Source of the DNA: a virus
Direction: 5' to 3' (one strand)
DNA: 29,892 nt
IMG/VR virus record: IMGVR_UViG_3300034096_000253
Location: 1-29,892 of that record
A model generated the notes under the pieces. It had not been told where the DNA came from and made no database searches. It worked only from the letters and a program-made list of their open reading frames with translations. Below, one piece after another: positions 1-29,892 of this stretch. Made by a program: the position numbers and the translations under genes. Position 1 is the first letter of the stretch. The number at the start of each line of letters is the position of its first letter.

Positions 1-414
1 GAGTTCGATTACGCGCTGGGTGATTCGCCTTTTGTGAAGCACAAACCATCCGGTGAATCCGATCCCGACTTGCTGACGCACGTCTACGCGATTGGCCGCG
101 TCAAGGGCAGCGAGTGGCCGGTCATTGAAGTGTGGCCGATTGCCCGCGTCAAGAAGCACCGCGACCGTTACAACAAGGTCGGCAATCGCCACTACAGCCA
201 CCAGAACTGGGAAATGTACGCCCGCAAGGTCGTGCTGTTGCAGGTCATCAAGTACATGCCAGCAAGCGCCGATCTTGCGGCTGCGGTGGCGCTGAATGAT
301 GCGGCTGAAATAGGACACCAGAATCTGACGGTGCAGGATGCGATTGATGGGACATGGACGGTAGAGACGCCGACGGAAGGTGTGGACGTTGAAACGGGCG
401 AGATTTTGCAATGA
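1..414 (+). CDS. recT: RecT-family single-strand annealing protein, 3' part only
   Basis: The reading frame is open from the first base, so the gene begins outside the window; 137 C-terminal residues are present. The stretch FDYALGD...HKPSGESDPDLLTHVYAIGRVK, followed by YSHQNWEMYARKVVLLQVIKYMP, follows the C-terminal half of E. coli Rac RecT: a FDYELG-like segment, then THVYAVARLK, then WEEMAKKTAIRRLFKYLP. RecT proteins coat single-stranded DNA and anneal it to complementary strands in phage recombination, usually with a partner exonuclease. No exonuclease is seen here; it would lie upstream. The stop overlaps the next start as ATGA (411-414), so the genes are probably translationally coupled. 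The GTG at 34 is internal and is not the start. Family assignment is from recalled motifs. Confidence 0.85.
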   Translation, partial: EFDYALGDSPFVKHKPSGESDPDLLTHVYAIGRVKGSEWPVIEVWPIARVKKHRDRYNKVGNRHYSHQNWEMYARKVVLLQVIKYMPASADLAAAVALNDAAEIGHQNLTVQDAIDGTWTVETPTEGVDVETGEILQ

Positions 415-803
415 CCACATATGCCAGCCTGACTGATTATCCCCGCATTTTTGAAAAAACCTATTGGGGTAGATTTGATGGTGATGACCCGCCTCACGCT
501 ATCATTGAAAACAGAAATATGATGGTGCGTGAGTTTGGCATAGTCAAAAAAATGGAAATGCCAGGTTTTAATATGTTTTTTTGGCAAGAATGGGATCACA
601 TGGAGTGCTACAAAGTCCACGATGGGCTATATCTTGTCATCAATAGCCCATATATTGATTGCGATGAGTACATGCGTGGCGCTAGATTCAAAAGACTGCC
701 ATACCGTGTTTATTCAGAATCAGCTGTAACTTATTACAGACTGTTTGATTCTTCATCTCAATTCAAAAGTTGGGTAAAACTGCATCAGCCATTTTGGTCA
801 TGA
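411..803 (+). CDS. Hypothetical protein, AT-rich accessory gene
   Basis: A 130-aa protein I do not recognise. It is rich in aromatic residues (many Tyr, Phe and Trp), has no membrane segment, signal peptide or Cys-pair motif, and looks like a small soluble globular protein. The start ATG overlaps the recT stop (ATGA) and its own stop overlaps the next ATG (800-803), so it sits inside a translationally coupled operon. Its base composition is clearly AT-richer than recT before it and than the structural genes, which suggests recent acquisition as a cargo gene. Function is unknown; a role in host takeover or defence is possible by position only. Confidence 0.75.
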   Translation: MTTYASLTDYPRIFEKTYWGRFDGDDPPHAIIENRNMMVREFGIVKKMEMPGFNMFFWQEWDHMECYKVHDGLYLVINSPYIDCDEYMRGARFKRLPYRVYSESAVTYYRLFDSSSQFKSWVKLHQPFWS

Positions 804-1525
804 CCGACGACGAAACCAAGCCGCGCTACGGCAGCGTTTACGCCAGAGGCTACTACGACGGCCTCCGTGCGGCAGGTGTCGCTAATCCCTATGAGGTGCC
901 ATTTGTGAGTACAAAACCAAAGAAAGAACTAGACAGCCTCAATGCAGCATTGAACATGGCATCCAAGCAAGGAAGCACATCACCCTCAAATCAGGCGTTT
1001 AAGAAGCCGTCTGAGATTACTCAGGCGCGATTCACCAGCGTCTACAACGGACTGAGTGTTGTGCTTCAGAATCTTTATGAATGCGTGCCAATCACTGACC
1101 GATGGACAGTTGAGCAAGTTGCTAGCGAATTTAGCCGGAAGATAGGAACCAAGCCTGCATCTGAAATCAGGAAGATGCTCAACACGCTCGACTCAAACGG
1201 GCTGGTGATTAACGATTCAGGGTTGTTTAGGCGGGTAAAGGTGTCTGGGAATCCATCGTCGCTCAATTTGGCTAAGACGACTGTAATCACAGAAAAAAAC
1301 GAAAAAGCACGTTTAGAAATTTACCAATTAACACCAGCGCGTAATGTTATGGACATACTGTCAAAGATTGCAGCAAACGCCAGAAATTTGGCAGGTGACA
1401 TGAAAGCCCTGGCCACCGAAATAGACGATGCCGCGCTTGAGATTGAGCAAGAGTTCCAGAACAGCGAAGCCAAGTCAGAAAAGCTTAAGCAGTTGCAACT
1501 GTTGCTGAAGGGAATCACGGACTGA
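800..1525 (+). CDS. Hypothetical protein with a phage-type N-terminus and a winged-helix-like middle
   Basis: The start chosen is the ATG at 800, which overlaps the previous stop as ATGA; the frame is open from 770 but only through the previous gene. This gives 241 aa. Residues 1-35 contain GYYDGLRAAGVANPYEVP, resembling the short 'GYxDGLxGxANPY' N-terminus of many small phage proteins. Residues about 75-165 (LYECVPITDRWTVEQVASEF... KMLNTLDSNGLV) have the helical pattern and closing strand of a winged helix-turn-helix. Residues about 185-241 are a charged helix likely to form a coiled coil. AT content is higher than in the flanking genes. A DNA-binding role is inferred from the predicted fold only. 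Confidence 0.72.
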   Translation: MTDDETKPRYGSVYARGYYDGLRAAGVANPYEVPFVSTKPKKELDSLNAALNMASKQGSTSPSNQAFKKPSEITQARFTSVYNGLSVVLQNLYECVPITDRWTVEQVASEFSRKIGTKPASEIRKMLNTLDSNGLVINDSGLFRRVKVSGNPSSLNLAKTTVITEKNEKARLEIYQLTPARNVMDILSKIAANARNLAGDMKALATEIDDAALEIEQEFQNSEAKSEKLKQLQLLLKGITD

Positions 1526-1782
1526 TGGCCACGCTAATCCATCCCGTCCCAGACCCCGGCACCCGCTACGGACGCTGGCAGGTCATCGGCGGCGAACGCC
1601 ACACCAGCGACAAAACGCGGATCAGGCAGACGCTATGCCAGTGTGAATGCGGAACAAAACGCTGGGTTGCAATCATTGCATTGCGCCGTGGCAGCAGCAA
1701 ATCCTGCGGCTGCCGCGTGAAAGAGCGCCACGCGGCGTTCATGAAGCGCAAGGCTGCGCTACCGAAGAGTTTCAGCCAATGA
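1525..1782 (+). CDS. Small Cys-rich (putative zinc-binding) phage protein
   Basis: An 85-aa basic protein. The start ATG overlaps the preceding stop (TGATG, 1523-1527). Residues 14-24 (RYGRWQVIGGE), then Cys38, Cys40 and Cys42 in a CxCxCG block, and Cys61/Cys63 in SKSCGC, match a common pattern of phage proteins with an RYGRL-V-N-terminal strand and a small zinc ribbon. These are often found next to AP2 or HNH DNA-binding domains. No HNH catalytic histidines or full AP2 domain are visible, so this is a stand-alone zinc-ribbon type. Nucleic-acid binding is an inference. Its stop (1780-1782) again overlaps a possible next ATG at 1779. Confidence 0.75.
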   Translation: MATLIHPVPDPGTRYGRWQVIGGERHTSDKTRIRQTLCQCECGTKRWVAIIALRRGSSKSCGCRVKERHAAFMKRKAALPKSFSQ

Positions 1783-2030
1783 GTTACGGGCGGCGGGAAC
1801 CTATTTTTAACGGTTCAATAAAACGACCGCTGCCCACCCTTTTATGGCCGGGTACTACCCTTAATTTGGGTGGGCAGATTGATCTCTCCCGGCCACCAAA
1901 CCCCTCGCCAGCGGGCAGCTGGCCGCGCCGGATAGCGTACACCGGATATGGAGAGTGGCAACCAAAAAACAAACAGCCACACGGTGCCCGCCACGATGGC
2001 CGACGGGAATCTGACGCAGACCAGATTTGA
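1779..2030 (+). CDS. Possible small ORF coupled to the zinc-ribbon gene (weak)
   Basis: An 83-aa frame starting ATG at 1779 that overlaps the previous stop as ATGA, the same coupling used by the genes before it. The product is rich in Pro, Gly and Arg, has no recognisable domain, and its first third spans a strong inverted repeat. Coding potential looks poor. It may be a decayed gene or non-coding sequence; I list it because the overlap fits the operon style. Confidence 0.28.
   Translation: MSYGRREPIFNGSIKRPLPTLLWPGTTLNLGGQIDLSRPPNPSPAGSWPRRIAYTGYGEWQPKNKQPHGARHDGRRESDADQI
1830..1877. repeat. Perfect 10-bp inverted repeat with a 28-bp loop
   Basis: CTGCCCACCC at 1830-1839 is the exact reverse complement of GGGTGGGCAG at 1868-1877. 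The loop contains GGGTACTACCC-like sequence that could pair with itself. There is no downstream T-run, so it is not a typical intrinsic terminator. It may be an RNA structure or a protein site in a stretch with no confident gene. Confidence 0.5.
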
Positions 2031-2048
2031 AGGACGCTGCCGGGTTGC

Positions 2049-2189
2049 ATGGCCCGAAGGATTAAGTCGCACCAGACGGGTATCCGTACCCGACACGACA
2101 CTGATCCTGAAAACACCGCGCTGCAGCGACTGGTAATCGTGGGCAGCACCCATTCAATCGTCGGCAAAATTCGGGCGCGTGTACCGTGA
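2049..2189 (+). CDS. Possible small basic ORF (weak)
   Basis: A 46-aa frame beginning ATG at 2049 with a purine-rich stretch (GAAGGA) about 15 bases upstream. It contains a run of Arg and His residues and no known motif. Its TGA overlaps a GTG start at 2186 (GTGA). Support is only the operon-like overlap and the absence of any other gene here. Confidence 0.22.
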   Translation: MARRIKSHQTGIRTRHDTDPENTALQRLVIVGSTHSIVGKIRARVP

Positions 2190-2323
2190 GAATCTTCTGG
2201 ATTCCTATACCGACGATGAGTCGCCCGCCGAGAGCGTATCTCGGCCAATGGTGGATGGACTTGTATACCGCTGGCACCTTCTCCACTCGGGGGGTCAGCA
2301 CCTATTTATGTTCCCGAAACTAA
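2186..2323 (+). CDS. Possible small ORF ending in a hairpin loop (weak)
   Basis: A 45-aa frame with a GTG start overlapping the preceding stop as GTGA. The product begins MRIFWIPIPTMSRPPRAYLG and ends in a Cys-containing tail; I know no family. Its TAA stop (2321-2323) lies in the 4-base loop of the hairpin at 2312-2331. This could be chance or could mark an mRNA 3' structure. Confidence 0.3.
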   Translation: MRIFWIPIPTMSRPPRAYLGQWWMDLYTAGTFSTRGVSTYLCSRN

Positions 2324-2331
2324 TTTCGGGA
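2312..2331. repeat. 8-bp perfect hairpin, loop CTAA
   Basis: TCCCGAAA at 2312-2319 pairs exactly with TTTCGGGA at 2324-2331. No T-tract follows, so factor-independent termination is doubtful. It lies between the weak ORF region and the confident gene at 2380. Confidence 0.55.
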
Positions 2332-2343
2332 TAATGGTTGAAA

Positions 2344-2360
2344 CCCGCGTCGTTCGCGGG
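2344..2360. repeat. 6-bp GC hairpin upstream of the gene at 2380
   Basis: CCCGCG (2344-2349) and CGCGGG (2355-2360) flank a 5-base loop, only 13 bases after the hairpin at 2312-2331. Two hairpins in tandem just before the Shine-Dalgarno at about 2369-2375 could affect mRNA processing or partial termination. There is no clear T-run. Confidence 0.4.
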
Positions 2361-2379
2361 GATTACATGGGAGGAAGTG

Positions 2380-2649
2380 ATGGACTTTGACAAAACCTAC
2401 GGGCGCAGCGGCTTAATGGTTATCGCCGCAGTGCGGTATTGCATTGGTAGGCGATCCTATATTGTCGGTGATTGCGTTGATTGGATATTGGCTAATTGGC
2501 GCGACTGGCCAGCGAATGTCAAGGCAATCGTACAGCGCGACATAGAATATGAGTTCGAGCGGGCCGCGCAGAATCCAGGCTGGAACCCGCTTGGCGATGA
2601 TTGCGATAAGCGGGAGTGGGAAAAGGTGAGAGCGTTGTGGAGAAAATAA
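2380..2649 (+). CDS. Conserved small phage protein
   Basis: An 89-aa protein starting MDFDKTYGRSGLMVIAAVRY. I chose the ATG at 2380 over the upstream in-frame start at 2338 because GGGAGGA lies about 5 bases before it. The pattern 'YGRSGLMVIAAVRYCIGRRSYIVGDC..WI' then 'V..IVQRDIE.EFE' is one I recall from prophage accessory regions of proteobacteria, annotated as hypothetical. It is probably a compact helical protein. The next gene starts directly after its TAA. Confidence 0.82.
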   Translation: MDFDKTYGRSGLMVIAAVRYCIGRRSYIVGDCVDWILANWRDWPANVKAIVQRDIEYEFERAAQNPGWNPLGDDCDKREWEKVRALWRK

Positions 2650-2799
2650 ATGACCACTGAAGAAAAGTTGGAATACCTGATCGAGAAAATCCGCGTGATG
2701 AACCAAGCGGTCGATAACGCAATGCCCAGTGAAGTGCTGCTGGAACTGCGGCGGACTCAGCAAACGATAGAGGCCTGGGACAATGCGCCTGCTGAATGA
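2650..2799 (+). CDS. Small hypothetical helical protein
   Basis: A 49-aa acidic protein whose ATG follows the previous TAA with no gap. It starts MTTEEKLEYLIEKIRVMNQA and has a regular pattern of Leu, Ile and charged residues, consistent with a single amphipathic helix or short coiled coil. It overlaps the next gene by 17 bases. No family is recognised. Position in a tightly packed operon is the main support. Confidence 0.6.
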   Translation: MTTEEKLEYLIEKIRVMNQAVDNAMPSEVLLELRRTQQTIEAWDNAPAE

Positions 2800-2977
2800 C
2801 GTGTCCCGCTGCCTTGGCTCACTGGAGGAGTCGGGAATCTACCGAATCTGCGACCGGCGGCAAACCTGCGCCCGCTACGTCCAGCGCAACACGGGTGGGG
2901 AGCGGACGCCGATCACCAACATGATCTGCCGGGACGGAATTGATTTGTATATACAGGAGGAGAACTGTGAACGCTGA
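2783..2977 (+). CDS. Small Cys-containing phage protein
   Basis: A 64-aa protein with five cysteines (Cys10, 23, 29, 49 and 62). The segment IYRICDRRQTCARYVQRNTGG followed by TNMIC resembles the 'C..R..C.RY......' pattern of small phage proteins near recombination and excision genes. Metal binding is possible but not shown. It overlaps the preceding gene by 17 bases and the next, in another frame, by 11 bases. The function is unknown. Confidence 0.7.
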   Translation: MRLLNDVSRCLGSLEESGIYRICDRRQTCARYVQRNTGGERTPITNMICRDGIDLYIQEENCER

Positions 2978-3236
2978 AACACTCGACACCAAAGGCGCGG
3001 CGGCGTTGCTGCATGTCAGCGAGAAGTTTGCCGCCAAGATGGCCCGTGAGGGGGCGATTCCGGCCATCTGGCTGGCAGGCCAATGGCTGTTTTTACGAGA
3101 CGAACTGATAAACTGGCTGGCAGAACGCGCCAGGGAAGAACAACGCGCCCGCCGTGAGATGGTCATTGCAATGGCAAATGTCGAACCTCCCAAAAGGTCG
3201 GCAGGACGCCCACGAAAAATTCACGCGGTCGGTTAG
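2967..3236 (+). CDS. Putative excisionase / small helix-turn-helix protein
   Basis: An 89-aa basic protein. I prefer the GTG at 2967, preceded by AGGAGGAG at 2955-2962, over the upstream ATG at 2940, which has no such site. Residues about 6-50 (LDTKGAAALLHVSEKFAAKM.REGAIPAIWLAGQWLFLRDEL) fit the MerR/Xis-type 'helix_turn_helix_17' domain, in which a short winged helix binds DNA. A charged helix follows, and a basic tail (RSAGRPRK) resembles an AT-hook. It lies directly before the attachment site and integrase, which supports a role as recombination directionality factor, bending DNA to favour excision. It could instead be an AlpA-like regulator. Confidence 0.72.
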   Translation: MNAETLDTKGAAALLHVSEKFAAKMAREGAIPAIWLAGQWLFLRDELINWLAERAREEQRARREMVIAMANVEPPKRSAGRPRKIHAVG

Positions 3237-3246
3237 GCGGTCGGTT
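3225..3246 (+). repeat. Tandem direct repeats in the left attP arm
   Basis: GCGGTCGGTT occurs at 3225-3234 and again at 3237-3246, a 12-bp period. The first copy overlaps the end of the excisionase gene. Related GGTCGGT-type sequence recurs in inverted orientation on the other side of the core. Such repeats are typical binding sites for Xis or the integrase arm-binding domain; the role is inferred. Confidence 0.55.
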
Positions 3247-3284
3247 TTGTACTAAAACCCATGCGTGGCGCGGCTTTAGGTTCC

Positions 3285-3328
3285 TTGCAAATCCATCTAG
3301 GGCGGTTCGACTCCGCCACGCGCCTCCA
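3285..3328 (+). other. attP: attP core: 3' half of tRNA-Cys(GCA)
   Basis: The 44 bp read as the 3' half of a tRNA-Cys: anticodon loop TTGCAAA at the left edge, a T-stem GGCGG/CCGCC (3301-3305 and 3313-3317) around loop TTCGACT, the acceptor strand ACGCGCC, discriminator T and an encoded CCA (3326-3328). E. coli tRNA-Cys has the same layout, with TTGCAAATCC and ACGCGCCTCCA identical. The 5' half is absent: there is no D-arm, and the bases before TTGCAAA do not form the anticodon stem. So it is not a tRNA gene. It is the phage copy of the target sequence, which restores the host gene on integration. Crossover probably occurs near the anticodon loop. Confidence 0.88.
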
Positions 3329-3345
3329 CAAAATCAAGCACTTAC

Positions 3346-3417
3346 GTCAAAACGCGACGTTTTGACCGACTTGAAAACCGCCTAAAAAACCCTAAAATCC
3401 TACCTCCAGTCGGTCAA
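3346..3417. repeat. Inverted repeats in the right attP arm
   Basis: Two overlapping palindromic arrangements lie between the core and int. GTCAAAACG (3346-3354) pairs with CGTTTTGAC (3358-3366) around a 3-base centre. TTGACCGACT (3362-3371) pairs exactly with AGTCGGTCAA (3408-3417). AACCGCC occurs at 3376-3382 and 3416-3422. These are candidate integrase arm sites or an operator controlling int. The first hairpin has no T-run, so it is not a standard terminator. Confidence 0.55.
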
Positions 3418-3461
3418 CCGCCCGACTAAACGGCGCGAAAAGTCCATCTAGGAGGGGGTTT

Positions 3462-4487
3462 ATGGCGTACATCAGAAAGAGACGATCCGGCACCTATGAG
3501 ATCGTCATCAAACACCACACCCTGCCCCGCCCTATCCACTCCAGTGCCGATACGGAAGCGCAGGCAAAAGCCTGGGCGGAACGCATGGAGGCTGAAATTG
3601 CTGCCGGGACGCTGCCGCAAAGCTATTACATCGAAACCGTCGCCAGCCATTACACCGTGGCCAAATGGCTGGGCGAGTATGAACACTCTTCCAACCCTTC
3701 TGCCTCAGATAAGCCACTGCTGCCCATCATCAGCAAAGAAGTCGGCCACTGGCCCTTGAATCGCATCAATCAGAAGCACCTCGCCGACTGGGTGACGGCC
3801 ATGAAATCCCGACGACTGACGCCGGGTAGCATTAAAAAGCGGGTCGGCGCGTTGGCCAGGGCGCTGGATATTGCCGTGCATCGCGAAATCATCACCATCA
3901 ATGTCGTGCGGTCACTGCCCCGCAATTATTCCGCGTACACCCCTGCCGATGGTGAGCGGGTGACAGATAGTGCCCGTGATCGTCGCCTGGAACCGGGCGA
4001 GGAAGGGAGGTTGCGGGAGGTTATGGGCGGTCAGCCGGATATGTTGCGGCTTTTTACGCTGGCGCTTGAGACTGCAATGCGGCTTTCTGAGCTGTACACG
4101 CTGACCTGGAGTCAGGTGGATCTCGGTAAGCGCACGATATTTCTGGATCAAACCAAGAACGGCGACAAGCGACAGGTGCCGCTGTCATCCGTGGCATTGG
4201 AATTACTGAAAGACGGCGGCGAGGGTCTGGTGTTTCCGTTCTTCCATGACGGCGACCGGCGCAAGACGACGCTACGGGTGGGTTTTTACTGGGCGCAGAT
4301 TGCCAAGAAAGCTGGCTGTGATGCCCTGCATTTTCACGATCTCAGGCATGAGGCCACTTGCCGACTGTTTGAGCGCACTCAGTTGAGCGATCTTCAGATC
4401 AGCCTCATCACGGGCCACCGCGATCCGAGAATGTTGAGGCGTTACAGCAATCTGCGCGGGAGCGATCTGGCCGCGCAGTTGTGGTGA
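3462..4487 (+). CDS. int: Tyrosine-type site-specific integrase
   Basis: A 341-aa phage integrase that would recombine attP with the tRNA-Cys target. The start ATG has AGGAGG at 3449-3454. An N-terminal arm-binding region (residues 1-50, basic), a core-binding SAM-like domain (about 55-160) and a catalytic domain (about 175-341) are in the usual order. Catalytic residues visible are Arg207 (ETAMRLSEL), Lys232 (TKNGDKR), His292 and Arg295 (HFHDLRH), His319 (TGHRD) and the nucleophile Tyr328 (LRRYSN). All are present, so the enzyme looks intact. It is transcribed away from attP and meets the late operon head-on with no gap. After integration it would lie directly downstream of the restored tRNA-Cys, in the same direction. 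Confidence 0.96.
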   Translation: MAYIRKRRSGTYEIVIKHHTLPRPIHSSADTEAQAKAWAERMEAEIAAGTLPQSYYIETVASHYTVAKWLGEYEHSSNPSASDKPLLPIISKEVGHWPLNRINQKHLADWVTAMKSRRLTPGSIKKRVGALARALDIAVHREIITINVVRSLPRNYSAYTPADGERVTDSARDRRLEPGEEGRLREVMGGQPDMLRLFTLALETAMRLSELYTLTWSQVDLGKRTIFLDQTKNGDKRQVPLSSVALELLKDGGEGLVFPFFHDGDRRKTTLRVGFYWAQIAKKAGCDALHFHDLRHEATCRLFERTQLSDLQISLITGHRDPRMLRRYSNLRGSDLAAQLW

Positions 4488-4670
4488 TTATTCGGCCTTC
4501 GGATACTTTTCCTTGACCGCCATGCAAGCATCCACCCATCCCTGCAACTCAGCAGGGACGTTATCCGGGTCTGAAGCGAAGTGGCGGAAAAGCGCATCAA
4601 GCTGATCGCCAACTGGCGGATAGGCTTCCTTCCTTGCCTCGCAATAATCTCTGACATGTCGAATCTTCAT
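4488..4670 (-). CDS. Small distal tail-region protein, 'YPPVGDQLDAL' type
   Basis: A 60-aa protein, the last gene of the late operon. The ATG at 4670 is chosen because it overlaps the previous stop (ATGA) and is preceded by a GGAGG run; the upstream TTG at 4694 only adds a glycine run. The motif AYPPVGDQLDALFRHF is common in short phage proteins encoded after tail-fibre genes, including XkdW-like proteins. They are often annotated as tail-fibre assembly-related, though the function is not established. The stop codon abuts the integrase stop on the other strand (4487/4488). Confidence 0.78.
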   Translation of the reverse strand: MKIRHVRDYCEARKEAYPPVGDQLDALFRHFASDPDNVPAELQGWVDACMAVKEKYPKAE

Positions 4671-5026
4671 GGGACCTCCACCTCCCCCTCCCAATCCTTA
4701 TACGGCCAGCACTCAACCCGCAGCCGGTAGGTGCCGGGTAGCGGAAACTCCAGCTCCACATCGCCTTCCACGTTTTCGTATCTCTCCCCCTTAATCGTCA
4801 GCGTTGAGCCAGCCGGGACGCCTTGGAGGGTGAGACCGGAGAGCGTAACGGGGGAAGTTGGGCGTTCGGTGGCTTGGCCGTTGAGGATGTAATGGGTTCG
4901 GCTGTCCCATTTGCCGTCCACATAGTCTCGGCCCTGTACGTTGAGGTCTTTGGATTCTTCAGAAGGGTAGAACCACGCCTCGCCAAGCACCCCCGTTGAT
5001 TTGTCGTAATACGTTACGTCTATCAT
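4667..5026 (-). CDS. Tail-tip-associated hypothetical protein
   Basis: A 119-aa mostly beta-strand protein beginning MIDVTYYDKSTGVLGEAW. The C-terminal two thirds (LSGLTLQGVPAGSTLTIKGERYENVEGDVELEFPLPG onward) look like a small Ig-like or carbohydrate-binding sandwich. Start and stop both overlap neighbours as ATGA. Short proteins of this kind often follow the J-like tip fibre gene in lambda-like phages. It may decorate or help fold the fibre; that is inference from position. Confidence 0.75.
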   Translation of the reverse strand: MIDVTYYDKSTGVLGEAWFYPSEESKDLNVQGRDYVDGKWDSRTHYILNGQATERPTSPVTLSGLTLQGVPAGSTLTIKGERYENVEGDVELEFPLPGTYRLRVECWPYKDWEGEVEVP

Positions 5027-8000
5027 CGCTTAACATCCATCACATATAAGTAGCTGTCCCTTGAGATTCCGCCGCTACTACCATGCCCTGTAGGGTCTAC
5101 CCAATATATCTCAAATGTGTAAGATTGAACGCCGGTAGAAGGTGAGCTGTCGATATAAAGCAAAGAAGCCGACCCATAATTTCCAATATATCCTGCAACT
5201 ATTGTTGACCCGTTCCTTACTCTCAAATATACGTTAATGTCCATTGCCTGGTAGCTGGCAACGCTTACATTCCATTGAATGATGACTGTTCCGCGATTGC
5301 TGTTGGCGGGTAACGATTGGCTGGCTGACACTATCCATGAGCCAATGGCTGGGTATATAAGCTGGCTGTTGCCACCGCCCAGGATTTCAGTGACAGCGTT
5401 TTCGCCAATCCTATCCGTCGTAATACCGCCGAGGATAATTTTATCGGCTGTAATAGTGCCCGCCTGTATCTGCGCCGCTGTCAGCGTCCCCGTTTGTATC
5501 CTAGCACCGTCAATTTGAGTCCCATAGGTATTGATATCTGCTGCCGCACCACCCGCCTGCACTGGCGTAAAGTTGAGTTTGCCGGTAGTGATACTGCCCG
5601 CTAAAATCTTGTCAGCGGTCACTGCATTCGCGTCAATCTTGACGGCTGTAATCGCGTTGGCCGCAATCTTGTCAGCGGTGATGGTTGGGATATTGCCCAG
5701 CGTCCACGTGCCGTTATAAATCGTCGTGGCGGTTAAAGTCCCTGTCACCGTGACATTACGGAATGTCCCGGTATTGGCTTCTAATGCGCCATCGCCGCGA
5801 ATCTGCCAACCGGCTGACCCGGCCACATAGGTGCTGGAGCGCAGGATGGAGGACGATCCGTTGAGCGTGATCGTCTGTGCGCCGATGGTGCCTGCGGTAA
5901 TCTGGTCCGCGCTGAGGCTAACAATCTTCGCACTACTGATTGTGGCGTTAGCGATATTGGCATCCGTAATCGTGGCGCTGGCAATCTTGGCCCCGGTAAT
6001 CGTGGCGTTAAGTATCTTCGCATTGGTAATCGCCGCATCCGCGATATAGGCCGTGCCGATGGCCGCGCCTTGAATGAAGGTGCTGATATTCGACAGGCTG
6101 ATCGGGTTGTTGGTCGTGATGCCGGTAAAAGAACCGCCGCCCGCGTTGATGATTGAAACGGTGCCGCTACTATCCTGAATCGAGATTGATTTGTTATCTG
6201 TCGTTGAGTCAAACAGCGCAAAGCGAAGGTTGTCGATGATCGCGGAGCCAACAAAGGGGCCAGAGGCCAATCCAGACCACGACCCCATCACATAGATGCG
6301 GATGCCGAATATCTGCTGATTGCTGGCAACACGGGCAGACCAGGGTACGCGCTGCCAAGCCCCGGTGGCGGTAGCCGGGGGCTGAACCGCGACGCGGACG
6401 AAGGTCGAGAAGGCATTGTTGGTGTACAGGTCCACCAAGATCCCCGGCAACCCAGCGGTTCGAGACACCATGTAGAAGTCTACCGATCCCGCTACGAACG
6501 TGCCCACCGGCATCGGCGTGGTGCCAAAGGTGTGCAATCGCAACATGCCCCGGTCGCCCGAGGCGATGTCAAAGCGCACCGAGAAATTACCGACGCGAAC
6601 CAAGCTGGTTTCTTTCGTGGGTGCCGTGCCAGACCAGGCGCCCCAACCTGCTGGGTACGCCCCTGTCCATTCCGAAAACGTCGGGTTAAAGCCCATCGCC
6701 ACGGAATCATCGTTGTTGAAGATGGTTTCGTAGGGGACGCCAGTGACGCCCGTCCAGTTAGCCGTCGTGCCTAAGCCTGCGCCATCCGTGAGTTGATTGG
6801 TGTTGGTGTAACTGTTGGACACCGTGACCCATGCGCTGCCGGTCCAGCGTTGCAATAGCTTGGTAGTGTCGTTGTACCAAAGATCGCCCACAGCTTTGGT
6901 GCCCGCTGGTGCGGTCGTGGCGAAGTAGGTGGTGATCTTTCCATCCGCCGTTGATTGCGCGGTGGCGGCACTATTGATGGCGGTGCCGATGGATTGGTCT
7001 TGGGCTACCACCCATGCCATGCCGCTGTAGCGGTAGAGCTTGTTGCCGTCGTCGGTGTCAAACCAGAGATCGCCTAATGACATGCCAGAGGTCGGCGCGG
7101 TCGTCTGATAGAACGTGTCGATCTTGCCGTCTGCGGTGTCTTGTGCGGATGAAGCCGCAGTCAGTGCAGCATCAATGCCCCCATCTCGGCGCAAGACCCA
7201 AGCGCCCCCTGATCTCAGGTAGAGCTTGTTATTGTCATCCGTGTCAATCCAGATATCGCCATTGGTGACACCCGTTGTGGGCGGAGTCGTCTGCTGCCAG
7301 ATTTGATTTTTGGTCGCATCAAGTGCGCCCGTATAGCCGAGGCCGGTAATGCTGACCGAGCCGCCGCCCGCGCCGGACAGGGTGCCGTTGCTGTTGAGGC
7401 TGATATTGCTGTTCAGCCAGCCAGCCGCAGGGGTGATGTTGCTGGACGATAAAGGGACGCCCGATGAGAAAATGACATTGCCGCTGGCATCTTTGATGGA
7501 AAGCCCTCGAGAGTCGATCTTGGCGGCTGTGATGCTGTTCGCTTCAATCCGGTCGGCACTGATAAAACCGCCTGTGATCTTGCTGGCGTTTAGCGTGCCG
7601 ATTTTGGCATCGGTGATGGTGCCATCACGGATAACGGCTTCCTTGATGTAAGTAATGCCGCCCACAATCTCAAACGGCACGACATTGCTGCCCGCCGATC
7701 CGACGACGAACTTATCCGCCCTGACAATGAAGCCATTGGCGTTTGGCCCTTCATTAAAAAGTCCGTAGCCGACGGTGTAGCCGTTGACGTCCAGCTTGAC
7801 GTTGTATTGCGCTCGTAAGCCCCCGGCCCCATAGATCGTCTCGAACTGCTGCTGCACCGTGGCCGACTGGCCGTTGCCGGCGGTGATGCTGACTTGTCGG
7901 ACGGCGGTCGCCCAAGGCAGGCCCGTGGCCCATGTGCCGCCTGCGGCTTCACAAGCGGTCTTATCGCCATGCACGGATGTGTTGCCGCCGATGGTGCAAT

Positions 8001-9825
8001 AGCCAATGCGGGCGGTTTCGATGGTGTTGATGCTGGCCACTGCCGTGGGCAAGCGCGTGTCGGTCGTCTCCACCCACGCCGAACCACTCCAGCGGAATGC
8101 CTTGTTGCCTTGGTCCGTCTGAAACCACAAGTCACCCGTGGTGGGCGATGATGGGCTGGATGTGCTGGCCTGGTAGAACGTCCGGTTCTTGCTGCTGGCC
8201 GTGGCACTGATGCTGTTGATGCGCTGGGCGGCGGCACCGGAGGGGTTGGCCGTGGCGTTGCGGATGTCGAGGATTTCAGACCAACTGTCGGCGAGGCGGG
8301 TGTCGGTCGTCTCCACCCAGGCACTACCGTTCCAGCGGTAAGGCTTGTTGCCCTGATCGGTGCGGAATAACAGGTCGTTGACTTTGAGCGTGTAAGTGCT
8401 GTCGGAAACCGGGTTGGTGGCCGAGTAAAACACCCGCGTCTTGTTGTCGGACAGCACCCGCACGGCTTCGACCTGCGAGAACGACGCACCCGGCGCATTA
8501 CGCCCGACACCCATCCAGTCGATAGAGTAGTTATCGCCGGAGGCCGTACCCAGTTGTATTTCGACAGCGGTGATGGTGTTGCCGGTCCAGAGGGCCACGC
8601 CCGCCATGTCCCAACTGGCCTCAACGTATTCAACGCCAATCTGCGCCGGTTCGCTGATAGTGACGACATCCGAGCCGCCTGAGTAGTAATAGCGCAGGGT
8701 GCCAGTCCAACCGCTGCCGCCCGTGCGCTTTACGCGCAGGCGAACAAGCTGATAGGCGGAACCATCGACGGCGATGGTGGCCGTCTTGAACTTGGGATTG
8801 CTGCCCGTGCCGGTGACGGTCAGATAGCCGCCAGAGACGGCCAGTGAGGCACTGGTGCCGGTCCAGCCGGTGATTTCAGAAGCGGCGTCGAAGTACCAGA
8901 TGATCTTGCTGTCAAACTGCCCGTTGCCGACCGAGACCTCGCTGATCTGCTGAACGAGGGTGCCGTATTGGTCAGCCAGTCGCGCATTGACGGAACCGGG
9001 TATCAGCGCCGAAGCGTCGATGAGGTCAATGCGATCCGCCAATTCGCCAAACAGCTTGTCCTGGACAATGCTGCCGTCGCCGATCTCACCGCCGGACAGC
9101 CCATTGCCCCACGGGCTGTAGAAGGTGCTGGCCGTGTCGTAAGGCCCGATCTTCTCTTCCAGCATCAAGCCGTCAATGTCGAGGCTGGTGCTGTTGTTCG
9201 TGAGGCTGACGCCCAATTGCCCGAAGGCGGACGTGTCACTCGACAAGTCCAGCACACCGGAGACGCGCACCCAGCCGGTGGACGATGCGCCCGAGGTCAG
9301 CGCCACGGTATGCGTGGTGCCGCCTTGCGTCTTGAGTCGCAATGACAGGCTGACCGCCGCATTCGTCAGCGGCCTGACATGGGCCGAGACGATCCACTTC
9401 GATGACGCGGCCAGCGGGATGTTGAAGTCAGAGCCACTTGCGGCCAGCCAGACGGTGCCACCTGCCGAGGTGGTGGTGAGTCGAACGCCATACTGCCCGT
9501 GATAGGTGGCCGCTGCCGTGCGGTTGACGGTCATGCCGCTGGTGTAATTGGGCGGCATCGCCCCGGCCCACTCGAAGCTGCTGTAATCGTTCGGCAGAAT
9601 GTTGATACCCGATCCGGCGTTGGTGTCACGCCCTGGCACTTCAGCCCCCGCGAGTTCGGACGGATGCCACGCGGAGGTGAAGGTCCCCTTGTCCAGATTG
9701 CGCCACCAGGTGACGCGGTTGGCGAGGGTGTCGGTCGGCTGCGCGGCAATCAGTACCCAGCCGGTACCCGGATTGCTGGCGAACTCACCGATGAACTGGG
9801 TGGCGGTCTGGCGATAGAGGGCCAT
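5023..9825 (-). CDS. Central tail tip fibre, J-like with DUF1983-type domain
   Basis: A 1600-aa modular protein, probably the receptor-contacting tip of the tail. Residues about 90-225 are a carbohydrate-binding-like beta sandwich. Five copies of a 'GDLWFDTDDGNKLYRYSGMAWV' module occur near 480, 563, 855, 917 and 978. Residues about 600-640 carry a Cys pair (GYCTIGG...TACEAAGGTW). Residues about 655-745 (QYNVKLDVNGYTVGYGLFNEG, FIVRADKFVVGS) fit the DUF1983 domain of lambda J-type proteins. A second sandwich lies near 1060-1190, and about 1255-1475 is a repetitive ITxAKI/ITADKI beta-helix-like shaft. The first ATG overlaps the preceding TAA (TAATG). Early J baseplate domains are absent; they may lie in the two genes upstream. 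Confidence 0.88.
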   Translation of the reverse strand: MALYRQTATQFIGEFASNPGTGWVLIAAQPTDTLANRVTWWRNLDKGTFTSAWHPSELAGAEVPGRDTNAGSGINILPNDYSSFEWAGAMPPNYTSGMTVNRTAAATYHGQYGVRLTTTSAGGTVWLAASGSDFNIPLAASSKWIVSAHVRPLTNAAVSLSLRLKTQGGTTHTVALTSGASSTGWVRVSGVLDLSSDTSAFGQLGVSLTNNSTSLDIDGLMLEEKIGPYDTASTFYSPWGNGLSGGEIGDGSIVQDKLFGELADRIDLIDASALIPGSVNARLADQYGTLVQQISEVSVGNGQFDSKIIWYFDAASEITGWTGTSASLAVSGGYLTVTGTGSNPKFKTATIAVDGSAYQLVRLRVKRTGGSGWTGTLRYYYSGGSDVVTISEPAQIGVEYVEASWDMAGVALWTGNTITAVEIQLGTASGDNYSIDWMGVGRNAPGASFSQVEAVRVLSDNKTRVFYSATNPVSDSTYTLKVNDLLFRTDQGNKPYRWNGSAWVETTDTRLADSWSEILDIRNATANPSGAAAQRINSISATASSKNRTFYQASTSSPSSPTTGDLWFQTDQGNKAFRWSGSAWVETTDTRLPTAVASINTIETARIGYCTIGGNTSVHGDKTACEAAGGTWATGLPWATAVRQVSITAGNGQSATVQQQFETIYGAGGLRAQYNVKLDVNGYTVGYGLFNEGPNANGFIVRADKFVVGSAGSNVVPFEIVGGITYIKEAVIRDGTITDAKIGTLNASKITGGFISADRIEANSITAAKIDSRGLSIKDASGNVIFSSGVPLSSSNITPAAGWLNSNISLNSNGTLSGAGGGSVSITGLGYTGALDATKNQIWQQTTPPTTGVTNGDIWIDTDDNNKLYLRSGGAWVLRRDGGIDAALTAASSAQDTADGKIDTFYQTTAPTSGMSLGDLWFDTDDGNKLYRYSGMAWVVAQDQSIGTAINSAATAQSTADGKITTYFATTAPAGTKAVGDLWYNDTTKLLQRWTGSAWVTVSNSYTNTNQLTDGAGLGTTANWTGVTGVPYETIFNNDDSVAMGFNPTFSEWTGAYPAGWGAWSGTAPTKETSLVRVGNFSVRFDIASGDRGMLRLHTFGTTPMPVGTFVAGSVDFYMVSRTAGLPGILVDLYTNNAFSTFVRVAVQPPATATGAWQRVPWSARVASNQQIFGIRIYVMGSWSGLASGPFVGSAIIDNLRFALFDSTTDNKSISIQDSSGTVSIINAGGGSFTGITTNNPISLSNISTFIQGAAIGTAYIADAAITNAKILNATITGAKIASATITDANIANATISSAKIVSLSADQITAGTIGAQTITLNGSSSILRSSTYVAGSAGWQIRGDGALEANTGTFRNVTVTGTLTATTIYNGTWTLGNIPTITADKIAANAITAVKIDANAVTADKILAGSITTGKLNFTPVQAGGAAADINTYGTQIDGARIQTGTLTAAQIQAGTITADKIILGGITTDRIGENAVTEILGGGNSQLIYPAIGSWIVSASQSLPANSNRGTVIIQWNVSVASYQAMDINVYLRVRNGSTIVAGYIGNYGSASLLYIDSSPSTGVQSYTFEIYWVDPTGHGSSGGISRDSYLYVMDVKR

Positions 9826-10589
9826 TACAGCACCTCTCCAATCTCGAAGCCGACTGAGTGCCGGTCAAGGTAAGGCCATTCGATGGCATTCAGTGTCCTG
9901 AAGCGCCCCAAGAACCAGCACTGGTCGGGAAACGGCGTGTCCGGGTCGAAGATGGCATACACCTCTTTCTCCACGTCCTGCTCACGTAGGATGCTGAGAT
10001 AAACCCCATGCGCCTCGACCTGTGTCAGCCAAGACCATTGGCCGGTGATGATGCGGCGATTCGGGCGGCTGTCGAAATACTCAGGGCCTGCCAAGGCTTG
10101 CATGACGGTGGTCTGCGATTCGACGCCGATAGACATACCCCAGTCTGTGCAGACTTCTGGCTCAAACTTCCAGCCGATGAAGACGCGGCCCACTTCGATA
10201 TAGCCATCCGGGTTGCCGGTATTCGTGATGATGATGCGCCAATAACGCGCCGCCGTTGGCGTGAAGGCGTGAGCGAACTCGCCCGGTACGCTGACGGCCA
10301 ACGCCGTCGAATCGTAGACCAGCGTCGTCAGCCCCGCATTGCTATAGCCCTGAATCCGCACCGTGGCATTCGTTGTCAGGTTCGTGCGAATCAACGCCAC
10401 CACGCCAATGGTCTGGTTTTCGCCGGTATCAATCACCATTGTGCTGGCACTGGCCAACGCACTGGTAGACCGCGCCCGCTGATAGAGATAGCGGGTTTTG
10501 ATGTTGGTCAGCGGGTAGCTGGCGTTCCAACTGCCACCCGAGACGGGGGCATCATCGACTTGGTTTGCGTACCCTAAGATAAAAGCCAT
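9825..10589 (-). CDS. Tail tip protein with a discoidin-like beta sandwich
   Basis: A 254-aa protein between the hub-like protein and the tip fibre. Residues about 30-140 (PLTNIKTRYLYQRARSTS..., IDTGENQTIGVVALIRTN, ARYWRIIITNTGNPDGYIEVGRVFIG) have the signature of a galactose-binding/discoidin fold: a 'RYWRI' strand and 'IGVVAL' strand typical of phage tail proteins. The C-terminal half is rich in Trp and acidic residues. It probably attaches the tip fibre to the hub, like a distal tail adaptor. The family is recognised by pattern only. Confidence 0.78.
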   Translation of the reverse strand: MAFILGYANQVDDAPVSGGSWNASYPLTNIKTRYLYQRARSTSALASASTMVIDTGENQTIGVVALIRTNLTTNATVRIQGYSNAGLTTLVYDSTALAVSVPGEFAHAFTPTAARYWRIIITNTGNPDGYIEVGRVFIGWKFEPEVCTDWGMSIGVESQTTVMQALAGPEYFDSRPNRRIITGQWSWLTQVEAHGVYLSILREQDVEKEVYAIFDPDTPFPDQCWFLGRFRTLNAIEWPYLDRHSVGFEIGEVL

Positions 10590-10590
10590 G

Positions 10591-12195
10591 CTATCCCCAC
10601 AAGGTCAGGTCGATGGTATTGGTTTGATAATCCACACCCACGCTGGTGACGGTCATCAGTCGCCCGGTGCCGTAGCCGAGACGGGTCGAAGCCAGATTGA
10701 CGACCGCGCCCAAGTCGAGGCTGGTGTAATACTGCTGCGGATTGGCCAGCGTGAGGTTGACGACATCGCGCCGAACGGCATAGAGGTTCAAGCGTCGGGC
10801 GGCTTCGGCCTGGGCAATGCTGATGCCGTTCAGCGCCGTGTCGTAGGTGATTTCCTCGGCCAGCAAGCGAGTGGTTTTGACGGTGGCGTTTTCGGCCTTC
10901 TGTTCGCGGCTGGCTTCCTTCAGCCACGCAGCCCGCGATTCCGTGACGACGCCCGCCAATCCGTTCTTGTCTTGCACGGCATAATTGATGTCGGCCTTGA
11001 CCTTGACCGACCAGAACGGCAACTGCGTCTCTGGCTGGCGTTCGGCATCGATGATGAGGTCATCGGTCAGCGTCGCCACGGCTGATCCGGTGGGCGCTTC
11101 AAAGCGGGCCACCCGGAACCGGCCCAAGGCATCAAAGCCCCACCACGCGCCGACACTGGCGCAGATGCGATCCAGCAGACTGGCGGTCGTCTCTTCGCCG
11201 TCCACGACGATGCCGATGGACCCGGCGTTATTCTGGTTCAGCGTCGTGAAGTCAGCGGCTACCCAGTTCGTCACCCCCTTCTCGGTGAGGATGCGCTGGA
11301 TCAGTCCGGCTGCGGTGTTCTGGAGGTGGTCCCATTTCTCGACCACCGATACCGACAGCGTATTGATGGGTGTGGACCCCAGCCGTATCAGCCCCAGCGG
11401 GGGAAACGCCCGCCACTGGCCTGCGGGTGGGTCAAAGGCGTAGAGGTCCGACAGGCTGTTGTAATCGCTGGCCTTGGTCAGATACGCGCCCCCGTCAAAC
11501 ACATTCAGCACGGCATCCACCGCCTGCTCGTTGACTTGATAGATCAGCTTGGCGGTGTTGACCAGCACCGGCTGCATCAGCGCGATGCGGCCAAAGAGGC
11601 GCGGCTTGATTTGGTCCTGGATGTCATCGGGCGTGCCTTCCACGCCGAGCGGTAGGGCGTTGCTGCCCGCATACTTGACGGTCGCAAACGGCTGGTCCAG
11701 CGTGATGGCCTTGTCGCGTAGCCGAAAGCTCAAGCGGTCCTTCTCAATGCCCAGCATTTCAATGGTCGCCACCAGAATGGTCTGGAAGCTGGCATACGTG
11801 CCATCGCGGTCGCCCCACTTCAGCGTCAGGGTGCGTCCGTCGAAGAAGTCCTCACCCAACGCGGCAATGGCGTTGTCGGGATTGAGAAGCGTCAGTTCCC
11901 CGAACGACTGCCCGGTGCGGCCTGATAGGCCCGACATGGACCGGCTGAACGTCGCCGGATTCTCCATGCGCGGCGTGTAGAAATCCCCCGCCTTGTCAAA
12001 GCCTGACCCACTGGCAAATAGCCAGGTCTTGGTCGTCTCGGTCGCCGGGTCATACGCTTCGATTTCCGCGAGGAAGATATGCGTGAAGCGGCGGACAAAA
12101 AACGCCTTATCCGCTGGCGCTTGATCCAGCAGGAGGCGATCCGACGCTTCGGTTAAGAGCCGGTCGGTGGTTTCGAGAAGGAGGTAGAAGGACAT
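10591..12195 (-). CDS. Tail tip / baseplate hub-like protein
   Basis: A 534-aa protein. The first 30 residues repeat LLLETTDRLLTEASDRLLLDQ, a motif often seen at the start of phage tail proteins. The rest has a mixed alpha/beta layout with segments such as GRTGQSFGELTLLNPDNAIAAL, CASVGAWWGFDALGRFRVARF and LGAVVNLASTRLGYGTGRLMTVTSV. These match long phage tail-tip proteins that combine an OB-like and hub-like fold. By gene order (tape measure, fibre, this, adaptor, tip fibre) it is likely to form the central hub of the tail tip. The stop codon lies just before the next ATG. Confidence 0.78.
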   Translation of the reverse strand: MSFYLLLETTDRLLTEASDRLLLDQAPADKAFFVRRFTHIFLAEIEAYDPATETTKTWLFASGSGFDKAGDFYTPRMENPATFSRSMSGLSGRTGQSFGELTLLNPDNAIAALGEDFFDGRTLTLKWGDRDGTYASFQTILVATIEMLGIEKDRLSFRLRDKAITLDQPFATVKYAGSNALPLGVEGTPDDIQDQIKPRLFGRIALMQPVLVNTAKLIYQVNEQAVDAVLNVFDGGAYLTKASDYNSLSDLYAFDPPAGQWRAFPPLGLIRLGSTPINTLSVSVVEKWDHLQNTAAGLIQRILTEKGVTNWVAADFTTLNQNNAGSIGIVVDGEETTASLLDRICASVGAWWGFDALGRFRVARFEAPTGSAVATLTDDLIIDAERQPETQLPFWSVKVKADINYAVQDKNGLAGVVTESRAAWLKEASREQKAENATVKTTRLLAEEITYDTALNGISIAQAEAARRLNLYAVRRDVVNLTLANPQQYYTSLDLGAVVNLASTRLGYGTGRLMTVTSVGVDYQTNTIDLTLWG

Positions 12196-12196
12196 A

Positions 12197-12216
12197 CTTC
12201 GACTTCGCTCAGTACA
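12197..12216. repeat. Intergenic copy of a widespread bacterial repeat motif
   Basis: The sequence TTCGACTTCGCTCAGTACAA, read on the - strand as TTGTACTGAGCGAAGTCGAA, resembles the 'CTGAGCGAAGTCGAAG' motif that occurs in many copies in many bacterial genomes. It fills the short gap between two late genes, immediately before the ATG at 12195. Whether it is the same family cannot be proven from one copy. Confidence 0.45.
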
Positions 12217-12218
12217 AG

Positions 12219-12374
12219 TTATTCAGCCGCCGCTTCCTCAGGCGGGCTGATCTGGCCCTGGGCTTCCTGCTGGACCGCCTGGATCAACTGGCTGACTTCT
12301 GCAAACGGCTTGGTGCCGAGATAGGCCAGCAGGTTATTGACCAGGTTCGTGGATAAGCTGATTTTTTCGGGCAT
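12219..12374 (-). CDS. Small phage tail-region protein
   Basis: A 51-aa protein beginning MPEKISLSTNLVNNLLAYLG and ending in an acidic, Ala- and Glu-rich tail. An AGAGGAA Shine-Dalgarno lies about 7 bases before the ATG, inside the end of the previous gene. The 'LVN..L.YLGT.P..EV..L..A.Q.E' pattern is one I recall from small phage proteins of unknown role in the tail module. It is probably two short helices. Confidence 0.7.
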   Translation of the reverse strand: MPEKISLSTNLVNNLLAYLGTKPFAEVSQLIQAVQQEAQGQISPPEEAAAE

Positions 12375-12377
12375 GGT

Positions 12378-12749
12378 TTATTCCTCTTCGGATGTTTCAG
12401 TGATTTCAGGTGCCGGTTCAACGACCGGGGGGATCAGGTTGACTGCGGAATCTCTCGCCAGCGCCCGATTGATATAGTCGGACAGCAGGGCCACATGCAC
12501 CGTCGCTACCGGGATGGTTTCGCCGGTCAGTTCCAAGGTTTCTGGATCACGCAGTTCAATCACGCCCTCCGGGTCAATCGTGTAGCCCAGATTGCCGACA
12601 AATTGCTTGATCTGTCCATCATTGAGGTTAATCACCTGCTCTTCGTCATACCGCACCGTCGGCAGTTCGCCTAGTGGGTTCAGAATCAGGATTTGATACG
12701 CTCGTTGCCATGCGACACCGGATACGTCAGTTTCTTTGTAATCGGCCAT
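12378..12749 (-). CDS. Hypothetical tail-region protein
   Basis: A 123-aa acidic protein starting MADYKETDVSGVAWQRAYQI, with AGGATAAA before the ATG. The middle (LPTVRYDEEQVINLNDG and EGVIELRDPETLELTGETIPVATVHVALLSDYINRALARD) resembles small conserved phage proteins found after tail-fibre genes. The C-terminus is a Pro/Glu tail. It could be a fibre chaperone or connector; the role is not established. Confidence 0.72.
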   Translation of the reverse strand: MADYKETDVSGVAWQRAYQILILNPLGELPTVRYDEEQVINLNDGQIKQFVGNLGYTIDPEGVIELRDPETLELTGETIPVATVHVALLSDYINRALARDSAVNLIPPVVEPAPEITETSEEE

Positions 12750-12761
12750 TGTTTTATCCTC

Positions 12762-14162
12762 TTATAACGCGCTAGTAATCGTTTCCCACCCTGCTGAGGT
12801 GCGAACTTTTAGTTTATTGATGGACGAGTTGTAATAGACATCACCCGTTTCTGCACCTGACGGGTCCGCTGATAAAGGCACAAATCTGACTTGCCCATTC
12901 GGTTTTACCGCGAACCTAGCCGTTCCGATATTAGTTGTGTTGTTTGCAGCCGTGACGAAACCTATACTAGTAGCCGCAGTAAAACTGCCTGTACCACCGC
13001 CAAAAGTAATAGTGTTATCAGTGCTGTTACTTGATGTAAGGATTACACCGAACGGTTTTTGTGCATTGGTATAGTGCACTGATGCAATTCTGGCTAGTTT
13101 GTGTGTCGCATTTGGGCGATTTGTGGTGTTTTCGCCAGCACCGATGACCATCGTATAGGCATTAGTGGAGTTACCTGCGTAACTTATGTCTAGTTTTCCC
13201 AGCGGCGAAGCCGTCCCAATCCCCACATCCCCACTACTATTGACCACCAGCGCATTCGCAGTCGTGGGGTCGAGGCTGATGGCGCTGCCTAATTGAAAAA
13301 CCCCCGCCGCTGTCAGGGTCATCGCTTGGGTGAAACTTATCGCACTACCTGCAGTGCCGTAGGGGGCTGTGGACCAACGATGTGCGCCGTTAAATTGGTC
13401 GTAGGTGGCTGCGGGGACTGTCTGAGCGTATAACGCATTACCAGATGCGTCGTATTTTGTATTTGAGTTTAACTGGATAAAGCTGTTTGCCGCTTGCTGT
13501 GTAATGCCGTTTCCAGTTCTTGATGAATTAGATGCTAACTCAAATGTCCTAATAGTGGTCGAAGCATTTGTTGGCGTTACTCCCAGTCCGAGGTTGCCTG
13601 ACGCATCCTTGTAAATCTGGTTAGTGCCGATAGCTATAACACCCGTGCCGCCCGTGAGCGTGCCGGTGTAAGCAAGATTGGTAAAAGTACCCGCCGCAGG
13701 AGTTGTGCCGCCGATAGCAGGAGGCGAGGCGAGGTAGGTTGAGAAGCCCGTGCCGGAGACAGTGGATGAGGCTGAGAGGGTAGTGAATGCACCTGCGGCG
13801 GCGGTCGTCCCGCCTATCGAAACCGCGTTCAAAGCCGATACGGTCGATCCCAAGGCCTGCGACGTTGCCCCGAAAGTAATGGCCGAGTTGGTCAGGCTGG
13901 AATTGCCGATGTTGGAGAGCGTGTTGCTGCTGCCGGAAATCGTTTTGTTGGTCAGCGTTGCCGTGGCGCTGTTCTTCGTCGCGTCCGAGGTGTTATCGAC
14001 GTTGCCTAAACCCGCATCCGCTTTGGTAAACCCCGCCTTGACGTAGGTTTTGACCACCGAAGCATTCGTCTGCTTCGTCTCACCGTCCTGCACCACGGCA
14101 AAGTCATCCGCGTCAAAGATCGTGGTCGCGGCATTGAGTTGACTGATTTTCTTGTCGGCCAT
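12762..14162 (-). CDS. Tail fibre protein
   Basis: A 466-aa Ala-, Thr-, Ser- and Gly-rich fibre protein. The N-terminal 60 residues (KISQLNAATTIFDADDFAVVQDGETKQT) are a typical phage virion-attachment segment. Then comes AGLGNVDNTSDATKNSATATLTNKTISGSSN, a motif of many fibres, and repeats such as SIGGTTAAAGAFTTLSAS and PAIGGTTPAAGTFTNLAYTG. The C-terminal part contains SGDVGIGTASPLGKLDI, which in other fibres precedes an intramolecular chaperone domain; no S74 peptidase motif is visible. The Shine-Dalgarno (AGGAG) lies inside the end of the tape measure gene. The middle (12830-13560) is AT-richer than the neighbours, as expected for an exchanged receptor-binding module. Confidence 0.85.
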   Translation of the reverse strand: MADKKISQLNAATTIFDADDFAVVQDGETKQTNASVVKTYVKAGFTKADAGLGNVDNTSDATKNSATATLTNKTISGSSNTLSNIGNSSLTNSAITFGATSQALGSTVSALNAVSIGGTTAAAGAFTTLSASSTVSGTGFSTYLASPPAIGGTTPAAGTFTNLAYTGTLTGGTGVIAIGTNQIYKDASGNLGLGVTPTNASTTIRTFELASNSSRTGNGITQQAANSFIQLNSNTKYDASGNALYAQTVPAATYDQFNGAHRWSTAPYGTAGSAISFTQAMTLTAAGVFQLGSAISLDPTTANALVVNSSGDVGIGTASPLGKLDISYAGNSTNAYTMVIGAGENTTNRPNATHKLARIASVHYTNAQKPFGVILTSSNSTDNTITFGGGTGSFTAATSIGFVTAANNTTNIGTARFAVKPNGQVRFVPLSADPSGAETGDVYYNSSINKLKVRTSAGWETITSAL

Positions 14163-14166
14163 CGGT

Positions 14167-17100
14167 TCAGGCTCCTACGTTAAAGCGTTGAGTGCGTTCC
14201 ATCTTGCTCAGTCGGGCTTCCATGCCGGACAGCTTGTCGATGATTTGCGGGTTGGCATTCGATTGCGTGACGACGACGGCCCGCATCTCGGCCTTGAGTT
14301 CGGCAATGGCCTGAACGATCTTGCCGTCATTGCCACCGCGCAGGGCATCGCGGGTTTCGTCGGCGGTCATCACCTGGGCGGGGCGCTCGAAGCGGACGAT
14401 CTCCGGGCCTTGTTCACCCACCAGGGCGAGACCCGCTTGGGCATAGCCGCCCTTGGCATATTGCGGAATGGGGATGGCACTCAGCCCGTTGCCCATGAGG
14501 ATGCTGTTGAGGGCTTCCAGCTGCGCCTGGTTGAGCCGGGTTCCGGCTTGCAGCGCGGCAAGTTGATCCTGCGCCATCTTCAGGGCGGCGTCGGCTTGTT
14601 CCTGCGCTTTCTGCTTGGCTTCCTCGGCTTGCTTGGCGGCTTCAATGCGTGTGAGTTCAGCCAGTTCAGCCAGCTTGCCCAGATCGCGTTCAGCCGCTTC
14701 CCGTGCCGCCCGCATGGCTTCGTTCTTGTTCGGGTCGGATAGGTCAGCGATGGCCTGTTGAGTCTGCTTCTGCGCTTCCTCAATCTGCTTCTGTGCGGCC
14801 TCGCGGATCGCGTCGGTGGCCTTCTGGCTGGCCTCGCGCATGGCGTCGAGGTTGTCCTGCTGGGATTTACGGATTGCGTCGAGTTGATCCGCCTGAATCT
14901 CGCGGATGGCATCCAGGCGCTCGGCTTGGCTCTCGCGCAGCGCATCCAGCCGCTCGGATTGGCTTTCGCGGATGGCATCCAGCTTTTCGGATTGCAACTC
15001 GCGCAGCTTGTCCATCTCTTCAGCCTGCGCTTCCCGCAGCAGGTCGATACGAGACTGGATGGAATCGGGATCGGGGGCTGACATGCCGCCAATAGCGGAC
15101 ATGGCATTCTTCACGGCATCAAAGGTGTTGGCATACTGCGTGCCGGAGCCGTAATACTGCTTGCTGGCTTCAAGGTAGGCATCCGACGCACCGGACAGCT
15201 TCTGCATCGCATCGGCATCGCCGCCTTGGGCGCGGGCGAGTAAATCCTGATACTGCCGCTGGGCTTCGGCCAGACGTTGTTCAGGTGACAACGGGCTGTT
15301 GCCACCTAAAGCCATGCCGCGCACATAGTCCTGGATGCCTTTGATCGCGTCCCGCAGTTTGTTAGCCGCATCGAGTTCATCGCCCAGCGCCTTCAGTTGA
15401 GCATCGTGGGCTTTTTGCAGCGCCTTCTGCTCCTGGTCGAACTGCTTCTGAGTCAGCTTGTTGGCCGCATCAAAGGCTTTCTGTTCGGCCTTGATCTCGG
15501 CATCGAATTGCTTCTGCGTCAGCTTGTTGGCCGCGTCGAATTGCTTCTGCTGTGACTTGATGGCGGCTTCGTCACTCTTCGACTGCGCCTTGATAGCCGC
15601 TTCCAGCCGGTCATTCTCGGCTTCGATAGCGGCGTCGGTCGCGGCGTTAATCGCGTCGATCTGCAGCTGCAAGGCGGCGTTGAGCTTCTCGGTCTCGGCG
15701 GCGATGTAGGCTTGCTGTGCTTCCTGAATGGCGGCGACTTCGGCGTTGTATTTCGCCATCACGGCTTGCTGGGCGGTATTCAGCAGACCCACCTCGACAC
15801 TGACATCCCGCGCTCGGCCATCGGACAGGCTGGTGATGTAGGTGTCGATAGCGCCGAAGGCGTTGTTGCGGTCAGTGCTGGCAAGTCCGAAGACGGCTTG
15901 CGGGCCTTGAAGCTGGGCAATCTGGCTGGCGATAGACTTCTGCAAGTCCAGCACGGACTGGAGGCGTTGCTGGGCCTGCTGGATGGTCTGGACGATGCTG
16001 TTGAAGATATCTTCCAGCGTCGAACCCATGGCTAGACGGGCATCATCGATGATGGCCTGCTTCTCCAGGGCGACGCGGGCGATCTCGGCGGCTTTATCCA
16101 TGCCCTCCTTGGCCATGATCTGCGCCAGTTCCTCATTCAGCGCATTGAGTTCGCTGTTGAGGTTGGACCAGCGGGCAATCTTGGTCTTTAAGGTCTTGAT
16201 GACTTCCTTGTTTTGCTTCCTGGGTGCCTTGGCCAGTTCGTCGGCCAGCTTGCGCTCCCAGTACGCCACCTCTTCATTCATCTGCGCCACGCCACCGAAG
16301 CGGGCCTTGATGCGCTTCATCAGGCGATTGCGCTCGGCAAACAAAGGATCACGCGCATCGCTGGCGGCATTGCCAATGGCGTCGATACGGGCTTGCGAGT
16401 CGCCGCTGACGCCCCCGATCAGCTTGCCGAAGTCGGTGCCGACCTGTTTGATCTGGTCGCTGATGGCTTTGAATGGGTCGAGGATGGCGTCGTATTTGTC
16501 GCGGATGGCTTGCGCTTCGTTGGCCACCTGGGCAAAGGACTCGGACAGGGCGATCATCTGGCCGAAGAGTGTCTTCCCGGCGTCGGTGCTTTGGTCAATG
16601 CCACGAATCATGGCGGCGAAACCTTCCTTACTGGATGGCATGACTTGCCCGAACTTGCCGAACTGCTCGGCCAGGACGCGCACATCGCCCGCGTAACGGT
16701 CAGCCTCGGAGACAAAGTTCTCGTTGAAGGCTTCCATCGCGGCATTGAAGGCATCTAGCCCACCCGCCGCGTTAATCATGGTGCGGTCGAGGTTGCTGTC
16801 ACCGATGCCAGCGGTCTTCATTTTGTCACTGGCCTGGATCAGCTTTTTGTAAGCCGCAATAATGTCGTCCGCCTTGCCAGTCAGTTCGTTGACGTACTGA
16901 CGAACCCCTACCGCAAGCGTTTTTTGTCCGGCCAGCGTCTGCCGCACGATTTCTGCCGCAACATCGCCCTGCTTATTGATGATCTGGGTGTACTTGATAG
17001 CAGACAACCCAAGGCGCTCCAGCTCTCCCTGAGCGCGATTAACACCCTCGGCCAAACGCCAAAATGTCTGTGCGTATCCTTCGCCTACTTGCTGGAATGA

Positions 17101-20100
17101 CTCAAGCCCAGGCATGAATGCCGCTGCCATCTTGTCGGACAAATTGCTCATGATGGCGGCGAGTTGTTTCTCCATATCATCGCCGCTCAGTCCTTTCAGC
17201 GAGATAATGCCTAGATCGACAACGAAGGTGCTTAAACGCTTCTTAAAATCATCCGCCGTCAGGCCGAACGTCTTGCCGCCTTCAACCAACGCAGCTGAAA
17301 TACCAATGATGGTTCGTTCAATCTGCTTGCCGGGGCCGGTAATGCCATCCAGCAGCATCTTCGAATCAACCCCGTTGCGGTTGTTGCTGACATAGGCCAC
17401 ACCAGAATCCATGCCCATCTTGAAGATGTCCGACAATAGTGCTTTTGGAAACGCGATACCCCAGTCAGAAATTGATTTGTTTTCGTTAATACCGGCATAG
17501 CCTTTGCCGCCATCAGCCATGCCCGCAGCAATGCTTCGGAAGTTCAGCAATGCGGCATTGGTAGTGCCTTTAATGGAAAGCTCAATATTCTCCAGCGCCC
17601 TGAGCATGGCGGCGGAATATGTCAGATCGTTGCTGCTGTTGTCTCGAATAATCTCAAGGGATTTGGCAATGGACTCCGACTTTGCGTTGGCATCGCCCAG
17701 CACCGTTCCGGTCCCGGCCAGCTTTTGCCTGTTTTCGGAAGAGTTTGGGTCATTGCGGGTACCTCCGCCGCCTCCTCCAAAAGCGCCGATGGCTGATCCG
17801 ATCAGGCTTGCCACCATACCGGCCATGGCGATCATTCTCGGTATGGCTGAATAGGGGTCGCCGCTGGCCTGATTCAGAATGGCCTGAATACCCAGCGCAA
17901 TGTTCGTGACTTGGGTCGCCATTTGCAGTGCCTGTTGAGCCACAGCCATGGCTTTGTATCCAGAAGTGCCGTCCTCGTACATGTTCCGCATGGCGCCGGC
18001 TACATTGCCGAGCATGTCAAACGTCGCGCCGAGGGTTTCTAGCTGGCCTTTCTGCTCTGCGCCGAGCTTTTTGGCTTCATCGTCACCCGACTTGGCAATC
18101 GTAGCCTTTCTGTCTCGGTCAATTTGCTTGAGTCGCTTGTCATACAGCGCCATGGCTTCGGATACGCCAGCCAGCGACTTGCCCATCCTGCCAAAGGCTT
18201 CCTCATAGCTTTTGGCGTACTCAATCATGCGTTGGGCCGCTTCGTCCCATGCTTGATTGAGCCGAAGTTGTTCATCAGCGACCGACTGCTCCTGACTCTT
18301 CTTCTGCGATCCCGTCAGTTCATCCACCGCCCCTTTCAGCGCCTGGGTCGAAAGGATGTATTGCTGCATCCGCGCAATCTGATCCGGCGATATCAGTTCC
18401 GGCAGGTTGCCGGTGGACTGATAGTAGTCATTCAGCAGGGCCAGCTGGTCGGCATTGGCCCCCGCCTGCTTGGCGGCGGTCAGGCGGTCGAGAATGTCGG
18501 CTTGGCGCTGATAAGCCTGGATGATGCCGTCGATGGCGGTGACTTCGTTGCGCTTGAGATCGGCGGATTGCTTGGCAAATTCGTTGACCTTGCCGGCGGC
18601 GGTGATTTCTGCTTGGGCGCGGTTTTCGGCCAGCAACAGCAAGTCGTTATCGGCAGCACGGATGGCCTGCTTCAGCTTGAATTGATCGTCTATGCTGACG
18701 TTGTACTTGTCAGCCTGGGCCAGTTCAGCCTGATAGGCTTGCTTCTTGGCTTCCAGTGCCTGCTGCTGGGCGTCGTATTCGGCCCGCACCATCTCCAGCG
18801 CCTGGGCGTTGTATTCGGCGGCTTTGGCTTGCGCGGCTTCGATAATCCTGGCCCTGTCCTCGTAGGTCTTGGCCCCGGCCAGTTGTTCAGCGGTCAGACG
18901 GGCAGCGGCTTCGCGCTCCTGATCCATCGCCGCCAGTCGGGTCTTGATCTGCTCGACCTGAACCTTGGCGTATTCCTCGGCCCGTTTCACCTGATCGTCC
19001 TGATGGGTTTTCAGGCGATTGAACGCGGTGCCGAGTTCATCAGCCTGGTCTTTGGCGGAGGTGAAGGACTCACCCTGCGCGCCGAGGACATTCTGCCACT
19101 TCTCATACAGCGCCCCGACCGAGACGACATAGTTCTGCGTCTCTTTGAACGGCGGCACGCCACCGAATTTCTGCACGTTGCCGGGGCCAGCGTTGTACGC
19201 TGCCGCCGCCAGTCGCAAGGATTTGAACTGCTTTTCCTGCTGGGCCAGGTACATGACCCCGCCCTTGATGTTGTCGTTCAGGTCGTTGAAATTGACGCCC
19301 AACTGCTTGGCGGTGCCCGGCATCAACTGCATGACACCCCGCGCACCCACAGCGGACTTGGCCAACTGGTTGAAGCCGCTTTCCTGCTGGGCAATCGCCA
19401 GCGCAAAGGCGGGATCGACCTTGTAGGCTTTGGCCGTCTCGATGACAATTTGAGCGACGGCTTTTTGCTTTTCAGAGAGCTTGGTCATGGCCAGCGCGGC
19501 ATCATTGGCCCCGCGTTTTACGCCGTCGAAGAATTGTTTTTGCTGCTGTTTCCTAGACTCCCATTCTTCCTTGCTGATGGCCTCGTTCACATCTGGCTTT
19601 GAAGCTGACGCCGCATTGATTGCAGCTAACTCCTGTTCTGATGGTGTGCCAAAGATGCCACGAGCAGACCGATTGGCATTCATCTCTTCAATGGCTTTTG
19701 CCCGCTTGGTGAGCTTGTCAAAGCCTTCTATTATGAGCGCCCATCCGCTGACAACCTTGCTGATTGGCGTCATCAACGTGTCCATGTTTTTGGCAATCAA
19801 AGACAGCGATTCAGCCAGTTCTTTTGATGAGCCAGAGGCTTGATCGGCCTTGCCTATATAACTGGTAAAGGCGTTTTGGATCTGCTGAAACGCGCCAGAT
19901 ATCGTGACCGGCATCTGGGTATATTCACGCTTGATGGCGTCCGACTGCGAAAGGATGGCATTGACGACCTTATCGGCAGTCAATTCACCCTGCGCGGCCA
20001 TTTCTCTCAACGCGCCGATCGGTACATTCAGCCCATCGGCCAGTGCTTTGGCGAGACGTGGCGAGTTCTCCATCATCGAGTTGAACTCGTCGCCCCGAAG

Positions 20101-20634
20101 GACGCCGGAGCCGATGGCCTGGGCAAACTGGAGGATGCCCGCCGCTGCACTGGAGGCATCGGCACCGGAGATGCGGATGGACTTACCGACCAGATCGGTG
20201 ATGGCCAGGGTGTCGGCTTGGGATCGGCCCAGATCACGCATCGACGTGGCCAGCCGCGAATAAAGCTGCACGGTTTCCGCCAGCGGCGTCATGTTGCGCT
20301 GACTGATTTCAAACAGTTGTGACTGGGCAGCGGCAAACTCTTGGGTGGACCCCGAGACGAGTTTGAGCTTGGCGACGATGCCGGAATAGGCATCGGCGGT
20401 CTGAATCATTTGACGGGCTGAAAAGGCCACTCCCAATCCCGCCAAGGCGCGGCCCGCAGTGGTTGCCGCGTTGCCAAGTCCCTGAGTAGCTTTTTCAATG
20501 CCGCCGAGACTCTGCGCGGCTTTTTTTGAACTATTGCCGACCTGCTCGATATTCTTGACGACCTTACCAATGTTGGCTTCGGCATTTCTGCCATCTGCCG
20601 TCAGGGTAATCCCAAGGTGCATCGATGAGTTCAT
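14167..20634 (-). CDS. Tape measure protein with an internal lytic transglycosylase domain
   Basis: A 2155-aa protein, the longest gene here, setting tail length and acting in DNA entry. Residues about 60-270 (FSARQMIQTADAYSGIVAKL, GSGVLRGDEFNSMMENSPRLAKAL) match the 'tape measure domain' family. Residues 390-500 are an SLT (soluble lytic transglycosylase) domain: catalytic Glu418 in AIAQQESGFN, GVMQLMPGTA at 433-442 and AAYNAGPG at 478-485. It would open peptidoglycan during ejection. A hydrophobic Gly-rich patch near 940-1000 may span the inner membrane. The C-terminal third is long coiled coil with 11-residue repeats. Full length suggests an unusually long tail. The start at 20634 follows GTAGGG; an ATG at 20622 is an alternative. 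Confidence 0.95.
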   Translation of the reverse strand: MNSSMHLGITLTADGRNAEANIGKVVKNIEQVGNSSKKAAQSLGGIEKATQGLGNAATTAGRALAGLGVAFSARQMIQTADAYSGIVAKLKLVSGSTQEFAAAQSQLFEISQRNMTPLAETVQLYSRLATSMRDLGRSQADTLAITDLVGKSIRISGADASSAAAGILQFAQAIGSGVLRGDEFNSMMENSPRLAKALADGLNVPIGALREMAAQGELTADKVVNAILSQSDAIKREYTQMPVTISGAFQQIQNAFTSYIGKADQASGSSKELAESLSLIAKNMDTLMTPISKVVSGWALIIEGFDKLTKRAKAIEEMNANRSARGIFGTPSEQELAAINAASASKPDVNEAISKEEWESRKQQQKQFFDGVKRGANDAALAMTKLSEKQKAVAQIVIETAKAYKVDPAFALAIAQQESGFNQLAKSAVGARGVMQLMPGTAKQLGVNFNDLNDNIKGGVMYLAQQEKQFKSLRLAAAAYNAGPGNVQKFGGVPPFKETQNYVVSVGALYEKWQNVLGAQGESFTSAKDQADELGTAFNRLKTHQDDQVKRAEEYAKVQVEQIKTRLAAMDQEREAAARLTAEQLAGAKTYEDRARIIEAAQAKAAEYNAQALEMVRAEYDAQQQALEAKKQAYQAELAQADKYNVSIDDQFKLKQAIRAADNDLLLLAENRAQAEITAAGKVNEFAKQSADLKRNEVTAIDGIIQAYQRQADILDRLTAAKQAGANADQLALLNDYYQSTGNLPELISPDQIARMQQYILSTQALKGAVDELTGSQKKSQEQSVADEQLRLNQAWDEAAQRMIEYAKSYEEAFGRMGKSLAGVSEAMALYDKRLKQIDRDRKATIAKSGDDEAKKLGAEQKGQLETLGATFDMLGNVAGAMRNMYEDGTSGYKAMAVAQQALQMATQVTNIALGIQAILNQASGDPYSAIPRMIAMAGMVASLIGSAIGAFGGGGGGTRNDPNSSENRQKLAGTGTVLGDANAKSESIAKSLEIIRDNSSNDLTYSAAMLRALENIELSIKGTTNAALLNFRSIAAGMADGGKGYAGINENKSISDWGIAFPKALLSDIFKMGMDSGVAYVSNNRNGVDSKMLLDGITGPGKQIERTIIGISAALVEGGKTFGLTADDFKKRLSTFVVDLGIISLKGLSGDDMEKQLAAIMSNLSDKMAAAFMPGLESFQQVGEGYAQTFWRLAEGVNRAQGELERLGLSAIKYTQIINKQGDVAAEIVRQTLAGQKTLAVGVRQYVNELTGKADDIIAAYKKLIQASDKMKTAGIGDSNLDRTMINAAGGLDAFNAAMEAFNENFVSEADRYAGDVRVLAEQFGKFGQVMPSSKEGFAAMIRGIDQSTDAGKTLFGQMIALSESFAQVANEAQAIRDKYDAILDPFKAISDQIKQVGTDFGKLIGGVSGDSQARIDAIGNAASDARDPLFAERNRLMKRIKARFGGVAQMNEEVAYWERKLADELAKAPRKQNKEVIKTLKTKIARWSNLNSELNALNEELAQIMAKEGMDKAAEIARVALEKQAIIDDARLAMGSTLEDIFNSIVQTIQQAQQRLQSVLDLQKSIASQIAQLQGPQAVFGLASTDRNNAFGAIDTYITSLSDGRARDVSVEVGLLNTAQQAVMAKYNAEVAAIQEAQQAYIAAETEKLNAALQLQIDAINAATDAAIEAENDRLEAAIKAQSKSDEAAIKSQQKQFDAANKLTQKQFDAEIKAEQKAFDAANKLTQKQFDQEQKALQKAHDAQLKALGDELDAANKLRDAIKGIQDYVRGMALGGNSPLSPEQRLAEAQRQYQDLLARAQGGDADAMQKLSGASDAYLEASKQYYGSGTQYANTFDAVKNAMSAIGGMSAPDPDSIQSRIDLLREAQAEEMDKLRELQSEKLDAIRESQSERLDALRESQAERLDAIREIQADQLDAIRKSQQDNLDAMREASQKATDAIREAAQKQIEEAQKQTQQAIADLSDPNKNEAMRAAREAAERDLGKLAELAELTRIEAAKQAEEAKQKAQEQADAALKMAQDQLAALQAGTRLNQAQLEALNSILMGNGLSAIPIPQYAKGGYAQAGLALVGEQGPEIVRFERPAQVMTADETRDALRGGNDGKIVQAIAELKAEMRAVVVTQSNANPQIIDKLSGMEARLSKMERTQRFNVGA
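14791..15019 (-). repeat. 33-bp periodic coding repeats (11-residue, LDAIRES type)
   Basis: Within the tape measure gene, about seven consecutive 11-residue units of the form LDAIRESQxER are encoded by imperfect 33-bp repeats (limits approximate). Eleven residues make three helical turns, so this is a hendecad coiled coil. The repeats are protein-driven: they carry many silent differences, and they are not a separate DNA element. Confidence 0.7.
15443..15536 (-). repeat. 66-bp spaced coding repeat in the tape measure gene
   Basis: Two near-identical 28-bp segments (15443-15470 and 15509-15536) lie exactly 66 bp apart and differ at two bases. They encode two copies of the 22-residue unit containing FDAANKLTQKQFD. 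This is again a multiple of 11 residues and shows recent internal duplication of the coiled-coil region. Confidence 0.7.
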
Positions 20635-20641
20635 AAAGACC

Positions 20642-20953
20642 CTACTTCTTGCTCGGCTTGTTCAAAATCGGCAGTGCCGCTGATTCCATGATTCGCAGTC
20701 CGTCAAATATCTCGCCGGCCTTCTTCCAGTGCCCCATCATCCGCAGCGTCGATTCCATCGCCGGGTAATCCAGCCCGTGCCAGATCATCTGCCCGGACAT
20801 GGCGGGAATTTCCCGCCGCCATTGCGTCTGAAGTGCCAGGAACACCATCAGCGTGTCCCAGTTTTCCTCCCAGACCTCACATTGGCCGTCGTCTTCCACC
20901 TGGCTTTCCAGCGTGTCATGGATGACCTCCTCGGGTGCGCCAAAGGCCCGCAT
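20642..20953 (-). CDS. Tail assembly chaperone, T part (made mainly by -1 frameshift)
   Basis: The 103-aa frame from ATG 20953 is most likely the downstream half of a G-T fusion. The frame is open back to 21025, where a slippery site lies. Shifting there from the preceding gene adds 24 residues (LEDAASHWAAPS...) and then this sequence with no stop, giving a 254-aa product. GHWKKAGEIFDGLRIMESAALPIL is a DUF1799-like motif. In lambda, the G-T fusion recruits tail tube subunits to the tape measure. Independent initiation at 20953 is less likely: only GATCTGG precedes it. Confidence 0.82.
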   Translation of the reverse strand: MRAFGAPEEVIHDTLESQVEDDGQCEVWEENWDTLMVFLALQTQWRREIPAMSGQMIWHGLDYPAMESTLRMMGHWKKAGEIFDGLRIMESAALPILNKPSKK

Positions 20954-21021
20954 GGCCTCGGCCAGATCGTCGTTGCCGGCGTGCGGTCTGGAAGGCGCGG
21001 CCCAATGGCTGGCCGCGTCCT

Positions 21022-21405
21022 CTAGTTTTTTCGCTTGCCGCCCCCGAGAGTCGCTTCAAAAAACGCGGCGACAATCACGCTGGCCGCGTTGGGGTAGTTG
21101 TTCAGCATCAGCCAGACGTTAGCGCGGTTGAACGGCAAATCCTCCGCACCATCCGCTTCAGAGACGTGCCGCCAGCCCTCTGCAATGTCCATCACATAGT
21201 CGGTGTCCCGTTCCAGGCTATCGACCACCACTTCCGATTCCGTCATCTGCTCCTGGGCCTTTTGCAAGTCGTTCAGTTTTGAACGGCTGACCCGCTTGAA
21301 CTTCATTTCAAACTTGATGGCCTGGGATGCACCGGACTCGTTGACGACGGGGAGAATCACCCCGTAATAAAAGCCTTCGCTTTTGGGTTTGAGGACAAAT
21401 GCCAT
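21022..21405 (-). CDS. Tail assembly chaperone (lambda gpG-like)
   Basis: A 127-aa protein between the major tail protein and the tape measure, the position of gpG. It starts MAFVLKPKSEGFYYGVILPV; the middle (FEMKFKRVSRSKLNDLQKAQ) is typical of tail chaperones. The gene ends GGC AAG CGA AAA AAC TAG: the last codons form a -1 slippery heptamer directly before the stop. Most ribosomes would stop here and a minority make the long G-T form. The stop is followed at once by an open -1 frame. Confidence 0.85.
   Translation of the reverse strand: MAFVLKPKSEGFYYGVILPVVNESGASQAIKFEMKFKRVSRSKLNDLQKAQEQMTESEVVVDSLERDTDYVMDIAEGWRHVSEADGAEDLPFNRANVWLMLNNYPNAASVIVAAFFEATLGGGKRKN
21025..21031 (-). promoter_or_regulatory. 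-1 programmed ribosomal frameshift site, A-AAA-AAC
   Basis: On the - strand the frame-0 codons CGA AAA AAC TAG contain the heptamer AAAAAAC in the X-XXY-YYZ phase. After a one-base back-slip, reading continues CTA GAG GAC GCG..., exactly in frame with the downstream 103-aa ORF (24 codons to its ATG). Gene order and position match the lambda G/GT frameshift. I did not work out a downstream stimulatory structure. Confidence 0.9.
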
Positions 21406-21439
21406 TGGGTTTACCTATCTGTCTGTTTAGGGAATGAGT

Positions 21440-21495
21440 CCCCCGCTTCATCACCAGCGGCGGGGGGCGCTGTAGACAGCCCTGGACTCAGGGTC
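21440..21495. repeat. Hairpin pair between the major tail gene and chaperone gene
   Basis: In the 115-bp gap, CCCCCGC (21440-21446) pairs with GCGGGGG (21460-21466), and CCCTG (21482-21486) pairs with CAGGG (21491-21495); GCTGTAGACAGC between them is nearly palindromic. There is no T-run. Such structures after a highly expressed tail gene could protect its mRNA 3' end or reduce read-through to the chaperone. Confidence 0.5.
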
Positions 21496-21520
21496 GTGAT
21501 GCGACTGCCTGTCCGGGCGT

Positions 21521-22453
21521 TTACTTGAAGGTCAAAACCAGTTCGTCATTGCCGGCGCTGGTCGGCTCGAACACCATCGGCGCGGAGATCATCAGCACGC
21601 CATCGCTGTCGGAATAGCTCGGCGGGTTGATGGTGACGGCGGGGGCGTCGATCTGGACGATGGACCCTGCGCCGGTGCCGTGGATGATCTGGAATGCGCC
21701 GGAGGTTTTGGTTCTGGCGGCTTCCACCCAGGCGTAGCTGGTGACGGTGGTCATCTCAAACACCAGCGTGCCGGTCGGGGCACGATCCGTGATGAGGGCC
21801 GCCGGATCGCAGCCGGGGAGATCGCGGTAGACGAGGTTATTGGCCAATTCCAGCGCGAACGATTCGGTACACAGGTCTTCACCAAAGAGGGTGATGGTCT
21901 GGGTATTGGCGCTGTTGGCACCCTTCGGAATCTTGAAGTCGCTGAAGTTCGGCGTCAGCGGTGAAGCGTCTGCCGGGGCCACATAGTTGCCCATGAAATT
22001 GAACGACAGACTCGGGATCGCGCCGCGTGCAATCGACAGGCTGAAGCTGCCTCGCGCACCCGTGATCTGGTGCTTGATGCCGTCCATGAAGACTTCGATG
22101 GTGACGGAATCAAAGTCGGCGGATACCGGGGTATATTCGGTGTCCGTGGCCGAGGTGATGGTTTCGTCGAAGCCACACGCCATCAGCGCATCGCCATAGG
22201 CCGGCCGGGTGCCCGCCGTGCCCGAGGACGCCAGTTCGACATCGAAGCTCAGTTCGACGTGCTGATCCAGTTGGATGCTGGACGACTGGCCGAAATATGG
22301 CCGGACGAAATCACGGGTGGCGGTATTGCCAGCCAGCGGGGTGAGTGAGACGTTGCTGACGAGGAAGCAGTCGGTGCCTGCCAGCGTTGCAGCGGTGCCG
22401 AAGGTCGTTTCCTTCTTCAGCGCCACCAGGGTTTTGTTCATAAACAGGGCCAT
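21521..22453 (-). CDS. Major tail (tube) protein
   Basis: A 310-aa beta-rich protein that would polymerise into the tail tube. The N-terminus has LVALKKETTFGTAATLAGTD, a pattern typical of the 'phage tail tube' family. Later segments are GTRPAYGDALMACGFDETIT, VFMDGIKHQITGARGSFSLS and PSLSFNFMGNYVAP. Position directly before the chaperone and tape measure confirms the role. The ATG at 22453 is inside a long RNA stem; an in-frame ATG at 22441 (MNKTLVALKK) is an alternative start. Both ends of the gene are bordered by RNA hairpins, unlike the other late genes. Confidence 0.9.
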   Translation of the reverse strand: MALFMNKTLVALKKETTFGTAATLAGTDCFLVSNVSLTPLAGNTATRDFVRPYFGQSSSIQLDQHVELSFDVELASSGTAGTRPAYGDALMACGFDETITSATDTEYTPVSADFDSVTIEVFMDGIKHQITGARGSFSLSIARGAIPSLSFNFMGNYVAPADASPLTPNFSDFKIPKGANSANTQTITLFGEDLCTESFALELANNLVYRDLPGCDPAALITDRAPTGTLVFEMTTVTSYAWVEAARTKTSGAFQIIHGTGAGSIVQIDAPAVTINPPSYSDSDGVLMISAPMVFEPTSAGNDELVLTFK

Positions 22454-22492
22454 AGCGGACTCCGGGTTTTAAGCCGGGGTCGCTATGCCCTG
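22445..22492 (-). promoter_or_regulatory. RNA stem-loop covering the start of the major tail gene
   Basis: On the - strand the arm 22492-22474 (CAGGGCATAGCGACCCCGG) pairs with 22465-22445 (CCGGAGTCCGCTATGGCCCTG, 21 bases with two bulges) around an 8-base loop: 6 + 6 + 2 + 4 = 18 base pairs, two single-base bulges and one mismatch. The downstream arm holds the Shine-Dalgarno GGAG and the AUG. Translation would need the stem to be opened, by upstream translation, a protein or cleavage. Confidence 0.65.
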
Positions 22493-22550
22493 AGTGCCTT
22501 CTGCGAAGGGTCGTCAGGACGGGTGCCCGTCGTGGTGTTAAAAAATCAGT

Positions 22551-22652
22551 TCAGGCTTTTTCGGCCTCTTTCATCCAGTCCTCAAGGGCGCTGATAGCCC
22601 CCTTGGCAACGCGGATGAGCGTCTTAATCAATACTTTCGTGTGCGGTTTCAT
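22551..22652 (-). CDS. Small basic helical peptide
   Basis: A 33-aa ORF starting MKPHTKVLIKTLIRVAKGAI and ending in an acidic-basic helix with one Trp. It overlaps the end of the previous gene by 29 bases in another frame. The amphipathic pattern (KVLIKTLIRVAKGAISALEDW) is strongly protein-like and the codons look normal for the operon. It ends about 60 bases before the stem-loop covering the major tail gene. It could act as a short leader for that gene. Function unknown. Confidence 0.55.
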   Translation of the reverse strand: MKPHTKVLIKTLIRVAKGAISALEDWMKEAEKA

Positions 22653-22809
22653 CCGTTGGCTCTGTCGGTAGCGGTTCGGGTATGAAGGTTTTCTTTGCGG
22701 TCTTGGCTTTCACCTCGGCCACTTCGACACAGCAACGGGCCTTGGGGGCTGTGGCCGGTGTCAGCAAGGTGCGTTCACCCGTCATCGGGTCTTTGGTCCA
22801 TGTCGCCAT
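22624..22809 (-). CDS. Small hypothetical tail-module protein
   Basis: A 61-aa protein starting MATWTKDPMTGERTLLTPAT. The start overlaps the previous stop by one base. The first half has a CC pair (ARCCVEV); the second half is Lys/Pro/Thr/Glu-rich and probably disordered. Similar short proteins lie between the tail terminator and tube genes of some phages. No function can be given. Confidence 0.65.
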   Translation of the reverse strand: MATWTKDPMTGERTLLTPATAPKARCCVEVAEVKAKTAKKTFIPEPLPTEPTDETAHESID

Positions 22810-23207
22810 CAGGTGGCCTCCAGGTGGTCAAAGTAAAAGCTGTAGGCGTACTCATCGCGCCATACCGTGTAGCCCGCATCAAGAAATTCCATGCGGCCTG
22901 CCCGGTAGGTGATCGGGTCACCATTGCTTTCGGGTAAGTAGTCGATAATCGCGTCCCGGACTGCATCGCGCAGGGGGAGCAGGTCATCCAGCGTCGCGGT
23001 CCCCATCACCAGTCCGAGGCGAGCCTCGATGCGCTGGAGCGCGGGGGCGTTGATGCGCTGATTAGCGCCTGCGGTTTCAGCTAGATCGGTGATCCAGACG
23101 GTGGGGCCGTTGGCTAGGCTGGCCGTTTCCGGCGGTAAGCCGACCACGACCTTGCCACTGAGTCCTTCGACGGTTTCCAACTGCGTCACGATGCCGTCGA
23201 TGTTCAT
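22809..23207 (-). CDS. Tail terminator / minor tail protein
   Basis: A 132-aa protein encoded directly before the tube gene region. The C-terminal pattern DPITYRAGRMEFLDAGYTVWRDEYAYSF matches the 'YRAGRLEFVDAG..VWRDEF' signature I recall in phage tail-terminator-like proteins. The N-terminus (MNIDGIVTQLETVEGLSGKVVVG) fits the same alpha/beta fold. Its ATG overlaps the previous stop as ATGA. It would cap the tail tube at the head end and join it to the head-tail connector. Confidence 0.75.
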   Translation of the reverse strand: MNIDGIVTQLETVEGLSGKVVVGLPPETASLANGPTVWITDLAETAGANQRINAPALQRIEARLGLVMGTATLDDLLPLRDAVRDAIIDYLPESNGDPITYRAGRMEFLDAGYTVWRDEYAYSFYFDHLEAT

Positions 23208-23503
23208 GCCGGGGCCATCCTGGCTTTGCGAATGCCAGCCGAGTCCACGTCATCAATCTCGATGACGGTGTATTCGGTATCGCCCACGGTCACGGCTGAC
23301 CGCACTTCGATTTCAGGGAAATCCGCTGTACGAAACATCAAGTGAGCGCCATTGACCATCTGCACGGTGTTGCCCAGCATCATGTCGTCTTGAGGAGTGA
23401 CAATCGCTGTGCCTTCCACGTCGTCAATGCTGACGGCGCTGCCAAACACACGATCCAGAGAACCGTGGGCTTGGCTGGCCAGGTGGTCAAAGGCGCTGGT
23501 CAC
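23204..23503 (-). CDS. Head-tail joining protein, lambda FII-like
   Basis: A 99-aa protein. The layout MTSAFDHLASQAHGSLDRVFG, then a small beta barrel with HLMFRTADFPEIEVRSAVTVGDTEYTVIEIDDVDSAG, follows lambda FII (FDNLFDAAIARADE..., LFVRTDEVRQLRRGDTLTIGEENFWVDRV). The protein would sit at the bottom of the connector and receive the tail. Gene order (capsid, DUF2190, FII-like, terminator) agrees. It overlaps the next gene by ATGA. Confidence 0.8.
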   Translation of the reverse strand: MTSAFDHLASQAHGSLDRVFGSAVSIDDVEGTAIVTPQDDMMLGNTVQMVNGAHLMFRTADFPEIEVRSAVTVGDTEYTVIEIDDVDSAGIRKARMAPA

Positions 23504-23508
23504 GTCAA

Positions 23509-23871
23509 TTAAGCGACGGTGCCCGGTATGCCGGTAAACAGCACATCCAGTTCTGTCACACCATTGCCAGCGGCTTCAAAAGCCACTGCGGCTGCACCTG
23601 TCACGTCACCCGTGGCTGGCGTGGCGGCGTTGTCGTCGAATTTGCCGACGCTGACATCCCAAGTGAGGCTTTCGCCTTGGGCAATCACGGCGGCACTGAC
23701 TTTCGGCACGGCAAACACGCCGCGAATGGCGATAGCGCCCCGGCTGCCATTGGCGATGTCGGTCAGCGCCACGCCAAGCATCTGGCCGACTTTAACGACC
23801 GAACCCGAGGTAATGGTTGCGCCCGCCGTAATGGTGATGACATCACCGGGTTGAACTGCATTAGTAGCCAT
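23509..23871 (-). CDS. DUF2190-type capsid-associated protein
   Basis: A 120-aa Ala-, Gly-, Thr- and Val-rich protein, nearly all beta-strand. MATNAVQPGDVITITAGATITSGSVVKVGQMLGVAL and RGVFAVPKVSAAVIAQGESLTWD are typical of the DUF2190 family. These often lie next to phage capsid genes and may decorate the capsid. AGAGGAA precedes the ATG. The fold suggests a trimer on the capsid surface, but this is by family only. Confidence 0.85.
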   Translation of the reverse strand: MATNAVQPGDVITITAGATITSGSVVKVGQMLGVALTDIANGSRGAIAIRGVFAVPKVSAAVIAQGESLTWDVSVGKFDDNAATPATGDVTGAAAVAFEAAGNGVTELDVLFTGIPGTVA

Positions 23872-23920
23872 ATCAATTCCTCTTAAGAGTGATGGGCGGC
23901 GGTGAGGCCGCCCGTGTCAG

Positions 23921-25813
23921 TTAAGCGCCGAGGTTCTTGTAACCCGCACGCCATTCGTTGGCGGCGACGCCGTAATCCATGCGGACTTTCCAGCGCACGG
24001 CATCGGTGAGGAACTCTTCCTCTTGGGCGATGTAGGGCGACTGCTGTCCATCCAGGAAGGCAATTTCAACCACCGGGGCAATGGACGGATCAGCCAACAG
24101 ATACCAAGCGGTCGAGCTATTGGCATCGAGCAGCGGATGAGAAAGCACCTGCAACGGACTCCAGCCGCTGATGATGTTTTTCTTCAACTGCGCGGTCGTG
24201 TCGGTGTTGTAAGTGGACTCGATCACGGTGCGGGCGTGGTCTTCCTTGCCGACCGGAACCAGCAACAGGCGCGGGTCAAACTCGACGTAATCGACGCCAG
24301 AGGCATCACGCTGGGTCCGCATCGCAGCGCGAGCTGCGCCTAGGGTCGCCACCGAAATGGCGCTGCCGGTGCCCTGGTAGTTGCTGTGTTGGGTGCTGAA
24401 CAGCGCGTTGCCGTCAGACATGTTGCCGTTAGCGGTGAGGACGCCGATGACATCATTGTTGACGGTTCTGGCGGCGGCTTGGCCCAGCATGGAAGCCATG
24501 CGGGTCAGTCCGTTCAGGTCGTCATTGATAATCATCTGACGTGTGACCTGGACATAACGGCCCTTGGTGCTGGCCGTCAACTGCTCGCGCTCTTCGCTAA
24601 AAGTGCCTTGGGTGTACTCAGCGCCTTCGACGATGGTGGACAAGCTGGAGAAGCTGCCCAGCTTCAGCATGTTGATGGTCTTGAAATCACTCACGCTGGA
24701 GGCCAGTGCAATCTGACGCCAGATTTGCGGCACGACCTGATACGCGTTCATCAGGGATTTGTTGGCAACATCCGCCAGCAACAGCGGGAAGTCACTGGTG
24801 GAATGACCGCGCAGTACCATGCCGGCAATTTCGCTGCGGCTCATGCCGGTGGTCTTGTGGCCTTTGAATGACAAGGCGCGGGAGGCCATTTCATGCAGGC
24901 TCAGGCCTCTGAACTCGTTGCTGCGGTCGTCTTCACCCAGACCGACGCGATGCGCCAAGGCGCTGACGGCACCGGCACGGAATTTCTCTTCGGATGTCAG
25001 ACCGGCTTCGATATGCACCGGCGCTGACATTTCATCAACGGATTTGCTCCACATACGCATAACCTCTGCTTGCGCGTCTTCCAGAGACACGTCTGAATTG
25101 ATGAGCTTGTCAGCCACGGCATCGCCCAACTTGGCCATGCGGACTGATTCGCGGATACCGCTGACGCGGCTGCGTTCTGCCTTCAATACCTGGGCGCGAA
25201 TTTCTTCTGCGTTGATCGGGCTTTCTTGCAGTTCTTCAGATACCGGCGCTTCGTCGTCTGCCGGGATTTCATTCGGTTCGGACATAGCCGTACTCCGGTT
25301 GGTTAGTAAATCGAGGGGGTTAAAGTCGGTGTCTTCTTCGGAACGCCCAAAGCCGACGCTGTTATCTGCCGGAACACTGGTAACAGTGACTTCCAGCGGA
25401 GACCACCGCGTGGCGCGGTAGGTGTCTTTGCTGATTTCCGTGAGGTCATCGATGCGGTAGCCAATGCTGACGTTCCGGCGAATGCCGTCGATCACGTCTT
25501 GCATGACTTCTTCACCCAGTGCGGAACGGCTAAAGCGAATTGTGGCTTCCAGTCTTTGCTGATGGACGCGAGCGCCCTCAACCACGCCGATCTGTTTGGT
25601 CGGGTCGTGATCCAGCAGCACAGGTGCCCCATCGCGCAGGCGGTCCATGTTGATGGCGGTATCGGTGTGGTCCAGAATTTCAGTCCCCCACCAGCGATCA
25701 ACCGGCGCTTCACTGCTGACCGGAATGGTGAAAGTGCGGGATTCCAGATCAGGCACGCTGTCGAACTTGAGTTCGCGGAATTGCAGGCCGTTGGGTTGTT
25801 TACGGGTTGGCAT
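23921..25813 (-). CDS. Prohead protease - major capsid fusion protein
   Basis: A 630-aa protein from ATG 25813, chosen because GAGGAGG lies 6 bases upstream and the ATG overlaps the portal stop by 14 bases; the longer frame up to 25861 only reads through the portal gene. Residues about 10-160 are an HK97-type prohead serine protease: His69 in PVLLDHD, Ser116 in RRNVSIGYR and Glu141 in PLEVTVTSVPAD. Residues about 165-290 form an acidic, helical region, likely the scaffold. Residues about 300-630 are a Mu gpT/HK97-fold capsid (SLMNAYQVVPQIWRQIA, STIVEGAEYTQGTFSEEREQ, DPRLLLVPVGKEDHARTV, VRWKVRMDYGVAANEWRAGYKN). Self-cleavage would release the capsid. Confidence 0.93.
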   Translation of the reverse strand: MPTRKQPNGLQFRELKFDSVPDLESRTFTIPVSSEAPVDRWWGTEILDHTDTAINMDRLRDGAPVLLDHDPTKQIGVVEGARVHQQRLEATIRFSRSALGEEVMQDVIDGIRRNVSIGYRIDDLTEISKDTYRATRWSPLEVTVTSVPADNSVGFGRSEEDTDFNPLDLLTNRSTAMSEPNEIPADDEAPVSEELQESPINAEEIRAQVLKAERSRVSGIRESVRMAKLGDAVADKLINSDVSLEDAQAEVMRMWSKSVDEMSAPVHIEAGLTSEEKFRAGAVSALAHRVGLGEDDRSNEFRGLSLHEMASRALSFKGHKTTGMSRSEIAGMVLRGHSTSDFPLLLADVANKSLMNAYQVVPQIWRQIALASSVSDFKTINMLKLGSFSSLSTIVEGAEYTQGTFSEEREQLTASTKGRYVQVTRQMIINDDLNGLTRMASMLGQAAARTVNNDVIGVLTANGNMSDGNALFSTQHSNYQGTGSAISVATLGAARAAMRTQRDASGVDYVEFDPRLLLVPVGKEDHARTVIESTYNTDTTAQLKKNIISGWSPLQVLSHPLLDANSSTAWYLLADPSIAPVVEIAFLDGQQSPYIAQEEEFLTDAVRWKVRMDYGVAANEWRAGYKNLGA

Positions 25814-27272
25814 CGGTCGCCTCCTCATTGTCATCGGGTAATGCCGATGGGGTGGGAACATCCTGCCGGTAATCGGATTCGACCTTGAGGCCAGCCGCGT
25901 CCAGTTTGGCCAGGTATTCGGCTTGTTCAGCCAGGACAGAATCGGGGTCGTAGCCTTGCGAGCGGATCGCTTCCGGCAAGCTGATAAAGCCGGAACGGAC
26001 AGCGGTTTGCAGCGCCTTCCATTCCTTGGCGGGGTCTACAACGGTGCGCGCCGGAGGGGTCCACTCCACGCTCATGTCGTCAATCTTAAAACCGGCATAC
26101 TCAGGCGATGCACTGATCATCTCTTTGAACCAGCCAAAGACGCCGCCACAAAAAACCGGGATAAACAGATTCCACTGCCACGCATCAATGTTGCGGCCCA
26201 TGTCGTGATGACCCATGCGGGCAGAACTGAAATTGACGGTGGAGAGGTTGCCGGTCAGTGCTTCGTAGGTAATGCCAAGACCCGACGCGACCGAGCGCAA
26301 GATCCACTCACGAAACGCGGGGTCATCATTGGCGGGGGGCGGGCTGTTGAACTGCACGTTCTGTCCTGGCTTGAGCAGGTACATGGTCCCCGGCTGCAAG
26401 TCAGGCAGTTCGCTTTCAAGCTCGTCGCCAAATGCCTGGGGGTCGTCACTGCTGATAAATCCGGCAAACAGGGCTGACAGTTGCACACGCTTGAGCGTGC
26501 CGTCGTCGTAAAGACCAAGGTCATAGAGGGTGCGGACAACGGGTGCCAGCCAGGACACGCCACGATCTTGGCCGGGGCGATCTTTGCGGTAGAGGTGAAT
26601 GATTTCTGAGGCCGGTACGCGAGTCGTTTCGGCCATCCAGCGCAGCATGTTGACGCTAAAATCGCCCGGATGACGCCGATACAGGTGATAGGCAACGCGA
26701 CGACCCAACGCATCAAACTCGATGCCGTTATGAATCGAGTTACCCGTCTCGGGTGTCAGCGTGTCTTCATCGGCCAGCAGGTCTGGTTCAAGAATCTGAA
26801 TCTGGAACGGCAGTGGCAGGTTGTCTTCCAAGCGCCGAGGCCGCATCCGAATCAGCACTTCGCCGGATTCGACCAGGCACCGCATGGCCAAGGCTTGCAA
26901 GCCATAGAAGTCCAACATGCCATCTGCATCGATGGCGCTGGTTTCCATGTGTCTTTGCCACAAGGCTTGCGCCTGACGGGTGCGCAATTGCGAACCGGCC
27001 TTTAATTGGGCGCGTATGCCATAGCCGACCGAGTTGTTGACAATGACATTGACGCCTTTGGCAGCCCAGGAGTTGTTGCGGACCAGATCCCGTGCTCGAT
27101 TCCGAATCGTTGCGGTATGAATGATCGCGGCATTGGCATCAGTGGCCGGGGTCAACCAGCCTGACATGCGGGCCGTCTTGGAGGCCGCGTCGTAGCGGCG
27201 AACCTCGGTCGTCGGACGCGGCGGGGCCACCTTATCGGCCACCACCTTGACGAAATCAATCACGGCACTCAT
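25800..27272 (-). CDS. Portal protein, lambda gpB family
   Basis: A 490-aa portal that forms the dodecameric DNA gate of the head. I start at ATG 27272, which overlaps the gpW stop (ATGA); the longer frame to 27299 would begin with TTG. Motifs of the lambda portal family are clear: ARDLVRNNSWAAKGVNVIVNNSVGYGI near the N-terminus, EPDLLADED, EIIHLYRKDRPGQDRGVSWLAPVVRTL, then LQPGTMYLLKPGQNVQFNSPPPAN and GITYEALTGNLSTVNFSSARMG near residue 340. Length is close to lambda gpB (533 aa). No internal protease-like Nu3/C gene follows, because that role is in the fused capsid gene. Confidence 0.96.
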   Translation of the reverse strand: MSAVIDFVKVVADKVAPPRPTTEVRRYDAASKTARMSGWLTPATDANAAIIHTATIRNRARDLVRNNSWAAKGVNVIVNNSVGYGIRAQLKAGSQLRTRQAQALWQRHMETSAIDADGMLDFYGLQALAMRCLVESGEVLIRMRPRRLEDNLPLPFQIQILEPDLLADEDTLTPETGNSIHNGIEFDALGRRVAYHLYRRHPGDFSVNMLRWMAETTRVPASEIIHLYRKDRPGQDRGVSWLAPVVRTLYDLGLYDDGTLKRVQLSALFAGFISSDDPQAFGDELESELPDLQPGTMYLLKPGQNVQFNSPPPANDDPAFREWILRSVASGLGITYEALTGNLSTVNFSSARMGHHDMGRNIDAWQWNLFIPVFCGGVFGWFKEMISASPEYAGFKIDDMSVEWTPPARTVVDPAKEWKALQTAVRSGFISLPEAIRSQGYDPDSVLAEQAEYLAKLDAAGLKVESDYRQDVPTPSALPDDNEEATDANP

Positions 27273-27478
27273 AGCCCGCTGCTCGTCAGCGGACGCCAAG
27301 CGCGGCCACGGGCCGTTGCGGGCAAGGCGACACCCAACTCGGCCTTCATCTGGTCGCGCAGCTTGGTCAGTGCCTCCAGTGATTGATACACCACCACCCG
27401 CCCGTCGATTTCAACGCGCAGGGTCCCGGAAGCGATCGCCGCCTCAATGGTGTCAAGCTGGGTTTGGGTGTATGCCAT
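27269..27478 (-). CDS. Head-to-tail joining protein gpW
   Basis: A 69-aa protein with the gpW layout: MAYTQTQLDTIEAAIASG, a hairpin LRVEIDGRVVVYQS and a helix LEALTKLRDQMKAEL, with a basic tail. Lambda gpW (68 aa) has the same helix-hairpin-helix order ([23 protein letters not shown]) and stabilises packaged DNA below the portal. It sits directly upstream of the portal gene as in lambda and overlaps it. The large terminase that usually precedes it is absent. Confidence 0.88.
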   Translation of the reverse strand: MAYTQTQLDTIEAAIASGTLRVEIDGRVVVYQSLEALTKLRDQMKAELGVALPATARGRAWRPLTSSGL

Positions 27479-27525
27479 GCCGCATCATTGCGCAGCAGGC
27501 GTCAAGACTTACAGGGGGAAACTTT

Positions 27526-27816
27526 TTACAGAATCGCGGAGGATTTGCGGGCGTTATGGACGGTTTGCCGGGTCACGCCGAGACGGGCTGATATTTCAGC
27601 AGGCGTCAGTCCCTTGCTGGCCAATTCGGCAATGCGGGCCTGCCTGACCAGGTGAGCGCGACGGGCGATATAGACTTCATCACCGCCGAACTTGACGCGC
27701 CATGCCTGTATTTTTGCGCGAACTTCTGACACGACGCCTTCAGCCTGGGCGGCTTGCAGGGTGTCGCAGATCATGCTTTCCAGCGCGTCTATCGGATCAG
27801 CCACGGTCCTTTTCAT
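27526..27816 (-). CDS. Mor/C-type transcription regulator-like protein
   Basis: A 96-aa protein starting MKRTVADPIDALESMICDTL. The segment WRVKFGGDEVYIARRAHLVRQARIAELASKGLTPAEISARLGVTRQTVHNARK has the 'FGG..VYI.R' strand of Mor-family activators followed by a helix-turn-helix (AEISARLGVTRQTVHN). In phage Mu, Mor activates the middle promoter. Here the gene lies inside the late operon, between TraR and gpW, and overlaps TraR by 20 bases. It could act on the late promoter at 29660-29713 or on early genes. A small terminase subunit with a similar HTH is an alternative. Confidence 0.75.
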   Translation of the reverse strand: MKRTVADPIDALESMICDTLQAAQAEGVVSEVRAKIQAWRVKFGGDEVYIARRAHLVRQARIAELASKGLTPAEISARLGVTRQTVHNARKSSAIL

Positions 27817-28006
27817 AATAGCCCTGACATTCAGCGCAGCGGACGGCGTAGGGGAAAATCTTCAAGCGTGCCAGCGGAATATCATCGCCGCAGTCATTGC
27901 AATCGGTGGACTGCCGGAACTGCGCGTGTGGCGTGATGGGTCGCGTGTAATACCGGCGCATGGCCCGGTCGAGATACTCCTGGGCGCGGTCGGCGTCATC
28001 GGCCAT
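27797..28006 (-). CDS. TraR/DksA-type C4 zinc finger protein
   Basis: A 69-aa protein with Cys36-x2-Cys39 (DCNDCGDDIP) and Cys57-x2-Cys60 (RCAECQ), the C4 zinc finger of the TraR/DksA family. An N-terminal helix (DRAQEYLDRAMRRYY) precedes it. These proteins enter the secondary channel of RNA polymerase and alter promoter choice without ppGpp. The size matches phage-encoded TraR homologues. The start overlaps the preceding stop by one base (TGATG). It may help switch host transcription during the late phase. Confidence 0.88.
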   Translation of the reverse strand: MADDADRAQEYLDRAMRRYYTRPITPHAQFRQSTDCNDCGDDIPLARLKIFPYAVRCAECQGYYEKDRG

Positions 28007-28215
28007 CAGGGGCGCGGGGCGGTCAGCCGACTCAGGGTTAAATCAATCTCGCGGAGTGATTTCTGGATTTCACGATACTGGTCATCATGTTTGTCCAGAT
28101 GTTCCTTAAAACCGGACTCCAGCAAATTGAGCCGGTATTCGTGCTGTTGCACCATGTTCCAGACGACGAAGACCGCCGCCATCACCGTGCCGAGAATCTT
28201 CAGCCAGTCAGTCAT
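28006..28215 (-). CDS. i-spanin-like membrane protein
   Basis: A 69-aa protein from ATG 28215. I prefer this to the ATG at 28299 because the first 28 codons of the longer frame use rare codons and carry a different, more protein-like sequence in the overlapping frame. Residues 4-22 are a single membrane segment (WLKILGTVMAAVFVVWNMV). Residues 25-65 are a charged helix with coiled-coil spacing (EYRLNLLESGFKEHLDKHDDQYREIQKSLREIDLTLSRL). This is the topology of an inner-membrane spanin (Rz-like) or of XhlA-type proteins. With the lipoprotein beside it, an i-spanin role in fusing inner and outer membranes at lysis is the best guess. Confidence 0.62.
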   Translation of the reverse strand: MTDWLKILGTVMAAVFVVWNMVQQHEYRLNLLESGFKEHLDKHDDQYREIQKSLREIDLTLSRLTAPRP

Positions 28216-28333
28216 TGTTCTGCTCCGTATCCATTTCACAAGTGAGGTGAGCCATGAGTCCTGACTGTCCGATAGCCTCGATGGTGAGAGTGTTGCCATA
28301 GCCTGCGTCCGGGTGGTTGATTAGGGCGGGTTT
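28208..28333 (-). other. Possible -1 frameshift extension of the o-spanin-like gene
   Basis: The o-spanin frame ends ...TCA AAC CCG CCC TAA. The heptamer AAACCCG (28333-28327) is in slippery X-XXY-YYZ phase. A one-base back-slip opens a 39-codon extension, beginning ALINHPDAGYGNTLTIEAIG and ending at TGA 28208, which overlaps the next ATG (28215). The extension has protein-like codons and no start codon of its own nearby. It could instead be a separate gene with an odd start, or a frameshift mutation. Confidence 0.35.
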
Positions 28334-28623
28334 GAACTGACAGCCGCAGCCGGTTTGAGCAAGGATCGCGCCCGCACATAGCCCCGCAACAGCGTGTCGC
28401 CGCAGTCGTTGGCCGTCACTTTGTCGCCTTGAATATCGAGCAGGCAGTCGGTGCCGATGGGCGGCATCACCAAGGTCGGGCAGGCTTTGGTTGCGGGTAA
28501 CTTGAGATTCGGCGCGATCTGCACCGGGGCGCAGGCGGCCAATGCAAGGGCGATGACAAAGACGACTAAAAAAAGTAGGTACCCGACCACCTCGGCCATC
28601 ATTTGGTGATAGGGGTCTTTCAC
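28321..28623 (-). CDS. o-spanin-like lipoprotein
   Basis: A 100-aa protein from GTG 28623, which overlaps the previous TGA (GTGA); an ATG at 28602 is an alternative. The longer frame to 28743 lies over the endolysin gene and is rejected. Residues about 10-31 form a signal peptide (VVGYLLFLVVFVIALALAAC) with the lipobox LAAC at Cys31. The mature part is Pro-rich (LPATKACPTLVMPP, LLKPAAAVSS) with further cysteines, as in Rz1-type outer-membrane lipoproteins, though longer than lambda Rz1. It would anchor in the outer membrane and pair with the next gene product at lysis. Confidence 0.72.
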   Translation of the reverse strand: MKDPYHQMMAEVVGYLLFLVVFVIALALAACAPVQIAPNLKLPATKACPTLVMPPIGTDCLLDIQGDKVTANDCGDTLLRGYVRARSLLKPAAAVSSNPP

Positions 28624-28718
28624 GTCAGCATCCAATACAGGAGGCCGGACAGGCCCAAGGCAAAGACGGCTGAAATCAGCACCCCGATCATGACTTGAGT
28701 GAGGAACTCGTCTTTCAT
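28620..28718 (-). CDS. 32-aa single-span membrane peptide in the lysis cassette
   Basis: Starts MKDEFLTQVMIGVLISAVFA. Its ATG overlaps the endolysin stop (ATGA) and its TGA overlaps the next GTG (GTGA), so it is locked into the lysis gene chain. After a charged N-terminus, residues 9-31 are one hydrophobic helix. It could be a small holin, a pinholin partner or antiholin. It was found only by its position and hydrophobicity. Confidence 0.7.
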   Translation of the reverse strand: MKDEFLTQVMIGVLISAVFALGLSGLLYWMLT

Positions 28719-29146
28719 GACAGGTACAACTTCCTTTCCGCATTGCGGCGGCGGACCAAGCCGGGAAGGGTTTTGCCGGCGGCTTTTACCCACAACAGAA
28801 AGGATGCAGCTGCGCGGAGCCGGTGACCGGCTTTGTGATGTCGCAGGACAGAGGATTTGCCAAAGCCACCCAGGCCGATGTTGTAGGCGAGGCTGACCAT
28901 CGCGGCAAATTCATTCTCGGTGGTGGGCGTTTCGCCCAAGGCTTGCTGGACGCCGCGCTCAAAGCGGGTGAGATCGTTGGCTAGGTAGGCGTCGGCTTGG
29001 GCTTGCGTGATGCGCTGACCGACGCGGACCTCCGGCCCCGTGTGGCCATAGCCGATGGTCGGGATTCCTGCTGGACAGCGATAGCCGATCAGCCGTAAGC
29101 CTTCAAAGTCCTTGATGAGGTCCAGTCCGGCGCGGTTAATTTTCAT
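28715..29146 (-). CDS. Endolysin, GH24 phage lysozyme
   Basis: A 143-aa T4/P22-type lysozyme that cleaves the glycan strand of peptidoglycan. The catalytic E-x8-(D/C)-x5-T pattern is exact: Glu15 (KDFEGLRL), Cys24 (YRCPAG) and Thr30 (GIPTIGYGH). The second domain has FAAMVSLAYNIGLGGFGKSSVLRHH and LPGLVRRRNAER, the usual end of the family. There is no N-terminal signal-anchor, so it should be cytoplasmic and need a holin. It overlaps the holin candidate gene by 11 bases and the small membrane peptide gene by 3 bases. Confidence 0.95.
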   Translation of the reverse strand: MKINRAGLDLIKDFEGLRLIGYRCPAGIPTIGYGHTGPEVRVGQRITQAQADAYLANDLTRFERGVQQALGETPTTENEFAAMVSLAYNIGLGGFGKSSVLRHHKAGHRLRAAASFLLWVKAAGKTLPGLVRRRNAERKLYLS

Positions 29147-29372
29147 CGCGGCCTTGTTTCAGCACGTCCTGAATGTCAGCGGTCGTGTCGAGGATTTCTT
29201 CGGATTCCTTAGGAGTCAGCCCGCTGCCAGTGGTACGCCAAGCGACGATGGCCATAACCACCATCGCAACACCCAGCAACACGTGACGTTCGGTCCCGGT
29301 TTCCATTGCGGTAATCGCTGACATGGCTAACCACATCACCGCTTGCCAATTCATGCCTGTGTTGGTGGTCAT
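29136..29372 (-). CDS. Holin candidate
   Basis: A 78-aa protein encoded directly before the endolysin. It has two hydrophobic segments: a weaker one at 8-22 (WQAVMWLAMSAITAM) and a clear one at 30-46 (HVLLGVAMVVMAIVAWR), with a charged C-terminal tail (TPKESEEILDTTADIQDVLKQGRDEN). Two spans with a charged cytoplasmic tail fit a class II holin, which would release the cytoplasmic lysozyme. The start overlaps the previous gene as ATGA. No family motif is recognised. Confidence 0.65.
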   Translation of the reverse strand: MTTNTGMNWQAVMWLAMSAITAMETGTERHVLLGVAMVVMAIVAWRTTGSGLTPKESEEILDTTADIQDVLKQGRDEN

Positions 29373-29632
29373 GGCTTGCTCTCAATCTGGCCGGTTGCCT
29401 TGGCGACCCAGAGAACTGTGTGAATCACCCAGTCCACCACGACATCGGCCAGGTCGCCCGCCAATTCCTTGATGAGGTCCGCCGCCCGTTGGTGCTTGAT
29501 GGCGTTGCTGATGGCTTCGTTGGATTGCCCGACGATGAAGTTCTTGATGCGTTCGACGTTGGCCTTGTCGAGCGCCTGGTCGGTGATGGCCCCGATGACC
29601 AGCATTGCGGCCCATTTTAGAAATGCGTTCAT
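29369..29632 (-). CDS. Small helical protein, first gene of the late operon
   Basis: An 87-aa protein starting MNAFLKWAAMLVIGAITDQA, with GAGGG about 7 bases before the ATG. The first 15 residues are moderately hydrophobic and residues about 65-80 (VVVDWVIHTVLWVAKA) are a second amphipathic or hydrophobic stretch. It may be membrane-associated, for example an antiholin or holin partner. It is not a recognised family. It is the first gene after the promoter at 29660-29686, with a very short leader. Confidence 0.68.
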   Translation of the reverse strand: MNAFLKWAAMLVIGAITDQALDKANVERIKNFIVGQSNEAISNAIKHQRAADLIKELAGDLADVVVDWVIHTVLWVAKATGQIESKP

Positions 29633-29657
29633 GCGGAAACCCTCGTGAGATTTCCGC
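29633..29657. repeat. Inverted repeat in the late operon leader
   Basis: GCGGAAA (29633-29639) and TTTCCGC (29651-29657) flank 11 bases that include the Shine-Dalgarno of the first late gene, and the repeat ends next to its ATG. The predicted transcription start falls inside the right arm, so the repeat is more likely a DNA-level site than a full RNA hairpin. Confidence 0.4.
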
Positions 29658-29659
29658 CG

Positions 29660-29686
29660 ATTATACTACATGTTGTGGTTTGTCAA
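29660..29686 (-). promoter_or_regulatory. Probable sigma70-type promoter of the late operon
   Basis: Read on the - strand, TTGACA (29686-29681) and TATAAT (29665-29660) are perfect -35 and -10 hexamers separated by 15 bases, two shorter than optimal. The start would be near 29653, about 20 bases before the ATG of the first late gene. The short spacer suggests that a bound regulator improves or blocks the promoter. It is the only clear promoter I found for the long - strand operon. Confidence 0.7.
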
Positions 29687-29713
29687 TATGTAAAGCACTA
29701 CATGTTGTGGTTT
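29665..29713. promoter_or_regulatory. Two 17-bp operator-like direct repeats (NrdR-box-like)
   Basis: ACTACATGTTGTGGTTT occurs exactly at 29665-29681 and 29697-29713, centres 32 bp apart (about three helical turns, same DNA face). One copy lies between -35 and -10, the other upstream of -35. Each contains CTACATGTTG, whose reverse CAACATGTAG matches the NrdR-box core CwAtATaTwG at 8 of 10 positions, with C/G in place of the T/A at the two others. NrdR boxes also come in pairs 31-32 bp apart. A phage repressor operator is the alternative. Confidence 0.6.
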
Positions 29714-29892
29714 AGCGGGATAGAATCTTGTTGGTTGGCTTGTCGTTCAGAATGGCCTTGGCCAGTTCCTCACCGATGATGGCCATGCCCTTCTGCTGCA
29801 TGACCTGATCGCCAATCTCGTCAAGGAACACGCGGCGGCGATAGCCTCTGGTTCGCCGGACAAACATCAGCATGGGCTTGAGTGATGAACCG
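29712..29892 (-). CDS. Hypothetical protein, C-terminal part only
   Basis: A frame open from the right edge of the window, ending at TAA 29712; 59 C-terminal residues are visible. They include FVRRTRGYRRRVFLDEIGDQ and IIGEELAKAILNDKPTNKILSR: a basic segment followed by a helix. The stop codon lies inside the upstream 17-bp repeat. The gene runs in the same direction as the late operon but ends before its promoter. I do not recognise the family, and nothing shows it to be a terminase. Confidence 0.6.
   Translation of the reverse strand, partial: GSSLKPMLMFVRRTRGYRRRVFLDEIGDQVMQQKGMAIIGEELAKAILNDKPTNKILSR

Follow-up and report, generated by a model that had tools for sequence, protein, structure and literature searches.

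A pair of NrdR-type boxes over a lysis/late promoter of a temperate phage: a probable link to host nucleotide sensing

Introduction

Ribonucleotide reductase (RNR) promoters regulated by NrdR (nrdAB, nrdHIEF, nrdDG and nrdJ) share an arrangement in which two 16-bp imperfect palindromes (ACACWAYATRTWGTGT) lie three helical turns apart, one of them over the core promoter. NrdR is present in most bacteria. The protein binds DNA with dATP plus ATP (PMC9110341), and this nucleotide binding, the conserved C/G pairs and overlap with the RNA polymerase site are among the defining features of its boxes (PMC12051234; PMC9110341). NrdR proteins from three phyla bind box pairs with spacers of 14-17 bp, the best being 15-17 bp (PMC12051234). 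A target other than an RNR gene has been described in Pseudomonas aeruginosa, where NrdR activates topA through a single box (PMC4409342).

The late promoters of phages are commonly controlled by the phage's own regulators, such as Mu Mor/C, P2 Ogr and lambda Q, which couple late genes to the stage of infection. Outside a few model phages, the coupling of late genes to DNA replication is not understood. When phage SpSL1 infects pneumococcus, the strongest upregulation among host genes, by a wide margin, is that of operons with NrdR sites (PMC6755750). NrdR targets thus open during lytic growth in that system, although the genes concerned are those of the host and the sections of that study that bear on the question do not describe such boxes in the phage. 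In the open-licence literature that we searched, we found no account of late phage genes preceded by NrdR boxes.

Here we describe a box pair of the RNR type in a 29.9-kb piece of a temperate phage (the window, meaning the whole stretch analysed), where it covers a promoter for lysis and probably head/tail genes.

Results

One box of the pair fills the spacer of a consensus promoter

The 17-mer ACTACATGTTGTGGTTT is present on the plus strand as two exact copies (29665-29681 and 29697-29713) with a start-to-start distance of 32 bp. When up to 3 mismatches are allowed it has 3 matches in the whole window, versus 0.06 expected from shuffled sequence. In the NrdR register the repeats correspond to 16-bp boxes separated by 16 bp, and on the minus strand the order is distal box, TTGACA (29686-29681), 15 bp and TATAAT (29665-29660). 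A preliminary description of the window had claimed two identical 17-bp repeats 32 bp apart, one of them inside a perfect-hexamer promoter with a 15-bp spacer, and both claims held. The elements are as follows.

29695..29710, minus strand: distal NrdR box CCACAACATGTAGTGC, scoring 19 of 20 against ACACWAYATRTWGTGT; the corresponding place in relatives is occupied by CCACAACATCTAGTGC, ACACAACATATAGTGC or ACACAATATGTTGTGT.
29681..29686, minus strand: -35 hexamer TTGACA, read from the sequence and kept in all box-bearing relatives.
29663..29678, minus strand: proximal NrdR box CCACAACATGTAGTAT, between -35 and -10, scoring 19 of 20 and kept in 8 promoter variants.
29660..29665, minus strand: -10 hexamer TATAAT, read from the sequence, 15 bp from the -35; TACAAT in the relatives L093 and L151.

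All of these lie within an intergenic region of 79 bp (29633-29711), whose minus strand reads as CCACAACATGTAGTGC, 16 bp containing TTGACA, CCACAACATGTAGTAT running into TATAAT, a leader and then, at 29632, the start codon (ATG) of an 87-aa gene. The proximal box fills the 15-bp promoter spacer and overlaps the -10 hexamer, so that overlap with the RNA polymerase site is met. Both boxes also meet the sequence definition of an NrdR box (a palindrome of 16 bp in which a conserved C and a conserved G lie nine positions from each other, with the core CWAYATRTWG), their core being CAACATGTAG, and the 16 bp between them satisfies the requirement for about three helical turns with a spacer of 14-17 bp. 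On a weighting of the consensus positions in ACACWAYATRTWGTGT that is our own, the pair scores 38/40, while the next best pair in the window at 31-33 bp spacing scores 29.5 and the maximum over 60 Markov-1 simulated windows is 30.5. An RNR promoter from Methylophaga, scored in the same way, equals the phage pair (38/40).

The promoter reads into a lysis cassette

The late genes of the phage are on the minus strand, starting at the right end of the window and running leftwards; an integrase gene (3462-4487) and a RecT-like gene lie towards the left, the latter at the left end. The genes around the promoter are listed in the order in which they would be transcribed.

29712..29892, minus strand: 3' end of the upstream gene (270 aa in L001), whose stop codon adjoins the distal box.
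29369..29632, minus strand: first gene of the lysis/late operon, an open reading frame of 87 aa with no assigned function; a homologue about 48% identical lies behind the box pair in L093/L151.
29136..29372, minus strand: holin-like protein of 78 aa (PHROG 3428 holin, E 2.9e-4).
28715..29146, minus strand: endolysin, a phage lysozyme (PF00959, E 7.5e-44; PHROG 7 endolysin).
28321..28743, minus strand: probable spanin-like lipoprotein gene, inferred from position and a Cys motif, without a Pfam match.
27526..27816, minus strand: 96-aa helix-turn-helix (HTH) protein (PHROG 836 late transcriptional activator, E 4.9e-6; HTH_23, E 1.1e-7).
25800..27299, minus strand: portal protein, the first head/tail gene downstream (PF05136, E 7e-103).

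The promoter reads into the holin/lysozyme cassette, and from the close packing of the genes we infer that it probably drives the head/tail genes behind the cassette as well. In relatives the upstream gene comes after the terminase large subunit. Since the upstream gene (and in relatives the terminase genes too) is on the same strand, the promoter is best described as an internal lysis/late promoter that may not be the only late one, a refinement of the earlier label of phage late promoter. The label Mor-like given to the HTH protein also needs refining: its gene belongs to the operon that the promoter heads, and the product matches PHROG 836 and Pfam HTH_23 without a Pfam Mor match. Domain searches of the window and relatives found no NrdR or ATP-cone domain in these phages, so that any NrdR acting on the boxes would have to come from the host.

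Promoter design is conserved while box sequences drift

Relatives were gathered by way of the 87-aa protein and the upstream protein. The box-bearing relatives provide 8 promoter variants, every one with both boxes, 32-bp spacing (16 bp between boxes), TTGACA and a 15-bp promoter spacer, so that the pair sits on a promoter in each of them; the inter-box sequence and the upstream gene vary. The boxes themselves take the forms CCACAACATGTAGT, CCACAACATCTAGT, ACACAACATATAGT, CCACAATATGTAGT, CCACAGCATGTAGT and CCACAACATGTATT, and the two copies within a relative differ from each other, yet both remain near the NrdR consensus at fixed spacing. In L093/L151, which combine ACACAATATGTTGTGT with ACACAATATGTAGTAC, the design is kept despite the low identity of the first gene. 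Four more distant relatives (L032-L035, 87-aa protein 76-80% identical) have the gene in other surroundings and no boxes; that they do without boxes counts against the NrdR explanation. No cultured phage with the 87-aa gene was found.

The same pair occurs at bacterial and archaeal RNR genes

The preliminary description had proposed looking for the 17-mer upstream of nrd genes in the host. The host is unidentified, thus its own nrd boxes cannot be read. We scanned 84,980 bacterial and archaeal genomes with the phage-derived pair (CCACAAYATRTAGT twice, 31-33 bp apart). Eleven loci matched, 8 of them at genes that start with the ATP-cone signature of ribonucleotide reductases; these near-identical pairs come from several phyla (Clostridia, Methylophaga, a chlamydial bacterium, an alphaproteobacterium, a woesearchaeote, which is an archaeon, and others). 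The clostridial nrdD-like promoter (L039) has TTGACA-17-TATAAT with the proximal box in the spacer, the same TTGACA-box-TATAAT design as the phage promoter, whose spacer is 15 bp. The remaining 3 loci comprise one near a tRNA and two (L040, L047) in a single Ruminococcus bromii genome, which are away from RNR genes and apparently beside mobile-element genes, one near a guanylate-kinase-like gene.

A host was sought in two ways. Relatives of the 87-aa protein were not found in the 84,980 genomes, and a portal-based search of 369 Gammaproteobacteria, the likely host class, gave only distant relatives (no more than 43% identical). A tRNA search for an attachment site in the window and relatives found none. 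NrdR-sized ATP-cone proteins are usual in Gammaproteobacteria, and the best pairs at gammaproteobacterial RNR genes inspected directly are at 31-32 bp with ACACAAGATCTTGTGC-type boxes. The strict pair pattern matched 6 of the 369 gammaproteobacterial genomes with only 1 site at an RNR gene, thus a match to the pattern is not proof on its own.

Box pairs recur in unrelated viruses

A scan of 2.9 million viral contigs gave at least 119 matches to the consensus pair with 32-bp spacing, versus 23 for the same boxes at 27 bp, which is out of helical phase, and 5 for the reversed pattern. The in-phase arrangement is therefore at least 5 times commoner than the 27-bp control. Location outside genes, judged by long open reading frames, was no more frequent in the 32-bp set (86%) than in the control (100%) and does not distinguish them, and so the enrichment in counts alone is used as evidence. 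Since the 27-bp control shows a background, some of the viral matches may not be real sites.

The 117 loci examined represent 78 unrelated surroundings. Genes directly behind the pairs include portals (L052, L070, L166, each just after a terminase gene), terminase small subunits (L123/L134/L139, L111, L082), a scaffold (L091), tail fibre genes (L058/L156) and, in a few cases, genes of nucleotide metabolism (NrdI, dUTPase). In the three portal contigs, which are related to each other (L052:2464, L070:1907, L166:1023), the pair lies between the terminase and portal genes, and about 10 bp at most separate the second box from the portal start codon. The Microbacterium phages BonaeVitae and Lunatic, with portals about 46% identical to that of L166, have no boxes before their portals, thus the linkage is not general to that portal family.

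Box pairs are also present in cultured streptococcal phages, with scores of 37.5-39.5 of 40. These 32-bp pairs (S. agalactiae Javan37, L250:1870-1917, 37.5; S. thermophilus CHPC663, L251:1848-1895, 39.5) precede a small PHROG 3773 gene that adjoins an antirepressor/cro module. An unrelated 64-kb virus has an exact CCACAACATGTAGT pair at 31 bp (L005:9789-9834) before a small gene of unassigned function.

Discussion

The sequence of the boxes, their 32-bp phasing, their position over the -35 and -10 hexamers, their conservation and their identity with box pairs at bacterial RNR genes are shown by the data. The identification as NrdR boxes is strong, while binding by NrdR, the direction of control and the host remain unproven. 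We consider it likely, in the absence of binding or expression data, that a temperate phage uses an NrdR-box pair as its lysis/late operator, with host NrdR repressing at high dATP and releasing the promoter when replication drains the pool. In the proposed mechanism NrdR with dATP and ATP bound would form a tetramer on both boxes, bending the DNA and blocking RNA polymerase, so that the lysis genes and the morphogenesis genes downstream would stay low while dATP is plentiful (in lysogeny and early infection). Phage replication would then drain dATP, NrdR would leave the DNA and the promoter would open, tying late expression to phage DNA synthesis as it proceeds, with no need for a sensor encoded by the phage. 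Induction of the NrdR regulon by SpSL1 (PMC6755750) offers published support for the release step, by analogy from another system.

NrdR is favoured because sequence, spacing, promoter geometry, drift within the NrdR consensus, co-occurrence at RNR genes and recurrence in unrelated viruses all point to it. The preliminary description had inferred NrdR boxes from resemblance, and this is now supported on each of these counts, without binding data; its further inference, that late genes or lysis timing are tied to the host nucleotide pool through NrdR, is plausible and fits the SpSL1 result (PMC6755750), with neither binding nor host shown.

The locus departs from each of the described systems. 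It does not meet the definition of an RNR regulon, control of a ribonucleotide reductase or nrdR gene, since holin, lysozyme and portal genes lie downstream. It resembles topA in having a target other than an RNR gene (PMC4409342), but has paired boxes over the core promoter in place of a single activating box. With late promoters run by phage activators it would share a coupling of late genes to the stage of infection, and the distant late-activator-like HTH protein recalls them; here, however, the operator is of the type read by a nucleotide-sensing repressor of the host, and both hexamers are intact. The Mu Mor/C arrangement, an activator site upstream of a promoter without a good -35, is not met, as the -35 and -10 are consensus and the box is inside the spacer; the evidence for a Mor-family activator in this phage is confined to the PHROG 836 match (E 5e-6).

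The alternative that survives best, though we judge it unlikely, is that the pair serves as operator for a regulator made by the phage itself, such as the 96-aa HTH protein or the S24-type repressor, whose geometry is the same by coincidence; the preliminary description had allowed for this. In its favour are the general role of phage regulators at late promoters and the HTH gene, which belongs to the same operon, is present in box-bearing members of this phage group and was not found in box-less ones. Against it, the same pair is at bacterial RNR genes, the HTH protein is not encoded in the examined DNA of unrelated box-bearing viruses, a position between -35 and -10 is unusual for an activator, and the two 46-47 kb relatives have a single box pair per genome, unlike a repressor that controls itself. 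The S24 repressor was set aside as the binder, its region in relatives having repeats of a different sequence. The possibility that the HTH protein also acts at this promoter, as a co-regulator, is not excluded.

Less probable still, and in our view very unlikely, NrdR may bind while the pair has a role other than the timing of late genes, either activating the promoter or acting as a decoy that titrates NrdR away from RNR genes. Activation has the topA precedent (PMC4409342), and derepression of RNR would itself aid phage replication. However, two boxes in RNR-like phase over a promoter fit a repressing arrangement, one site per genome could titrate only after replication, and in every box-bearing relative the pair lies on a promoter. 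Chance or mechanical duplication without a regulatory role would account for the identity of the two 17-mers in the window, as expected of a recent duplication, but is strongly disfavoured by relatives whose copies diverge from each other near the consensus at fixed spacing and by simulated windows that never reach the pair score.

If timing by NrdR is correct, the link between replication and late genes is the host's own dNTP sensor, requiring no phage protein and following the same rule as ribonucleotide reductase control; the NrdR regulon would extend beyond RNR genes, and the time of lysis could respond to drugs or states that alter dATP. The proposal is open to direct test, for which cultured phages that carry box pairs, Streptococcus thermophilus phage CHPC663 among them, would also serve. 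A bolder reading, which we regard as slightly more apt to be wrong than right, is that many unrelated tailed phages have independently put host NrdR boxes on late or packaging genes, making the dATP sensor a general switch that reports that phage DNA is being made and sets late transcription and lysis timing.

Two observations concern gene content. The 46-47 kb relatives (G002 and G003, 46.5 and 47.0 kb) encode an S24-type repressor, a DnaB helicase, a gpA-type terminase and a MazG-like or PRA-PH-like nucleotide pyrophosphohydrolase; the last (L206:12935-13291 and L208:13900-14289), present in both, could shift nucleotide pools. The window itself encodes a tape-measure-like protein of 2155 aa (14167-20634) with long runs of short charged repeats (ESQSERLDALRESQAERLDA).
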